This document shows positions 1 through 63,313 of a stretch of DNA of 63,313 bases, one piece after another. The position numbers and the translations under genes were made by a program. The notes under the pieces were generated by a model. It was not told where the DNA came from. It saw only the letters and a program-made list of their open reading frames with translations, and did no database searches. The first letter of the stretch is position 1. Each line of letters opens with the position of its first letter. Source of the stretch: Candidatus Zixiibacteriota bacterium (GTDB lineage Bacteria; Zixibacteria; MSB-5A5; GN15; FEB-12); the NCBI GenBank assembly GCA_040753875.1, contig JBFMDV010000024.1, forward strand, positions 79,970-143,282, written 5' to 3'.

Positions 1-74
1 CACACCCATATCTTTGGGCAGGTTTTATTGCCGTTGGGGATTGGCGTTGAGTGGATTCCAACCGGCTACTACGC

Positions 75-758
75 TCACCGGACCAGGAACGAATACTCGC
101 GGATCAACGCGTCGTCACCGGCGCCGCCCGAAAACAGACGCAGGCGGTACACGCCGGGCGCAAGGCTCCTGACTGGGAGCGATATGCGGCCGTATCCCAT
201 ACTGTCCACAGGATCTGGGACCCGTTCGGAAACGACGCTCTCCCCATCTAATGTGAATATCTCGACTCTGAGAGGAAAGATCAACCCTTCGGTCGGGACA
301 TAGAATCGAATCTGCGCCATACCGCCAGCCTCTCGCTCGATCACCGACGAACCAACCGCACGGGTGGTCGTCAATGTGATCACCTGGACTGGGCCAGAGT
401 CGGATCCGTCAAACCACGCGATGCGGAAAACCGTAACGGCCACCAATACCAGAACGGCTGCCGCCGCAAGGTATCGTGCGAGGGTCGGTAGCGCCACGAT
501 TCGGGTCCAAAAGGACTTGCCGACCGCGTGAGATTCCGATTCCAGGGCCAGATCCTGAGAAGCATCTGCGATCAGTCTGCGGACCTGGTCATCGCGCCGT
601 AACAGGCCGATCGGCTCGCTGAACTGCCTGGCCTGTTCGAAACAGGCTTCACAAACCAAAATGTGTTCTTCGACCGCCTGCCGTTCGTCTTCGCTCAGGA
701 GATTCAGCTCCCAGGCGTGAAGTTTCACTGCCAACTCGGGATTGGAGCATTTCGACAT
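75..758 (-). CDS. Anti-sigma factor-like zinc-finger membrane protein
   Basis: A 227-residue protein. The N terminus carries a zf-HC2/anti-sigma zinc finger: a His near residue 14 and a HILVCEACF segment near residues 32-40 (H-x3-C-x2-C). One membrane segment follows at about residues 95-112 (LARYLAAAAVLVLVAVTVF). The remaining ~110 residues would be periplasmic and look like a beta-sandwich ending in an APGVYRLRLFSGG stretch similar to FlgD/secretion-tail Ig folds. The ATG shares one base with the stop of the upstream sigma gene (TGATG), so the pair is translationally coupled. It probably sequesters that sigma factor at the inner membrane. The cognate signal is not visible. Confidence 0.8.
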   Translation of the reverse strand: MSKCSNPELAVKLHAWELNLLSEDERQAVEEHILVCEACFEQARQFSEPIGLLRRDDQVRRLIADASQDLALESESHAVGKSFWTRIVALPTLARYLAAAAVLVLVAVTVFRIAWFDGSDSGPVQVITLTTTRAVGSSVIEREAGGMAQIRFYVPTEGLIFPLRVEIFTLDGESVVSERVPDPVDSMGYGRISLPVRSLAPGVYRLRLFSGGAGDDALIREYSFLVR

Positions 759-1285
759 CAGGCAACCTTCCCTGTCTCCAGACAGTGCTTGAGCAGCGAG
801 CGAGCCCGGCTGAGTACAACATACGCGTTGTTTTTCGTTATCCTCATCCGCTCACAGATCTCCACCATGGCATACCCCTGGTATCCAAGGTTCAGGATCC
901 GGACATACCGCTGATTGTTCACAATCAATTTCCTGAGGCAGTCGAGAAGCCGGCCGCGCAGATCATCGTTGGCATCCTGTGCGGGTATTTGTTCAAACAG
1001 CGGCTCGTTCCTGTTGCGGGTGCTCTTCCGACGTTTCACATATGCCAGGAGCCTGTTATCGAACACCTTATAGGCCCAGGCACTGAAACTTTCTCGGATA
1101 TCCAAATCGCCGAACCCACTTGCAACCGCAGCCAACGCTTCCTGAGCTACCTCCTCTTCGTCACTTCGATTCCACACCCTATGGTGCGCCAGAAGTCGAA
1201 ATCTTTCACTAAGCGAAAGAAAAAGTTGTTCCCTCGCGCGCACGTCGCCGGACCGCGCCTGTTGATACAACTCGTTGATATCCAT
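758..1285 (-). CDS. ECF-type RNA polymerase sigma factor
   Basis: A 175-residue protein starting at MDINELYQQARSGD. Residues ~12-75 resemble sigma region 2 (LFLSLSERF, then EEEVAQEALAAVASGF and SAWAYKVFDNRLLAYVKRR). Residues ~115-165 form a region 4 helix-turn-helix (YAMVEICERMRITKNNAYVVLSRAR). The frame stays open upstream to 1741, but that extension has no sigma homology and overlaps the divergent lipoprotein, so the ATG at 1285 is preferred. It is followed directly by its likely anti-sigma. Targets are unknown; envelope genes next door are candidates. Confidence 0.82.
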   Translation of the reverse strand: MDINELYQQARSGDVRAREQLFLSLSERFRLLAHHRVWNRSDEEEVAQEALAAVASGFGDLDIRESFSAWAYKVFDNRLLAYVKRRKSTRNRNEPLFEQIPAQDANDDLRGRLLDCLRKLIVNNQRYVRILNLGYQGYAMVEICERMRITKNNAYVVLSRARSLLKHCLETGKVA

Positions 1286-1320
1286 AACCTTGAAACGTAT
1301 GCCCGGATCTGATCGCTCAC

Positions 1321-1350
1321 AATATATACGGGCGTCCGGTAATCTGGCAA
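1321..1350 (-). promoter_or_regulatory. Putative promoter of the sigma/anti-sigma pair
   Basis: On the minus strand a TTGCCA box (1345-1350) is followed by an 18-base spacer and TATATT (1321-1326), about 35 bases before the sigma start codon. This is a reasonable housekeeping-type promoter by inspection only. Confidence 0.4.
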
Positions 1351-1474
1351 GATTCAACTCGTAGGGACCCCAAGATTGCACTCGCCATAATGAGAAAACT
1401 GGTGTAAGAACTCCGCCCTTGTCGCACCACCTCAGTAGGTTAAACACGACATGCACGCAGGCAAGGAGTTTACT

Positions 1475-4345
1475 ATGCCTTTCCAATTGATCGTAAGAGT
1501 CGCGACAGCACTGCTGGTCTCGACATTGGTCGCGCTCACGTCCTGCTCGGACAAAACGAATCCGGCCAACAGCGCACCCTCGATCCCGCTTACGTGCCGG
1601 ATTGACAGTGTCAGTCCGGAGACCGGAACGGCCCCGCTGGTGGTCAAATTCAGCGGCGGCGCCTCGGGTGGCAAATCGCCATATACGTATCACTGGCAGT
1701 TCGGAGATCAAAACTCGTCCGAAATTGCCGGTCCTACCCACACATACCAGGCAGCAGGACAGTACACGGTAGTCTATACGGTTGAAGATGCTGGAGGTGG
1801 CAGTTGCACCAAAGACACGACTGTCACCGTAACTGCCACCCCTCGGCCGGACCTCATTGTCGCCAGCGGCTCGCCGGTGATAACCCCGACGAGCATTGAA
1901 GTCGGCGGGTCATTCAGGATCTCGGCAGGTTCTCTCAGAAACAGCGGCTCGGCCGCTTGCGGGCAATTCACGATGGGGTTCTATATCTCGGCAGACGCCA
2001 TTCTATCCGTGACCGATACCCGTGTGGGCGGTGCCACTGTTAGCGGTCTTGCCGCCGGTGGAGAGTTCGCCTGGGCAGACCAGAATTTCATCCTCTCTGC
2101 TTCGATAGGCGCCGGCACTTATTACATAGGCGTTCTGGCCGATGAGAACGGCAGTGTGACCGAAGCCAACGAAAGCAACAACTCCGCCTGCCGTCAGGTG
2201 ACAGTGGTGGCGGTTGCGGCCCTGACATGCTCGGCGACAGCGAGTCACACAGTGGGCACCGCTCCTTTATCGGTTACATTCACCGCCAGCGCCTCGGGTG
2301 GGCGAGCCCCGTATACGTATAGCTGGCAGTTCGGCGACCAGTCCACCAGCACGCTACAGAACCCTACTCATGTGTACTCGCAAGCCGGAGTGTACACGGC
2401 AAGATTAACTGTCACCGATGCCAACAGCGCCACCTGCACCAAAACCATCAGCATAACAGCGGTTCCACCGGGTCTGACATGCACCGTTTCTGCCAACCCG
2501 ACTTCGGGCCCGGCCCCGTTGCAGGTGACGTTCCATAGCACGGTTACGGGCGGCACAGCGCCATATCACTATGCCTGGACATTTGGCGATGGTGACACGT
2601 CACTGGTCGCCAATCCGACTCACACGTACACTCGGCGAGGCACGTATACGGTGAATTTTGCAGCTCTGGACTCGCGCCAGAACGGATGCGCCAAGACCCT
2701 GACAATCTCAGTAACCACGGGAGCCGCGCTGAGCTGCACAGCATCGGGCGCACCTTCTTCCGGTCAGGCCCCCCTGACAGTTTCCTTCACCAGTTCGACC
2801 AGCGGCGGGACAGCCCCGTACAGTTATAGCTGGAATTTCGGCGATGGCTCGACAGTTATAGGATCGCAGAATCCAACCCATACGTATTCGACACCCGGCA
2901 CGTTCACCGCTCGCATGGACGTTACCGATGCACAAAACGCCACTTGTTCCAAGACCGTGGTCGTGACCGTGACGGCCGCATCTCTGAATTGTAGTGCTTC
3001 GGCGACACCGACTACAGGGGCAGCTCCACTGACGGTGTCATTCACGGGAACCGCTTCAGCCGGCCAGGCTCCCTACAGTTACATGTGGCAGTTCGGTGAC
3101 GGTGGCAGCAGCAGTCAGCAGAATCCAAGCCATATCTACAATGCTGCGGGAACTTATACGGCGACGCTGACAGTTGGCGACGCTGCATCCGGAAACTGTT
3201 CGAAGAATGTCACTATCACGGTCACCGGTACGGCATTGAATTGCACCGCCTCCGCAAGCCCGGCCTCCGGTCCGGCGCCGCTGGCGGTCAGCTTCACTGG
3301 AGGAGCCACAGGTGGGCAGCAACCGTATTCATACGCGTGGAACTTCGGCGATGGCGGCACCAGCACATTGCAGAGCCCGTCGCACACGTATCAATCCGCC
3401 GGCAGCTACACTGCAACAGTAACTGTCACGGATTCACGCAACGCGACCTGCCAGAAGTCAGTCGCCATTTCGGCCACTCAGGCTGCTACCGGCCCAGTGC
3501 TGAGTGGACCTTCGAACGCGACCGCCAGCTTCACTCTTACCTGGACGTTCAGCTGGCCGCCGCTCATGAACTCGAATGACAAGGTCAGCGTTGAACGGTC
3601 CATCACAGGCCCCAACTCCGGCTACAGTGTCGTTGCCGAAGTGTACCGGTCGCAGGGGTCATCATTGGTGATTGCGAATCCAACACAGGGGACTCACTAT
3701 TATCGGTGCCGAGCATGGGTATCTCTTGCCGGCCAGTCGCAGTGGTCACAGTACAGCAACGTGCTTACCGTGGTAGTGACGGCGCCGGTATCCAAGACAC
3801 GGTTCAACAACAACAGCACGTATTTCATCGTGTCGCTCAAGATTGACAACGTCGAGCAGTTCCCCGCGTCCCCTCTTGGTATGCTGCCCGGATACTATTA
3901 TGAAAAGGAACTAGCGCCCGGATCGCATTCATGGGAGGCCCTGTACGGATTCTGGAACGAATACGGCGGCAGAGAATATCTCTACCGGTACTGGGGTACG
4001 TACACACAGCGCTCTGGTGTGACCGAGCAGATCAACCTGGTCAGCCCTACTATTGCACAGTTACTGACAAAATTCCAGTCTACTGGTACCTGGAGCGCCT
4101 GGGTGCCGGGCTACTTCAACAAGGTGGTCTTCAGGTTTAATTCAAACGGCACGTTTACATTCACGAACCTCCAGGGGGGCACCAGCACCGGCACGTACAC
4201 ATTCGTGTCGCGAAACGGAACGAATTGGACAGTCGTTTTCAGCGCCGGAGGCTATCAAGCAACGCTCTGGGAGTTTGGCGACTTCTTTACGATGAATAAT
4301 GGCCCGGGAGGAGCGACCCTTCAGTATTTCTACGATGGCCCATAA
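1475..4345 (+). CDS. Large surface lipoprotein with six PKD domains and a CARDB domain
   Basis: A 956-residue exported protein. The start at 1475 follows AAGGAG at 1463-1468; an in-frame ATG at 1451 lies upstream of that site. A hydrophobic signal ends in LVALTSC, a lipobox with the lipidated Cys at residue 24. PKD domains begin near residues 38, 248, 333, 418, 504 and 587, each with the WxFGD or YxWxFGDG core. A CARDB-type domain (residues ~130-245, PDLIVASGS to NESNNSACRQVTV) sits between PKD1 and PKD2. An FN3-like stretch (~675-770) and two unrecognised C-terminal segments follow (772-870; 875-956 with a TGTWSAW...FTF pattern). Every PKD repeat has one Cys at the start and one near the end. 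It probably acts in adhesion or polymer binding at the cell surface; the ligand is unknown. Confidence 0.85.
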   Translation: MPFQLIVRVATALLVSTLVALTSCSDKTNPANSAPSIPLTCRIDSVSPETGTAPLVVKFSGGASGGKSPYTYHWQFGDQNSSEIAGPTHTYQAAGQYTVVYTVEDAGGGSCTKDTTVTVTATPRPDLIVASGSPVITPTSIEVGGSFRISAGSLRNSGSAACGQFTMGFYISADAILSVTDTRVGGATVSGLAAGGEFAWADQNFILSASIGAGTYYIGVLADENGSVTEANESNNSACRQVTVVAVAALTCSATASHTVGTAPLSVTFTASASGGRAPYTYSWQFGDQSTSTLQNPTHVYSQAGVYTARLTVTDANSATCTKTISITAVPPGLTCTVSANPTSGPAPLQVTFHSTVTGGTAPYHYAWTFGDGDTSLVANPTHTYTRRGTYTVNFAALDSRQNGCAKTLTISVTTGAALSCTASGAPSSGQAPLTVSFTSSTSGGTAPYSYSWNFGDGSTVIGSQNPTHTYSTPGTFTARMDVTDAQNATCSKTVVVTVTAASLNCSASATPTTGAAPLTVSFTGTASAGQAPYSYMWQFGDGGSSSQQNPSHIYNAAGTYTATLTVGDAASGNCSKNVTITVTGTALNCTASASPASGPAPLAVSFTGGATGGQQPYSYAWNFGDGGTSTLQSPSHTYQSAGSYTATVTVTDSRNATCQKSVAISATQAATGPVLSGPSNATASFTLTWTFSWPPLMNSNDKVSVERSITGPNSGYSVVAEVYRSQGSSLVIANPTQGTHYYRCRAWVSLAGQSQWSQYSNVLTVVVTAPVSKTRFNNNSTYFIVSLKIDNVEQFPASPLGMLPGYYYEKELAPGSHSWEALYGFWNEYGGREYLYRYWGTYTQRSGVTEQINLVSPTIAQLLTKFQSTGTWSAWVPGYFNKVVFRFNSNGTFTFTNLQGGTSTGTYTFVSRNGTNWTVVFSAGGYQATLWEFGDFFTMNNGPGGATLQYFYDGP

Positions 4346-4388
4346 CATAATGACGTCGGTTTGAGCTCCCGGAGCAGTTACGAACCCC

Positions 4389-4427
4389 GACCCAGGTCGA
4401 CAACCGGTTGACCTGGGTCTTGGTTTT
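4389..4427 (+). terminator. Rho-independent terminator after the PKD lipoprotein
   Basis: A perfect 10-bp stem (4389-4398 with 4410-4419, GACCCAGGTC/GACCTGGGTC) with an 11-base loop is followed by a T-rich run (TTGGTTTT). Confidence 0.7.
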
Positions 4428-4526
4428 CCGGGGATTTCGTGTAAGAACTATGGCTGTGCGGCACCATAGTCACTGTGATAAACAAGTCTGTCGCGTCAAT
4501 CGAGCGACATTGAAAGGAGGATGAGT

Positions 4527-5045
4527 GTGAGAGTATTATTGCTTGTGGCAGCGATATCAATGCTCACGTCGGGCCTGGTACTCGCCCAGACCGACATGAC
4601 TGCGTTGAAGGTAAACGCCACAAACGTGAGCGCCAAGAGTCCGGGGAGTGCCCTGTTGTACTCGATACTGGTACCGGGTGGCGGTCAACTCTATAACGGA
4701 GAGACCGGTAAGGGGCTTCTGCAGATGGGGGCAGCTGTAGTAGGGGTGGTGCTATTCATCAGCTATCTGCCGTCGTCCGATTTTGTGCGGGACGACTACT
4801 ATTGGGCCTCGTATGGCTACTACACTGATGAAGGGAGCGCCGTGCTGAGCTATGGCGGGCTGGCGGTGGCATTGGGGGCCTCGGTCTGGTCGATTATCGA
4901 CGCTCCTAAAGGGGCCCGACGGTACAATGAGCGGCACGGTCTGGTCTCAATGGCGGTCGGCGGCCACTCGTTGTGGGTCGATTTCGACCATCCTGTTAAA
5001 ACCAAGTCGCCGGGGGTTGGCGTGAGACTGGGTCTGACGCTTTAA
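4527..5045 (+). CDS. Exported small membrane protein of unknown function
   Basis: About 172 residues, beginning at GTG 4527. An ATG at 4521 abuts the ribosome site AAAGGAGG (4513-4520) directly, while the GTG two codons later has an ideal 6-base spacing. A Sec signal (MRVLLLVAAISMLTSGLVLA) is followed by two hydrophobic hairpins: PGSALLYSILVPGGGQLYNG with GLLQMGAAVVGVVLFISYL, then AVLSYGGLAVALGASVWSII. The PGGGQLYNGETGKG motif resembles DUF5683-like and TM2-like small membrane proteins of Bacteroidetes/FCB bacteria. It is flanked by terminators on both sides, so it is a single-gene unit. Function is not known. Confidence 0.7.
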   Translation: MRVLLLVAAISMLTSGLVLAQTDMTALKVNATNVSAKSPGSALLYSILVPGGGQLYNGETGKGLLQMGAAVVGVVLFISYLPSSDFVRDDYYWASYGYYTDEGSAVLSYGGLAVALGASVWSIIDAPKGARRYNERHGLVSMAVGGHSLWVDFDHPVKTKSPGVGVRLGLTL

Positions 5046-5066
5046 GTGAACGGCACAGCAATTGTA

Positions 5067-5100
5067 AGTGCCGGCTATGTATTGCCGGCACTTTTTCTTT
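5067..5100 (+). terminator. Rho-independent terminator
   Basis: A perfect 9-bp stem AGTGCCGGC (5067-5075) / GCCGGCACT (5084-5092) with an 8-base loop is followed by TTTTCTTT. It isolates the gene ending at 5045 from the trp operon. Confidence 0.88.
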
Positions 5101-5140
5101 GGAAATTTGGAAAATGATCGACGTACTCCAAGATTTGCAC

Positions 5141-5168
5141 TTGACAATTTGAGAATGTTGATTACATT
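5141..5168 (+). promoter_or_regulatory. Putative trp operon promoter
   Basis: A consensus TTGACA (5141-5146), a 16-base spacer and TACATT (5163-5168). Transcription would start near 5175, only a few bases before the leader-peptide ATG at 5178. No Shine-Dalgarno sequence is present, so the leader may be translated from an almost leaderless mRNA. Confidence 0.6.
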
Positions 5169-5177
5169 AGTACACAA

Positions 5178-5285
5178 ATGAACACGATCACTCTTGCAGC
5201 CGCTGTTCTCATGTCCGCCACTCTAATCAATTGGAGTTGGTGGCGTCTGTATACCAGGGATAGTGGCGTTGTGATTGTGAAATAG
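5178..5285 (+). CDS. trpL: trp leader peptide (35 aa)
   Basis: A 35-codon ORF directly upstream of trpE with a cluster of tryptophan codons: residues 18-22 read Asn-Trp-Ser-Trp-Trp (TGG at 5232-5234, 5238-5240, 5241-5243). It ends with TAG 24 bases before the terminator stem. Ribosome stalling at these codons when charged tRNA-Trp is scarce is the established mechanism of trp attenuation. No ribosome-binding site is visible. The identification rests on the Trp run, the hairpins around it and the position. Confidence 0.85.
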   Translation: MNTITLAAAVLMSATLINWSWWRLYTRDSGVVIVK

Positions 5286-5339
5286 CACCAAAGGGACAAC
5301 AAATCCAACCCGCTATCCGAAGGATGGCGGGTTTTTTTG
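5216..5339 (+). promoter_or_regulatory. trp transcription attenuator (pause, antiterminator and terminator hairpins)
   Basis: Three mutually exclusive pairings are visible. Pause (1:2): CGCCACT (5216-5222) pairs with AGTGGCG (5262-5268). Antiterminator (2:3): GGATAGTGGCGTTG (5258-5271) pairs with CAACCCGCTATCC (5306-5318), with a single bulged C. Terminator (3:4): CCCGCTATCC (5309-5318) pairs with GGATGGCGGG (5322-5331) around a GAA loop, followed by seven T (5332-5338). The Trp codons lie between segments 1 and 2, so a ribosome stalled there frees segment 2 to form the antiterminator. The geometry matches the E. coli-type trp attenuator. Confidence 0.88.
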
Positions 5340-5348
5340 TGGCTGTAT

Positions 5349-6821
5349 ATGAGTTTCCTGGACTCCATACTCGCGATTAAGCCCGGCGCGAAGTTGCCGC
5401 TCCGGGTTGAGGAGATCCATCTGCCCGGAGATCTGGAGACACCTGTTTCCGCCTATCTGAAACTGAAGTCGGTAGGCGCACGTTTTCTTCTGGAGTCAGC
5501 CGAAGATCCGACCTCGATCGGCCGATATTCGTTCATTGGCATTACGCCCTCCCTCCTCTTGCGGATTGAACGGGACAAAACGGTGGTAATGACCGGGGCA
5601 GAGCAGACCGCAATTCCGCATGGTTCGTCCACCGATCCATTCACCGGCATCGGGACTATTCTCGATCGATGCCGGATCGACGGAGCAGCTTCCGATCTGC
5701 CTCTGCTGGGCGGGATGGTCGGATATGTCGGCTACGAGATTGTCGAGTTCTTCGAGCCGACCCTTCAGGGTCTGCTTGCCCGCGCGGAACAGCCCTACGG
5801 GCTTTTCTATTTCGTGGACACGCTGCTGGTCTTCGACCACTTCAGCAGATCCCTGCGACTCGTACAGCTTAACGCCGGTTCCAGCGAGGACAGCTCCAAC
5901 TCGCCACAGATTCCTCTCGAAACGATCCGCCACGCCCTCATGATGCCACTACCCGATGCGAAACCGTTCGCGCGGAGAAATGGCAACGGCGGCAGAACAT
6001 CGGTCGACCAGAACGGCTATGAACGGATGGTCGCATCCGGAAAACGTCACATCGGGTATGGCGATATCTTCCAGGTCGTACTCTCGCAGCATCTGGAACA
6101 AGAGAGCTCGGTCGATGGATTCGAAATTTACCGGGCTCTTCGCATGGTGAACCCCTCTCCATACATGTTCTATTTGGACTTTGGCGATATCGAGTTGATC
6201 GGCTCTTCACCTGAGGCAATGGTTAAACTACGCGGTGATCAGGCGATTATTCGTCCTATTGCCGGCACCAGACCTCGAGGGCAGACCGCCGACGATGACG
6301 CACGCCTCGCAGCAGAACTGAGCCGGGACGAGAAGGAGTGCGCCGAACATGTCATGCTGGTGGACCTGGCACGGAATGACCTTGGTCGCGTCTGCCGGTT
6401 CGGAAGCATCGAAACACCGCAGTTCATGCAATTGGAGCAGTACTCACACGTGATGCACTTGACCTCCACCGTGACCGGCCGGCTGCGCTCCGGCTGCACG
6501 TCACTGGATCTGTTCCGGTCTGCATTCCCTGCTGGTACGGTCTCCGGAGCGCCCAAGCTCAGAGCCATGGAAATAATCGCCGATCTGGAGCGGTCAGTCC
6601 GTGGGCCCTATGCAGGTGCTGTCGGCTACCTGTCGCTGTCCGGCGATCTGGACATGTGCATCACAATCAGGACTATCGTGAAACGCAGCAGCCTGCTTCG
6701 CCTGCAAGCCGGTGCGGGTATAGTCGCCGACTCTGTACCTGAACGGGAGTATATGGAGACCTGGAACAAAATGGCGGCGCTTCGGGAAGCCATCAGGAGA
6801 GCCGAAGAGAGGTGGTCATGA
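5349..6821 (+). CDS. trpE: Anthranilate synthase component I
   Basis: About 490 residues. It converts chorismate and ammonia to anthranilate with TrpG. The N-terminal LLESAE motif is the tryptophan feedback site. The chorismate-binding half has SPYMFYLDFGDIELIGSSPE, IRPIAGTRPRG, DEKECAEHVMLVDLARND and FPAGTVSGAPKLRAMEII. The ATG at 5349 begins only ten bases after the attenuator U-tract and has no clear ribosome site; the frame extends to a TTG at 5337 inside the terminator tail. The stop overlaps the trpG ATG (ATGA), so E and G are coupled. First structural gene of trpEGDCFBA-aroF. Confidence 0.95.
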   Translation: MSFLDSILAIKPGAKLPLRVEEIHLPGDLETPVSAYLKLKSVGARFLLESAEDPTSIGRYSFIGITPSLLLRIERDKTVVMTGAEQTAIPHGSSTDPFTGIGTILDRCRIDGAASDLPLLGGMVGYVGYEIVEFFEPTLQGLLARAEQPYGLFYFVDTLLVFDHFSRSLRLVQLNAGSSEDSSNSPQIPLETIRHALMMPLPDAKPFARRNGNGGRTSVDQNGYERMVASGKRHIGYGDIFQVVLSQHLEQESSVDGFEIYRALRMVNPSPYMFYLDFGDIELIGSSPEAMVKLRGDQAIIRPIAGTRPRGQTADDDARLAAELSRDEKECAEHVMLVDLARNDLGRVCRFGSIETPQFMQLEQYSHVMHLTSTVTGRLRSGCTSLDLFRSAFPAGTVSGAPKLRAMEIIADLERSVRGPYAGAVGYLSLSGDLDMCITIRTIVKRSSLLRLQAGAGIVADSVPEREYMETWNKMAALREAIRRAEERWS

Positions 6822-7387
6822 TCCTGGTCATTGACAATTACGACTCCTTCACCTACAACCTTGTCCAGTACTTTGGCGTGCTCACCTCCGATGTAAGTGT
6901 GGTCCGCCCCCACGAGGTTACGGTTGACGACATCGCTGGCATGCAGCCGCAGCGGATCGTCATCTCCCCAGGACCGGGACACCCCGATCAAGCGAAACTC
7001 TCCACCGAGGTCATTTCTCGCTTTCACGGCGAACTCCCGATCCTCGGCGTCTGCCTCGGACACCAGTGCATAGGAGCCGCCTTCGGCGCAGAGATACGCG
7101 TAGCCGAACGGCTGGTTCATGGCAAGACTTCAGAAATCTACCACAAGGGAAAAGGGATACTCGCGGGACTGCCGAATCCGTTTCGTGCCACTCGGTATCA
7201 CTCGCTGGTGGTAGCGGAGGAGACACTTCCAGACTCCCTTGAGGTGACGGCATACACTTCTGACGGCGAGGTCATGGGGCTGCAACATCGCACCTCCCCA
7301 CTCTTTGGTGTCCAGTTTCACCCGGAATCGATTCTGACAAGAGAAGGGATGAGGATATTGAGCAGTTTCCTGGAGGTCTCACCATGA
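6818..7387 (+). CDS. trpG: Anthranilate synthase component II (glutamine amidotransferase)
   Basis: 189 residues from the ATG at 6818, which overlaps the trpE stop and has GAGAGG at 6807-6812. A class I amidotransferase: nucleophile Cys in GVCLGHQ and the His-Glu pair in FGVQFHPES. It begins with the usual ILVIDNYDSFTYNLVQYF. It supplies ammonia to TrpE and, like related PabA proteins, could also serve folate synthesis. It overlaps trpD by four bases (ATGA). Confidence 0.95.
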   Translation: MILVIDNYDSFTYNLVQYFGVLTSDVSVVRPHEVTVDDIAGMQPQRIVISPGPGHPDQAKLSTEVISRFHGELPILGVCLGHQCIGAAFGAEIRVAERLVHGKTSEIYHKGKGILAGLPNPFRATRYHSLVVAEETLPDSLEVTAYTSDGEVMGLQHRTSPLFGVQFHPESILTREGMRILSSFLEVSP

Positions 7388-8400
7388 TAAAGGAAATGCT
7401 TGCCCGGCTTGCCGAGGGAGAGCACTTGGCTCGGTTGGACTGTGAGTCATTCATTCGATCGGTGGCCGTAGGTGATGTCAGCGATGCCCAGGTTGCAGCC
7501 TTTCTTACCGGCCTGAAAGCAAAGGGAGAGACCGTCGAAGAGGTGGCCGGCTGTGTGTTGGCACTCCGCGCCAGTATGCAGCGGGTGGAGCATACGCGGA
7601 CAATGGTCTTCGACTGCTGCGGCACTGGCGGCGACGGCACAGGATCGTTCAATTTTTCGACCGCCGCTTCCCTGATCGTTGCTGCCTGCGGCATTCCAAC
7701 TGCGAAACACGGCAACCGGGCGGTCAGCTCCTCGTGCGGCTCCGCCGATCTGTTCGAAGCAAGCGGCGTTAAGATTGATCTGACGGCCCAACAGGCGGCG
7801 CGATTGTTAGATGACATCGGGTATTGTTTTCTATTTGCGCCCGTCTACCATACGGCGACAAAGAAGGTGGCCGAAGTGCGACGCCAACTCGGTTTCCGCA
7901 CGCTGTTCAATTTGATAGGGCCGCTCCTCAACCCGGCCGTCGCCACCCACCAGATGATCGGCACTCCGAACAGCCGAGTAGCCTCACTACTGGCTGAAGT
8001 AAGTCGCGCGGTAGGTGACAATCGGGTGTTCACGTTCTACAATAGCTGCGGCTTCGACGAGATTCTCCCAACAGGACTGACCATGGTTCACTCAAGCACG
8101 CATTCGACAAGCAAGGCGCTTCCGCTTCAATTACCTTCTCACCTCGCTAACGGCAATGACCCGCACGACTTCCAGGGCGGCGACAGGGTGCACAACGCGG
8201 CCATATTGAAGGGCATACTTGACGGTGATGAATCACCATTCCTTCAGGTATCGCTTCTCAATGCCGCCTTCGGTTTGACCGTCGCCGGCCTGACGGACAA
8301 CCTCGACGAGGCCTTTCGCATCGCTCATGACTCGGTCAGCTCGGGCAGGACACGTCGATTATTTGATCAATACCGCAGCGCAACACAGGCGATATCGTGA
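7384..8400 (+). CDS. trpD: Anthranilate phosphoribosyltransferase
   Basis: 338 residues, full length for the family. It transfers phosphoribosyl from PRPP to anthranilate. Signatures are the PRPP-binding CGTGGDGTGSFNFSTAAS, KHGNRAVSSSCGSADLFEA and FNLIGPLLNPA. A GGAGGT site lies upstream within trpG, and the start overlaps the trpG stop by four bases. It is not fused to TrpG, unlike in E. coli. Confidence 0.95.
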   Translation: MIKEMLARLAEGEHLARLDCESFIRSVAVGDVSDAQVAAFLTGLKAKGETVEEVAGCVLALRASMQRVEHTRTMVFDCCGTGGDGTGSFNFSTAASLIVAACGIPTAKHGNRAVSSSCGSADLFEASGVKIDLTAQQAARLLDDIGYCFLFAPVYHTATKKVAEVRRQLGFRTLFNLIGPLLNPAVATHQMIGTPNSRVASLLAEVSRAVGDNRVFTFYNSCGFDEILPTGLTMVHSSTHSTSKALPLQLPSHLANGNDPHDFQGGDRVHNAAILKGILDGDESPFLQVSLLNAAFGLTVAGLTDNLDEAFRIAHDSVSSGRTRRLFDQYRSATQAIS

Positions 8401-9173
8401 TGCTTGACCGAATCCTGACCGACGTAAGAACTTCGCTGGCAAGTCGCGATACTGCCGACTGGCGCATGGAACTGGAACAGATGATAGCCCATAGCGATGT
8501 TCGTCCGTCCTTTCACGATGCGATCTCGCTCAATGGCAAACACTTTATCTGTGAGATCAAACGGCGTTCTCCGTCTGAAGGAGTCCTTAACCCGGAAGCG
8601 GACATTCGCGATATAGCGAGTGAGTACGTGCATGGTGGCGCCGCGGCTATCAGTGTGCTGACCGAACCGGTGCACTTCGGCGGATCGCTGGATGACCTCA
8701 GTACCGTCGCAGACAATGTCCCTCTGCCCGTTCTGAGAAAGGACTTTGTGATTGACGATGTACAGATTGTGGAAGCCAGGGCATTTGGGGCCTCGGCAGT
8801 TCTGCTTATTGTATCGATTTTGTCAGATGCACAGCTTGCCAATCTCATAGCCAAATGCCGACACCACCACCTCACACCGTTGGTGGAGATACACTCCGAG
8901 GAAGAACTGAAGCGCGCGTTAGCCGCGGGTGCCGATGTCATTGGCGTCAATAATCGGGACCTCAAGTCACTAAGGGTAGACCTTCAAACCTCCGAACGAC
9001 TCCTCCCGCTCATTCCTCCTGGTGCCGTTCGGGTCGCTGAAAGCGGTATGCACTCCACTCACGATACCGATCGCATGTTCTCGGCAGGGGCGAACGCCGT
9101 GCTTATTGGCTCTTCGCTTATGAAAAGCCGAAACCGCGTCGAGGCACTCGCCGAGTTCAGGAGAGCGCGGTGA
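8397..9173 (+). CDS. trpC: Indole-3-glycerol phosphate synthase
   Basis: 257-258 residues, starting at GTG 8397 (overlapping the trpD stop as GTGA) or ATG 8400. A TIM-barrel enzyme converting carboxyphenylamino-deoxyribulose phosphate to indole-3-glycerol phosphate. Motifs are FICEIKRRSPSEG, VLRKDFVIDDVQI, VGVNNRDLKSLRVD-like (GVNNRDL) and VAESGMHS. A stand-alone TrpC, separate from TrpF. Confidence 0.95.
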   Translation: MMLDRILTDVRTSLASRDTADWRMELEQMIAHSDVRPSFHDAISLNGKHFICEIKRRSPSEGVLNPEADIRDIASEYVHGGAAAISVLTEPVHFGGSLDDLSTVADNVPLPVLRKDFVIDDVQIVEARAFGASAVLLIVSILSDAQLANLIAKCRHHHLTPLVEIHSEEELKRALAAGADVIGVNNRDLKSLRVDLQTSERLLPLIPPGAVRVAESGMHSTHDTDRMFSAGANAVLIGSSLMKSRNRVEALAEFRRAR

Positions 9174-9757
9174 TAATCAAGATTTGTGGTGTCACCTCGG
9201 CGCACGACGCCCACCTTTGTGCGGACTCCGGAGCCGACCTGATCGGCGTGGTGCTTTCGGACTCCCCCCGGCGGACATCGTTGGAGGCATTGAATGGCAT
9301 CATCGATGCGGTAGGGTCCGGAGGTAGCGTGGTCGGCGTGTTCGCGGCACCCGGTGATCTTGAGCAGTTCGATGCCGGATGCCAAACCGAGCTCGACTAC
9401 TATCAGACCTATTTTGACAGGTCGCTCGTCACGGTTCGCCAACCTAAGCGAGCATGGATTCGGGCCAAACGTGTGAAACAGAACGTTGAGTTGAGCGCAG
9501 GGTCGGATATTACTCTCCTCGACTTCAAGGATTTTCAGTCTGACGAACTCCTGTCCGAATTGCGGAAGTATTATGACAAGATAACCGACACAACATTGGT
9601 GGCCGGCGGGCTTACTGTCGGCAACATCAGTTCCGTGCTGGCCGCGGTTCGACCGCTCGGTGTCGATGTCGCCCGTGGCACGGAAAAAAGCGCAGGGATC
9701 AAGGACCCGGAGTTGGTGCGAGAGTTCATAGCGAGGATCAAGCATGCAGCGAGTTGA
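9170..9757 (+). CDS. trpF: Phosphoribosylanthranilate isomerase
   Basis: 195 residues starting at GTG 9170 with a four-base overlap with trpC. It performs the Amadori rearrangement of phosphoribosylanthranilate. It starts with [13 protein letters not shown] (catalytic Cys in KICGVT) and ends with [20 protein letters not shown] and AGIKD, the phosphate-binding end of the barrel. Family DVSSGVE reads DVARGTE here. It is slightly short and somewhat diverged but intact. It overlaps trpB by 14 bases. Confidence 0.92.
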
Positions 9758-10922
9758 GAAGTGGTATTTCGGCCGGTTTGGCGGCAGATTTGTTCCGGAA
9801 ACTCTGGTGTCGGCGCTTGATGAGCTCGAAGCAGCATTCGAGGCATCGCAGAATGATACGTCCTTTGGTGCCGAACTCGACTATCTGCTGAAAACCTATG
9901 TTGGCCGGCCCACGCCGTTGTACCTGGCTCGCAATCTCACTGCCGACTGGGGTGGCGCGAAGATCTACCTGAAGCGCGAGGATCTCGCCCACACCGGCGC
10001 GCACAAGATCAACAACTGCGTCGGACAGGCGCTGTTGGCAAAACGCCTTGGCAAGACACGAGTGGTAGCCGAAACCGGCGCCGGACAGCACGGCACCGCG
10101 ACCGCAGCGGCATGCGCCATGCTCGGACTTGAATGTGTCGTCTACATGGGCACTCATGATATGGCCCGTCAGCAACCAAACGTCCAACGGATGCATCATC
10201 TTGGCGCCGAGGTACGCGAGGTGTCCGCCGGACTCGGGACGCTCAAAGAAGCAACCTCCGAGGCGATTCGCGACTGGGTGACCAACGTCCGTGGCACATA
10301 TTATGTTATCGGCTCCGCCGTGGGACCACATCCGTATCCAAAGATCGTCCGCACTTTTCAGTCGGTGATCGGCCGTGAAACCCGCGCCCAGTTTCTGGAA
10401 ATCGAAAGTCGACTCCCTGACCACATTGTCGCCTGCGTCGGAGGCGGCTCCAATGCTATCGGCATCTTCTCGGCATTCCTCGAAGATTCCTCCGTCCGAT
10501 TGACAGGAGTCGAATCGGGCGGCGAGTCACTCGATTGCGGTAAGCATGCCGCCTCGCTCACCAAAGGACGGCCCGGTATTCTTCACGGCGCGCTCACGTA
10601 TGTACTTCAGGATGAACACGGCCAGATCGATATCACGCATACGATTTCGGCCGGACTCGATTATCCGGGCGTAGGTCCGGAGCACGCGGCACTTCGGGAT
10701 AGTGGGCGCGTCCGGTATGTCACCGTTCCGGACCGTGCGGCTGTCGCAGCCTTCCGGGAACTCTGCCGAAAGGAAGGGATCATCCCTGCGCTTGAGTCGA
10801 GCTTTGCGCTGGCGCACGCACGCGAGATTGCCGGTTCCATGTCCGGTGAGCAGGCGATCGTGGTAAATCTTTCGGGTCGGGGCGACAAGGACCTGGGATC
10901 GGTGCCGAGTCATGAAGACTGA
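9744..10922 (+). CDS. trpB: Tryptophan synthase beta subunit
   Basis: 392 residues. A PLP enzyme joining indole and serine. The PLP Lys lies in [14 protein letters not shown]; the substrate loop is [12 protein letters not shown]; the phosphate-binding loop is [10 protein letters not shown]; and GRGDKD is at the C terminus. The N terminus [12 protein letters not shown] matches TrpB1-type subunits that partner TrpA. It overlaps trpF by 14 bases and trpA by 11. Confidence 0.97.
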
Positions 10923-11706
10923 ACTGTCCGGAAAGCTATGCTCGCTCGCCCGATCCGGCCACGCGGCCCTGGTGCCGTTCGTTACCTGTCACTATCCCGA
11001 TGCGTATCGTTTCGACCAGGTCGTTGAGGTTGTTCTTGAAACCGGCTGCGACCTGCTCGAGATCGGATTTCCTCACTCGGACCCGTTGGCCGACGGCCCC
11101 ACAATCCAGCGCTCTTCCCATATAGCGCACGGCAACGGCTTTACGCCCGGACGCGGCTTCGATTCGATTCAGCACCTCAAGGCGCATTCAGATATTCCCA
11201 TAGTCATCATGTGCTATGCAAACGTGATCTACCAATTTGGTTACGAGCTGTTTGTCGAAAAATGCTTGGACTCCGGTGTGAGTGGCGTGATAGTACCAGA
11301 CATGATTTTCGAGGAAGGGGCCGAGCTTCGCGAAGTCTGCCTGCGGCGAAACGTGAGTTTTATTCCGTTGATCGCTCCCACTACGCCATTTGACCGCGCA
11401 GCGGCCATTGCCGAGTCGGCCGAGGGATTCGTGTATTTTGTCAGTGTCACCGGCACCACCGGTGCGCGGTCATCAATTGGGTCTGATGCCGCCACCACAG
11501 TAGCATCGATTAAGAAACAATCACCTGTGCCGGTCTATACGGGATTTGGCATATCCACGCCTGCCCTGGCGAGACAGGCAGCCAAGTTCAGTGACGGTGT
11601 TATTATCGGAAGCAAGTTGATAGAATGTATCGATGCCGACAATGGAGCCGGAGGATTCACCACTCTCCGCTCATTCCTCACGGAAGTTCGTGCTGCTCTG
11701 CCGTAG
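10912..11706 (+). CDS. trpA: Tryptophan synthase alpha subunit
   Basis: 264 residues. It cleaves indole-3-glycerol phosphate to indole and glyceraldehyde-3-phosphate. The catalytic Glu is in [19 protein letters not shown] (Glu before IGFP) and the catalytic Asp is in DPLADG. The phosphate-binding loops VTGTTGAR and YTGFGIST are present. Its start lies inside the end of trpB. Confidence 0.96.
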
Positions 11707-11722
11707 AAGGAGACAAACATAT

Positions 11723-12745
11723 ATGATGCTCGTAATAATGAAACGGACGGCAACTACAAAGGAGACTGCGGCAGTTATCAAGTACATCGAAGGGTTGGGC
11801 CTTCGGCCCCATGTCTCGCATGGCGCCGACAAGACAATAATTGGCGCAAACGGCATCGATCAGCTGCCCGACACACAACTGCTCGCCTCACTGCCAAGTG
11901 TCGAGTCGGTGGTGCCGGTTCAGAAACCGTACAAACTGGCATCGCGGGAGTTCCAACCGGATAGCTCAGTCGTGCCGGTCAACGGCGTCAGGATCGGAAA
12001 CGGCGGGGTAGTTGTAATGGCGGGTCCTTGCGCGGTGGAGAGTTTCGATCAGACGCTGGTGGCCGCCAGGGGTGCCAAGGCCGCGGGTGCCTCGGTGATT
12101 CGAGGAGGAGCATTCAAACCGAGAACCTCTCCCTATTCGTTTCAGGGGCTTGGTGAGGAGGGCCTGAAAATACTTGCCAGAGTGCGCGAGGAAGTTGGCC
12201 TGCCGATCGTCTCCGAGTGTCTTTCCGAGGATGATGTTGAATTGGTGTCGTCATACGTCGACATCATTCAGATCGGTGCCCGCAACATGCAGAACTTCGC
12301 CATGCTTGAACGGGTGGGGAAGCAGTCCCGCCCGGTGCTGCTCAAACGCGGCATGATGTCGACTATCGAAGAACTACTGATGTCGGCGGAGTACATCCTG
12401 GCAAACGGGAACAAAAATGTCATCCTCTGTGAGCGGGGTATCAGGACATTCGACAAATTCTCGCGGAACACCTGTGATATCGCTGCCGTCCCGGCCCTCA
12501 AGCGGCTTTCGCACCTCCCGGTGATCGTTGACCCCTCGCATGCCACCGGGGATCGCTATCTGATCTCACCGGTTGCCCTCGCGGCGGTTGCTGCTGGTGC
12601 CGACGGGTTACTCATCGAGGTCCATCCGGACCCGGACAAAGCTCTTTGCGATGGCGCGCAGTCACTGGATTTGGTGGAGTTTGCCGGTCTGATGAACAGC
12701 GTACGGGCCATCGCGAAAGCGATCAACGAAACTTCAGGGAAGTGA
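11723..12745 (+). CDS. aroF: 3-deoxy-7-phosphoheptulonate (DAHP) synthase, type I beta
   Basis: 340 residues from ATG 11723 (AGAAGGAG at 11705-11712). It condenses phosphoenolpyruvate and erythrose-4-phosphate, the first step to chorismate. The short N-terminal ferredoxin-like regulatory domain (MLVIMKRTATTKETAAVIKY) and the core AGPCAVES, RGGAFKPRTSPYSFQGL, QIGARNMQNF, LLKRGMMST and VDPSHATG identify the Thermotoga/Bacillus-like I-beta class. It lies 16 bases after trpA, so precursor supply is co-regulated with the trp attenuator. Its last 12 bases overlap the convergent nfnB-like gene. Confidence 0.95.
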   Translation: MMLVIMKRTATTKETAAVIKYIEGLGLRPHVSHGADKTIIGANGIDQLPDTQLLASLPSVESVVPVQKPYKLASREFQPDSSVVPVNGVRIGNGGVVVMAGPCAVESFDQTLVAARGAKAAGASVIRGGAFKPRTSPYSFQGLGEEGLKILARVREEVGLPIVSECLSEDDVELVSSYVDIIQIGARNMQNFAMLERVGKQSRPVLLKRGMMSTIEELLMSAEYILANGNKNVILCERGIRTFDKFSRNTCDIAAVPALKRLSHLPVIVDPSHATGDRYLISPVALAAVAAGADGLLIEVHPDPDKALCDGAQSLDLVEFAGLMNSVRAIAKAINETSGK

Positions 12746-14140
12746 GCTCAGATATTGATGAATCGACTTGGCGGCTTGACGGCCCGCGCCCATAGCGAGG
12801 ATGACGGTTGCCGCACCCGTTACGACATCGCCGCCCGCCCATACGCGATCGCGCGATGATTTGCCGGTTGCCTCATCAACTTCGATGTTTCCTTTTTTCC
12901 CGATAGTCAAACCGGGCGTAGTAGCGCCTATCAGAGGATTCGGGCTGTTGCCGATAGCGCACACAACTGCGTCCACTTCAAAGGTTGCGATGGCCCCCTC
13001 GATTGGCACTGGCTTTCGTCGACCGGAGGCGTCCGGCTCCCCCAATTCCATTTTCTGGCATTCGATAGCTTTCACCCAGCCATTCTCGTCGCCAATGTAG
13101 CGAATGGGTAGTGTGAGATACTCGAAAATCACGCCTTCTTCCTCGGCGTTCTCGATCTCCTCAAGCCGCGCCGGCAGTTCCTGCCTGGACCTTCGGTAGA
13201 CAATCCGGCTCTCCGCTCCGAGTCGCAGAGCACTTCGCGCACAATCCATAGCGACATTCCCACCGCCAATCACGACAACCCGTTTGTGGAATTTTACCGG
13301 CGTGTGATACTTGGGGAATAGAAAACCCTTCATAAGATTCAACCGAGTGAGATATTCGTTGGCCGAATAAACGCCATTGAGATTCTCTCCGGGTATTTCC
13401 ATGAACCACGGCAGCCCGGCGCCGGAGCCGACAAATATGGCATCGTATTCTTCGAGCAGATCGTCAATTGATCTGGTCTTGCCGACGACGAAATCGGTGA
13501 CCAACTCGACCCCCAGGCTCTGCAAAAACTCCACTTCACGGGTGACAATGGCTTTGGGCAGGCGGAATTCTGGTATACCATAGATCAGCACGCCCCCCAT
13601 CTTGTGGAGCGCCTCAAAAATCGTGACCTGGTGACCAGATTTGATTAAGTCACCTGCCACTGTCAGGCTTGCCGGGCCGCCGCCGACAACTGCCACTCGT
13701 TTGCCGGTCGAAGGCGGCATTGCCGGGATTCCCAACACCCCCTGCGCAGCTTCCCAATCCGCCAGGAATCGCTCCAATCTGCCGATGGCAATCTGCCCGC
13801 CTTTCTTGACCAACACACAAGCTTTCTCACACTGCTCTTCCTGCGGGCAGACCCGGCCGCAGATAGCCGGTAAGCAATTCTTGTTCTTGAGTATGCTGAC
13901 GCCACCGGTGAAGTCCTGTTGGGCAATGCATTTGATAAAACCTGGAATATCAATTTCTACTGGGCATTCGAACACACAGGTCGGTTTCTTGCATTGGATG
14001 CACCGCCGTGCTTCCTCGACCGCTGTCTCGATCGGGTACCCAAGGGCTACTTCGCTGAAATTATGCTGCCGCACTTCCGGCGGCTGCTTGGGCATCTCTC
14101 GGCGATGCAAATCGAGCTTTTTGGGTTGTGGGTCAGCCAT
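12734..14140 (-). CDS. nfnB: NfnB/GltD-like NADPH- and FAD-binding subunit
   Basis: 468 residues. Residues ~30-115 are the Fe-S N-terminal domain (CIQCKKPTCVFECP and CGRVCPQEEQCEKAC). Residues ~148-200 are an FAD-binding Rossmann fold (VAVVGGGPASLTVAGDL; GIPEFRLPK). Residues ~290-330 form the NADPH fold (VVVIGGGNVAMDCARSALRLG). A GGDVVTGAATVILAMGAGR stretch closes the FAD site. GltD and SudA look alike, but the neighbouring NfnA-type subunit (8-base overlap) supports NADH-dependent reduced ferredoxin:NADP+ oxidoreductase, an electron-bifurcating transhydrogenase. It is the last gene of the operon that starts at 22984. Confidence 0.85.
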   Translation of the reverse strand: MADPQPKKLDLHRREMPKQPPEVRQHNFSEVALGYPIETAVEEARRCIQCKKPTCVFECPVEIDIPGFIKCIAQQDFTGGVSILKNKNCLPAICGRVCPQEEQCEKACVLVKKGGQIAIGRLERFLADWEAAQGVLGIPAMPPSTGKRVAVVGGGPASLTVAGDLIKSGHQVTIFEALHKMGGVLIYGIPEFRLPKAIVTREVEFLQSLGVELVTDFVVGKTRSIDDLLEEYDAIFVGSGAGLPWFMEIPGENLNGVYSANEYLTRLNLMKGFLFPKYHTPVKFHKRVVVIGGGNVAMDCARSALRLGAESRIVYRRSRQELPARLEEIENAEEEGVIFEYLTLPIRYIGDENGWVKAIECQKMELGEPDASGRRKPVPIEGAIATFEVDAVVCAIGNSPNPLIGATTPGLTIGKKGNIEVDEATGKSSRDRVWAGGDVVTGAATVILAMGAGRQAAKSIHQYLSSLP

Positions 14141-14993
14141 CGACCGTCTCCTTCACGATGTGGGCATGCTGATCACAGCCGCTCGTTTGCAGCGGCACTA
14201 CCTCCTCAGGCAGGTAGGTCTTGCGTCGTTGCAACAGCTCTTCCCAATCAACCTCGTGACCATCGAAATCCGGGCCGTGCACGCATGCAAACCTCGTGGC
14301 GCCCCCAACACGTACTCGGCACACTCCGCACATGCCGGTGCCGTCGATCATGATAGGATTCAGACTGACCATTGTCTTGATGCCCAACGGACGGCTGGCC
14401 TGAGAAGATCGCATCATCATGAACGTACAGCCGTTGGCATAGATGCGGTCGATTGGCTCGTCGAACCCCTTGATTATTTCCGGCAACCTGCCGACATGAC
14501 CGCGAAATCCGCGAGTCCCGTCGCGGGTAATATGCACAACCTTGTCCGAAACGGCTTTCAGCCGCTCTTCCCAGTAGAGAAGATATGCACTTCTCGCCTC
14601 AAGAATAGTAATGACCCTGTTGCCCTTTTCTTTCAAGGCCCTGGCGATAGGAAACATACTGCCGATGCCGTAACATCCGGCCAGGCACAGGACTGTCCCG
14701 TAGTTTTCGATCTCGGTGGCGTTACCGAGCGGCCCAACGACAGTCGGAATTGTGGCCCGTTCACGAAGCGCCGCCAGCCTTCCGGTGGTGCTGCCGATGT
14801 TCATGACGAGCAGTGTGATGGTCCCCATTTGTCTGTCCCAATCGGATATTGACAGTGGAACTCTCTCGCCTTCCTCTTCGGCGCGTATGATCACGAATTG
14901 ACCCGGGTTCGCTTGGCGCGCTACTGCTGGCGCCTCTATGGTGAGGAGATGAATGTTCGGCACGATCATCCGGCTGGACAGGATCCTAAACAT
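14133..14993 (-). CDS. nfnA: NfnA-like FAD/[2Fe-2S] subunit
   Basis: 286 residues of the ferredoxin-NADP reductase/PyrK-like family. FAD is bound by VPLSISDWD and the pyridine nucleotide by VLCLAGCYGIGSMFPIA. The C-terminal [2Fe-2S] site is GTGMCGVCRVRVGG followed by FACVHGPDFDGHEVDW, the pattern of NfnA/SudB. The family's usual GGG/GGV before TG in the nucleotide loop reads AGCYGIG here. It overlaps both neighbours. With NfnB it probably passes electrons among NADH, ferredoxin and NADPH in the cytoplasm. Confidence 0.85.
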   Translation of the reverse strand: MFRILSSRMIVPNIHLLTIEAPAVARQANPGQFVIIRAEEEGERVPLSISDWDRQMGTITLLVMNIGSTTGRLAALRERATIPTVVGPLGNATEIENYGTVLCLAGCYGIGSMFPIARALKEKGNRVITILEARSAYLLYWEERLKAVSDKVVHITRDGTRGFRGHVGRLPEIIKGFDEPIDRIYANGCTFMMMRSSQASRPLGIKTMVSLNPIMIDGTGMCGVCRVRVGGATRFACVHGPDFDGHEVDWEELLQRRKTYLPEEVVPLQTSGCDQHAHIVKETVDG

Positions 14994-17517
14994 CTCGCCT
15001 CCGAATCGTCACGCGCTGCGGGTTGGAATTCACCGACTCAAAATCAACCAGTGATATTTTTAGCGACCTTTCCGGCTGGTTGGGCGTGATTCTCACCGGC
15101 CATTCCCGCGTCAAGGCAGTCGACTCAACGACAACATAGTCATTGTTGGATATGCCAGCTCGCTGAGCGTCGGCCGGATTGATCTCAAGGACTCCTTGTG
15201 CTAAGAGCATCTTTGAACCTTCCACCCAATCAGACAGCGGAAACCCGCGATGGCTGTGCTCCGCGGCAGTTGCTGTCAGAACGAACTGATATTTCCCATC
15301 TCTATCAGTGCTCTTCGCAGGCGCATGCTCTGCCACCGCCATCTCACCGATATCCGCCAATGAGCGGGGGATGCGGGAGAGTGCATCAAATTTCCCCATG
15401 TCGTCGATGAGACCTGATATCTCGTCGTAGATATCCGCGCTGCACTCAAACTCAAATCCCGCTTTACCCATTCTTCGGGCAATACGACAGAGTATGTCCC
15501 AATCAGCGAGGGCGATACCGGGCGAGATGGCCGCCTTGCGCACTCGCTGTACTCGACCCTCACCGTTTATAAAGGTACCATCGATTTCAGTTGATGCGGC
15601 GGCAGGCATCAGGAGATCGACCCTACAGGCCGGGTCTGGTGGGTAAATGTTCTGGCAGATAATAAACTCAGAATCGCGATGCCGACGGGAGGGAATTTCT
15701 CCCATCAAGTACAGCACTTTGTAGGCATTGCCCTGCGACCACGACCCTGAATGAGGATGAAGTGACAAGCCAACGCCCCACTTCTTTTCAAGGGCCAACA
15801 CTCTCTGTGGGTCGCCGCTCGACTGACCTCCTGGCAATAGCTCCGAGTACGACCCCATCAACAATGATCCGACCAGATTATTGTGCGAGGGAAGAGGCAG
15901 CACTCCGGCTTTGAGGTGCAGCGCAAGCTGCTCGACTGCCTGTAAAAGCTGTGCATTGTAGTCGCACTGCATGAACTCGGTCCCGATCAAAATCAAGGGC
16001 GAGGTCGCCTCAGACAGCAGCTTCGAGGTCTGCGCAAGCTTCTCTCGTACCGAATCGCTGACCCGAGTGACACCGGTTGGCTTGATGCGTGATGTCCTCG
16101 CCGAGTTCCCCTGCATCATCGTTAGCAGGGAACTCACGTACGCGACTTCTTCGTATGGCAGCGGTTGCAGCCAGATATCCGCCAATAGCGTCAGGTTGTG
16201 CGGGTTGGGATGAACAGTGATGATTTTAGCACCACGCTTAACTGCTTTTCGAAGAGCCACGCCGATTACCGATCGCGCGAATCTGGTGTTGAGCCCAACG
16301 CAGAGGATGACATCCGCGTCCTCCAGTCTGGCAACCGAGACCGACTGCTTTAATAAGTTGAGATAGTTATTGAAGGCCTGTCCGTAGAAAGCTCTCGCAG
16401 ACGTGTCTACGTTGTTGGACCCCATGACGACCCGCGTGAATTTCTGTGCGACGTACAGGTCCTCATTGCAGCAATTTGGCGAAGCGAGTAAACCGAACTG
16501 CTCCGGCGAACAAGCAGAAAGTCGTTCAGCCGCCAGGCCAATGGCCTTCTCCCACGATATCTCCGCGTTTGAGCCGTTGTACCTCATCTGCGGGACCCTC
16601 AACCGCATGGGGCCGTTTACCAATTCGGTGTTGCAGAATCTCCCCTTCACACAGAGCTGACCGTGATTGATCAGTGCATCGTCGGCGGGCAAACTTCCGA
16701 TCACACGGTCATTTTTGACAAGCAGGCGCATCTGGCATCCCACGCCGCAGAACGAACAGGTGGTGGTTACTTCACGATCGGGTTTCCCCTCCCACGCTCT
16801 GGTCTTCTCGCGGAGAGTTCCTGTGGGACAAACGGCCACACAGGCGCCACAGAATTCACAACCGGCGTCGAGATGGCTCCGTCCGAAAGCCGGGCCGATG
16901 ATCGTCGCGCGACCGCGTTGCTTGAAGGCCAGTACATTAGCCGTGCGTACCTCCTGGCACATGCGAATGCACCTGCCGCAAAGGATGCAGAGATTGTAAT
17001 CGCGGTCGTAGAAAGGATCCTCGTTTTCAACCCGCAGATTCCGGTAGTGAATCGGGTAAATGATCTCTTTGACCCCCAGTCGCTCGGCCACTTCCTGGAG
17101 TTCACATTGCCCATCCTTTGGACAATAGCGGCACCCGGTAGTAACTCCGGCCTTTCGAATCGTGACGGAATAGCGCTTGCAGTCTTCCTTTTCATCGCAC
17201 ACAAGGCAGCTCGCCGTATGCTCGCTCATGAACAGCTGCAGGATTTCCATTCGCATGGCCTGAACCTGCGCGGTGTTCGTCCGGATAATCATGCCATTCT
17301 CGATGGGAGTCGTGCAGGCGGTGGGAAGGTTCCGCATCCCCTCGACTTCGACTATGCACATCCGGCAGCCGCCATGCGGCGACAGATCATCGTGCGCACA
17401 GAGCGTCGGAATATAGATTCCCTGTTTCTTGGCAACCTGCAGAATGGTCTCCCCGCGTACGGCGCCGTACTGCGTGTTATCGATCGTGATTGTCACTGTC
17501 GGCGTCTGGGCGCTCAT
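14986..17517 (-). CDS. NuoG/HydA-like Fe-S subunit with a MopB-type domain lacking the Cys/Sec ligand
   Basis: 843 residues. Residues 1-85 are a [2Fe-2S] ferredoxin (TLCAHDDLSPHGGCRMC). Residues ~108-150 hold a Cys-rich insert (CLVCDEKEDC, CRYCPKDGQCELQ). Residues ~165-240 are two [4Fe-4S] sites (CILCGRCIRMC, CEFCGACVAVCP). Residues ~255-843 are a molybdopterin-oxidoreductase fold beginning with CSFCGVGC and CVKGRF. Annotation pipelines would call it formate dehydrogenase alpha, but the place where FDH has Cys or Sec reads VDTSARAFYGQ, so catalysis by Mo is doubtful. It is better seen as an electron-conducting NuoG-like subunit. Its partners NuoF- and NuoE-like genes lie directly upstream in the operon. 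Confidence 0.82.
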   Translation of the reverse strand: MSAQTPTVTITIDNTQYGAVRGETILQVAKKQGIYIPTLCAHDDLSPHGGCRMCIVEVEGMRNLPTACTTPIENGMIIRTNTAQVQAMRMEILQLFMSEHTASCLVCDEKEDCKRYSVTIRKAGVTTGCRYCPKDGQCELQEVAERLGVKEIIYPIHYRNLRVENEDPFYDRDYNLCILCGRCIRMCQEVRTANVLAFKQRGRATIIGPAFGRSHLDAGCEFCGACVAVCPTGTLREKTRAWEGKPDREVTTTCSFCGVGCQMRLLVKNDRVIGSLPADDALINHGQLCVKGRFCNTELVNGPMRLRVPQMRYNGSNAEISWEKAIGLAAERLSACSPEQFGLLASPNCCNEDLYVAQKFTRVVMGSNNVDTSARAFYGQAFNNYLNLLKQSVSVARLEDADVILCVGLNTRFARSVIGVALRKAVKRGAKIITVHPNPHNLTLLADIWLQPLPYEEVAYVSSLLTMMQGNSARTSRIKPTGVTRVSDSVREKLAQTSKLLSEATSPLILIGTEFMQCDYNAQLLQAVEQLALHLKAGVLPLPSHNNLVGSLLMGSYSELLPGGQSSGDPQRVLALEKKWGVGLSLHPHSGSWSQGNAYKVLYLMGEIPSRRHRDSEFIICQNIYPPDPACRVDLLMPAAASTEIDGTFINGEGRVQRVRKAAISPGIALADWDILCRIARRMGKAGFEFECSADIYDEISGLIDDMGKFDALSRIPRSLADIGEMAVAEHAPAKSTDRDGKYQFVLTATAAEHSHRGFPLSDWVEGSKMLLAQGVLEINPADAQRAGISNNDYVVVESTALTREWPVRITPNQPERSLKISLVDFESVNSNPQRVTIRRRDV

Positions 17518-19400
17518 GACGCCCTCCTCTCAGAGCGCATGACGATGGCGTTAGCCGCCAGCGGATCGAAACGACATACCTCGAAGCAGGCCTTGCACTT
17601 GATACAGCGGGACAGATCGATCGTGTGCGGCTCAGTCTTGGCGCCACTAATGGCCTCAGTCGGACACACGCGAATGCACTGCTGGCAGCCGTTGCATTTC
17701 CCGGGCTCGATGAAATACTCCACAAGCTCTTTGCAGATTGTCGCCGCACAGTATTTTTCATTGACGTGCTGAAGATATTCGCCCCGGAAATACCTGAGCG
17801 TGGTCAGCACCGGATTCGGAGCCGTCTGTCCAAGGCCACACAGCGAGACACGTTGGACCGCCTCGGCCAGCGTCTGAAGTCTGGCAATATCGGCGGAATC
17901 GGCCTGTCCCTTCACGATATTCTCCAGAATCTTCACCATCTGCCACGTGCCGACCCGACAAGGAGAACATTTGCCGCAGGATTCCTTTTGAGTGAAGTTC
18001 AGGAAATACAGCGCCAAGTCAACCGCACAGGTGTCCTCGTCCATAACAATCATCCCCCCGGATCCCATAATCGACCCGGCAGCAGTCATCGACTCGTACG
18101 CTACTTGAATGTCGAGAAACTCCTCGGAAAGACACCCCCCCGAGGGTCCGCCGGTCTGCACGGCCTTGAACTTACGCCAGGTCCCACCACCGATATCGAA
18201 GATTATTTCACGGAGCTTGATCCCCAGCGGGACTTCTATCAACCCACCGCGGCGGACCTTTCCAACTAACGAGAAAGTCTTGGTGCCGTAGTTCCCCTGA
18301 ATCCCGAACTGACGATACCATGACGCGCCGTGCCGCATGATATTCGGGAGCGTGCCAAGTGTCTCGACATTGTTAATAATCGTCGGCTTGCCAAACAGCC
18401 CTGCGATGGCAGGAAATGGCGGACGCGCTTTGGGCATTCCGCGACGGCCCTCAATAGAGCCGATCAACGCTGTTTCTTCGCCGCAGACAAATGCACCGGC
18501 ACCCTCCTTGATCGTAACGTCGAATGAGAAACCGGAATCAAGTATGTGTTGACCCAACAGCCCATACTGCCGCATCTGCTTCACTGCCGACTTCAAACGC
18601 GCGATAGCCAACAGGTAGTCTGAGTTTATATAGATGTATCCGTGATCTGCTCCTATCGCATACGCTGCGATCAACAACCCTTCAAGAACGCAGTGAGGGT
18701 CGCTCTCAATGAGAGCACGATTCATAAATGCGCCCGGGTCTCCTTCAGAAGAATTGCAGATCATATACTTGGTCGTACCTGGAGCGCCTCGGCAGATCTC
18801 CCATTTCTTGAAAGTAGGAAAACCAGCACCTCCCCGTCCCCGTAGCCCAGCCTCTTTAACGACCGCGATAACCTCTTCAGGTGTCATGCCCAACGCTTTC
18901 GTTAACCCACGGTAACCGTCGTTGGCGAGATAATGGTCGATGTCGTCAGGATCGATAAAACCGCAGTTTCGTAGCACCACCCGCACTTGTGGCTTAAGCA
19001 TTGGGATATCGAAAAAGCGAGGAATGCTGTCGGGCGCGTTGCCGTTGGTACTAAAATGTCCCACGGCAAGATCGGATGCCGGGTTCCCTTCGATCAGATA
19101 TCGTTCGATGATAGTCCGTGCCGATCTCGAGTTGACAGGGCCGTAGCTGATACGCGGGCGACCCGGAACAACAATATCCATCAACGGTTCGAGGTAGCAG
19201 GGGCCAATACACCCCACTTGAACAAGTCGCGCCTTTATCCCTGTCTCCTTGAGAGTCTGCCGCACTGACTTCACTACATCCAACGCTCCGGCCGCTATCC
19301 CGCACGTAGCGGTGCCGACATAGATGACTGGAATCTTACTCTCTTGAATCAGATTCCACTTTCGCCGAGCCTGGACGACTCTCTTCTCGAAATCACTCAC
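17514..19400 (-). CDS. NuoF/HydB-like FMN- and NADH-binding subunit
   Basis: 628 residues. The domain order is that of HydB/HndC of bifurcating complexes. A thioredoxin-like [2Fe-2S] domain comes first (residues ~25-110; GTATCGIAAG, VGCIGPC). The NADH/FMN core follows (GLRGRGGAGFPTFKKWE, NSSEGDPGAFMNRALIE, EGAGAFVCGEETALI, EGRRGMP). The [4Fe-4S] motif ESCGKCSPCRVG is near 475. A C-terminal ferredoxin has two more sites (CNGCQQCIRVCP, CIKCKACFEVC). It is the probable NAD(H) input and possible bifurcation site. It overlaps the NuoE-like gene by 8 bases and the NuoG-like gene by 4. Confidence 0.9.
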   Translation of the reverse strand: MSDFEKRVVQARRKWNLIQESKIPVIYVGTATCGIAAGALDVVKSVRQTLKETGIKARLVQVGCIGPCYLEPLMDIVVPGRPRISYGPVNSRSARTIIERYLIEGNPASDLAVGHFSTNGNAPDSIPRFFDIPMLKPQVRVVLRNCGFIDPDDIDHYLANDGYRGLTKALGMTPEEVIAVVKEAGLRGRGGAGFPTFKKWEICRGAPGTTKYMICNSSEGDPGAFMNRALIESDPHCVLEGLLIAAYAIGADHGYIYINSDYLLAIARLKSAVKQMRQYGLLGQHILDSGFSFDVTIKEGAGAFVCGEETALIGSIEGRRGMPKARPPFPAIAGLFGKPTIINNVETLGTLPNIMRHGASWYRQFGIQGNYGTKTFSLVGKVRRGGLIEVPLGIKLREIIFDIGGGTWRKFKAVQTGGPSGGCLSEEFLDIQVAYESMTAAGSIMGSGGMIVMDEDTCAVDLALYFLNFTQKESCGKCSPCRVGTWQMVKILENIVKGQADSADIARLQTLAEAVQRVSLCGLGQTAPNPVLTTLRYFRGEYLQHVNEKYCAATICKELVEYFIEPGKCNGCQQCIRVCPTEAISGAKTEPHTIDLSRCIKCKACFEVCRFDPLAANAIVMRSERRAS

Positions 19401-19881
19401 GTTTCTTCAGAATCTCCTTGATTTGGGTCACCAGGACCCGAGCATGAATTCGGTCGTCGATTTGCACCACCGGTGCGAGAGTGCAACAACCAAGACACGT
19501 AGCACGCTGGAAATCGAAGCGTTTGTCCGCCGATGCCTGCCCGATGGAGATGCCAAGCTCCCAGGCTACCGCGTCGCTTAAGAAATGTCCGCCCTTGACA
19601 TGACAGGCTGTCCCCATGCAGACCTTGATTTTTTGAGCGCCAGGCTCGGAAAAGCGAAACTTGGGATAGAATGAGGCCACGCCATAGATTTGATTCTCCG
19701 ATAGCTTCAAGAATAGCGAGATGCACCTGACCGCCTCTTCGGAAATGTATCCAAGCCCCTCCTGAACTCTCAGTAGAATCGGTATCAAGTCGCTTTCAAC
19801 ACCCTTGAAATCTCCCAATATGTCGGTCCAGTCATTTACTTTTTGGGCCCCAGGTTGGTTAACGGCCATCGTGCTTTTCAC
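19393..19881 (-). CDS. NuoE/HndA-like [2Fe-2S] subunit
   Basis: 162 residues of the thioredoxin-like 24-kDa subunit family. The [2Fe-2S] ligands are in VCMGTACHVKGG and ATCLGCCTLAPVVQID. It starts inside the stop of the upstream hydrogenase-like gene (ATGA), so translation is coupled. It forms the usual NuoEF pair with the following gene. Confidence 0.92.
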   Translation of the reverse strand: MKSTMAVNQPGAQKVNDWTDILGDFKGVESDLIPILLRVQEGLGYISEEAVRCISLFLKLSENQIYGVASFYPKFRFSEPGAQKIKVCMGTACHVKGGHFLSDAVAWELGISIGQASADKRFDFQRATCLGCCTLAPVVQIDDRIHARVLVTQIKEILKKRE

Positions 19882-21155
19882 GTATCACTCCTCCCCACTC
19901 TCGCGTACGGGATGCAATCGGAAAAACCAACGCGACCGGTGACAAAATCCTCCGAAAAAGCCATACACGTGGGAGCTCCGCAGCACCCACAGTCAATCTG
20001 CGGGAGCTTCTGGTAAACCCGCTCCCGCTCTCTCATGCGCTTTATCGAAGTCTCAAGATCGGTGTCGAAGTAGCACGTGGGACGCGGCAGGACCGGATGC
20101 TCCAGGAAGTAGTAACCCTGTGCGAGCTTACGACGGATATCATCCTCATCCAGAACTATCGGCGTTTCGTACTTATCCCGCTGCTTAATGTTGTTAGCCC
20201 GCGCCACATAGGGATTCTCCACGTTAAGGGGTCCACTGATGCAACCCAACATGTGTGCCAGCACCTCGACAAAAGCAATATTGCGCAATCTGGAGTTCTC
20301 GATGTCATCGAGTATCTGCATGACATGATCCAGACCCGAAACAGCCAGCCAGTTCTCCATCCTGACGGATTGCGTCAGGCTCCCTGTTGTTACCCAGCCG
20401 CCGGTGAAACAAAAGTCGTCGGGGACTTTGTACCTCTCCGGTTCCTCCTTGATTGCGATGATATGCGGAAGCAAAACCGAATACGCTTCGCGCACGGAAA
20501 TGACGCCGTCGAACCATGATTTGGCTTTCTCCGCCGGCTGCCTGATGGACACAATTTTGGCGGGACAGGTTGCCATGTAGAATATGCCGATCTCCTCAGG
20601 CTTGAGGCCTAATTTGCCGGGCAGCGTCTTTCTGATTTCACGCGCGGTAACTTCTCTTGGCACGTCGAGGGGGACAATCAACTCTACAAGATCGGGATAC
20701 TTGACCTGTATCAATCTGACAATACAGGGACAGTACGATGAGATGAGGGGCAGCCGACCGCGGTATCCCCTAAGGTATTCCATCAGTGCCTTGCCCAAAG
20801 CGGTGGACGAAGTGTTGACTTCGACTACCTCGTCAAATCCAAGTTGCTTCAACGCGACATGGACATAGTATGGGTGAACACTGGTTTCAAACTGGGAATA
20901 GAGCACGGGAGACGGTACGATGACTTTGTACCTGAAACGGGCGCTCGCAGTCAAGCCATCGATTTCAAGGGTAATCGCTCCCGAGGGGCATACGGAAATA
21001 CAATTACCGCAGTCAACGCACAATTCCTCGGATATGACGGCTTTCCCACCCCGCACCCGAATGGCCTGGGTTGGACAATGGCGCATGCACGCCATGTGTC
21101 CTCGGCATTTGTCCGTATCCACGCGAAGGGCGTGGAAATACTGAGCTTGTTCCAT
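19878..21155 (-). CDS. HydS-like [FeFe]-hydrogenase-related protein with altered H-cluster site
   Basis: 425 residues. The N-terminal ferredoxin carries two [4Fe-4S] sites (CRGHMACMRHCP, CVDCGNCISVCP; residues 17-57). Residues ~75-330 are the [FeFe]-hydrogenase large-subunit C-terminal fold in its sensory (group C/D) form: ISSYCPCIVRLIQV (Cys142), MATCPAKIV (Cys197) and AHMLGCISGPLNVENPYVA. The C terminus is a PF04060-type Fe-S domain (CGCCGAPTC...C, residues 389-414). In relatives the last hydrogenase motif has two Cys; here the first is His301 and only Cys305 remains. H2 catalysis is therefore uncertain; a redox or H2 sensor, or an adapted Fe-S electron-transfer subunit, is more likely. Confidence 0.8.
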   Translation of the reverse strand: MEQAQYFHALRVDTDKCRGHMACMRHCPTQAIRVRGGKAVISEELCVDCGNCISVCPSGAITLEIDGLTASARFRYKVIVPSPVLYSQFETSVHPYYVHVALKQLGFDEVVEVNTSSTALGKALMEYLRGYRGRLPLISSYCPCIVRLIQVKYPDLVELIVPLDVPREVTAREIRKTLPGKLGLKPEEIGIFYMATCPAKIVSIRQPAEKAKSWFDGVISVREAYSVLLPHIIAIKEEPERYKVPDDFCFTGGWVTTGSLTQSVRMENWLAVSGLDHVMQILDDIENSRLRNIAFVEVLAHMLGCISGPLNVENPYVARANNIKQRDKYETPIVLDEDDIRRKLAQGYYFLEHPVLPRPTCYFDTDLETSIKRMRERERVYQKLPQIDCGCCGAPTCMAFSEDFVTGRVGFSDCIPYARVGRSDT

Positions 21156-21176
21156 CTGCCTCTCCCGATGGGAGGG

Positions 21177-21989
21177 TTATTGAATCATGAACCTCATTTT
21201 CAAAGTCGTACCCACTCCGACCGTACTCGTCACGTCGAGGTTGTCGGAATTCCTCTTGATATTGGGCAAACCCATGCCGGAACCGAACCCCATCGCCCGC
21301 ATCTCTTCCGTCGCCGTCGTATACCCCTCCTGCATAGCCAACTCGATGTCCGCTATCCCCTTGCCTTCATCCGCGATTATGACCTCAATGCATTTGGAGG
21401 TAACCGAAAGATTGAGTTTGGCTCTTTTTGCATGCATGATGACATTCATCTCCCCTTCATAGGTGGAGATCGCTACGCGGCGAACAAGCAGTGGCGGCAG
21501 GCCGATTTTTTTCAAAATGGCCTTTACTTCGGTAGAAGCTAAACCCGCTTTGGTGAAATCCGCGCCATCGATAAAAAACTCCCGCTGCAATGAAACGACC
21601 TCGATGTGCTGCCCGACAGTGTCGAGTTTTCCTTCCGCTCGCTCCCCCTTGATTGATGACTCTATCCTGATACAGGCGTCGTAGGTATCAAAGTCCGTGG
21701 TCATCAGAACAAGATGACTTTCCCTGGCCAACTGTCCGGCGCCGTCTTTCGGCTTCTTGCCGCGAACGAATACGACTCCCTTGAACTCAGCCATGTGCGC
21801 CGAGATGATTGCCTGATGCGTGGCCAGGCCGGTGAGCAGGACCGAATTGGGCTTGCCGAACGCCAGGACATCGCTCATGAGATCAGAAGCGTAGACGTGT
21901 TCAATCTGTGTAGTAAGGCGATCGTCCCCCTCGATGACGGCCGCCCCAAGCGCATCTCTTATCGCGTCAATCCTTACCGCATTCGCCAT
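21177..21989 (-). CDS. DRTGG-like domain fused to an anti-sigma-type HATPase
   Basis: 270 residues. Residues ~1-115 resemble the DRTGG sensory domain (YASDLMSDVLAFGKPNSVLLTGLATHQA). Residues ~135-270 are an RsbT/RsbW-like GHKL ATPase: an STYEGEMNVIMHAK helix holding the N-box-like Asn, a DEGKGIADIELAMQEGYTT G1 box, GFGSGMGLPNIKRN and VGVGTTLKMRF. This combination accompanies sensory-type hydrogenase genes in Firmicutes, where separate DRTGG and HATPase genes are usual. It probably phosphorylates or binds a partner according to redox state. The partner is not identified. Confidence 0.8.
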   Translation of the reverse strand: MANAVRIDAIRDALGAAVIEGDDRLTTQIEHVYASDLMSDVLAFGKPNSVLLTGLATHQAIISAHMAEFKGVVFVRGKKPKDGAGQLARESHLVLMTTDFDTYDACIRIESSIKGERAEGKLDTVGQHIEVVSLQREFFIDGADFTKAGLASTEVKAILKKIGLPPLLVRRVAISTYEGEMNVIMHAKRAKLNLSVTSKCIEVIIADEGKGIADIELAMQEGYTTATEEMRAMGFGSGMGLPNIKRNSDNLDVTSTVGVGTTLKMRFMIQ

Positions 21990-22062
21990 ACTGATACCGT
22001 GTTGAAGCGTAGTAAGGCAATCGGCTCACCGACCGCTGGCTCCGTGCGGAAGTCAGCCAAGG

Positions 22063-22398
22063 TCATTTGGTCACCAATCCAAGCGAATACAGCTTTCCAA
22101 TCAACTCAAACGTGGCAAGCGGTGTCGATAGAACCGCGATATTATGCTTGCTGGCCAACTCTATAGTTTCCTGGGGAACGTTTTTCCCGCTGGTTATCAC
22201 AATCGCTGACACATCGACAAGATTGGCGGCCGGCACGATGTTCTTATGGGTCTGCACCGTAATCCAGAGATTGCCGGACTGCGCCCCCGCCATCACATCG
22301 CTCAGCATATCGGACACGAACACACCGCTTACCTCACGATGCTCGAATGTGCTCAACGCTTTCAGGCCGACATTCTCGATCAGATCTTTGGTAGTCAT
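22063..22398 (-). CDS. Stand-alone DRTGG domain protein
   Basis: 111 residues, almost entirely one DRTGG domain: VSGVFVSDMLSDVMAGAQSG, LWITVQTHKNIV, VSAIVITSGKNVP, IAVLSTPLATFELIGKLYSLG. The domain is also found in phosphotransacetylase N-termini and beside sensory hydrogenases; its ligand is not established. It is second in the operon, between the zinc-ribbon protein and the DRTGG-HATPase fusion (73-base gap). Confidence 0.85.
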   Translation of the reverse strand: MTTKDLIENVGLKALSTFEHREVSGVFVSDMLSDVMAGAQSGNLWITVQTHKNIVPAANLVDVSAIVITSGKNVPQETIELASKHNIAVLSTPLATFELIGKLYSLGLVTK

Positions 22399-22441
22399 TA
22401 ACGGTCTCCTGTATTCATTTCACCCAAGCGACAAATGTCCA

Positions 22442-22984
22442 TCAGAAAAGCTGCTTTCGCTCCTGAGGAGGCTCCAGTGATAGCATGCCGACATCGTGTA
22501 TCAACTCACCTTTGCACAGCGAAAGGTCCTTGATCAGATTACACGACAGTATCTTCACCTTGGATCTCGTGGTGTCTCGCCGCTGATTGAAATAATCTGT
22601 CAGCATATCCAGCCGGGATTGGGCAATTGGTTTGGTCTTTGTCTCCGGAAGAAAGCCGAAGGCCACCAGGATCCAGGTCTTCTCCGCCTCGTATTTTTTC
22701 CTCAGAATCTCCACCTCACAATCGTTCGGACATCCCGGACAGTACAGCAACCCGAGAAGATCCTCGAACCCCTCGCGCTGGGCGCAGCGAGCACACTGAA
22801 GATCGAACCGGAACGTCTGCGCGTTCTCCACGATACTCCAGGTACAGGCTCCTTCGCGGTACTCATCCCACGTATCCCACGGAGAGAAGTAGGTCCTTAC
22901 ATTCTGGCAGTGAGAACACCGCTCAAACACGGTAAACCCATACTGAATATTGGCCATTTTCCAGAGATGATGACAGGCAGGCAT
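22442..22984 (-). CDS. Cysteine-rich zinc-ribbon-like protein of unknown function
   Basis: 180 residues, first gene of the operon. The ATG at 22984 follows a GGAAGGAA site by seven bases. Three Cys pairs suggest metal binding: ERCSHCQNV, LQCARCAQRE and LYCPGCPNDC. The C-terminal third (RSKVKILSCNLIKDLSLCKG) looks alpha-helical. I do not recognise the family. Promoter and position suggest a regulatory or assembly role for the hydrogenase/Nfn-like complex encoded downstream. Confidence 0.7.
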   Translation of the reverse strand: MPACHHLWKMANIQYGFTVFERCSHCQNVRTYFSPWDTWDEYREGACTWSIVENAQTFRFDLQCARCAQREGFEDLLGLLYCPGCPNDCEVEILRKKYEAEKTWILVAFGFLPETKTKPIAQSRLDMLTDYFNQRRDTTRSKVKILSCNLIKDLSLCKGELIHDVGMLSLEPPQERKQLF

Positions 22985-23045
22985 CTACAGCTTCCTTCCC
23001 GGTGGTGCACTAAATCATGATGTAGATAATCGGCTTTCCTGACTA

Positions 23046-23074
23046 TGTATAAGAATACTGGACTAAAATGTCAA
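23046..23074 (-). promoter_or_regulatory. Promoter of the HydS/NuoEFG/Nfn operon
   Basis: Minus-strand TTGACA (23069-23074), exactly 17 bases of spacer, and TATACA (23046-23051). It lies about 60 bases ahead of the start at 22984. Near-consensus housekeeping promoter. Confidence 0.75.
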
Positions 23075-23343
23075 TGACAATTAACTGGTTTTTGCTGAAA
23101 ATTGGCAAAAGCACAGCCCGATGGCGCGTCAGGCGAGAACCCCTGGTGTGTGCCGTCGGGCGTAGGCAAAGGTACACAGAGGGCGGCCCGAGAGGTCGTG
23201 GATATTTACGGCCTAGATCGCGGTCTCCGAAACCAGAAGAGGCAGGCATGTCGTGATGTCAACTCCGAACCGGACAGGGCGTTGTGGACGCTGCCCAACT
23301 GCGGGACAAGTCGGGTCCGGATGATTGGCGTGTATTCAGGATT
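23075..23343. other. Non-coding stretch between operon promoter and tRNA, with a long hairpin
   Basis: I see no convincing gene in these ~270 bases. An imperfect inverted repeat stands out: GCCCGATGGC (23116-23125) with GCCGTCGGGC (23152-23161), ten pairs with one G-U. Its 26-base loop can form a further CAGG/CCTG stem. ORFs here are out of context and one crosses the tRNA. A small structured RNA is possible but matches none that I recognise (not SRP RNA or tmRNA). Confidence 0.35.
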
Positions 23344-23417
23344 TGGCTGGGAGACAGGGACTCGAACCCCGATCCCACGGTCCAGAGCCGTGTGCCCTAC
23401 CATTGGACGATCTCCCA
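23344..23417 (-). tRNA. tRNA-Gln (anticodon CTG)
   Basis: A complete cloverleaf on the minus strand. The acceptor TGGGAGA/TCTCCCA has discriminator G and an encoded CCA. The D-arm is GTCC-AATGGTA-GGGC. The anticodon stem CACGG/CCGTG has loop CTCTGGA, anticodon CTG at 23383-23385, reading CAG. The T-loop is TTCGAGT. A strong promoter lies upstream. Confidence 0.95.
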
Positions 23418-23503
23418 GTTCTCAGATGTCAATCGGCAGTTTCAGGTCGTCCCTGAAGCTGTCGCGGCTCGACCGACCAACTGGCCGAACGACGAAGTAG
23501 CCA

Positions 23504-23531
23504 AATATATACGCGCGGCTCGACCTGTCAA
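23504..23531 (-). promoter_or_regulatory. tRNA-Gln promoter
   Basis: Minus-strand TTGACA (23526-23531), 16-base spacer, TATATT (23504-23509), giving an ~80-base leader before the mature tRNA 5' end. Confidence 0.75.
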
Positions 23532-23548
23532 GCAACACTTTTTCGCGT

Positions 23549-24199
23549 TCAGCGATGTCGTAACTGCTGGATTACCAGCGCCTTGCCGGCGACCCCAATC
23601 GATGCTCGTGCGGCGATTATAGAGTTGCGTAGTCCACGAGATTCCCCCAGGCGGATGGTCAGCCGAGACGCATCATAGGCTGTACCGACACTGGTAAGCA
23701 CGATCGATTCGGAAATCGGGATGACCGAGATCATGTCCCCCCTGCCTCCTCGGATACCCAGGGTCTGGTTGGCCACGAACTGTACGACATAGTCGTTCCC
23801 CAGGATCCGGACCGTCGGTCGATAACGAGCAGCGGGACGAACGGCTCCAGCTAGCAACATCAGGTTACCGACAAACTGATCCGGCTCACCGAACGAGGGT
23901 TGAATGAGATCGATACGCTGAGCACGCCGTTCAAGACAGTAGTCGAGCGCCAGTTCAACATCAGTCTTGTCCTTGACGGTCGGAAAGCGTAAAACTTGGG
24001 TGCGACCAGCGAGCTTCCTGGGAATTCGCTTCAGGGAGTCAAAATCCCCTATAAGCAGGTCCGGGGCAATTCCGGTCTTACGAAAAAAAGAGTAACCGCC
24101 ATCGACTGCGATTAGAAACCGTCCATGACAGAGGGCGCGGAACCTGGGCAAATGCTTTTGGCCGTATCGGCCGTGAAGGAAAAGGACAGCATCTCTCAC
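23549..24199 (-). CDS. thiN: Thiamine pyrophosphokinase
   Basis: 216 residues. It transfers pyrophosphate from ATP to thiamine. The active-site segments are IAVDGGYSFF, PDLLIGDFDSL and VKDKTDVELALDY; LTSVGTAYDASRL lies in the C-terminal thiamine-binding sheet. It is the last gene of the pentose phosphate operon, eight bases after the glucokinase-like gene. Transketolase in the same operon needs thiamine diphosphate, which explains the grouping. Confidence 0.88.
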   Translation of the reverse strand: MRDAVLFLHGRYGQKHLPRFRALCHGRFLIAVDGGYSFFRKTGIAPDLLIGDFDSLKRIPRKLAGRTQVLRFPTVKDKTDVELALDYCLERRAQRIDLIQPSFGEPDQFVGNLMLLAGAVRPAARYRPTVRILGNDYVVQFVANQTLGIRGGRGDMISVIPISESIVLTSVGTAYDASRLTIRLGESRGLRNSIIAARASIGVAGKALVIQQLRHR

Positions 24200-24207
24200 G
24201 GAAAACT

Positions 24208-25170
24208 CTAACTTCGCACGGCGACTGCCGCGGCGCCGAGGAGTGCGGTTTTCTCTTCGATAATAACGCCCACCGGCATGCGGGCCAGGAGCGCCTCCAT
24301 CTTGCCGCGCTTGACGAACCGCTCCATAAAACGCCCTTTGTCCAATGCCGTAATGATCTGCGGTGCGATCAACCCGCCAATGTAGATGCCGCCCAGCGTC
24401 ATCCCCTTAAGCGCCAGATTGGCCGCCTCGGATGCATAGCAGTCGATAAAGAGATCAAGGGCGCGACCCGCATGCTCATCGCGGCCGGAAAGCGCCTGCT
24501 CGATGATCGCGCCGGCTTTATCATCCGCTTTTTCAAACCAGCCAGCCGGCGTCAATCCCCGCGAGTCGAGGCCAAAATTGTATATCCGTTCTAAACCCCC
24601 AAGACTGATGACATCTTCAACTTCCACCTGTCCGCGCTCGGAATAAATGTACTCCCAGAGTTCCACTTCGAGTTGGCTGCCGGGGGCGAAATCGGCGTGT
24701 CCTCCCTCGGATGCGTACGGTGTGAAGCTGTCCTGGTCGCGGTATATGAGCGCCTCACCAAGACCGCTACCGGCAGCAATAAGCCCAAGATTGCCGTGGT
24801 CAGGGCGAAGCCCCTCGTTGATGACAAAGAACCGGTCCGGCTTGAGTTCCATCAGCCCGTATGCCGTGGCGACAATGTCGTTAAGCAGCTTGACCCGGCC
24901 GATGGAGAATCGTGACTCGACGGCGCTGGCGCGAATATGCCAGGGCAGATTGGTAGTGGTAACCTCATTGTTTATCACCGGACCGGCCACACCAAAACAC
25001 GCAAACGAAATATCCTCTTTGTTCTTCTTGAGATAGAGATTGAGGATCGACTCCAGGTTGGAGAAGTTCTTGCTGATGAAACTGGCCTGGCCGGTCAACA
25101 CGACCGAGCCATCCCGCTCCTTCACTCTCGCCAGGTCGACTCTTGTACCGCTTATGTATCCTGCAATCAT
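24208..25170 (-). CDS. glk: Glucokinase-like protein with altered ATP-phosphate motif
   Basis: 320 residues of the bacterial Glk (PF02685) family. LPWHIRAS, the catalytic Asp98 in KLLNDIVATAYG, AAGSGLGEAL and the sugar-binding SEGGHADFAP (Glu155, His158) are intact. The phosphate-1 loop that should read GDxGGTN/K reads AGYISGTR, so the conserved Asp is Tyr5 and one Gly is Ser. ATP use is therefore questionable, or the loop is compensated. It overlaps pgl by four bases. The likely role is glucose phosphorylation feeding Zwf, if active. Confidence 0.82.
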   Translation of the reverse strand: MIAGYISGTRVDLARVKERDGSVVLTGQASFISKNFSNLESILNLYLKKNKEDISFACFGVAGPVINNEVTTTNLPWHIRASAVESRFSIGRVKLLNDIVATAYGLMELKPDRFFVINEGLRPDHGNLGLIAAGSGLGEALIYRDQDSFTPYASEGGHADFAPGSQLEVELWEYIYSERGQVEVEDVISLGGLERIYNFGLDSRGLTPAGWFEKADDKAGAIIEQALSGRDEHAGRALDLFIDCYASEAANLALKGMTLGGIYIGGLIAPQIITALDKGRFMERFVKRGKMEALLARMPVGVIIEEKTALLGAAAVAVRS

Positions 25171-25946
25171 GACACTTCCTTGACTGAGACGATCCGACGA
25201 TCCAACTGCGATGCGGCCTCAGCGTCAAGCAACCAGACTGTTCGTTCGGCCTTCACTTTCGCCGCAGGAGGTATATATGCGTTTGCTTCGCCGCACAACA
25301 CCTTTTTCAACATGTGCGCTTTCTTTGCACCGGCGACAAGAAACAGCACTTGCCGGCTGGCGTTTATCAGGCTGAGATTAAAGGAGATGCGGTAACTTCC
25401 TGCGGCGGTCACAAAGGGCGCCACCACCAGATCGGCAGCCGGAACGGAATGATACGAATCGGGAAACAGCGACGCCGTGTGGCCGTCTTCCCCCATGCCG
25501 AGCATTACCAGGTCAAAACAAGGAATCCCATTGGCCGCAGCTTTCACCACCCCGCGAATCTCACGCTCGTAGCGGGCCGCCTCTGCCGCCGGGTCGGTTG
25601 CTTCTCCCTGAATTCGATGAACGATCTCGGGGCGGATCGACAGCGGTCCCAGCAGGTATTTCCGGGCAACCCCGTAATTACTCTGATCGTGGTCGGGCGG
25701 GACAGCCCGCTCATCGGAAAAGAACAACTCCACTTTCTCATTGAAAAGCGCCGAGGCCTCTTGGCGTTTCGCCATTGTGTGATAGATCGCCTTGGGGGTG
25801 TCCCCGCCTGACAGTGCGATAGCAAAGCGCGGAGGTACGACGTGAACATTCAGGGCATCAAGGAGCAAGGATGCAGCGCCTTCAGCCAGGGCCTCGGCCG
25901 AACGGTATACAAGTACTTCTCTCACCGTAGGTATCGAGACGGACAA
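25167..25946 (-). CDS. pgl: 6-phosphogluconolactonase
   Basis: 259 residues of the DevB/SOL type. It hydrolyses 6-phosphogluconolactone made by Zwf. Family motifs are ALSGGDTPKAIY, LFFSDERAVPPDHDQSNYG and FDLVMLGMGEDGHTASLFP. It lies four bases after the YbjQ-like gene and overlaps glk. Confidence 0.93.
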   Translation of the reverse strand: MSVSIPTVREVLVYRSAEALAEGAASLLLDALNVHVVPPRFAIALSGGDTPKAIYHTMAKRQEASALFNEKVELFFSDERAVPPDHDQSNYGVARKYLLGPLSIRPEIVHRIQGEATDPAAEAARYEREIRGVVKAAANGIPCFDLVMLGMGEDGHTASLFPDSYHSVPAADLVVAPFVTAAGSYRISFNLSLINASRQVLFLVAGAKKAHMLKKVLCGEANAYIPPAAKVKAERTVWLLDAEAASQLDRRIVSVKEVS

Positions 25947-25950
25947 ACGA

Positions 25951-26277
25951 TCATTCCAGGACCACTGCCGTGCCGCTGGCGCTTACCATCAACATACTGC
26001 CGTTCGAGCCGACCGTTTCATAGTCCAGGTCGACGGCAATGACGGCATTCGCGCCCAACTGGGCCGCGCGCGCCTGCATCTCTTCGAGGGCGATCGTTTT
26101 GGCCTTGCTCAACTCCTGCTCATACGCCTGGGAACGGCCCCCCACGATGTCTCGGATACCGGCAAAAATGTCCTTCAGGATATTGGCCCCCATGATCGCC
26201 TCCCCTGACACGAGACCAAGGTAACGAACCACTCTTCTTCCTTCGATTACGTTGGTGGTAGTGACAAGCATTGCCAT
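25951..26277 (-). CDS. YbjQ/UPF0145 family protein
   Basis: 108 residues, the normal size of the family. It starts [22 protein letters not shown] and has [16 protein letters not shown] with a C-terminal [11 protein letters not shown]. YbjQ proteins form pentamers, and their function is not settled. Its place between opcA and pgl suggests a link to pentose phosphate metabolism, but this is only context. Confidence 0.85.
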
Positions 26278-26296
26278 ATCTGATTCCTCCTGGTTT

Positions 26297-27343
26297 CTAT
26301 TCTATTTGATATTGCATCATGACTCGACAGGTTGCCGTATACTCATCGAACTCAGCCGTGTCGGTCAGCGAGCTGATGACATATTGGCTTACGGGAAACT
26401 CGGCCAGCCGCCGTGTCAGAGCCAGATGTTCATATACCGCTTCATATTCGACATCGGAACTATCGGACCGGCCACTTCGCAACAGCGAGGCCTGGCTGCC
26501 GTTGTCAAACAAGATCTCAATAAGATCCTCACTCAGCAGGCCGGCCTCGCGCCAGACCAGGCGAATGACGTCGTCCCCCAGATGTACATCAACCCCACGG
26601 TCGTTCCATGTAATCTCGCCTCGCTCGCTCAGTCGGTACAACACCCAGGCAAAAAGCAGGTCCGTACAACTGCCATTCCCCTCGTGTCTCTTGAATGAGA
26701 ACTGGACCGGGAGCAACGCGGGGGACTTGGCGCGGACGGCCGCAAAAAGCTCCCCAAGCAGTTGACGCGCCGGAAACGTGCGATACCACCGGAACGGCAT
26801 GGCAGTGTTTCTATCAAGCGTGGCCGGCACGACTTCCGCGTTGATGAACGAGAAGTCAGTCAGTCTGGCCAGGGTGGCATCGAGCTCCGGTGTCGTCTGG
26901 AACGGACGATAATCGACAACGACCACCGGTACCGACTCCACTACCAGTGACCGGACCGCTCCTGGCAAATAGCACACACTCTTTTGATCGGAACGTATCT
27001 GAATTATCTCCCAGCAGCGCGTCTGGTGAGTCTCCGGGTCACGGGTACAACTAGTGGCTACGTACGCCGTGTATTCACTAACAGAGTCATCGACAGTGAC
27101 CAGGAGGATACGCGACGGATGCAGACGGGCGATCTGCGATGCCAACTCTTCTGCTTCGCTACGGCCCTCGGTGTCGGTGACAATGATGCACGTGGCCAGA
27201 CAGACCTTGATCGGCAACTCACCAGACACCGGTTCGGAACCGATCTGGCGCCAGATCTCGTGAAGACGTCGCTCGATGGCCTCTGCATTCACCGGCAGGC
27301 TGTCGGCCTGGTCGGAATACGGTGTGATCGGCGCCAGGCTCAT
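26297..27343 (-). CDS. opcA: OpcA-like glucose-6-phosphate dehydrogenase assembly protein
   Basis: 348 residues matching OpcA in layout: an N-terminal Rossmann-like half ([38 protein letters not shown]) and a C-terminal half with [18 protein letters not shown]. In cyanobacteria OpcA activates or assembles Zwf; actinobacteria have it in zwf operons. The start overlaps the zwf stop by four bases, so the two are coupled. Its own catalytic activity is not expected. Confidence 0.85.
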
Positions 27344-28884
27344 AACCGCAACCAGTCACGCGCGTCACGCTTGAGGAGGTCGTCGGCCGCCTCCGGTCCC
27401 CACCCCCCTGCGGAATAAGAGTGGAGTTTGGTACTCTGCCAGTTCGCGACGATGCGGTCCACAAGACTCCAGGACAGCTCCACCTCATCCTCACGCGCAA
27501 AGAGGGTCGAGTCGCCGGTGAGCGCGTCGAGTATCAGTCGCTCATATGCTTCAGTGGAAGATGCCCCAAACGAACTGGCATACATAAAATCCATGTGCAC
27601 CGGCGCGACTTTAACAGTCGGCCCCGGCGCCTTGGCGCCAAAGGACAGTGAAATGCCCTCTTGGGGCTGGAGGCGAAGTCGCAGCAAGTTGGTGTGACGA
27701 GAGCCGCGGCCGGCCTCGTCGAAGATCATGTGCGGCGGCTCTTTGAAGACTATCGCCACATCGGTAACTCGCTTGGGCAGTCGTTTGCCGGTCCGGATGT
27801 AAAACGGCACGCCGGACCAGCGCCAGTTGTCTATCGTCAGCTTCAACGCCACATATGTCTCGGTCGACGAATTGGGAGCGATCCCCGCCTCCTGAAGATA
27901 TCCCGGCACCGGTTCACCGCCAAGCGAGCCGGGTGAATACTGGCCGCGCACAACCTGAAACGGTACCTGTTCTGGTGACGGCAAATGCAGCGACTTCAGC
28001 ACCTTCACCTTTTCATCGCGGATGGCGGTGGCATCGAACGTGGCGGGTGGCTCCATGGCGATAAGCGTGAACACCTGCAGAATATGAGACTGGATCATGT
28101 CCCGTATGATACCCGCTTGCTCGAAATAACCCGCCCGTGAGCCGACCCCAAGCGATTCCGCCACGGTTATCTGCACGTGGTCGATATAACGGCGATTCCA
28201 GAGCGGTTCGAAAATCGAATTTCCCAGCCGAAACACCAGGATATTCTGGACAGTCTCTTTACCCAGGTAATGATCTATTCGATATACCTGCCGCTCGCGA
28301 AACGCAGCGTGAATCGTACCGTTGAGCTCCCATGCTGTCGCGGTGTCTCGCCCGAATGGTTTCTCTACAACTATTCGTGTCCAGCCGTCCACATCAAATA
28401 CCGGACTGACCAGTCCGCCCCGATGGAGATTCCTAATGATGTCAGGAAACGCATCAGGCGGGGTGGCCAGATAGAAGAGCGCGTTTGAAGGCATCTGATA
28501 GGATAGACACAGTGCCTTGAGACGATCTTTCAAATGATAGTAGCCGGCCTCGTTCTCGAACGATCCCGATACATAATGCAGATGAGCCAGAAACTGCTGC
28601 AATTGTTCTTCGGATTCCGGCTGGCGCCGGGAATACTGGCGAACGCTTGCGCCCATTTCGGCACGGAACTGCTCGTCTGATTTTTCGCGTCGGGCAAAGC
28701 CGACTATCGAAAACTGGTCCGCGGCGTATCCATCCAGGAACAGATTGAAAAGGGCCGGGATCAATTTGCGCTGCGTCAGATCGCCGGAAGCGCCGAAGAT
28801 AACCAGGTGGAACGGCCCCGCCTGGCGCATTCGCATGAACTGACTGGAGAATGGGTTGCCGAATGTCTCCTTGACGGCGGACAT
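27340..28884 (-). CDS. zwf: Glucose-6-phosphate 1-dehydrogenase
   Basis: 514 residues. It oxidises glucose-6-phosphate, making NADPH (or NADH). The nucleotide loop is FGASGDLTQRKLIPAL. The active-site segment is RIDHYLGKETVQNILVFRLGN, with the catalytic His a later family residue. IVVEKPFG and FYIRTGKRLPKRVT are also conserved. It sits between gnd (one-base junction) and opcA. Confidence 0.96.
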   Translation of the reverse strand: MSAVKETFGNPFSSQFMRMRQAGPFHLVIFGASGDLTQRKLIPALFNLFLDGYAADQFSIVGFARREKSDEQFRAEMGASVRQYSRRQPESEEQLQQFLAHLHYVSGSFENEAGYYHLKDRLKALCLSYQMPSNALFYLATPPDAFPDIIRNLHRGGLVSPVFDVDGWTRIVVEKPFGRDTATAWELNGTIHAAFRERQVYRIDHYLGKETVQNILVFRLGNSIFEPLWNRRYIDHVQITVAESLGVGSRAGYFEQAGIIRDMIQSHILQVFTLIAMEPPATFDATAIRDEKVKVLKSLHLPSPEQVPFQVVRGQYSPGSLGGEPVPGYLQEAGIAPNSSTETYVALKLTIDNWRWSGVPFYIRTGKRLPKRVTDVAIVFKEPPHMIFDEAGRGSRHTNLLRLRLQPQEGISLSFGAKAPGPTVKVAPVHMDFMYASSFGASSTEAYERLILDALTGDSTLFAREDEVELSWSLVDRIVANWQSTKLHSYSAGGWGPEAADDLLKRDARDWLRL

Positions 28885-29780
28885 TATTTCTCCTTGACGG
28901 CATGCCCACCAAACTGATTGCGGAGCGCGGCGAGCACTTTGGCCCCGAAGGAATCATCCTGTCGAGAGCGGAATCGCGCCATCAACGCATACGCGAGCGT
29001 GACAGCCGGTACGTCACGGTCGATCGCCTCCTGAACGGTCCATCTCCCCTCGCCCGAATCGGCGACATACCCGCGCAGCCTTTCAAGCTGCGGGTCATCT
29101 TCGAACGCTCGTTGCGCCAACTCCAGAAGCCACGACCGCACCACCGACCCATGATTCCACAGTTTTGCCACTGCCGCCAGATCGACATTGTACTCGGATG
29201 CTTTCAGGATCTCAAATCCCTCGGCGTACGCCTGCATCATTCCGTATTCGATTCCGTTGTGGATCATCTTGACATAGTGTCCCGCCCCCGACTCCCCGGC
29301 GCGGAGATAACCATCGGTCGGCGCGAGCGTTCTGAATATCGGCTCTACATGCGCACAAGCCGCGGCATCGCCGCCCACCATCAGGCAGTACCCAACCTTC
29401 AGCCCCCAGATGCCACCCGACGTCCCGGCATCCAGCATCGTGATACCCTTCTGTGCCAGCGTCGACGACCGACGCTTGGTGTCGTGAAAGTTGCTGTTGC
29501 CGCCGTCGATGAGAATATCTCCCGGTGACAACAATGGAACTAGGTCGAAGATCACGGTTTCGGTGGCATCGCCCGATGGCACCATTACCCAGACCACGCG
29601 TTTCGGGGCCAGCTTGGAAACCATGTCCGCAAGCGACGATGCTCCGATAGCGCCAACTTTGACCGCTTCGTCAACCGGCGGGCGGCTCCTGTTGAACGCA
29701 ACAACCTGGTGTCCGCCCTGTTGGAGGCGGGTCACCATATTGAGACCCATCTTGCCGAGACCTACGAATCCTACTGTCAT
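28884..29780 (-). CDS. gnd: 6-phosphogluconate dehydrogenase, short form
   Basis: 298 residues, the short (YqeC/GndA-like) class rather than the ~470-residue enteric class. The Rossmann loop is VGFVGLGKMGLNMVTRL; LIDGGNSNFHDTKRR and DAGTSGGIWGLKVGYCLMVGG match substrate-site motifs; the catalytic Lys/Asn are in GHYVKMIHNGIEYG. It makes ribulose-5-phosphate and NADPH or NADH. Short-form enzymes often prefer NAD+, which matters for the redox theme. It overlaps tkt by four bases. Confidence 0.94.
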   Translation of the reverse strand: MTVGFVGLGKMGLNMVTRLQQGGHQVVAFNRSRPPVDEAVKVGAIGASSLADMVSKLAPKRVVWVMVPSGDATETVIFDLVPLLSPGDILIDGGNSNFHDTKRRSSTLAQKGITMLDAGTSGGIWGLKVGYCLMVGGDAAACAHVEPIFRTLAPTDGYLRAGESGAGHYVKMIHNGIEYGMMQAYAEGFEILKASEYNVDLAAVAKLWNHGSVVRSWLLELAQRAFEDDPQLERLRGYVADSGEGRWTVQEAIDRDVPAVTLAYALMARFRSRQDDSFGAKVLAALRNQFGGHAVKEK

Positions 29781-31726
29781 CGCGACACACCACTTTCGAT
29801 CAGAAGTGAACGAACTTTCGAGGCCACCGAGGCAGCATCGATTCCCAGCAGCTTGTACAACTCATCAGGCTTGCCGGACGACGCGTACTTCGTCACCCCC
29901 ATTCTAATGAGTCGCGTGCTGATCCCCATCTCAAAAAGGGAAGCCGCTATCGCATTCCCGAGACCGGTCTTGACGTTGTGGTCTTCCAGTACGATAACGT
30001 TCGGGTAGCGCGCGATCGCTATAAGGTCGTCATGATGCAGGTCGGACCAGTCAGACAGACTGATTAGTGTGATCCGGATCCCTTCGGTTTCAAGGGATGT
30101 CCACGCCTGGAGCGCTGTCGGCAATATGTTCCCTGCCGATACGAGCGCCACTTGCTCGCCGAGTCGCAATCGCTCCGTGCGGCCGTATCGGTATTCATAC
30201 GTGTCACCGAAGTATGCCCGTCCGGACTCATCGGTGATGATCGGCGCGACCGAGCGCCCCATAATCACGGCATAGTTACCAGGGACCGACAGGACATACC
30301 GCACCACCCGGTCGGTCTGGTTCGGATCGGCCGGCGTAATGACCTTCCATCCGAACGTAGAATTGAGCAACGCGAAATAATCGATACACTGGTGGGTCTT
30401 ACCGTCTTCACCCACCATGACACCGGAGTGCGTGCAGAACAGCTTGAGATTTGAGTGGTTGATATCGTTGAGACGCGCCTGGTTGTAGGTTTCATCGATA
30501 CCGAACACGCCAAAGTCCGCCCAGACCGCGACCACCTGCTCGCTCGAAAATGCCCCGGCCATCGCCGCGGTGCTGTGTTCTGTGATACCGCATTGATGAA
30601 ATACGGCGGGAAATCGCTTGGCGAAACCATCGAGCTTTACTGATTTGGCCAGGTCGCAATCGAACACCCCCATGACAAATCCCTGCCCAGCCATGTTGGC
30701 TTCGGCCACCGATACCAGTGCTTTTCCGAACGCGCTCCGGTTATCCAGCTTATCATCGGATGAGTAGGTAATTGGCTTTCCCGACTCGACCTTTGGATAC
30801 GCAGGCCGTTTGACCTGAAACGGTGAGGGCGGCCCCTGCTTGCGACGAGCTATCAGCTCGTCGAGATCATCGGAGGTTCCGCCAAGTTCTACAAAGGCTT
30901 TCCTCGCCAGGTCCACCGAGAGCGCCGCGCCGTGATAATTTTCGTCGTTCTCCATGAACGAAACCCCCTTCCCCATCACGGAATGCGCCAGGATCATGAC
31001 CGGTACACCACCGGCATGGGTGGCGTTGAACAGCGCTGTGTAGACCTGATCGAGATCGTGAGCGTCAACTTCAACCACGGTCCAGCCGTCCGATTCCCAA
31101 TTCGCGCGGATGGCCTGAGGCATAATGTCTGTGACCTTACCGGAAATCTGCAGTCTATTGAAATCGACCAGCGCCGTGAGTCGCGAGAGTTTGTATTTCA
31201 GCGCGAATCGACGCGCCTCAGCGATCTGCCCTTTTTGCTGCTCGCCGTCCCCCATCATCACATAAGTGTGAAAATTCTTGCCTGACAGGCGAGCGTAGAG
31301 AGCCTTGCCGCATCCAACCGAAAGCCCCTGGCCCAGATTGCCGGTATCCCATTCGATACCCGGAACTGAGCGTTCGACATGTCCCTCAAATGGCGAACCG
31401 GCCTGTCGAAAACCGTGCAGGGCTGGGTATATGTCGAAAAATCCGGCCGACGCAAGTGCACAATACGCACCCGGCGACGTGTGACCGTGTGAGATAATCA
31501 CGCGGTCGCGATCATCGCGATACGGATCCTTAGGATCGACCTTTGCAAAGTGATACAGCAGAAGGTACATCTCCAACGACGACATGGAGCCGCCCGGATG
31601 CCCGGAGGCGGCCACCGTGGTCATCTTGATGATCTCGCCGCGTGCCTGACGCGCCTTTTCGGTGAGAGTGCGGCGCCAGTCAGGCGACAGTGACTTCTCG
31701 GTGAATCCGCGCCATGAATCAAACAT
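29777..31726 (-). CDS. tkt: Transketolase
   Basis: 649 residues, full length. The thiamine diphosphate and Mg site is GDGEQQKGQIAEARRFA ... VDFNRLQISG. SGHPGGSMSSLEMYLLLYHF and ISHGHTSPGAYCAL are N-terminal; the pyrimidine half has FDCDLAKSVKLDGF, FHQCGITEHSTAAMAGA (catalytic Glu in TEHS) and CTHSGVMVGEDGKTHQ. It interconverts pentose, triose and heptose phosphates. Confidence 0.96.
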   Translation of the reverse strand: MFDSWRGFTEKSLSPDWRRTLTEKARQARGEIIKMTTVAASGHPGGSMSSLEMYLLLYHFAKVDPKDPYRDDRDRVIISHGHTSPGAYCALASAGFFDIYPALHGFRQAGSPFEGHVERSVPGIEWDTGNLGQGLSVGCGKALYARLSGKNFHTYVMMGDGEQQKGQIAEARRFALKYKLSRLTALVDFNRLQISGKVTDIMPQAIRANWESDGWTVVEVDAHDLDQVYTALFNATHAGGVPVMILAHSVMGKGVSFMENDENYHGAALSVDLARKAFVELGGTSDDLDELIARRKQGPPSPFQVKRPAYPKVESGKPITYSSDDKLDNRSAFGKALVSVAEANMAGQGFVMGVFDCDLAKSVKLDGFAKRFPAVFHQCGITEHSTAAMAGAFSSEQVVAVWADFGVFGIDETYNQARLNDINHSNLKLFCTHSGVMVGEDGKTHQCIDYFALLNSTFGWKVITPADPNQTDRVVRYVLSVPGNYAVIMGRSVAPIITDESGRAYFGDTYEYRYGRTERLRLGEQVALVSAGNILPTALQAWTSLETEGIRITLISLSDWSDLHHDDLIAIARYPNVIVLEDHNVKTGLGNAIAASLFEMGISTRLIRMGVTKYASSGKPDELYKLLGIDAASVASKVRSLLIESGVSR

Positions 31727-31747
31727 GGTTCTGTACTTGTCCTTTCG

Positions 31748-33415
31748 TCAGTTGAGTGCCTTGCGGACCAGACCCAGTAACGATTTCAGCCCGTCGGCAG
31801 GCTCGCCGTCGATCGCGAGCACCAGCGTAGGGAATTTCCGTTTGATAAGTGCCTGGGCGTCACCCAGTGCCTGGGCTCTGATCAACTGGCCAAAGCCGAA
31901 CGATTGACCCGGGATCACCAGGTCAGAATACTCTTCACGCAGCAAAACGACAAAGAGCCCCTCTTTGGGTCCTCCCTTATAGAGCTGACCGATCGAGTGT
32001 AAGTACCGAGGGCCGTAGCCACGGAGCGTCGCGACTTTGGTACGACCAGACACCAGCCCCCTGATCTTCGCGAGTGAATCTTCGGTGTTCTTGTCCGAGG
32101 GGAAATAACAAAGGAATGTCACATAGGCCGGAGGTCGGATGGAACGAAGATGTTTGCGAATCACGCGCACCGCTTCATGCTCGTGCCGCGCGATCATGTC
32201 ACCAGCGCGATCGAATGGAAACCGCCCGGTTTTCTCCAGCCCGGCCAGAATCCGTTTCGTGTTTTCCTTGCTCTCGGTCACGTTCGGTTCATCGAACGGA
32301 TTGATGTCAAGGGAATAACCCGCGACGGCTGTAGCCGCCTCCCAGAGGAGGAACTGACTACCCAACTGGGAACGATCACCTATTACAAGATCAAGCCGTG
32401 GCAACAAATCGCCAACCGATCCTGGGACCGGCGGGCGCTCTCCCGCCATTCTCAGCGCGACGAATACTCTGTCCTTACCATATTTCTTCGCATCAAGCAT
32501 CGGCTCTGCTTCAATCGGCACGATCCCCTTCCCCTTCTTGCCGGTCGATTCGGCGATCAACTGCTCAATCCAGGGAATCAGGGGAGCTGCCTTAGACGAT
32601 GCCCGGAAAGTCAACTTGTCACGCCCGCCTCTTGCTCCAGCGGCCAGTGCCGCGCCAAGGATAAGCGCCGGGTTGGATTCATCGATTCGTTCGCGGAGGA
32701 TGTTCTCCATCGATACCGCGTCAACGAGCAGCTTTGTCAGGTCCACACCTGCAAGGAATCCCGGTACCAGTCCGAAAAATGACAGCGCGGAGTAGCGTCC
32801 GCCGATATCCGACGGATTCACAAACACTTTTCGGTACTTGCGTCGCCGCGCGAATTTCTCCAGATTGCTACCCTTGTCGGTTATCGCCACAAAGTGCTTC
32901 CCAATATTCCTGATCCCTTCACGTGCCAGCAGGTCCAGAAAGAACGCTTCGTGCGAGCGGGTCTCGATCGTGCCGCCCGATTTCGACGCAATGATGAACA
33001 GCGACCTGTGCAGATCAAGCTTCAGTGCCAGACGTCCGACAGCCACCGGGTCAGTGGCATCGAGGACATCAAATGACGCGAGTTTCGGGTGCTTGCCGAA
33101 CATCAGTTTGAATACCTCGGGACACAGTGACGATCCCCCCATCCCGGCCAGCACCACGTGCCTGATGCCGTCGGCGAACACCTGCCGGCCGAATCGTTCT
33201 ATCTCAACGACCCGACCCCGCATCGACGACGCAACATCGGTCCACCCCAGTCGATTCACAATGAGTTTTCTGGTGGCAGCATTGGTGGTGAACACGGCGG
33301 CGTCTCGACCCATTATGCGAGGGACGAGTTGGGTCTTTACACCCCTCGATAACAGCCGGTTGAACTCCTTAGCGATCGGGCCGGCGGTCACCTCAAGCGA
33401 ACTTCGGTTTTTCAT
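31748..33415 (-). CDS. pgi: Glucose-6-phosphate isomerase (Tal-Pgi type)
   Basis: 555 residues, resembling the isomerase half of bifunctional transaldolase/glucose-6-phosphate isomerase fusions, here without the transaldolase. The SIS motifs are VLAGMGGSSLCPEVF and IIASKSGGTIETRSHEAFFL; the later NPSDIGGRYSALSFFG and INPFDEPNV motifs are conserved. It reconnects fructose-6-phosphate from transketolase to Zwf, allowing cyclic oxidation. One base separates it from rpe. Confidence 0.9.
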   Translation of the reverse strand: MKNRSSLEVTAGPIAKEFNRLLSRGVKTQLVPRIMGRDAAVFTTNAATRKLIVNRLGWTDVASSMRGRVVEIERFGRQVFADGIRHVVLAGMGGSSLCPEVFKLMFGKHPKLASFDVLDATDPVAVGRLALKLDLHRSLFIIASKSGGTIETRSHEAFFLDLLAREGIRNIGKHFVAITDKGSNLEKFARRRKYRKVFVNPSDIGGRYSALSFFGLVPGFLAGVDLTKLLVDAVSMENILRERIDESNPALILGAALAAGARGGRDKLTFRASSKAAPLIPWIEQLIAESTGKKGKGIVPIEAEPMLDAKKYGKDRVFVALRMAGERPPVPGSVGDLLPRLDLVIGDRSQLGSQFLLWEAATAVAGYSLDINPFDEPNVTESKENTKRILAGLEKTGRFPFDRAGDMIARHEHEAVRVIRKHLRSIRPPAYVTFLCYFPSDKNTEDSLAKIRGLVSGRTKVATLRGYGPRYLHSIGQLYKGGPKEGLFVVLLREEYSDLVIPGQSFGFGQLIRAQALGDAQALIKRKFPTLVLAIDGEPADGLKSLLGLVRKALN

Positions 33416-33416
33416 G

Positions 33417-34073
33417 TTAACTTTGTACTCTGTGTAGTATGGACTCGACGAATTGTTTGCGATCCTGCTGCCGGAAAAAGGCTGTTCCCATCACCAGTAT
33501 GTCGGCACCGTGCCGCATTACCTCCAGTGCCGTGGACCCATCTACTCCCCCATCCACTTCGATCAGCGTGCCGAGGTGGTTTTGATCGACATACTTTCTC
33601 GCCGACGCGATCTTGGCAAGCGCCGACGGCATGAACTGCTGACCGCCGAACCCCGGAAACACGGACATGATCAGCAGATAATCGAAATGCCCCAAATACG
33701 GCAGCACACGCTCGATGGACGTATCCGGATTAATGGATATGCCGGCCTTCACACCCAGCTTTTTCACCTGCTCCGACATGGCGATAGGGTCAGGGTGCAC
33801 CTCCAGATGAAACGTGATGTTGTCGGCTCCGGCCAGCGCAAACGGTTCGAAGTACTTCTCCGGTTCGGAAAGCATCAGGTGAACATCAAGGAACCGATCC
33901 GTCAGCTTGTCTACGGTTCTGACTACCGCCGGTCCGAATGAAATGTTCGGCACGAAATGCCCATCCATGATATCCAGATGAAACATCCGGATACCGGCTT
34001 TTTCGGCGCTGGTGATCTCTTCTCCAAGCCGGGCGAAGTCCGCCCCCAGGACCGACGGCGCTATTTGAACCAT
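33417..34073 (-). CDS. rpe: Ribulose-phosphate 3-epimerase
   Basis: 218 residues. A TIM barrel that begins VQIAPSVLGADFARLGEE. The metal- and substrate-binding segments are HLDIMDGHFVPNISFGP, DVHLMLSEPEKYF, MSVFPGFGGQQFMP and IEVDGGVDG. It converts ribulose-5-phosphate to xylulose-5-phosphate for transketolase. Confidence 0.97.
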   Translation of the reverse strand: MVQIAPSVLGADFARLGEEITSAEKAGIRMFHLDIMDGHFVPNISFGPAVVRTVDKLTDRFLDVHLMLSEPEKYFEPFALAGADNITFHLEVHPDPIAMSEQVKKLGVKAGISINPDTSIERVLPYLGHFDYLLIMSVFPGFGGQQFMPSALAKIASARKYVDQNHLGTLIEVDGGVDGSTALEVMRHGADILVMGTAFFRQQDRKQFVESILHRVQS

Positions 34074-34119
34074 GGCGCAAAGTTGGGCTATTCCGGTCTC
34101 CTTGGCAACCTAAATTTGA

Positions 34120-35076
34120 CTATGACGACGACTTGCGATTCGCCAGCACGATGCTCGCATTCCGTTTCAGCCCGTCCTCCTTTGGCCTGGTCAATGGAGT
34201 TCCGGCGGTGAGCTTGAGGAATGCCTCTCTCGATTGCAGCGCCAGTACTTTCCGCGCATCCAGAAACTCTCCCACCCCGTTCGGTGGCAGGAACTCATCG
34301 TGCCCGGTGACCACGGCGCGTCCGTTGTGCGGACATACCTCCTGGCAGATATCGCAGCCAAAGATCAGGTCTCCCATTTCCGACGCCAATGCATTCGGAA
34401 TCTGCGATGGCCGCTCGATTGTCAAATACGATATGCACTTCGTGGCGTCGATCGTCTTGTCTCCCACGATTGCACCCGTGGGGCAGGCTTCAATACAGCG
34501 ACGACACTTTCCGCACCGTCCATGAACGAACGCCTTCGGAATATCGGCCTCCAACCCGGCATCGGTCAGAATCTCGGCGAGAAAGAACCAAGAACCGAAC
34601 TGGTGATTAATGAGCATGCTATTTCGCCCGATATACCCAAGCCCGGCTTTTTCGGCGTAGGCGCGTTCCAACAAGGGGCCATAGTCGACAAACCATCGGA
34701 TGGCCGGAACATCGTGTGCGTCCTCCTGCTCGAGCATCCCGACCAACTTCTTGATCCTGGCGGCAATGACCTTGTGATAGTCTCTCCCCCGTGCATATCG
34801 CGAAACCCGCCCATGATCGTCTGCCGTTTCCGCGTTATTCTTCTGAAAGTAATTCAGTCCAAGCACAATGATCGAGCGAACCGACTTCATCACCTTTTGC
34901 GGGTCATAACGTCGCTCCGGCTCCTTTGCCATATAGCTCATCTCGCCATGGTATCCGGACTCCAGCCATGCCAGCAGTCGTTCCTTTGCCTCAGGTATCA
35001 CTTCGGGCGTAGTAATGCCGCACAGATCGAACCCCGCTGCAAACGCCAACTCTTTCACGCGCACTGAATTGAGCAT
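34120..35076 (-). CDS. queG: Epoxyqueuosine reductase
   Basis: 318 residues. The cobalamin-dependent last step of queuosine synthesis. The N-terminal cobalamin fold includes CGITTPEVIPEAKERLLAWLESGYHGEM and FVDYGPLLERAYAEKAGLGYIGRN. The two [4Fe-4S] motifs are CGKCRRCIEACPTGAI and CDICQEVCPHN. It is the first gene of this minus-strand block and 46 bases ahead of rpe. Its link to carbon metabolism is probably only co-transcription. Confidence 0.95.
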   Translation of the reverse strand: MLNSVRVKELAFAAGFDLCGITTPEVIPEAKERLLAWLESGYHGEMSYMAKEPERRYDPQKVMKSVRSIIVLGLNYFQKNNAETADDHGRVSRYARGRDYHKVIAARIKKLVGMLEQEDAHDVPAIRWFVDYGPLLERAYAEKAGLGYIGRNSMLINHQFGSWFFLAEILTDAGLEADIPKAFVHGRCGKCRRCIEACPTGAIVGDKTIDATKCISYLTIERPSQIPNALASEMGDLIFGCDICQEVCPHNGRAVVTGHDEFLPPNGVGEFLDARKVLALQSREAFLKLTAGTPLTRPKEDGLKRNASIVLANRKSSS

Positions 35077-35107
35077 AACCTGCCAAATGTACGGTCAATC
35101 TGTTCAT

Positions 35108-35148
35108 TTCAGTATGGATTTCTGCCGATTCATTGCGTCCCTACTGAA
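35108..35148. repeat. Inverted repeat upstream of queG
   Basis: TTCAGTATGG (35108-35117) and CCCTACTGAA (35139-35148) are near-perfect mirror arms 21 bases apart. They lie 30-70 bases upstream of queG on its 5' side and could be an operator or a leader hairpin. Confidence 0.35.
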
Positions 35149-35214
35149 TACACGAAATCATGTACTCGAAAGTAGGAGAACTCCGTAAACCACCCGTGGT
35201 TTGTCGCCACATTA

Positions 35215-35243
35215 TTGACAAGCTTGTCGCGCTTTTCTATACT
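35215..35243 (+). promoter_or_regulatory. Strong promoter of the Stn-like operon
   Basis: Consensus TTGACA (35215-35220), a 17-base spacer and TATACT (35238-35243), giving a start site near 35250 and a leader of ~140 bases to the first ORF. I see no gene in the rest of this 316-base intergenic region. Confidence 0.85.
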
Positions 35244-35260
35244 TGTGACAAAAGTAACAA
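35243..35260 (+). promoter_or_regulatory. Rex-like operator overlapping the transcription start
   Basis: TTGTGAC-AAAA-GTAACAA is an 18-base imperfect palindrome (six of seven arm positions symmetric). It fits the TTGTGA-N6-TCACAA pattern of Rex, the NADH/NAD+-sensing repressor. It starts at the last base of the -10 box, so binding would block transcription. No rex gene is in the window. Confidence 0.6.
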
Positions 35261-35392
35261 TAGAGTAGTATGACAGCTTATGCCGTTCAACCGATTCGTT
35301 TTGCCCGCGACTGAAACAATCTCCATTTTATCCCAATTCCGTCTTCAGAATCGGCCCTGGCCTACCGTAGATGATAATATGAGGAACCCTTT

Positions 35393-35881
35393 ATGAGCGC
35401 TGGCGCTTATCTTCTGGCCCGCTTCACCGACCCGGAACAGTTGCTCCCGGCCGTCAAGCTGCTCGACAGCCTGCAACCGATAATTCGTTGGGATGCGGTT
35501 GATGGTCACGTCCACCTCGTCATCAAAACGAAACCTGCTGCTACGCCTGATGCCATCAAGTCTCTCATCGGTTTGGACGAACTCCTGCGCTACGACATTG
35601 TCGATAACGGCGACACCGGTGCGATCTTTGATCCCAGTCTGTCGTATGCGTACGTGTTCATCGAAGCTGAGGCTTGTCGCAGGGAATCGGTCCGCGAGTC
35701 GATTGCCGCCCTGTCTGAAACACACTTCTGTTCCGCTACGACCGGCGGCTGCGATGTGGTGGCGGTAATACGAGGACCGCGATTCAGCGCCGTCGAAAAC
35801 ACCATCGCCGAGAAAATACGCTCGCTGGAGGGCGTGTTACGGCTCAAACATGACCGCATCATCGACCTGAGGCAACTCTAA
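35393..35881 (+). CDS. Tandem Lrp/AsnC ligand-binding (RAM) domains without HTH
   Basis: 162 residues; GAGGAA at 35381-35386 supports the start. Two ~75-residue alpha/beta units of the Lrp/AsnC C-terminal (RAM) type are seen: AGAYLLARFTDPEQLLPAVKLL...VHLVIKTKP..., then YAYVFIEAEACRRESVRESIAAL...CDVVAVIRGPRFSAVENTIAEKI. There is no DNA-binding domain. Related stand-alone domains bind small ligands such as amino acids. Being first in this operon, 11 bases before the NuoE-like gene, it may be an allosteric or assembly partner. This role is inferred from position only. Confidence 0.75.
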   Translation: MSAGAYLLARFTDPEQLLPAVKLLDSLQPIIRWDAVDGHVHLVIKTKPAATPDAIKSLIGLDELLRYDIVDNGDTGAIFDPSLSYAYVFIEAEACRRESVRESIAALSETHFCSATTGGCDVVAVIRGPRFSAVENTIAEKIRSLEGVLRLKHDRIIDLRQL

Positions 35882-35892
35882 GAGGACACGCC

Positions 35893-36399
35893 ATGTCAGA
35901 TACCTCCACCGAATTCAAACCGTTCAACGTCGATCTGTGGAAATTCGACGGTCACGCCGGTGCGCTCATCCCCCTCCTGCAGTCGGCTCAGGACACTTAC
36001 GGCTTTGTCTCTGAAAAGGCCATCGATTATATCAGCCACGTCACCGGAGTTCCAGCCGCGGATATATATGGTGTGGTCACGTTCTACGCTCAGTTCCGCA
36101 CCAAGCCGCTCGGGAAAAACGTCATCAAAGTCTGCAACGGTACCGCCTGCCATGTCAACGGCGCCAAGGAAGTATATGCCACCATACAGGACGAGTTGGG
36201 GCTGAACTATGACGACACCTCCGATGACGGTAATTTCAGCTTGCTGTCCGTGGCGTGCATCGGCTGCTGTTCGCTGGCGCCATGCATTACGATCAACAGC
36301 GAGACCTTCGGCCGTTTGAACTCCGCCAAGCTCCGCAAGGTGCTTCGCGATTACAAACACAAGGCGCGCCAGGCCCGGAAAGCAGAGGTCGAAGCTTAA
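35893..36399 (+). CDS. NuoE-like [2Fe-2S] subunit (StnC-like)
   Basis: 168 residues; AGAGGA precedes the ATG. A thioredoxin-like ferredoxin with ligands in VCNGTACHVNGAKE and VACIGCCSLAPCITIN. IDYISHVTGVPAADIYGVVTFYAQF is the usual N-terminal helix bundle. It pairs with the NuoF-like subunit that follows after two bases. Together with the fused third subunit this forms the three-gene set of HydABC/Stn-type complexes. Confidence 0.92.
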   Translation: MSDTSTEFKPFNVDLWKFDGHAGALIPLLQSAQDTYGFVSEKAIDYISHVTGVPAADIYGVVTFYAQFRTKPLGKNVIKVCNGTACHVNGAKEVYATIQDELGLNYDDTSDDGNFSLLSVACIGCCSLAPCITINSETFGRLNSAKLRKVLRDYKHKARQARKAEVEA

Positions 36400-36401
36400 T
36401 C

Positions 36402-38159
36402 ATGAAGACAGTGACGATCGGGCTTGGCACCTGCGGCATATCGGCCGGCGGCGAAAAAGTATACAGGGCGTTTCAGGATGAACTCCGCGAACGGCCCGGC
36501 GCGTTCGAGCTCAAAGAGACCGGCTGTATCGGCATGTGTTATCGCGAAGTGCTGGTGGAGATCTCAAACGGCAACGGCATTCGCCGGCTGTACGGCGAAG
36601 TCTCGCCGGATCGTGTGGGGCGGATAGTCGAAGAAGACGTACTGAAAGACCAGAGCATCGATGAATGGCTGGTCCGCGGCAAGGACCGCGAAAAAGGATT
36701 CTTCGAAAACCAAGTCCGGATCGTACTGCGCAACTGCGGCCATATCGATCCGGGGTCGATCGATGAATACATCGCCAAAGGCGGCTACACCGCTCTGGGA
36801 AAAGTTCTGAAGGGAATGACACCCGAACAGGTCATAAACGAAGTCATCACATCCGGCCTGCGCGGCCGTGGCGGTGGTGGGTTCCCTACCGGCACCAAAT
36901 GGAAATTGACGCGCGGTAATGCCGGCGATAAGAAATATATCATCTGCAATGCTGACGAGGGCGACCCGGGCGCCTTTATGGACCGTTCCGTTTTGGAGAG
37001 CGATCCGCATTCGGTGCTAGAGGGAATGATCATCGCCGGCTTTGCGATCGGCTCCGACGAGGCGTACATCTACTGCCGCGCGGAGTATCCGAAAGCAGTG
37101 GCACGGCTTCGCCAGGCAATCGCCAAGGCACAAGCCCGTGGGTTCCTCGGTGAGAAAATACTCGGCTCGAATTTCACCTTCACGATCCGCATTAAAGAAG
37201 GGGCCGGCGCGTTCGTCTGTGGCGAAGAAACGGCGCTGATCGCCTCAATTGAGGGGCGTCGCGGCATGCCACGTTTCCGTCCCCCCTTCCCGGCGCAGGC
37301 CGGCCTCTGGGGGAAACCGACCAACATTAACAACGTCGAAACATTCGCTAACATCCCGTGGATAATCCTGAACGGCGGCGCAGCGTTCGCCGCCTATGGC
37401 ACCAACGATTCCAAGGGGACCAAAGTGTTCGCCATGGCCGGCAAGGTCAAGCGGACCGGTTTGGTCGAGGTTCCGATGGGAATCACCATCAACTCGATCA
37501 TCTTCGATATCTGCGGCGGTATCGTCAACGACCGCAAGTTCAAGGCCGTGCAGATGGGCGGGCCATCGGGCGGCTGTATCCCGGCCGCCATGTGCGAACT
37601 GCCGATTGACTACCAGCAGATCAACAAGACCGGCGCTATCATGGGCTCCGGCGGGTTGATCGTGATGGACGAAACCACCTGCATGGTGGATGTCGCCAAA
37701 TTCTTTCTGACGTTCACCCAGGCGGAATCATGCGGCAAATGTACGTTCTGCCGTATTGGCACCAAGCGGATGCTGGAGATCCTTGACCGCATTACCATGG
37801 GCAAGGGGACACTTGAAGACCTGGACAATTTGTCCGAACTGAGCGATCAGGTAAAGTCGGCATCTCTTTGCGGACTTGGCCAGACCGCCCCCAATCCGGT
37901 GGTGACCACACTCAAGTATTTCCGCGATGAATACGTTGCACACATCGTCGACAAGAAATGCCCCGCGCATGTTTGCCCGGCCCTTCTGACGTACACGATT
38001 ACCGACAAGTGCACCGGCTGCACCGTCTGTGCGCGCGCCTGTCCAACTGAGGCGATCACCGGCGAGAAAAAGCAACTTCACGTGATCGACCAGGACAAGT
38101 GCATCAAATGCGGCAAATGCTTCACGGTTTGCCGTTTCGATTCGGTGGAGAAACTCTGA
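36402..38159 (+). CDS. NuoF-like FMN/NADH subunit (StnB/HydB-like)
   Basis: 585 residues from ATG 36402; the open frame runs back to 36255 but only inside the NuoE gene. The order is a thioredoxin-like [2Fe-2S] domain (GTCGISAGG, TGCIGMCY; residues ~5-85), the FMN/NADH core (GLRGRGGGGFPTGTKWK, NADEGDPGAFMDRSVLES, EGAGAFVCGEETALIAS), ESCGKCTFCRIGT, and two C-terminal [4Fe-4S] sites (CTGCTVCARACP, CIKCGKCFTVC). This architecture is diagnostic of bifurcating HydB-type subunits rather than complex I NuoF. Confidence 0.92.
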   Translation: MKTVTIGLGTCGISAGGEKVYRAFQDELRERPGAFELKETGCIGMCYREVLVEISNGNGIRRLYGEVSPDRVGRIVEEDVLKDQSIDEWLVRGKDREKGFFENQVRIVLRNCGHIDPGSIDEYIAKGGYTALGKVLKGMTPEQVINEVITSGLRGRGGGGFPTGTKWKLTRGNAGDKKYIICNADEGDPGAFMDRSVLESDPHSVLEGMIIAGFAIGSDEAYIYCRAEYPKAVARLRQAIAKAQARGFLGEKILGSNFTFTIRIKEGAGAFVCGEETALIASIEGRRGMPRFRPPFPAQAGLWGKPTNINNVETFANIPWIILNGGAAFAAYGTNDSKGTKVFAMAGKVKRTGLVEVPMGITINSIIFDICGGIVNDRKFKAVQMGGPSGGCIPAAMCELPIDYQQINKTGAIMGSGGLIVMDETTCMVDVAKFFLTFTQAESCGKCTFCRIGTKRMLEILDRITMGKGTLEDLDNLSELSDQVKSASLCGLGQTAPNPVVTTLKYFRDEYVAHIVDKKCPAHVCPALLTYTITDKCTGCTVCARACPTEAITGEKKQLHVIDQDKCIKCGKCFTVCRFDSVEKL

Positions 38160-38166
38160 GGACGAC

Positions 38167-41100
38167 ATGGCCAATCTGACAATAAATGGACGTACAATAA
38201 CCGCCTCGACGGACAAGACGATTCTGCAGGTTTGCCGCGAGCAGAAGATCGACAACATCCCAACCCTCTGTTACGATGACAAGCTCCCCCCGTTCGGATC
38301 CTGCTTCCTCTGTGTAGTGGAAGTAGAAGGGCAGTCTCGCCTCTTCCCCGCGTGCGCGACCAAGGTGACCGACGGGATGAAGGTACAAACCCGTTCGGAG
38401 AAAGTCACGCGCGCACGCAAGACCTGCCTCGAACTGCTGCTGTCCGATCACTATGCCGACTGCTTCGGTCCATGCCGCCTGAATTGCCCGGCCGATGTGG
38501 ATATCCAAGGGTACATGTCGCTCATCAACCTTGGGAAATTCAAAGAGGCGGTGGCGCTCATTAAGGAGAAGAATCCGCTGCCGTCGGTGTGCGGCCGCGT
38601 CTGCACCCGCAAATGCGAGGTGAACTGCCGACGATCGCTCATCGACGCCCCGGTAGGGATAGACTTCCTCAAGCGGTATGCCTCTGACCAGGATATGATT
38701 GGCCAGATGTGGACCCCCGAAGTGAAGCCGGACAACGGCGTACCAGTGGCCATTGTCGGGTCCGGCCCGGCCGGTCTGACCTGCGCGTATTACCTGGTTG
38801 CGGAGGGATACCGTCCCACCATTTTCGAAGCTCTCCCAAATCCCGGCGGGATGCTTCGTTACGGCATTCCGGAATACCGACTTCCCAAGGCAGTTCTGGA
38901 CAAAGAGATCAACTGGATTCTTGATCTCGGCGTCGAACTCAAGCTCAATTCGGCACTGGGCAAGGACTTCACTATCGACACTCTCTTCAAGCAGGGTTTC
39001 AAAGCCGTGTTTATCGGCCTGGGCGCTCAGATGGGCAAACCGATGCAGGTCGAGAACGAAGAGGCCGAAGGCGTACTTTCCGGCGTAGAGTTCCTGAAAC
39101 AGGTCCAAATGAAAACGAACCCGCCCGTCAATGGTAAAGTGGTAGTGGTCGGCGGCGGAAACACGGCAATTGATGCTGCCCGTACCTCGCTCAGACTGGG
39201 CGCGGATGAAGTTGTCCTCCTGTACCGTCGTACGCGCACCGAAATGCCCGCCAATCAGGTGGAGATCGAGGCAGCCGAACACGAAGGTATCAAACTTGAG
39301 ATTTTGGCCGCCCCTGTGCGTGTGAACGTGAATGACGGCCGCATGAAGTCAATCGACTGTATCCGCATGGAACTTGGGGAGCCGGACGCCAGCGGACGTC
39401 GCCGCCCGGTGCCGCAAAAGGGGTCCGAATACACGCTGGAATGCGACTGGGTTATTTCTGCTATCGGCCAGGAGCCGAATCTCGATGGTGTCAAGAGTGA
39501 TGAGAAGATCAAGGTCACCAAGTGGCAGACCATAACGGCCAAGGATGGCACTTTCGACACCGACCGGCCCGGTGTCTTTGCCGGCGGCGACGTGGTCACC
39601 GGACCGGCCGACGCTATCGATGCCATCGCCGCAGGACGCATGGCGGCTCGCGCCATCGACAAGTATATCAAGACCGGCATTGTGGAGCCATTTGTTGACC
39701 GGTTTGAAAGCCGACGCGACAATTTCCACAAGATGACGGCGCAGGACCTGCCGGCTATCGAGCGAAGTGAACGACACTCGATTCCCGAACTGTCGGTAGC
39801 GGAGCGAATCAGGACCTTCGACGAGGTCGACCTTCCGTACGATGACCAGACCGCATTCGAGGAATCCCTTCGGTGCGCCGAATGCGGCTGCGACGTTGGC
39901 CTGGCCTGCCTTTTGCAGGATTACTGCACCGAATACGGCGTGGACCAGACCCGCTTCGTCGGCGATTACAATAAGTACAAAGTCGACTCGCGCCATCCGT
40001 TTGTCAAAATCGACTCGAACAAGTGCATCCGCTGCGGTCGCTGTGTCATGACCTGTGCCGAGATACTCAACGTCTCCGCCCTTGGATTCGTCAATCGCGG
40101 TTTCCGGACGATCGTCAAACCGGCTCTGGACAAGGCGCTCCACGAGACCAACTGCGTGTCATGCGGCAACTGCATCGACGTTTGTCCTACCGGGGCTTTG
40201 GTAGAGAAAATGCCGTTCCGGCGGTCGGGGCCTTGGAAAATGGAATCATCAAACAATATCTGCAACTACTGCTCCGTCGGCTGTAATATCACGCTCAAAG
40301 TCAAAACTCCGGATCTGTTCTATGTCGTCGGCGCTCCTCCTGAGCTTGGTCCGAACCGCGGAGAACTCTGCATCCGGGGACGATTCGGCTACCAGCATTA
40401 TCTCGACGGCAGCCGCAAGACAGTGCCGATGGTCCGTAAGGGAGGCAAGCTGGTTGAGACCAGTTGGCCTGACGCGTTAGCCGCGGTCAAGAAAGGACTC
40501 AACCGCATCCTCGAGGACCATACGCCGGATCAGGTAATGGTGTCTGCCTCTCCGAAAATGACCGATGAGGAGTTGTATCTGGCCGGTCGATTGGCCCGTG
40601 CGGCAATCGGCACCAATAACCTCGCTTCTTTCCATCATCTGGCTACCGAGGCCGATTACCACGCGCTTGACGACATGTTGGGAGCTACGTTGTCGACGGT
40701 CCGTGAGAAGGAGATCGAGAACGCCGACCTGTACCTGTTCCTCGGCGGCAACCCCACTATCGACAATCCGGTACTCGGCTGGCAAATGAAGCGCCGGATG
40801 CGCCACGGAACACAATCAGTCGTCATTAACTCCGCCGAAATAGACCTGACTGCCTACGCCACCGCATGGGCCGATGCCCGACGCGGCACAGCCACGCTGC
40901 TCCTGAACGGCGTTATCAGCGAGGTGATCCGTCAAGGGAAGGTCAACCAGGCGTTCATTACCGAACACACCACCAATTTCGATCAGATCATGGCTGCGGT
41001 CGGCAAGCACTCTCTCGATGAGATCGTGTCAATCACAGGAGTCGCCCGCGCGACAATTCTCAGCATGGTTGACTTGGTGTCCGACCCCGACAAGAAGGTG

Positions 41101-41898
41101 GTCGCATGGTACAATCTCGACAGCCGCATCGACCGGGCGACTGATGATCTCAAAGCCCTGGTCACACTGCTTATGGTGCTCGGCAAGATGGGTAACGGCT
41201 CCGGATTAGCACTCATGTCGAGCCAGTGCAATCATACCGGAACGCATCTGGCCGGATTCGATAATCGACTGCTGCCAGGCGGTGTCACTGTCGGCCATGA
41301 GAAGCTGCTTGCCGAGGTGGCGTCGCTCTGGCGAACTGACTTGAAAAGCTTCGTCAGTCAGACAAGCACCAACATCCCGCGTAAGATGCGCGAGGACAAG
41401 ATCCGCGCGGCACTCGTGTTCGGAGAAAACCCGTCGGCTTCTCCCGAATTCAACCCCTTCGTTGACAATCTGGAGTTCCTGGTAGTGGCCGACCTGTTCC
41501 TGACGGAAACGGCACAGATGTCCGATGTCTTCCTTCCCATGTCATCGTATTTGGAATCGGAAGGGCACCTCACCAACTGGTCAGGGCTCCGGCAATCAGT
41601 ATCGCCGATCAGTTCACCGCAGAATGGCGTGAGCAATGTCGACATGCTCAAGCAGCTTTCCGAGCTATTGGGGCACCATGTTGGGCTGGAGAATTTCGAT
41701 GAGCTGTCGAGCGAATTGGAATTTCTCTGCCGTCAATCCGGCGTCTGCGGCAAACTGGATTCCCGGTTCGCAACTTCCGACGGCAAGGCGCATTTTGTAA
41801 CGTATTCAGACCTTGTCTCACCGAGTAAAGCAGGCGTAGGAAGCGTTATCGAAATTGACTCCCGGATGGCCGACCGGATGAAGCTCATCCGGGCATGA
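38167..41898 (+). CDS. Fused ferredoxin / GltD-type NADPH module / NuoG-MopB subunit (StnA-like)
   Basis: 1243 residues. Residues 1-85 are a [2Fe-2S] ferredoxin (TLCYDDKLPPFGSCFLC). Residues ~95-185 form the GltD Fe-S domain (CFGPCRLNCPADVDIQGYM, CGRVCTRKCEVNC). Residues ~196-495 are the FAD/NADPH folds (AIVGSGPAGLTCAYYLVAEG; VVVVGGGNTAIDAARTSLRLG; GGDVVTGPADAIDAIAAGR). Residue ~570 on has CAECGCDVGLAC, then [4Fe-4S] sites CIRCGRCVMTC (~618) and CVSCGNCIDVCP. Residues ~695-1243 are a MopB fold (CNYCSVGC). The expected FDH catalytic Cys/Sec is absent (NLASFHHLATEADYHAL). It probably lets this complex exchange electrons among NADH, NADPH and ferredoxin, like Sporomusa-type Nfn. Confidence 0.82.
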   Translation: MANLTINGRTITASTDKTILQVCREQKIDNIPTLCYDDKLPPFGSCFLCVVEVEGQSRLFPACATKVTDGMKVQTRSEKVTRARKTCLELLLSDHYADCFGPCRLNCPADVDIQGYMSLINLGKFKEAVALIKEKNPLPSVCGRVCTRKCEVNCRRSLIDAPVGIDFLKRYASDQDMIGQMWTPEVKPDNGVPVAIVGSGPAGLTCAYYLVAEGYRPTIFEALPNPGGMLRYGIPEYRLPKAVLDKEINWILDLGVELKLNSALGKDFTIDTLFKQGFKAVFIGLGAQMGKPMQVENEEAEGVLSGVEFLKQVQMKTNPPVNGKVVVVGGGNTAIDAARTSLRLGADEVVLLYRRTRTEMPANQVEIEAAEHEGIKLEILAAPVRVNVNDGRMKSIDCIRMELGEPDASGRRRPVPQKGSEYTLECDWVISAIGQEPNLDGVKSDEKIKVTKWQTITAKDGTFDTDRPGVFAGGDVVTGPADAIDAIAAGRMAARAIDKYIKTGIVEPFVDRFESRRDNFHKMTAQDLPAIERSERHSIPELSVAERIRTFDEVDLPYDDQTAFEESLRCAECGCDVGLACLLQDYCTEYGVDQTRFVGDYNKYKVDSRHPFVKIDSNKCIRCGRCVMTCAEILNVSALGFVNRGFRTIVKPALDKALHETNCVSCGNCIDVCPTGALVEKMPFRRSGPWKMESSNNICNYCSVGCNITLKVKTPDLFYVVGAPPELGPNRGELCIRGRFGYQHYLDGSRKTVPMVRKGGKLVETSWPDALAAVKKGLNRILEDHTPDQVMVSASPKMTDEELYLAGRLARAAIGTNNLASFHHLATEADYHALDDMLGATLSTVREKEIENADLYLFLGGNPTIDNPVLGWQMKRRMRHGTQSVVINSAEIDLTAYATAWADARRGTATLLLNGVISEVIRQGKVNQAFITEHTTNFDQIMAAVGKHSLDEIVSITGVARATILSMVDLVSDPDKKVVAWYNLDSRIDRATDDLKALVTLLMVLGKMGNGSGLALMSSQCNHTGTHLAGFDNRLLPGGVTVGHEKLLAEVASLWRTDLKSFVSQTSTNIPRKMREDKIRAALVFGENPSASPEFNPFVDNLEFLVVADLFLTETAQMSDVFLPMSSYLESEGHLTNWSGLRQSVSPISSPQNGVSNVDMLKQLSELLGHHVGLENFDELSSELEFLCRQSGVCGKLDSRFATSDGKAHFVTYSDLVSPSKAGVGSVIEIDSRMADRMKLIRA

Positions 41899-41921
41899 TA
41901 CCCTTTACTATTGACCTATCG

Positions 41922-41956
41922 ACGGCCAGCTTGTTTTGAGCCGGCCGTTTTGTTTG
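41922..41956 (+). terminator. Terminator of the Stn-like operon
   Basis: ACGGCCAGCT (41922-41931) pairs with AGCCGGCCGT (41939-41948), ten positions with one mismatch, followed by TTTGTTTG. Confidence 0.75.
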
Positions 41957-41971
41957 TGTGAATATCACTTC

Positions 41972-42005
41972 TTATGATTATCTCATAACGCATTGTATCT
42001 CAATG
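41972..42005 (+). promoter_or_regulatory. Two tandem palindromes upstream of rocD
   Basis: TTATGA-N5-TCATAA (41972-41988) is followed two bases later by CATTG-N5-CAATG (41991-42005). The identical 5-base spacing and A/T-rich arms suggest a double operator. No clear -35/-10 pair is seen in the remaining ~170 bases up to rocD. Confidence 0.4.
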
Positions 42006-42182
42006 TGATAACAAGGCGACCACGGGCCACTGCTTTTGCCGGCGTCGTGCACTTTCGTGGATACAGTAAGGCACGTTCAGACTTCAAGCAGTTTCTTGTC
42101 TTTTCTGCCGAAGTATATTATCATTGAACGAGTTAAAACCCTCGAACGCCCGACTGAGACGGGCAGATTGGATAGATGAAAT

Positions 42183-43466
42183 ATGACCCAGACCAGCACC
42201 ATAAATAAGAGCACTTTCGGCTTCTCTCAGGTCCCCGACGACCAGATTTGTGATTTCGAACACAGCTTCGGAGCCAACCACTACGGCCGGCTCGACGTGG
42301 TCATTCGGAAGGCCGAAGGGGCCTGGCTGACGGGTATCGACGACACCAAGTATCTCGATTGCCTCGCCGCCTATTCCGCCGCCAATCCGGGACATCATCA
42401 CCCAAAGATCGTCCAGGCTATGGTGGAAGCACTTCAGGGGCACTACGGCTCGGTCATATCGAATGTCGTCTATACCGACTCGCTCGGTCTGTTCCTCAAG
42501 AAGGTCGCGACTCTGGTCCCGCAGCTCGGCCCGCGATTCGGCAACACCGGCAACAAGGTACTACCCAAGAACGGTGGCGTGGAATCGGTCGAAACGGCGA
42601 TCAAAGCTGCCCGCTATTTCGGATACAAGCACAAGGGGATCCCCGACGGCAAACAGGAGATTATTGTTTTCAATAATAACTTCCACGGTCGGATGATTAC
42701 TATCGTTTCGTTCTCCACGACACCAAAATACAAGGAAGGGTTTGGCCCGCTGACTCCCGGTTTCGTGTCGGTCAATTTTGGTGATCTGGCCGCGGTCGAG
42801 AAAGCCATCAACAAGAACACGTGCGCCATCCTGGTCGAGCCGATGCAGGGCGAGGGGGGCATGTACCAGCCCCCGGACGGATTCCTGAAAGGACTCCGCC
42901 AGTTGGCCGATAAGAACGATTTGCTGTTATTGTTCGACGAAATTCAGGTCGGACTCGGTCGCACCGGCAAGATGTTCTGTTTCGAGCACGAGAACGTCAT
43001 CCCGGACGGCATCATCCTTGGCAAAGCGATCGCCGGAGGATTAGTGCCGGTATCGGTTTTTGTCACCAATCGCGCAGTCATGGATATGGTATTCCAACCG
43101 GGGCGTGACGGTTCCACCTTCGGCGGCTATCCGCTCGCCTGCGTGGCCGGCTGCACGGCGCTCGATGTGATCGTCAATGACGATCTCCCGCAGCGCTCAG
43201 AGCGAATGGGAGCTATACTCAAAAAGAAGATCATGGATGTCGCCTCGCGTTCATCCCACATCAAAGAAGTACGCGGGCGCGGGCTGTTTATCGGAATTGA
43301 AGTCAACAACGGCGACGCCATGGCGTACTGCCGCAAGCTGCTTGAGATTGGCATGCTGGCCAACGACAGCCACGGCCACACGATCCGCATCTCTCCACCG
43401 CTCATTATCAACGAGCGCGAGGTCGACTACATAGTGGAGCGTCTCGAAAAAGTTCTGGTGAGTTAA
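42183..43466 (+). CDS. rocD: Ornithine-type class III aminotransferase
   Basis: 427 residues. A fold-type I PLP enzyme. The PLP Lys lies in GIILGKAIAGGLVPVS and the PLP-binding Asp in LLFDEIQVGLGRTG. The substrate region has LPKNGGVESVETAIKAARYF, resembling ornithine-oxo-acid aminotransferase (LPMNTGAEAVETAIK). RGRGLFIGIEV and STFGGYPLACVAG are also conserved. It probably converts ornithine and 2-oxoglutarate to glutamate semialdehyde and glutamate. Acetylornithine or other omega-amino-acid transaminase activity remains possible. Monocistronic. Confidence 0.85.
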   Translation: MTQTSTINKSTFGFSQVPDDQICDFEHSFGANHYGRLDVVIRKAEGAWLTGIDDTKYLDCLAAYSAANPGHHHPKIVQAMVEALQGHYGSVISNVVYTDSLGLFLKKVATLVPQLGPRFGNTGNKVLPKNGGVESVETAIKAARYFGYKHKGIPDGKQEIIVFNNNFHGRMITIVSFSTTPKYKEGFGPLTPGFVSVNFGDLAAVEKAINKNTCAILVEPMQGEGGMYQPPDGFLKGLRQLADKNDLLLLFDEIQVGLGRTGKMFCFEHENVIPDGIILGKAIAGGLVPVSVFVTNRAVMDMVFQPGRDGSTFGGYPLACVAGCTALDVIVNDDLPQRSERMGAILKKKIMDVASRSSHIKEVRGRGLFIGIEVNNGDAMAYCRKLLEIGMLANDSHGHTIRISPPLIINEREVDYIVERLEKVLVS

Positions 43467-43490
43467 GAAAACGGCTGGGAATCATCGTCC

Positions 43491-43530
43491 ACGGGCGGCG
43501 TGACTCGTTCACACCGCCCGTTTTCGTTTT
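43491..43530 (+). terminator. Terminator after rocD
   Basis: ACGGGCGGCGTG (43491-43502) pairs with CACACCGCCCGT (43510-43521), twelve positions with one mismatch and a 7-base loop, followed by TTTCGTTTT. It lies between convergent genes; only the plus strand has the T run. Confidence 0.85.
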
Positions 43531-43541
43531 GACCAGTCACT

Positions 43542-44459
43542 TTATGCAACTCCATCCTTTGCACCCTGACGCACCGACCCAAAGTAAATCGCCGCCAGTG
43601 TGATCAGCGCTCCAAACACCTGAACGGCTGTCAGAAACTCCCCAAACAGCAACACCCCCCAGACCATCGACAACGTCGGCTGGAGCAGGAGCGCCAGCCC
43701 AGCACGCGAGGCATCGAGCTTTGGCAACGAGCTTGAGATCGACAGCCAGCCGAGCGTCTGCGCGACTAACCCCGCACCAAATAAGCTGAGCCACGTGCGC
43801 GCGTCCGGCGGCAGAAACGTCGCACCCTCTATGGTCACCGATATACCGAGGAATAGTGCGGAAAAGGCCGAGGTCCACGCCATGAGCGTTATCATTGCCT
43901 TTAGATCCGGATGGTGTCCGACTTTCTTCAAACATATAATATAATTCGCATACGCCAGTCCACTGGCAATCCCCAGCACTATCCCGAGTACATAGCGCTC
44001 GGTGAATACTACCTCCGAGCTACCCAGTCCAACCAGGAGCCCGACGCCGACAAACGCGCTGATCGCTGCCACGAAAAACTTGAACGTCAATCTCTCCTTG
44101 AACACGAAATAACTCAGGATTGCGCTGGCGAACACCTGTGTATTCGAGAGTATCGTGGCCATACCGGAGCCGCAGTAAAAGATTGACCGAGTCCATAAGA
44201 ACATGTCGGCTGCGAACGTCAACCCAGCCAACGCCGAGAACAAGTAGATTGAGCGGGGAAGAGTTAGGGACTGCCGTTGCAGCCCAGCTATCCCAAACAA
44301 CAAACCGGCACCGATCACCAACCGCCAGAAGCCGATGGCAGTAGGGCCAATCTTGTCTGGCCCGATCAACTTCACGAAGACCGGCGCAAAGCTAATACAG
44401 GTCGCACCGAAAAGGATCAGCAATAATGCACGAAACACCGAATGAGAATGGCCGGCCAT
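43542..44459 (-). CDS. EamA/DMT-family transporter
   Basis: About 305 residues from ATG 44459; an in-frame TTG at 44495 is the alternative start. Ten hydrophobic segments in two EamA repeats are seen, for example ALLLILFGATCISFAPVFV, IGFWRLVIGAGLLFGIAGL, ATILSNTQVFASAILSYFVF and, in the second half, GLALLLQPTLSMVWGVLLFGE. The family exports metabolites or amino acids; the substrate cannot be predicted. It is convergent with rocD and monocistronic. Confidence 0.88.
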   Translation of the reverse strand: MAGHSHSVFRALLLILFGATCISFAPVFVKLIGPDKIGPTAIGFWRLVIGAGLLFGIAGLQRQSLTLPRSIYLFSALAGLTFAADMFLWTRSIFYCGSGMATILSNTQVFASAILSYFVFKERLTFKFFVAAISAFVGVGLLVGLGSSEVVFTERYVLGIVLGIASGLAYANYIICLKKVGHHPDLKAMITLMAWTSAFSALFLGISVTIEGATFLPPDARTWLSLFGAGLVAQTLGWLSISSSLPKLDASRAGLALLLQPTLSMVWGVLLFGEFLTAVQVFGALITLAAIYFGSVRQGAKDGVA

Positions 44460-44527
44460 GCCGCTAAGGATAACCTCAAACGGCCGGCCGGCCAATCACT
44501 ATTCACAAAAATGCGGCGGTGACTGCC

Positions 44528-45907
44528 TCAAAACGCCGGACAGGGTGCAAGCGGTTCCCCATAGAACAAGTATGATACCAACGCCGTCAGATCCGAGATA
44601 TCGATGACATTATCGGGACTTCCATCAGCGTTGTTTTCATCAGGACAATTGGAAAGCGGAGGAGGAGGGTCTGACATGGCGAACAGATAATCGACAAGAT
44701 ACACAACATCGAGTAGGTCGACCCTATCCTGGGCATCACCGCTGACATTACCCCTGATGCCGAGACAACAACTGGCAGATACCCTGAAGTAAGTATGGCA
44801 TAGGACCGAGTCTTTAGTGTCACTCGCATACACGCTGACATCGTACACCCCGACCACAGCCATGCCTGTGGTCGAAAATGTAATGAGGCCAGTCGAGGCG
44901 TTGATACTGACCGTCCCGTCAAGACTCGGCGTGACCGGCCCTAGCACAAAGTGAAGCGGGTCACTGCATCCATCAGACGCGTTCATGTCTTTCGTGACGG
45001 AATTTCCAACCGCTACCCACATCGTGTCGCGGCAACCGCTCGTGAACGTGGGAACTTCGTTGGTGAACGTCAGCGGCACACTCACCGAACTGCCGCACCC
45101 GTGCGGCTCGCACGCCTGTACCACCAGAGTGAGCGACTGACCTACATCCGCCAGCGACGGCGTATAACTCCACAGGCCCGTCGTGCTGTTGATACTCCCC
45201 GGCCCGCTCACCTTCTGGAACGTCACCGTCTCCCCTTCCGGATCAGACCCATTGAAATCATACGACATCGTCACGCAGTGGCGACCACTCAGCGACGCCG
45301 GCGCGTTGGTGATCGATGGCATCAGGTCCGGCACCTGATAAATGTAATAACAGTACGGACCACCCCACGTCGGATACCGGTTGATTCCTCCCGAGGCCAC
45401 CCACTTCCACGTCCCGCCCGGACGAAACCACGCCGAATCGAGACAGATATGTTTGCCGTCGTTCGCATTCGTGAGAGAACCAATCTTGATCCCGTACGGC
45501 ACACCGTTGAACAATGACGGCAATCCTACACCGTTGATCTTGGCCCCCAGAATGCCCACCGTGTCAGCCGGCGGTACACCGGCCCCGAGGAACACATTCA
45601 TGGCAAACTGAAGGTCCCAGTTCGACCGCGGGATCGCTCCGGTCAGCGTGTCCCCCGCCACCGACAGATGGTCCCACTCCGCGCCGTCCGGCGAGTAGAT
45701 CTCAAACCCATTCGAGATCGAAAAATTGAGCGCTTCGGGATTGGTGAAACGGAGCTTGAATGTAATGGGTGTTTCGGTCTTGACCGTGTCATTCCGGAAT
45801 AGACCGACCACCTCGTCCACAGAAATCGTCTGTGCCTGAGTCCCACAAGGATACCATGAGAAAATGAGGAACAGGGCGCAGACAACCGTCAAAGAAGCAG
45901 CCTTCAT
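44528..45907 (-). CDS. Secreted protein with C-terminal dockerin-like module
   Basis: 459 residues. A Sec signal (ALFLIFSWYPCGTQAQ) is followed by an unrecognised ~200-residue domain with aromatic/Gly-rich patches (ICLDSAWFRPGGTWKWVASG). Two cadherin/Ig-like domains come next (GSDPEGETVTFQKVSGPGSINSTTGLW trimmed to its core SYTPSLADVGQSLTLVVQA; NASTGLITFSTTG). The last ~75 residues form a dockerin-like segment with two Ca-binding loops (GNVSGDAQDRVDLLDVVYLVDYLF and NNADGSPDNVIDISDLTALVSYLFYG). Such modules are abundant in Zixibacteria-like genomes. Cell-surface or extracellular; the partner is unknown. Confidence 0.75.
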   Translation of the reverse strand: MKAASLTVVCALFLIFSWYPCGTQAQTISVDEVVGLFRNDTVKTETPITFKLRFTNPEALNFSISNGFEIYSPDGAEWDHLSVAGDTLTGAIPRSNWDLQFAMNVFLGAGVPPADTVGILGAKINGVGLPSLFNGVPYGIKIGSLTNANDGKHICLDSAWFRPGGTWKWVASGGINRYPTWGGPYCYYIYQVPDLMPSITNAPASLSGRHCVTMSYDFNGSDPEGETVTFQKVSGPGSINSTTGLWSYTPSLADVGQSLTLVVQACEPHGCGSSVSVPLTFTNEVPTFTSGCRDTMWVAVGNSVTKDMNASDGCSDPLHFVLGPVTPSLDGTVSINASTGLITFSTTGMAVVGVYDVSVYASDTKDSVLCHTYFRVSASCCLGIRGNVSGDAQDRVDLLDVVYLVDYLFAMSDPPPPLSNCPDENNADGSPDNVIDISDLTALVSYLFYGEPLAPCPAF

Positions 45908-45945
45908 GGCGCCCTCCTGAAATTAGTTGGTTGTCCTGCGACGTA

Positions 45946-45974
45946 TAGATAATAAACAGCACACCTTTTGTCAA
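45946..45974 (-). promoter_or_regulatory. Promoter of the dockerin-like secreted protein
   Basis: Minus-strand TTGACA (45969-45974), 17-base spacer, TATCTA (45946-45951), about 40 bases ahead of the start at 45907. Confidence 0.55.
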
Positions 45975-46021
45975 TGGTTATCTGCCTGGAGCCGGAACGT
46001 GGAGTAGCCTTAGATTGGCGA

Positions 46022-46049
46022 TTGACAACCTGTCATTCTGGAGTATATT
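46022..46049 (+). promoter_or_regulatory. Promoter of the cohesin/dockerin-like secreted protein
   Basis: TTGACA (46022-46027), 16-base spacer, TATATT (46044-46049), 30 bases before the ATG at 46079. It is divergent from the promoter at 45946-45974. Confidence 0.65.
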
Positions 46050-46078
46050 GTCGGCGTACTCATAACCGGGGAGTTTTT

Positions 46079-48277
46079 ATGACTCGACAGAATGTTCTAC
46101 AATCGGCGATCTCTCTTGTCTGCTTTGCCCTTCTCACTTCAGCAGCTTATGCTGAACCGGATGTATGCGGCCCGCCCGTGTTCGTGGACTGCCCGCAGTA
46201 TCTATCGGTTGACCATTGTGATACTATCTCGTACCAACTCAAGGCGGTGCATCCGATAACCATGCAGCCGAGTCCGGCGATTAGATACCACAAGGAGTAT
46301 GGCCCGGGGCACGTCGACGAACTGACGGGAGTCTGGACGCTCATACCATCTGAAGAGGCCACCCGCAACCACTCATATCTCGTAGTCGTCTCTGCTTCGT
46401 TGGGGAGTTTCGACTCCGATGCCGACCACAACTGTAGTTTCAATGTCTGGGTAGACAACGAATACCCGCGATTGAGTTTGATCGGATTCGATGGCCGCGA
46501 CACAATTGAAGTCTCTGCCGAACAGACCAAGACGGTCTGGTTTAGATTCAGCGACAGCGACTCTTGTGATGCTGTCAACATATCCGCGATGAGCGTGCCG
46601 CCCCTGCCAGAATCGAGCCTGGTTGTAACGGTGTCCGGCGACAGTGCCGCACTTAGCTTCACGCCGAGGATACTCGATGCCGGAGCGACGCTTCGAGTGT
46701 ATGTGACCGTCACCGACGGCTGGGGAGCTTCAGGTTTCGTGTTGCATTTCAGAGTGTTGGGCGTTCCTCCCTATGCGATACGCATAGACAAGACCCACAA
46801 CGTAATCCAAGGCCAGTACACAAATGTCGCCGTCAAGCTCGACAGGGCGTTTTGTCCCCTGAGTGGCTTCAACATGCTCGTCGCCTATGACAACAGTGCG
46901 CTGGCCTTTCAAAGTGCCCAACTTGGCCAAGCGTTCAGTCCGACCGGCTGTGGCTGGGAGTACTTTACTTATCGATATGGTGCCGACGGTAATTGCACCG
47001 GCGGATGTCCAAGCGGCTTGGTACGAGTGGTCGCTATGGCCGAAACCAACAACGGCCCTAACCACCCGAGCTGCTTTCTGCCTGAAAGTGTCCCGGCAAC
47101 CTTATTCTCGCTCAATTTTCTTGTGAGCAATGACCGTACGCTGGAATGTCAATTCTTGCCCGTTCGATTCTTCTGGCTTGCCTGTGAGGACAACATGCTG
47201 GCGAGCGACGATGGCCAGCTATTGTTCATTAGCAGTTCTCTGGCGGACTTTGACCGTCCGGATGTGGACATCTCCGATCCGTCAGCAGGTTTCCCGACAT
47301 ATCTGGGTGCACAGGCAAATTGCGAAACGGCAGGCGGTCCAAGCTGGCCCCCTGTCCGCCGCGCCATCGCCTTTATCAATGGCGGGCTGGAAGTTGCTTG
47401 TGCCGACACGATCGACGATCCGGAAGATCCAAGAGGTGACATCAATTTCGACGGTCTGAAATATCATATGGCCGACTACATCTTGTTCCGAAGTTACTTC
47501 CTGAAGGGCCTGTCAGTATTCACGATCAACGTCAACGGACAGATTGCCGCCACCGACGTGAATGCGGACGGCCTCATTCTCACCCTCGCCGATCTCGTTT
47601 GGTTGTACAAGGTAATTATAGGGGACGTCGGCGGTCACCCTACGTACTATTCCAACAACGAACTCCGTTTCACTTACGGCTCAGATCTCAGATCAGTGTC
47701 GATACAGTCGGTAGACACATTGGGGGCAATATCGATGCTCCTCACAGGACGTGTTACACCAACGGTGCAGCAGTCCGATGTCGATCTTGACTACTTGTTC
47801 GATGGTCTGAATACTCGAGTTATCATTTCACCGACGTCGTTTACGGTGACGACGATGCCGCCCGTATTCTCCGGTCCATTGCTAACATTCGACCAACCAA
47901 CTATTGTCTTAGAGGCTGCGGCAGCTACATCAGCCGGTGCACAGGTGACGAACATCATCGTCGATCAGCCGACCGATGCCGACGAAGCGGCGGATCTTCC
48001 AAGCACATTCGCCCTCCACCAAAACTACCCCAACCCCTTCAACGCCTCTACCGTGATCAGTTTCGATCTCCCCCGTGCTGCGCAGGTCGAGCTTGAGATC
48101 GTCAATGTCCTGGGGGCGGTTGTGTGCAGTCACTCGTCACAATACGGTCAAGGCACGCATGAAGTCGTGTGGGACGGTATCGATGCCTCCGGGCATCCCG
48201 TCGCAAGCGGCATCTACTACTATCGCCTGAGGGCAGGAGACTTCGTCGAATCGAAGAAGATGATCTTACTCAAGTAA
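46079..48277 (+). CDS. Secreted protein with cohesin-like, dockerin-like and T9SS/FlgD-type C-terminal domains
   Basis: 732 residues from ATG 46079 (GGGGAG five bases upstream). A Sec signal ends at SAAYA. Two Ig-like domains follow; residues ~245-400 resemble a cohesin (NVIQGQYTNVAVKLDRA, SGFNMLVAYDNSALAFQSAQLGQAF). Residues ~450-520 are dockerin-like (RGDINFDGLKYHMADYILF, TDVNADGLILTLADLVWLY). The C terminus is a FlgD-like sorting tail (HQNYPNPFNASTVISFDLP, GIYYYRLRAGDFVESKKMIL). It is probably exported and cell-attached or secreted by a type IX-like route. Having both cohesin- and dockerin-like parts it could self-assemble or bind the neighbouring dockerin protein. Confidence 0.75.
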   Translation: MTRQNVLQSAISLVCFALLTSAAYAEPDVCGPPVFVDCPQYLSVDHCDTISYQLKAVHPITMQPSPAIRYHKEYGPGHVDELTGVWTLIPSEEATRNHSYLVVVSASLGSFDSDADHNCSFNVWVDNEYPRLSLIGFDGRDTIEVSAEQTKTVWFRFSDSDSCDAVNISAMSVPPLPESSLVVTVSGDSAALSFTPRILDAGATLRVYVTVTDGWGASGFVLHFRVLGVPPYAIRIDKTHNVIQGQYTNVAVKLDRAFCPLSGFNMLVAYDNSALAFQSAQLGQAFSPTGCGWEYFTYRYGADGNCTGGCPSGLVRVVAMAETNNGPNHPSCFLPESVPATLFSLNFLVSNDRTLECQFLPVRFFWLACEDNMLASDDGQLLFISSSLADFDRPDVDISDPSAGFPTYLGAQANCETAGGPSWPPVRRAIAFINGGLEVACADTIDDPEDPRGDINFDGLKYHMADYILFRSYFLKGLSVFTINVNGQIAATDVNADGLILTLADLVWLYKVIIGDVGGHPTYYSNNELRFTYGSDLRSVSIQSVDTLGAISMLLTGRVTPTVQQSDVDLDYLFDGLNTRVIISPTSFTVTTMPPVFSGPLLTFDQPTIVLEAAAATSAGAQVTNIIVDQPTDADEAADLPSTFALHQNYPNPFNASTVISFDLPRAAQVELEIVNVLGAVVCSHSSQYGQGTHEVVWDGIDASGHPVASGIYYYRLRAGDFVESKKMILLK

Positions 48278-48548
48278 CTGCTGTAGGTCCGGTTCCGAGG
48301 TCGCGGCGCTGTAACACACCTATCAGGTGTGAAATTCCGGTGGCAGCTTTGCCAGTGAAACCCGACATCAGGATTTCAAACAGCGTCGGGCTGAGCGGAG
48401 TCGAAGCCCGAACTTCTGTCGCCGCCCTGCAGCAGAACGTGCGTCGCACTTCGTCTACGATCAGTGCGACGATGCAAATCGAGACGCACCGAAGCGTCGT
48501 AGCTCCGTTCCCGAAACCGCTTCGACCGAGAAACCCGACCCTCCAACG
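48278..48548. repeat. Intergenic stretch with a dispersed-repeat-like hairpin
   Basis: No gene is seen. TCGGGCT (48386-48392) and AGCCCGA (48405-48411) flank GAGCGGAGTCGA. The CTGAGCGGAGTCGAAG core looks like the short intergenic repeat common in FCB and other environmental genomes. A second palindrome, ACACCT-ATC-AGGTGT, lies near 48316-48330. It may also act as the end of the convergent transcripts, but it has no T run. Confidence 0.4.
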
Positions 48549-49589
48549 CTAAAACCGTACTCCTGCGCTCACGCCGATCCGCGTCTGTTTCGAGGTAATC
48601 TTATGGTGAATGCCGTATATGACTGTCCCGGCAGGAACTAAAACAGTCGGTGGGTCGGTCGAATAATCCAGTTCATCGCGATACCAGCGCTGAGTCTGAC
48701 GCGCGGTCGAACTCAGATACAGCAGTTCGCCCGTGAATCCAATAAACGGTGTCACACCCCGGGACCCGCTGCCGAACAGGTAGGCGCCCTCGATGCCACC
48801 AAGCCCTCCGGTACCGGTACCCTTGGCGGTAGACTCCTTGCCTCGAATCAAGTGATCGTCGACATCGTTTACCCAAAAGTAAACACCTGAACCCGACAAG
48901 CTGAATTTGAGCGATGGCAGCGGCTGCCATTCGATTGACATCCCGAACAGAGGCATCTTGTAGCTGATCTGATATGCTATCGCCGGCTCTGTCCCAGCGA
49001 CAGGGAAACGCTGTAAATTGGTGTCAAGCTGCCAGCCTTTGTACCCGTTGATATCCTGATCGACCTTCTGATATCGAAACCCGGCGTTGACGAACCACCG
49101 TACCTTCTCGCGCTCCAACACGCGATACCCCGCGCCAAGCTTGAACTCAAATGCACTCATGAGGGCGTCGGATTCCGTGTAGCTGATCATCGCATCGTTG
49201 AACGGTCCGGCCGTAAGCCAGTCATAGTCTTTCATCTTTTTGTCCGGATCCTGGACATTCGCCCAGAATCCGCCCTCGAGTCGCCACCTGCGGTCCGGAA
49301 GCTCGACCGTGACGTTGGCCCCTGCCAGCGTGACATCAAGCGGGAACTCGAGCTTTGATCTCACCCGTATGAACTCACTGCCGTCGTACCCGGACTCATC
49401 CATCTCGTACGTCGTATGACCGGAGTTGACGGCTACATACGGTTTAATCGACACGTGCATCGGGCCGCGCGGCGCTTTCGACTTCTTCTCAATGACGATC
49501 TTGTCGCTGTCCGATGGCATCTGGCCAGTGGCGACCGTGGCCGCGAACAACAAGATTCCCAACAGCGATAACGGTCCTGGTGATTTCAT
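48549..49589 (-). CDS. Omptin-family-like outer-membrane aspartyl protease
   Basis: 346 residues from ATG 49589 (GGGGA upstream); an in-frame ATG at 49598 is too close to that site. A Sec signal (LSLLGILLFAATVATGQ) is followed by a beta barrel ending in Phe (TRIGVSAGVRF). The match to OmpT/Pla covers the catalytic features. KMKDYDWL supplies Asp121 and Asp123 (OmpT VDQDWMD, Asp83/Asp85). VNDVDDHLIRG supplies Asp244 and His246 (OmpT NDEHYDPG, Asp210/His212). AIAYQISYKMPLFGMSIEW matches the OmpT barrel strand AIGYKQRFKMPYIGL. It probably cleaves peptides at the cell surface. The substrate is unknown. Confidence 0.72.
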   Translation of the reverse strand: MKSPGPLSLLGILLFAATVATGQMPSDSDKIVIEKKSKAPRGPMHVSIKPYVAVNSGHTTYEMDESGYDGSEFIRVRSKLEFPLDVTLAGANVTVELPDRRWRLEGGFWANVQDPDKKMKDYDWLTAGPFNDAMISYTESDALMSAFEFKLGAGYRVLEREKVRWFVNAGFRYQKVDQDINGYKGWQLDTNLQRFPVAGTEPAIAYQISYKMPLFGMSIEWQPLPSLKFSLSGSGVYFWVNDVDDHLIRGKESTAKGTGTGGLGGIEGAYLFGSGSRGVTPFIGFTGELLYLSSTARQTQRWYRDELDYSTDPPTVLVPAGTVIYGIHHKITSKQTRIGVSAGVRF

Positions 49590-49680
49590 GTGGAACATTC
49601 CCCGGAGTGAGAGTGGCCTGTCTTCAAACATACGGAAAGAAACTCCGATACGCGCGCCCGGTCAATCTTTTTTCGACCGA

Positions 49681-50145
49681 CTAATGCGATGAGAGTAGGT
49701 TCAGCCGCTCAAGTATGAGCAGAACAAGCCCATCGACGGACGTCTCAACCTCTTTCGACAGCGGCGCTCCCGTGTCAAATCGCTTCCCCTGCACTCCATA
49801 GACAAACACCTGTTTGGGCAGTCGGCCCAAGGCTCGGGCCGTCTCAATTGCTTCGGTAAGACCAAATGCATGCGTAGAATAGTGAAAAAACCTTGTCGGC
49901 AGCCTCTCTATTGATACATCAAAGTGGAATATCTGCCCTGGTGTGACCGATGTCTCCACAGCGTCGATCAGAATAAGCGTGTCATAACCGCTCCATGCCT
50001 CCATGAGCGAGGCTCCCTCACCGCTATGCTCCAGGACATCGACCGCGTTCCCAATTCTTGTACGCAGCCGCCGGGCAGCCACTATCCCGACCGAGTCATC
50101 ACCACGAAACTCGTTGCCGACACCAATAATAAGGGACTTGCGCAT
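49681..50145 (-). CDS. [NiFe]-hydrogenase maturation endopeptidase (3b locus)
   Basis: About 154 residues from ATG 50145; the frame is open to 50217. HyaD/HycI-type family: SLIIGVGNEFRGDDSVG (Ni-binding Glu/Asp) at the N terminus, then LILIDAVE and HYSTHAFGLTEAIE. It removes the C-terminal extension of the large subunit after Ni insertion. It lies 29 bases after the 3b large subunit. Confidence 0.9.
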   Translation of the reverse strand: MRKSLIIGVGNEFRGDDSVGIVAARRLRTRIGNAVDVLEHSGEGASLMEAWSGYDTLILIDAVETSVTPGQIFHFDVSIERLPTRFFHYSTHAFGLTEAIETARALGRLPKQVFVYGVQGKRFDTGAPLSKEVETSVDGLVLLILERLNLLSSH

Positions 50146-50174
50146 CAGGTACGTATCACGCGTCTGGGCAATGA

Positions 50175-51456
50175 TTACTCGCGGTCGATGTGGAGCTTGA
50201 GCGAATGGGTAGCGCACGAAATGCAGGGGTCATAGTTCCTGACCGCCTGCTCGCACTGCCAGGTAAGTTGCTCGTGCTCCATGTCGATACGGGCGGCCAC
50301 GAAACGCCGCAGATCATCCTCGATCTGCTTTTGATTCTGAGACGTCGGTGGCACGATCTTGGCATCCTGAATTATACCTTCGTCGTCGATTTTGTACTTA
50401 TGCCAGCAGATCCCGCGCGGCGCTTCAGTGCATCCAAAGCCGACTCCGGCCTTCGGTGTTAGCTCGACAAATGGCTTCACCGGCACTGTATACTGGTTGA
50501 TAATTCTAAGCGCTTCATCGCAGGCATACACCAACTCAACCGCTCGCACGATAATGCTCTTGAACGGATTGCGGCAGCCCGGCCCGATACCAACTTCTTT
50601 TGCGATTTTCATTGCGGCCGGGCTCAACTTATCAAAGTTCAGATTAAAGCGTGCCAGCGGCCCTACAAAATACGGCCCTGCCCCCTTATGAACTGACTGT
50701 AGCGCATTAGCATGTTCCACATGCTCTTCAGTGAAATGGTTCTCGTATTCGCTGATCGCAATATCAAGGCCGCGATTCGAAACCAGCCGCCCTTCGCAGA
50801 TCGGATACTCCGATGGGTGCTTTAACGATACGAACTCATAATCCGATTCGAAATCCGGGAACGTGAATCCAGCGACCAGACCGACTGCCTCAATTGAGAA
50901 TTGCCTCGCCCATTCCAGCCTGGAGATCAATGGCGCCAGCTCTTTCGGGTGCGGTGCCCGATAGAACCCGCCCACACGCACGTTAACCGGATGTATCTCC
51001 CGTCCGCCAAGTATCGTCATGATCTCATTACCGATCTTCTTCAGCTTGAGTGCGCTCGTGACAACGTCGGCGTGATCTTTGGCCATCTGGATCGCGTCCT
51101 GATACCCGAGAAAGTCCGGTGCATGCAGCATGAACACATGCAGCGCGTGACTTTCTATCCACTCGCCACAATAGAGCAACCGCCGCAGCTCGCGAAGCTG
51201 ACCGTCGACCGCAACACCACAAATCGATTCCATGGCATGCGATGAACTCATCTGATAGGCGACCGGGCAGATGCCGCAGATTCGGGCCGTGATATCCGGC
51301 GCCTCGGTAAACCGGCGTCCCCGCAAAAACGCCTCGAAAAACCGTGGCGGCTCGAATATCTTGAATTTGACGTCATCGACCTTGTCCCCTTTAATCTTCA
51401 CGTACAGGGACCCTTCCCCTTCGACCCGCGCCAGATAGTCGACTTTGACCGTCCTG

Positions 51457-51467
<11 letters not shown>
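50175..51467 (-). CDS. hydA: Group 3b NAD(P)-linked [NiFe]-hydrogenase large subunit
   Basis: About 430 residues from ATG 51467. The Ni-Fe ligands are in [10 protein letters not shown] (L1) and DPCISCATH (L2). The residues after the L2 His (SLKLHIDRE) would be the cleaved extension. It is a cytoplasmic bidirectional enzyme oxidising or producing H2 with NADP(H); relatives in archaea are called sulfhydrogenase. Gene order B-(cNMP)-G-D-A-protease is the usual 3b order. Its start overlaps the small-subunit stop by 11 bases. Confidence 0.94.
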
Positions 51468-52236
<769 letters not shown>

Positions 52237-52237
52237 T

Positions 52238-53101
52238 TCATACCTCCCGCTTGCCGAAGAACCAGCGGATCTTGTCGTACCGATAGACCGGACCATCTTT
52301 GCACGCAAACGTGGGACCAAACTGACAATGGCCGCAGAAACCAACCGCGCACTTCATATTCCGTTCCATGGTCAGGTATGTGCGGCCCGGCGTCACACCC
52401 CGTTTCTGAAGTGCCAGCGCCGTGAACCGCATCATGACCTCCGGCCCGCACACCATAGCAACCGCGTTCAGCGGATCGAACGGCGCCTTCGGAATGAGAT
52501 TCGTTACCACTCCCACATTGCCGTGCCAGGCGCCAATCGCACGGTCAACTGTCACGTATACTTCCAGATCGAACCGCGAGCGCCAGCCCTCGATCTCTTT
52601 ACGATAGAGTATATCTGATGGCGTCCGCGTACCGTACAGCAGCACGACCTTGCCGTAATCGTGCCTGTGGCGCAGCACGTAGTACAACGATGGTCGCAGC
52701 GGCGCCAGCCCGATACCCCCCGCCACGATTACTATGTCGCTCCCCTTTGCTTCCTCAACGGGCCAGGCGCTTCCGTACGGTCCCCGCACCCCGATAGTGT
52801 CTCCCACCTTGAGTTTCCGCATCGCCTTGGTGACTGTTCCCACGGCTCGCGTTGTGTGCACCAGCGGCCCGCCTGCGGTCGGATCACCGCTGATGGAAAT
52901 CGGCACCTCACCGACTCCAAAAACATAGAGCATGTTGAACTGGCCGGGCTGGAACTTGAACTCTGCTCCGCCATCGACCGGCGTCAGGTTCATGGTGAAG
53001 GTGTCGTGGGTATCGTTCTGCACCTTGCGAACCCGGAACGGCTGAGGCTGCATCGGGTTGGCCCGATGCTCCACATGCGCTGGGACAGTCGAGGTCGTCA
53101 T
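52238..53101 (-). CDS. hydG: Group 3b hydrogenase FAD/NAD(P)-binding gamma subunit
   Basis: 287 residues. The ferredoxin-reductase fold contains [20 protein letters not shown] (FAD), [15 protein letters not shown] and [13 protein letters not shown] (pyridine nucleotide). The C-terminal [2Fe-2S] site is [20 protein letters not shown]. It is the NADP(H) site of the complex. It overlaps the cNMP-binding gene by four bases and is one base from the small subunit. Confidence 0.92.
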
Positions 53102-53550
53102 TTATACAGATCCAGAAGTTGCATGCGGGTGGCCTCGATTCGCTGTTCCATGATCTGAGCGAAACGTTTGAAGAGCTCGTAGCCAAGCTCGTGGTCATTC
53201 TCGCATTTTGTTCTCAGACATTTGCCGTCGAGAGCGATCGCCCGCGTCAGTTCCAGCGCCCGCGTGTCAAAGTGGTGCACGTACGGAGGGAAAAGCCATG
53301 ACCATCCCGCCACATCCCCCTCCCCGACTGTTTGAATCGTGATGGGACCGGTGGTCGGGTTGAATATCTCTATCGCGATCCTGCCATGCCGAATGATCCA
53401 GAATCGATTGGCTTCCTCCCCCTCCTTATCCAAGTACTGCCCGGCGTCGAAACGCACATTCGATGCACAGCCGACTATCAACTCGATATGGCGTTTGGCC
53501 ATCCCTCTGAAAAACGGATGCTCCGCCAGATACGGTTCGAGTGTCTCCAT
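53098..53550 (-). CDS. Stand-alone cyclic-nucleotide-binding (Crp-type) domain protein
   Basis: 150 residues, only the beta-roll of the Crp/Fnr family: [39 protein letters not shown], a C-terminal helix, and no HTH. The phosphate-binding cassette is weak (no FGE-RAA), so cNMP binding is not certain. Its position between the beta and gamma genes of a 3b hydrogenase suggests an allosteric or assembly role. Confidence 0.82.
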
Positions 53551-53554
53551 CCTA

Positions 53555-54772
53555 TCACTCCTTCACCGACACGGCAGCCGGTTCCACCGACTCCCGGTCT
53601 CGTAACGCTTGTACTTCCTCGGTGATATCTATGCCCACCGGGCACCAGGTAATGCACCGCCCGCACCCCACACAGCCGGAACTGCCGAACTGGTCCTGCC
53701 AGGTCGCCAGCTTGTGCGTGATCCACTTGCGATACCGAGCGTAGGCCGAACTCCTGATGCTCCCCCCGTGGATATATGTGAAATCGACCGTAAAACAGGA
53801 ATCCCATTTCCGCCACCGCTCCGCCTGCTGGCCCGTCAAATCCGTGACATCCTCAACTGTCGTGCAGAAACAGGTCGGGCAAACCAACGTACAGTTCCCG
53901 CACGTCAGACAGCGAGACGCTATCTCTTCGAAATACGGATGCTCGATATTGCGATAGAACAGCTCCTTGACGCCTGTGGTATCGAGTTGTCTCCCCATCT
54001 GCCGTTCGGTGACGGCTATCGCGCGATCGATCGCTGTCAACTCATCGGGCCCTGCCGGACGCGATACAAGACTACCGAGAATCTCTTCTCCCACTGCACT
54101 GCCCGATTCAGCCACAAAATAATGCCGACCAGCCTCGTAAATCTCGGTCAGACAGATATCGAACCCCAATCGCGCCCTTGGCCCGGTGTTCATCGAACGG
54201 CAGAAACAGGTCCCGCCTGCCTTTGAACAATTGACCGCCACGATGAGAATCCTCTCGCGCTGTTTCTGGTAGACCGGATCGCGATACAGGTCTCCCAGAA
54301 GCACACGATCTTGTACGGCAATGGCGTTTAGTTCGCACGACCGCACACCCACGAATGCAGTCAGCGGCGGGACGTGATCATCTTCTTCGATCCGAAGATC
54401 AGTGCCGTGACGTGTTGCTTTCCAAAGCCGCACGTTCGGCAGGTGGAGAAACTTCTTCCAGCTCTGTGGGCCTACCGTATAATGGAAATACTGCCCGTCC
54501 TCAGTTCGTTGCAGGCGATAGCTCGCAGCGTTCTGTTCGTCGGTCCAACCGACCGGCAGGTCATTGCATGAGTCGATCTCATCATAGACGACCGCACTAT
54601 CACGCACGGTCGGGCCGATTACCCGATACGAACGCTGCTTTAGAGTGACTATCAGTTCCTGAAGTTGGCCTGTCTCAAGCACCACGGCCTGGTTCGCCAC
54701 AGTGGCCTGTTTGGAACGATCAGGATTTGACGTTGGCTGCGACCGTGATGGCTTTGTCAACGTGTCCCCCAC
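53555..54772 (-). CDS. hydB: Group 3b hydrogenase Fe-S beta subunit
   Basis: About 405 residues from GTG 54772. The open frame reaches a TTG at 54835, but that TTG is the -35 box of the likely promoter. The central [23 protein letters not shown] and [11 protein letters not shown] segments are typical. Two C-terminal ferredoxin sites are [16 protein letters not shown] and [12 protein letters not shown]. It connects the gamma subunit to the hydrogenase core. First gene of the minus-strand operon. Confidence 0.88.
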
Positions 54773-54805
54773 ATACCCAATTCTCTCGTCTTCATTACAT
54801 CGGCA

Positions 54806-54835
54806 AAAGTATCTATTCTCTATGGTACGAGTCAA
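54806..54835 (-). promoter_or_regulatory. Promoter of the 3b hydrogenase operon
   Basis: Minus-strand TTGACT (54830-54835), 18-base spacer, TACTTT (54806-54811), about 35 bases before the GTG at 54772. Confidence 0.55.
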
Positions 54836-54991
54836 TGAAATTAGGGTCGTATTGTGAAAATTTTCTCAATCTGCCGGGCATAGTTTTTGGCGATCAGGCC
54901 CAAAAGCGTACGAGCGCGTACACATTCGCTAACCACTTGCCTGAACATAGCTTTGTTCCGTACTTTCCATTCACATCAACGTGGGAACGAT

Positions 54992-56641
54992 ATGAAACTG
55001 CTGCTGGCACAGCTTAATCCCGTCGTCGGGGATATTACCGGTAACATAGAACTGATCACCACAACTGCCGCCAAATGGCAGGGGAAAACCGATCTGGTGG
55101 TTTTCTCGGAACTGTTTCTTGCCGGCTATCCCCCGCGCGACCTGTTGGCCGAACCCTGGTTCGTTGACAAAGTGCAGGCTGGCGTCGCCCGGTTGATCGA
55201 CCGCAGCCGGACGTTCCCTGACACAGGAATACTCTTCGGCGCGCCGATTCCCAATGCCACGGGCGCCGGGCATGGCCTGCACAACTCAGCGCTCCTGGTA
55301 CAGAACGGACACCTCCTGTTCACCCAGCACAAATCGCTGCTCCCCACCTATGATGTTTTCGATGAGGACCGCTATTTCGACCCGGCGCGAAGTATCAGCG
55401 TGACGACCTTCAAAGACATCAGGCTTGGCATCTCTGTCTGCGAAGATGCCTGGAATGATCTGGAACTCTGGCACCGCCGGATGTACCCATTCGATCCCAT
55501 TACCGAGTTGGCGCGGCAGGGGGCACAACTCCTGGTCAACATCTCTGCATCGCCGTTCTTTCTTGGCAAGGAGGCGATCCGATACCGGCTCATTCAGAAC
55601 CATGCCCGTAACCATGGCCTGCCCTTCCTGTTTGTGAATCAGGTGGGCGGCAACGACGATCTGATTTTCGATGGCCGCAGCATGGTGTTTGACGGCCGCG
55701 GCGAGCCGATTGCGATTCTTCCCTCGTTTCACTGCCAGGAGTCGCTCATCGATACCAACGCTGTTGGAAGTCCCGCCAATTTCCATGAGCAGACTCGCAT
55801 GCAGTCGCTGTACGATGCTCTGGTTCTCGGCACCGGCGATTACATGCGAAAATGCGGTTTCAAAAAAGCTGTGATCGGGCTGTCCGGAGGGATCGACTCT
55901 GCCATTGTCGCCTGCGTCGCCGTTTCGGCGATCGGCAAAGAGAATGTACTCGGCGTGGCTATGCCCTCCATGTACTCGGCCTCCATCAGCACCAACCTTG
56001 CGCGGAAACTCGCGGAAAATCTGGGGATCGAATTCCGGGTGATTCCCATAACCGACCTGTACAACAGCTATCTGAAACAACTGAAACCGGAATTGAACAG
56101 AGCGCCCGGCTCCGAGGGCACCACCTTTGAGAATCTTCAGGCTCGCATTCGCGGCAACATCCTCATGTCCTTTTCCAATCAATTCGGCTCAATGGTTCTT
56201 TCGACCGGCAATAAAAGCGAATTCGCCACCGGCTACTGCACGCTCTACGGTGATATGGCGGGCGGGCTGGCAATTATCTCCGATGTCCCCAAAACCATGA
56301 TTTACGAGCTGGCGCGGTATATCAACCGGGAGAAAGAGATTATCCCCGACGGCATTATCACTCGCCCTCCGACCGCCGAGCTAAAACCCAACCAGACCGA
56401 TCAGGACACCTTGCCCGAATATGCGGTTCTTGATGCCATCTTACATGAGTATATCGAACAACATCGATCCTCGGAGCAGATCGTGGCGAAAGGATTTGAC
56501 CGCGCGACTGTTGACTGGGTCATCAAGACTGTCAACCGGAACGAATACAAACGCCGCCAAGCCGCGCCGGGTCTCAAGGTGACCACGCGTGCCTTCGGTG
56601 TCGGCCGCCGCATGCCCTTGGCCGCCAAACCGGACCCGTGA
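54992..56641 (+). CDS. nadE: Glutamine-hydrolysing NAD+ synthetase
   Basis: 549 residues from ATG 54992; the frame runs back to 54887 but the protein family starts here. The N-terminal nitrilase-fold glutaminase has its catalytic Glu in VVFSELFLAGYPPRDL and Cys in LGISVCEDAWND. The C-terminal synthetase has the PP-loop GLSGGIDSAIVACVAV and STGNKSEFATGYCTLYGDMAGG. It amidates nicotinic acid adenine dinucleotide, supplying NAD+ for the redox enzymes here. The ~155 bases upstream hold no clear plus-strand promoter. Confidence 0.96.
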   Translation: MKLLLAQLNPVVGDITGNIELITTTAAKWQGKTDLVVFSELFLAGYPPRDLLAEPWFVDKVQAGVARLIDRSRTFPDTGILFGAPIPNATGAGHGLHNSALLVQNGHLLFTQHKSLLPTYDVFDEDRYFDPARSISVTTFKDIRLGISVCEDAWNDLELWHRRMYPFDPITELARQGAQLLVNISASPFFLGKEAIRYRLIQNHARNHGLPFLFVNQVGGNDDLIFDGRSMVFDGRGEPIAILPSFHCQESLIDTNAVGSPANFHEQTRMQSLYDALVLGTGDYMRKCGFKKAVIGLSGGIDSAIVACVAVSAIGKENVLGVAMPSMYSASISTNLARKLAENLGIEFRVIPITDLYNSYLKQLKPELNRAPGSEGTTFENLQARIRGNILMSFSNQFGSMVLSTGNKSEFATGYCTLYGDMAGGLAIISDVPKTMIYELARYINREKEIIPDGIITRPPTAELKPNQTDQDTLPEYAVLDAILHEYIEQHRSSEQIVAKGFDRATVDWVIKTVNRNEYKRRQAAPGLKVTTRAFGVGRRMPLAAKPDP

Positions 56642-56656
56642 CAAGAGGTTGCGGAG

Positions 56657-57289
56657 GTGACTGAGTATTCTTACTACGTTTACGATGGGAGGGTGGAGTC
56701 CTTCCGTGGTGAACATGGCTTTCTTGCAAATGTACCGCCCTTTATCATGGTGGAGATCAGATACATTGCGTCTGTTCAGTACGCCAATCACCTCAAAACT
56801 CTTCTTGAGAGATCCAATTCACAGAAGATACTGTTGTCCTGTGACCTCCTCGACTCCAAACGTTCAAAGGCTGTCGAGTCATTTACATCCCTCCCCGGCA
56901 TCTCGCGACACGGATTTGCTGCGGTGCTGGATTCGTCACGATGTAGTATTGACCTCGCGGTCGACAGCGCTGTTCGTTTTGGTCAGTGGGAGTACTGGAT
57001 TTATGGCTGTTTATCTGAAGCAAATGTGCCTCAAGCGCTTGAGGCTCTTTCTTCCTCAGAGTCAGAGTGGGATCTCGCACGAACAGGCCTCTTCGATTTC
57101 CTTGTGAATTGGAGTTATGATGATCAGTCATTCTTCATTTGGGAGTTCCGCGAGGATAGATGCGAGGCCCTGCTTCAGTTTCTTGAAATAGAGCTTTCAC
57201 TGAAACGTGCTCACCCTATTGACACCTCCGTCGACAGGCCCGCACCATACGGATATGGTTGGATATTCAAGTTGTTTGGGAAGAAGTAA
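56657..57289 (+). CDS. Hypothetical protein (210 aa)
   Basis: A GTG-initiated ORF just after nadE, with GCGGAG directly before it. It is rich in Ser, Leu and aromatic residues, ends FKLFGKK, and has no signal or membrane segment. I do not recognise a family. A later in-frame ATG near 56747 (MVEIRYIASVQYANHLK) could be the real start. Codon use is less G+C-biased than in its neighbours, which may point to a recent arrival. Treat as probable but unproven. Confidence 0.45.
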   Translation: MTEYSYYVYDGRVESFRGEHGFLANVPPFIMVEIRYIASVQYANHLKTLLERSNSQKILLSCDLLDSKRSKAVESFTSLPGISRHGFAAVLDSSRCSIDLAVDSAVRFGQWEYWIYGCLSEANVPQALEALSSSESEWDLARTGLFDFLVNWSYDDQSFFIWEFREDRCEALLQFLEIELSLKRAHPIDTSVDRPAPYGYGWIFKLFGKK

Positions 57290-57603
57290 GCTTGTTTCCT
57301 AAAAGGTCGGGCATTGTTGAGATTCAGACCGGCGACATGCTTGACAGCGTGTGTTTCCCCTTCACCTATTATACACTTTCCCTACAACTTCCCCTCTAAT
57401 CGCCAGCGCTCTTCTCTTTTTGGATAAGGAGAAGGAACACCCATGCTGAGAAATTTGGAAAAGCCCCTTCGTGATTCTACTCCCAATAAATTCGTGGACT
57501 GTTGTACGCCGATTCTCGTTCTGACCAGAACGGCCTGCAAGAAATAAAAAAAATGACAAAACGAACCCAATGCCCCATTGTGCCGCAATGACTTGACATC
57601 GAT
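57290..57603. other. Intergenic stretch with no visible gene
   Basis: About 310 bases of lower G+C sequence. Short minus-strand frames exist, but none has a ribosome site or recognisable domain. I see no RNA or terminator with confidence. Confidence 0.4.
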
Positions 57604-57787
57604 GGCGAAGAAAAACGAACCCAACTGTAGGCCGTCATGCACAACACACCACTCGGTGTATCCCAGCCAACGGCTGGGTCCGGAACATACTCCATTTCCC
57701 CGTGCAGTCAATTACTGGCATGACGCTACGGGAGTCAATTATGGTGAGTTTACAGGTGTGAAAAGAGTAGTGATTCTGAAAGAATGA
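57604..57787 (+). CDS. Possible small protein (60 aa)
   Basis: An ATG frame with a basic N terminus and a plausible C-terminal sequence (AVNYWHDATGVNYGEFTGV, then KRVVILKE). It ends right before the maturation protease gene on the opposite strand. There is no Shine-Dalgarno and no recognised family, so it could be the degraded remnant of a larger gene. Confidence 0.25.
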
Positions 57788-58252
57788 CTATCCGCGCGCC
57801 ATCCAATCCGTCACGATCGTCACCGCTTCATCCAATGCGGCCTCCACCGGCGGCGTGAGTTGCTCACTCAACGTATGCACGTCCTGTGCCTCCACCGCCA
57901 GCACGGAGATTTCGGTCGGCATGTTCAGCCCAAGCTCTTTCCCGAGGGCAACCGCAGTGGGCAGACTCATTTGGTGGCTGTTGATCAAGCCGCGCGATGG
58001 CGTCAATGCCCCCGCGGCAAACAGATGTAATTTCCCGGGAGGGGCATTGCCCGTGATAATCGTGTCGACCACGAGGACACGCTTCCGGTCTCTTAGCAGA
58101 TCGAGCAGCGCAAACCCGGCTGTCGCCGCAAACAGCACCTCGGTCCCATTCTCGGCGTGGCCGTTACTGGTCAGCCGGTCTGCCACTGCCGCCCCGAATG
58201 CGTCATCGGAGCGGACCTCGTTGCCGAGGCACAGGACCAGCGAGGGTTTCAC
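57788..58252 (-). CDS. [NiFe]-hydrogenase maturation endopeptidase (Mvh locus)
   Basis: 154 residues. LVLCLGNEVRSDDAFGAAVAD carries the Ni-binding Glu/Asp, followed by VLVVDTIITG, GKLHLFAAGALT, SHQMSLPTAVALG and AVEAQDVHT. It shares four bases with the large-subunit gene (ATGA). It is the probable protease for the group 3c large subunit; it is not the same gene as the 3b protease. Confidence 0.88.
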   Translation of the reverse strand: MKPSLVLCLGNEVRSDDAFGAAVADRLTSNGHAENGTEVLFAATAGFALLDLLRDRKRVLVVDTIITGNAPPGKLHLFAAGALTPSRGLINSHQMSLPTAVALGKELGLNMPTEISVLAVEAQDVHTLSEQLTPPVEAALDEAVTIVTDWMARG

Positions 58253-59733
58253 ATATGTCTCCGTACGGTGTCGATTACATCGCCACTGGAGGCGTCATGC
58301 ACGATGATCTCCATCGGCATCTCACCGGGCAGTGTGTGCGTGGCGCAGCCAAAGCAGGGGTCGTAGGCCCGGAACGCCATCTCGATTTTGTTGAGCGTCC
58401 CATTCGTGATTGGTTGACCTTTCTTGATCAACCCTTCCGCCGCCTTCTTGATCGACATGCTGATCGGCGCATTGTTGTTGGTGGTGCCGACGATCAAGTT
58501 AGCTTCGGTAATGATGCCGTTCTTGTCGGTCTTGTAATGGTGTGTCAATGTCCCACGCGGCGCTTCCACGATACCGACCCCTTCGCCGACAATGCCGGTC
58601 GGCGGATCGAGCACGTGGTCCGAAATGATCACGTCGTCCTTGGCTTGCTGAAGCACCGCTTCGCACGCGAACACCAGTTCGACCACGCGCGCCCAGTGAG
58701 TCGCAAGAGTCGAATGCACCGGCGTCTTGCCTGATCTGTCTCCGGTCAGCGTCTCGTAGAACCGTTCGTACTCCGACTGCGCCATCGGCGTGACCATGCC
58801 GTCGGAGACATTCAACCGCGAAAGCGGCGACGCTTTGTACACGCCGGACTCCATACCGTCCACAAATCCCTTCCACCCAACCTTCTTGAGGAACGGATAC
58901 TTGAGATAACTGTACGGCTCCACATGCTCGGCCACATACTGCAAATAATCTTTCGGCTCATACTCGGCGTGCTTGCTGCCGTCGGGCGCGGTCACCCGCA
59001 CCTTACCGTCATAAAACGTCACTTTGCCGTTGGCATCCACCAGTCCCATGTTGTAGGTCTTGTGGGTGTAGGTATCGGACAGGATGAGATCGACATACGC
59101 CTTGTTGGCCAGAACAATATCATTGAAAACCTTGATCGTGAACTTGGCGAACTCCACCATCTGTTCGCCCAGCCTGATGATCTCCTGCTGTTCCTCTTTG
59201 GTTATCCGCTTGGACAGACCGCCCGGCAACGATGTGACCGGATGGACTTTCTTCCCACCGATGATCTCCACTATCCGCTGTCCGGCGGCACGCTGTGCGA
59301 TCACTTTCTTGCCGGCATCAATGCCGACCTTCTTGATCACGCCCAGAATGTTCCGTTCTTCGGGCGGTGCGTCAGGTCCACAGACAAAATCCGGCCCGCC
59401 CAACGCATAGAAATGCGTAGTGTGGTCGCCGGCGTAAAATCCATTATACAGAAGCTCTCTCAACTTGCGAGCCGCCGATGGGATCGTCACTCCATACACG
59501 GCATCGGCTGCTTTGGCGGCCGCCATGTGGTGAGCCTCGGGGCAGACACCGCAGATGCGAGTCGTGATACGGCACATCTCCTCGACTGGTCTCCCCTGGC
59601 AGAACTTCTCGAAACCGCGAAGCTCCGGAATCTGGAAATAGCAGTTCGCCAGTTCCCCATCGTCGTTGACGAACAGATGAATCTTCCCGTGCCCTTCCAG
59701 GCGCGTTATCGGATCGATGATTATCTGTTTCAT
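58249..59733 (-). CDS. mvhA: Group 3c (Mvh-type) [NiFe]-hydrogenase large subunit
   Basis: 494 residues. The Ni-Fe ligands are in RICGVCPEAHHMAA (L1) and DPCFGCATH (L2). The residues after the L2 His (TLPGEMPMEIIVHDASSGD onward) are an unusually long tail of ~29 residues that would be removed by the protease. A ferredoxin- and heterodisulfide reductase-linked uptake enzyme in methanogens; bacterial copies pair with HdrA-like proteins. It overlaps mvhG by four bases. Confidence 0.92.
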   Translation of the reverse strand: MKQIIIDPITRLEGHGKIHLFVNDDGELANCYFQIPELRGFEKFCQGRPVEEMCRITTRICGVCPEAHHMAAAKAADAVYGVTIPSAARKLRELLYNGFYAGDHTTHFYALGGPDFVCGPDAPPEERNILGVIKKVGIDAGKKVIAQRAAGQRIVEIIGGKKVHPVTSLPGGLSKRITKEEQQEIIRLGEQMVEFAKFTIKVFNDIVLANKAYVDLILSDTYTHKTYNMGLVDANGKVTFYDGKVRVTAPDGSKHAEYEPKDYLQYVAEHVEPYSYLKYPFLKKVGWKGFVDGMESGVYKASPLSRLNVSDGMVTPMAQSEYERFYETLTGDRSGKTPVHSTLATHWARVVELVFACEAVLQQAKDDVIISDHVLDPPTGIVGEGVGIVEAPRGTLTHHYKTDKNGIITEANLIVGTTNNNAPISMSIKKAAEGLIKKGQPITNGTLNKIEMAFRAYDPCFGCATHTLPGEMPMEIIVHDASSGDVIDTVRRHM

Positions 59734-60701
59734 GATTGCACTCTCCGGAGCATCGAATCAGGGAGGCTGAAACGATAAAATGTCCCAACCGGATCGGCGA
59801 TACCATCGATGATCTTCGCGGTCTCATCAGGATCGAGAGAGTCGATAACGCTGGCGACCGCGGATGCCATTTTTGCCCCCTGATCGCGTACGTTGGAGGG
59901 GAGGCCATAGCAGCCGCGGCACGGCACGCCTGCGCTGACGCACTTGGCACCGCATCCCGCTCTCGTTGCCGGACCCATGCAGAGTATCCCCTGCTCCATC
60001 AGGCACAGGTCGGGGTCGGTGACCTTTTCAAACGGGCGAACAAACTGTTTGATCTTTTTGACATTCTTCTGTCGTTTGCATTCATCGCAGCAACTCTTTT
60101 CGCTCGCCCCCAGGATCGTCCCTTTCGGCGGCAGCGGCTTGCCGTTGGCGATAATGTCGATCACAGCCGTCACCACGGCCGCTATCTGATCCGATTGCGG
60201 CGGACAGCCCGGTATGCTGTAGTCGACATCAACCACCTGTCGAAGCGTCCTGACGGTATTCCACAGATTCGGAATATGCAGTGTTCCCTCCGGAACCTCG
60301 ACTTCGGGCTGCGGCATGACACTATTGGGATTGTCTGTCGAGGGAGACTGCCTGTACGCATATTCCATGATCGATCTCTTATCATAGAAATTGGCCAGCC
60401 CCGGAATGCACCCCTCGTGGGCACAGCTACCGAATGCGCACATCAGCAGCGACTTTTGTCGAAGCAACCGTGCGATCTCATAGTTCTCATCGCTGCGAAT
60501 AGCCCCATTGAACAATGTCAGCGTGATGGACCGATCTTCCATCCTGCGAATATCGTCATACTTGAAATCGGTAGCGCATGGCCAGAAGACGATGTCGAAA
60601 AAGGCCGCGACATCCAGGATCTTGTCCTCGATATCAAGGATGGCGATGTCGCAGCCGCCGTACGATGCGGCCCAATATATGGCCAGCTTCGGTTTCGCCA
60701 T
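59730..60701 (-). CDS. mvhG: Group 3c [NiFe]-hydrogenase small subunit
   Basis: 323 residues. It begins MAKPKLAIYWAASYGGCDIA, the usual Mvh/Frh-type form in which the first Cys pair is ASYGGCD. The proximal and medial cluster Cys are in CAFGSCAHEGCIPG, YSIPGCPPQ, CCDECKRQK, CLMEQGILCMGPATRAGCG and CRGCYG. It is linked to mvhD three bases away. Confidence 0.92.
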   Translation of the reverse strand: MAKPKLAIYWAASYGGCDIAILDIEDKILDVAAFFDIVFWPCATDFKYDDIRRMEDRSITLTLFNGAIRSDENYEIARLLRQKSLLMCAFGSCAHEGCIPGLANFYDKRSIMEYAYRQSPSTDNPNSVMPQPEVEVPEGTLHIPNLWNTVRTLRQVVDVDYSIPGCPPQSDQIAAVVTAVIDIIANGKPLPPKGTILGASEKSCCDECKRQKNVKKIKQFVRPFEKVTDPDLCLMEQGILCMGPATRAGCGAKCVSAGVPCRGCYGLPSNVRDQGAKMASAVASVIDSLDPDETAKIIDGIADPVGTFYRFSLPDSMLRRVQS

Positions 60702-60704
60702 GAT

Positions 60705-61163
60705 CTACTCCTTCCCCGCCCCAGTGTACTCCTGCGCAGCCGCGGGTTCAAACGCCCACTCCTTGAGTTGCATTGGTCCGAGCGCCCGGATTTGCTGCGT
60801 GAATTCGGTGACAACCTCCTGAAAGCGCGCCCCTTCGGAGGCGGACACCCACTCGAGGCGGAGCCGGTTCGGATCGATCCCCATCCCTTGCAGGATCTTC
60901 TTCGTGATCGGAAGTCTTCGCATACACTTGTGGTTTCCCTCGACGTAATGACAGTCGCCGAAATGACAGCCACAAATGAGCACTCCGTCCGCCCCATTGC
61001 GGAACGAATCCAGCACGAACCCGGGATCCACGCGGCCCGAGCACATCACCCGGATTGTCAGAACATTGGGTGGATATTTCATGCGGGAAGTGCCGGCCAG
61101 GTCGGCCCCGGTGTAGCTGCACCAATTGCACAGAAACCCGACTATTCGTGGTTCGAAACTCAT
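60705..61163 (-). CDS. mvhD: MvhD-like [2Fe-2S] electron-transfer subunit
   Basis: 152 residues from ATG 61163, which overlaps the HdrA stop (ATGA in the shifted frame). The hallmark motifs are VGFLCNWCSYTGADLAGTSR, IRVMCSGRVDPGFVLDSF and GVLICGCHFGDCHYVEGNHK. It passes electrons from the hydrogenase to HdrA. The longer open frame that joins it to HdrA is a frameshift artefact. Confidence 0.9.
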   Translation of the reverse strand: MSFEPRIVGFLCNWCSYTGADLAGTSRMKYPPNVLTIRVMCSGRVDPGFVLDSFRNGADGVLICGCHFGDCHYVEGNHKCMRRLPITKKILQGMGIDPNRLRLEWVSASEGARFQEVVTEFTQQIRALGPMQLKEWAFEPAAAQEYTGAGKE

Positions 61164-62921
61164 GCCAGCATCCCTTCGATCTGCGCATATATCTGTTCGT
61201 CTGTGAAATGGCGTGCCTTGATCGCGCCGCTCGGACAGGCGGCGGCAGGTGCCGCAGGCTTTGCACAACGCCGAGTTGATCACGCTGACGCGTTTACTTT
61301 CGTCGTAGGAGATAGCCGTGTACGGACAGAGGTCGTTGCACATCTTGCAGCCGCTGCAGAACTCCTCGCGGATCTCCGCATACGCTGCATCCATGAGCAA
61401 CTCACCCAGACACATCAGTTTGGTGGCTTGCATGGCCGCCCCGGCCCCTTGCGCCACGGAGTCGGGAATGTCTTTCGCTCCCTGGCAGGCACCGGCGATA
61501 AAAACCCCGTCGGTGGTGGTCGAGACCGGTCCAAGCTTCGGATGTGCCTCGATAAACCAGCCGTCCGCGCCGGTCGAAATGTTGAACTTTCGTCCCGTTT
61601 CCTTGGCATCCTGTCGAGCCTGGAGCGCCGTGCAGAGGATCACCATATCCACCGGCACCTCGCGCCACTTGCCGATGAGCGTGTCCTCGCACTGGATCAG
61701 GAGATGCCCTTCATCACCTCTGCGGAAACCGGCCGGGACCACCTCGGCCCCTTTGCCGCGAATGACATTCACGCCTTCATCGAGGATGCGATGATAGAAC
61801 TCCTCGTACCCTTTGCCGAAACTGCGCATGTCGATATAGAACTGGTACACTTCTGCGCTCGTCTTTTCTTTGACCAGATGCGAGAATTTCAGCGCATACA
61901 TACAACAGACACGGCTGCAATATTTGTTGTGGTTCTGATCGCGACTGCCGATGCAGTGCAATATGCCGATCGAGCGCGGTTCCTCGCCGTTCTCCAAAAG
62001 CACCTTGCCGCCGGTCGGGCCAGCGGCGTTGTTCATCATCTCAAACTCTTCAGCCGTGATGACATTGGGATATTTGCCGTAGCCGTATTGCTTCATGGGG
62101 GTGGGATCAAAGCTGTCAAACCCAGTCGCCATGATAACGGCGCCTACCTCGATCTCCTCGTACGTGTCGGTGCAGTGGAAATCGATCGCCTCCTTGGGAC
62201 ACGCCTCTTCGCACACCATGCAGCCACCAGTCTTGAAATGGATGCAGTTCTCGCGCTGGATGCGCGGCACGTTGGGCACTGCCTGCCGAAATGAAAGTGT
62301 GATGGCGGAATTCGGCGCCAGCGACAGTTCGCGATGATTGAGCACCCGCTCCTCGATATCCTCCATGGTGATATGCCCGGTCGGGCAGAGCTTGGCACAG
62401 GCGCCGCAGAGGATGCAGTTCTCCGATTCGAGATGGAAAGGCGTGGAGACATCACGGTGCGACCCGCGATTGACAAACGACAGCGCATGGGCCCCCACTA
62501 CTTCATCGCAGATACGAACGCAGAGTCCACACAGGATACAGGTGTAGTTGGTGCCGGTCTTCCAGCGCGGTTCGGTGATACCAAATCGCTCGGCCAGTTC
62601 CTGAAGGCGCGGATTCGGCGCGCAATTGGCCATGAGCATTTCGAGGTTGGTCCGCCGGGCCGTCACGACCCGGGGTGAGTCCGTAATGATCTGCAACCCG
62701 TCCCAGGCCGGATAGTTGCAGGCAGTGACGATCTTGTTCCACCCGCCCCCGTTTGCGCGCGCTTCGACGGCACAGATGCGGCAGGCCGCATACGGCGTCA
62801 TGTACGGATAGTAACAGAGCGTCGGTATGTCGATACCCAACTGCCGGGCTGCCTCGAGTACGTACGAACCCTCTTCAACTTCGATCAACCGACCGTCGAT
62901 GGTTATCTTCACGTTAGCCAT
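61160..62921 (-). CDS. hdrA: HdrA-like FAD/Fe-S subunit, frameshifted near its 3' end
   Basis: Residues 1-85 are a NuoG-type [2Fe-2S] domain (TLCYYPYMTPYAACRIC). Residues ~127-180 are two [4Fe-4S] sites (CILCGLCVRIC, CILCGACAKLCP). From ~200 on it matches HdrA (FRQAVPNVPRIQRENC, CMVCEEACPKEAIDF, MATGFDSFDP, GVFIAGACQGAKDIPDSVAQG) and ends with ferredoxin sites (CSGCKMCNDLCP; CKACGTC). The N-terminal GxGxxG Rossmann loop of HdrA is not visible. At 61240-61247 the frame shifts by two bases: the annotated frame continues RRLSERRD, while the other frame gives the expected AACPSGAIKARHFTDEQIYA and a stop. A two-base deletion or sequencing error is likely. Confidence 0.85.
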
Positions 62922-62933
62922 GATCTACTGCTC

Positions 62934-63191
62934 CTACGCCACTGCCGCCGGTTCGGGTTTGGCCGGCGGACGCCAGAGTTCTCTGGCTCGTCGTTGGACA
63001 GCGTCGCCGGCGCCCCGTTTCACCCGCTTGATACTGTTGTGACGACACACCTGGTAGCAGGCGCCGCACTGGATGCATTTGTCCTGTATGATATAGTGCA
63101 GTTTCTTGGCCTCGCCGACTATCGCCTCTGTCGGACACGGCTTGCAGCAGGCGTGGCATCCCGTGCAGCTCTCGTCGATGGCGTGCGACAC
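62934..63191 (-). CDS. Ferredoxin-like C-terminal stub (possibly a truncated NuoF-type subunit)
   Basis: Up to 85 residues with two [4Fe-4S] sites, CTGCHACCKPCP and CIQCGACYQVCRHN, spaced as in the C-terminal ferredoxin of HydB/NuoF-like subunits in this window (compare CTGCTVCARACP...CIKCGKCFTVC). The frame is closed by a TAG a few codons upstream, inside what looks like the end of an insertion sequence. Either a small ferredoxin gene starting at GTG 63191, or the 3' end of a larger gene cut by the insertion. It lies 12 bases before hdrA. Confidence 0.55.
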   Translation of the reverse strand: MSHAIDESCTGCHACCKPCPTEAIVGEAKKLHYIIQDKCIQCGACYQVCRHNSIKRVKRGAGDAVQRRARELWRPPAKPEPAAVA

Positions 63192-63313
63192 TAGAACCTA
63201 TCTCAAAATCAGTTTTTGATTTGTCATCGTGAAGAGCGTGGCGATATTTCGTCATGGCGATCACGTTAAGCGATGCCCAATGGGAGAAGATTCGACGGCA
63301 TTTCCCGGAAGAG
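63192..63313 (+). mobile_element. Probable IS5-like insertion sequence, left end and start of transposase
   Basis: From ATG 63254 a frame runs off the window reading AITLSDAQWEKIRRHFPEE, the typical N terminus of IS5/DUF4096 transposases (LTDAQWERIRPLLP). The 60 bases before it are A/T-rich and lack coding on the minus strand. A TAG/CTAG-like junction at about 63189-63194 may be the target site. Only the first end is in view. Confidence 0.65.

Follow-up and report, generated by a model that had tools for sequence, protein, structure and literature searches.

Here we report that the region directly upstream of trpE in a 63,313-nucleotide stretch of DNA from Candidatus Zixiibacteriota bacterium (hereafter the window) very probably attenuates transcription of the trp operon by a ribosome-mediated mechanism. 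The whole element occupies positions 5141-5338 and ends 10 nt 5' of trpE. Its parts, conservation in relatives, covariation and spacing can be read from the sequences, and transcription start, ribosome stalling and regulation are predicted from them. Such an attenuator had been proposed in an initial annotation, and the promoter, leader, antiterminator and terminator listed there were all found at the places given.

The element begins with a sigma-70-like promoter (TTGACA at 5141-5146, a 16-nt spacer and TACATT at 5163-5168) which matches the consensus at 10 of 12 positions. The ATG of the leader peptide gene, trpL, lies 9 nt past the -10 box and is not preceded by a Shine-Dalgarno (SD) sequence. 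Three Trp codons start at 5232, 5238 and 5241, the last of them followed after 13 nt by strand 2. The 2:3 antiterminator consists of GGATAGTGG-c-GTTG (5258-5271) paired with CAACCCGCTATCC (5306-5318), giving 13 pairs with one bulged C; its duplex energy is -18.6 kcal/mol, compared with -9.5 +- 2.2 in shuffled sequences, and was equalled by 2 of 1000 shuffles. The terminator, AACCCGCTATCC-GAA-GGATGGCGGGTT at 5307-5333, has 12 pairs and runs into a T run at 5332-5338. The predicted fold of the whole RNA from 5175 to 5339 is 5.2 sd more stable than those of its dinucleotide shuffles.

Table 1. Features of the candidate trp attenuator and the downstream operon in the window.
Feature	Position	Strand	Basis
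Sigma-70-type promoter	5141..5168	+	TTGACA-16-TACATT; predicted start 5175-5178
Leader peptide ORF (trpL), 35 codons, MNTITLAAAVLMSATLINWSWWRLYTRDSGVVIVK	5178..5285	+	ATG 5178, TAG 5283-5285; homologous leaders in 18 relatives
Strand 1, best candidate, GCCGCTGTTCTC	5199..5210	+	Partner 5257-5267; not uniformly conserved
Regulatory codons Trp-Ser-Trp-Trp	5232..5243	+	Trp cluster here in every trpE leader found
Strand 2 of antiterminator, GGATAGTGGcGTTG	5257..5271	+	Partner 5306-5318; covariation over 26 distinct sequences
Strands 3:4, intrinsic terminator with T7	5307..5338	+	-19.8 kcal/mol; pair changes in relatives
trpE, anthranilate synthase component I, first gene and predicted target of regulation	5349..6821	+	TIGR00564 530.8 bits, above cut-off
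trpG, trpD, trpC, trpF, trpB, trpA in series	6812..11706	+	trpG_papA, trpD, TrpC, trpB and trpA models over cut-off
DAHP synthase after trpA	11738..12745	+	Over cut-off for NF006421 (480 bits) and TIGR01361 (392 bits)

According to the proposed mechanism, transcription would start at the leader AUG or no more than about 3 nt away from it, and a ribosome would initiate on the leaderless RNA. Under a shortage of charged tRNA-Trp, the ribosome would stall at the regulatory codons with its 3' edge just before strand 2 (5257), leaving strand 2 free to pair with strand 3, and polymerase would continue into trpE. With ample Trp, the ribosome would reach the stop codon and strand 2 would be either masked by it or paired with strand 1 instead; strand 3 would then pair with strand 4, and transcription would end at the T run near 5338.

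To analyze the distribution of the element, we searched for TrpE across 60 relatives, then built a covariance model from 12 elements and ran it over 132 genomes of the phylum; the genomic contexts were inspected individually. The element was detected before trpE in this genome and in 18 others of the phylum, belonging to families f1, f2, f4, f5, f10 and f18. The trpE elements have in common a Trp cluster (WW to WWWW, or WRW, in the relatives) and similar strands, which resemble GATAGTGG in the case of strand 2, CCCGCTATC for strand 3 and GATAGCGGG for strand 4. The leader peptide is otherwise poorly conserved, except for the codons encoding strand 2. In 20 of 21 trpE elements, 12-19 nt separate strand 2 from the last Trp codon, which is the space that a stalled ribosome occupies. 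Five weak R1 matches (L126, L128, L129, L156 and L157) were left out: they have no Trp/Tyr leader and resemble ordinary terminators or chance matches.

Conserved Trp codons and compensatory base changes in relatives had been named in the initial annotation as support for the attenuator, and both are present. Among 26 distinct sequences, 94.6% of the cells of helix 3:4 and 88.8% of those of helix 2:3 are paired, with two-sided changes at 10 of 12 and 5 of 10 pairs, respectively; the alignment of strands 2, 3 and 4 was assembled by hand, so that these pair counts are biased towards the structures. None of 500 shuffles matched the covariation scores of either helix, and slid control structures were only 27-52% paired. 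In a duplex test on unaligned sequence, for which the terminator arms were picked by eye, 23 of 26 elements had a 2:3 duplex that outperformed shuffles (p<0.05); the duplexes of three trpE elements (G013, G028 and G076) had no such advantage. Since both of the mutually exclusive helices show covariation, both have been maintained, which attenuation requires but simple termination would not. Taken with the parts, the conservation in 18 relatives and the spacing, this supports the ribosome-mediated mechanism first proposed for this locus.

It is highly improbable that the element is instead a simple intrinsic terminator, or another RNA switch such as a T-box, a TRAP target or a riboswitch, which happens to carry a short ORF. 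The terminator is strong by itself, as such a reading would predict, but Trp clusters occur in all homologues, the antiterminator covaries, and Tyr codons take the place of the Trp codons before aroH. In addition, no Rfam family reached threshold in the element. No T-box was matched at the gathering threshold in the window, nor at E-values up to 10 in 5100-5400, and the T-box and TRAP readings were dropped on these grounds.

The least certain part of the attenuator is strand 1 and the protector hairpin 1:2, which is plausible from the predicted pairings. The initial annotation had paired 5216-5222 with 5262-5268. This perfect 7-mer does exist, but the pairing of 5199-5210 with 5257-5267 is longer and stronger (-16.9 kcal/mol, equalled by 13 of 300 shuffles). 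A 1:2 pairing with p<=0.05 against shuffles was observed in only 9 of 27 elements.

A leaderless start had also been suggested for trpL, and the comparison of promoters supports this suggestion. TTGACA and a 16-nt spacer recur in each of the 24 homologous leaders whose promoter is clear, and most of these leaders fall into two clean classes. In the first, found in 11 of 24 leaders from five families including the window leader, the -10 box lies 6-9 nt from the start codon and none of the 11 has an SD core (trpE leaders of G000, G008, G025, G013, G054, G060, G083, G082 and G096; aroH leaders of G013 and G120). In the second, this distance is 20-27 nt and an SD core is present in 10 of 10 leaders. 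Fisher's test for the split gave a P-value of about 3e-6, a figure to be read with the relatedness of the sequences in mind, which are not independent. The lineage does use SD sequences, because 14 of 43 long ORFs of the window have an SD core at the first ATG, compared with 7.4% of random places.

Alternatively, the attenuator may be real while its RNA starts further upstream, so that the leader is initiated without an SD and is not leaderless. In three of the 24 leaders, all from one genus, the start codon is 52-72 nt away from the -10 box and there is no clear SD, and the ATG of trpE, 10 nt past the terminator T run, likewise lacks an SD (5329-5351 inspected). On the other hand, TTGACA, the 16-nt spacing and a TATAAT-like box are kept 6-9 nt from the ATG in the 11 leaders without SD, and the leaders with 20-27 nt consistently have one. 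We therefore consider an upstream start unlikely. The trpL start is probably leaderless or preceded by a 5' UTR of 2-3 nt, the latter being as likely as zero given an ATG 9 nt from the -10 box. In two Deltaproteobacterial W-run leaders upstream of trpE (L071 and L084), the ATG lies about 7 nt past a -10-like box; judging from these, leaderless starts of trp leaders may be frequent outside the phylum as well.

The layout of the element resembles several known systems. In the Escherichia coli trp system, the leader has an SD sequence and the TrpR repressor acts in addition, whereas in the window leader no SD was found, and TrpR (PF01371) had no match in this genome (G000, rated 100% complete). 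In total, 12 genomes have TrpR and 19 have the attenuator with zero overlap, though so small an overlap would be expected by chance. The E. coli attenuator (RF00513, Trp_leader) shares the Trp codons, the 2:3 antiterminator and the 3:4 terminator. It aligned below threshold, with the whole model covering 5232-5340 at 22 bits (E 0.028), and did not reach the gathering threshold of 41 bits.

Classical trp attenuators are known in Corynebacterium and Streptomyces (PMC1262725), and the leader of the S. lividans trp attenuator is transcribed leaderless (PMC8079986). The Streptomyces trpL1-trpE system (PMC8079986; PMC1262725) is alike in having a leader with a Trp run, alternative hairpins and a terminator directly before trpE outside Proteobacteria, and its leaderless transcription is what is predicted here. 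The window element differs in belonging to another lineage, heading a complete trpEGDCFBA operon, and having a longer peptide of 35 aa and another hairpin sequence. In Sinorhizobium meliloti, the 5' end of the trpL RNA is the trpL AUG (PMC7298713), as predicted here, and attenuation operates without transcriptional repression, as it would in the window; its peptide is only 14 aa long, its only target is trpE(G), and functions in trans have been demonstrated. By analogy with rnTrpL/peTrpL of that species, the released RNA of about 160 nt or its peptide could act in trans besides attenuating in cis. The predicted layout is the same as there, with attenuation releasing a leaderless trpL RNA (PMC7298713), but apart from the Trp cluster and the strand-2-encoding codons the peptide shows little conservation, and such a role is unlikely.

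A survey in 2010 noted that leader-peptide systems had been known only in Proteobacteria and Actinobacteria, and added Firmicutes (PMC2965389). The mechanism proposed here is a textbook one, and the lineage is new for trp attenuation as far as we could find in the literature. The novelty is thus taxonomic rather than mechanistic, because trp attenuation with a leaderless leader outside Proteobacteria has already been published for Streptomyces (PMC8079986). An uncultured phylum thereby joins the lineages with leader-peptide attenuators, with good comparative evidence.

Downstream of the element, the seven trp genes are followed by a DAHP synthase gene, which is probably the last gene of the operon. 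TrpF was matched by phosphoribosylanthranilate isomerase models, but below their cut-offs. A search of G000 with the covariance model revealed no second attenuator of the same type at a convincing score. In the same genome, rated 100% complete, there was no match to AroH (PF07736), prephenate dehydratase (PF00800) or HisG (PF01634); the organism may synthesize Trp while being auxotrophic for Phe, Tyr and His.

Phylogenetic analysis of TrpE placed the attenuator-bearing proteins in one group together with a protein from a Planctomycetota-labelled metagenome-assembled genome (MAG) carrying a W-run leader of its own (L032; support 99/98). This group adjoins two proteobacterial sequences with W-run leaders (L067 and L102) and is separate from the TrpE type linked to dapF in the same family. 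The window TrpE clusters with the f5 genomes. Most other relatives of the family have a different trpE type, located next to an apparent dapF and without such a leader. One family thus holds two unrelated TrpE types, the attenuator-bearing operon type and the dapF-linked type. W-run leaders before trpE were also noticed by eye in MAGs labelled Acidobacteria, Spirochaetales and Deltaproteobacteria. The operon and the attenuator were likely transferred together, in a tree whose root and bootstrap values are not firm.

Beyond trpE, the model matched Tyr-rich leaders before genes for aroH-type chorismate mutase (PF07736) in G040, G019, G070, G013 and G120. Leaders of this kind with the same hairpin core are L137, L127, L130, L139, L158 and L178, the last of which (G010) was read by eye. 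A Trp-rich leader with hairpins was also detected before a TrpB-like (TrpB2) gene in G053 (L138, G053:C468:15815-15933; NF009057 718 bits). The best single piece of evidence that specificity is determined by the codons comes from the aroH element of G013 (L139), which aligns over its entire 200 bp with the trp attenuator of G008 (z 19 against shuffles). The promoter, the length of 34 codons and the stop are identical in the two, and TGG TGG is replaced by TAC TCG, beside further Tyr codons. Related switches in the lineage appear to have been re-tuned to tyrosine via codon swaps.

Two complete Trp attenuators in tandem were found before trpE in G037 (L135/L113, G037:C47:64572-64886) and in G043 (L115/L136, G043:C35:39343-39687). 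The tandem attenuators of Salmonella mgtCBR (PMC3641672) are similarly arranged in series; they rely on two distinct leader ORFs within a single operon, whereas the pairs in G037 and G043 are two Trp-codon elements. Besides the lineage, what is new is this surrounding family, with its tandem copies, the copy that precedes a TrpB-like gene and the versions with Tyr codons upstream of aroH. On balance, we favor the view that the attenuators for aromatic amino acids form a modular family of the phylum's own. Its members would often be leaderless, and a single hairpin core would have been re-targeted via the regulatory codons (Trp for trpE and the TrpB-like gene, Tyr for aroH) and duplicated in tandem, giving tighter control. 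The mixture of leaders with and without an SD on a shared, conserved core of promoter and hairpins, together with the Trp-to-Tyr switch in a 200-bp homologue, would offer a natural series for studying attenuator evolution and specificity change. In the first tandem copies of both G037 and G043, the stop codon of the leader lies inside strand 2.
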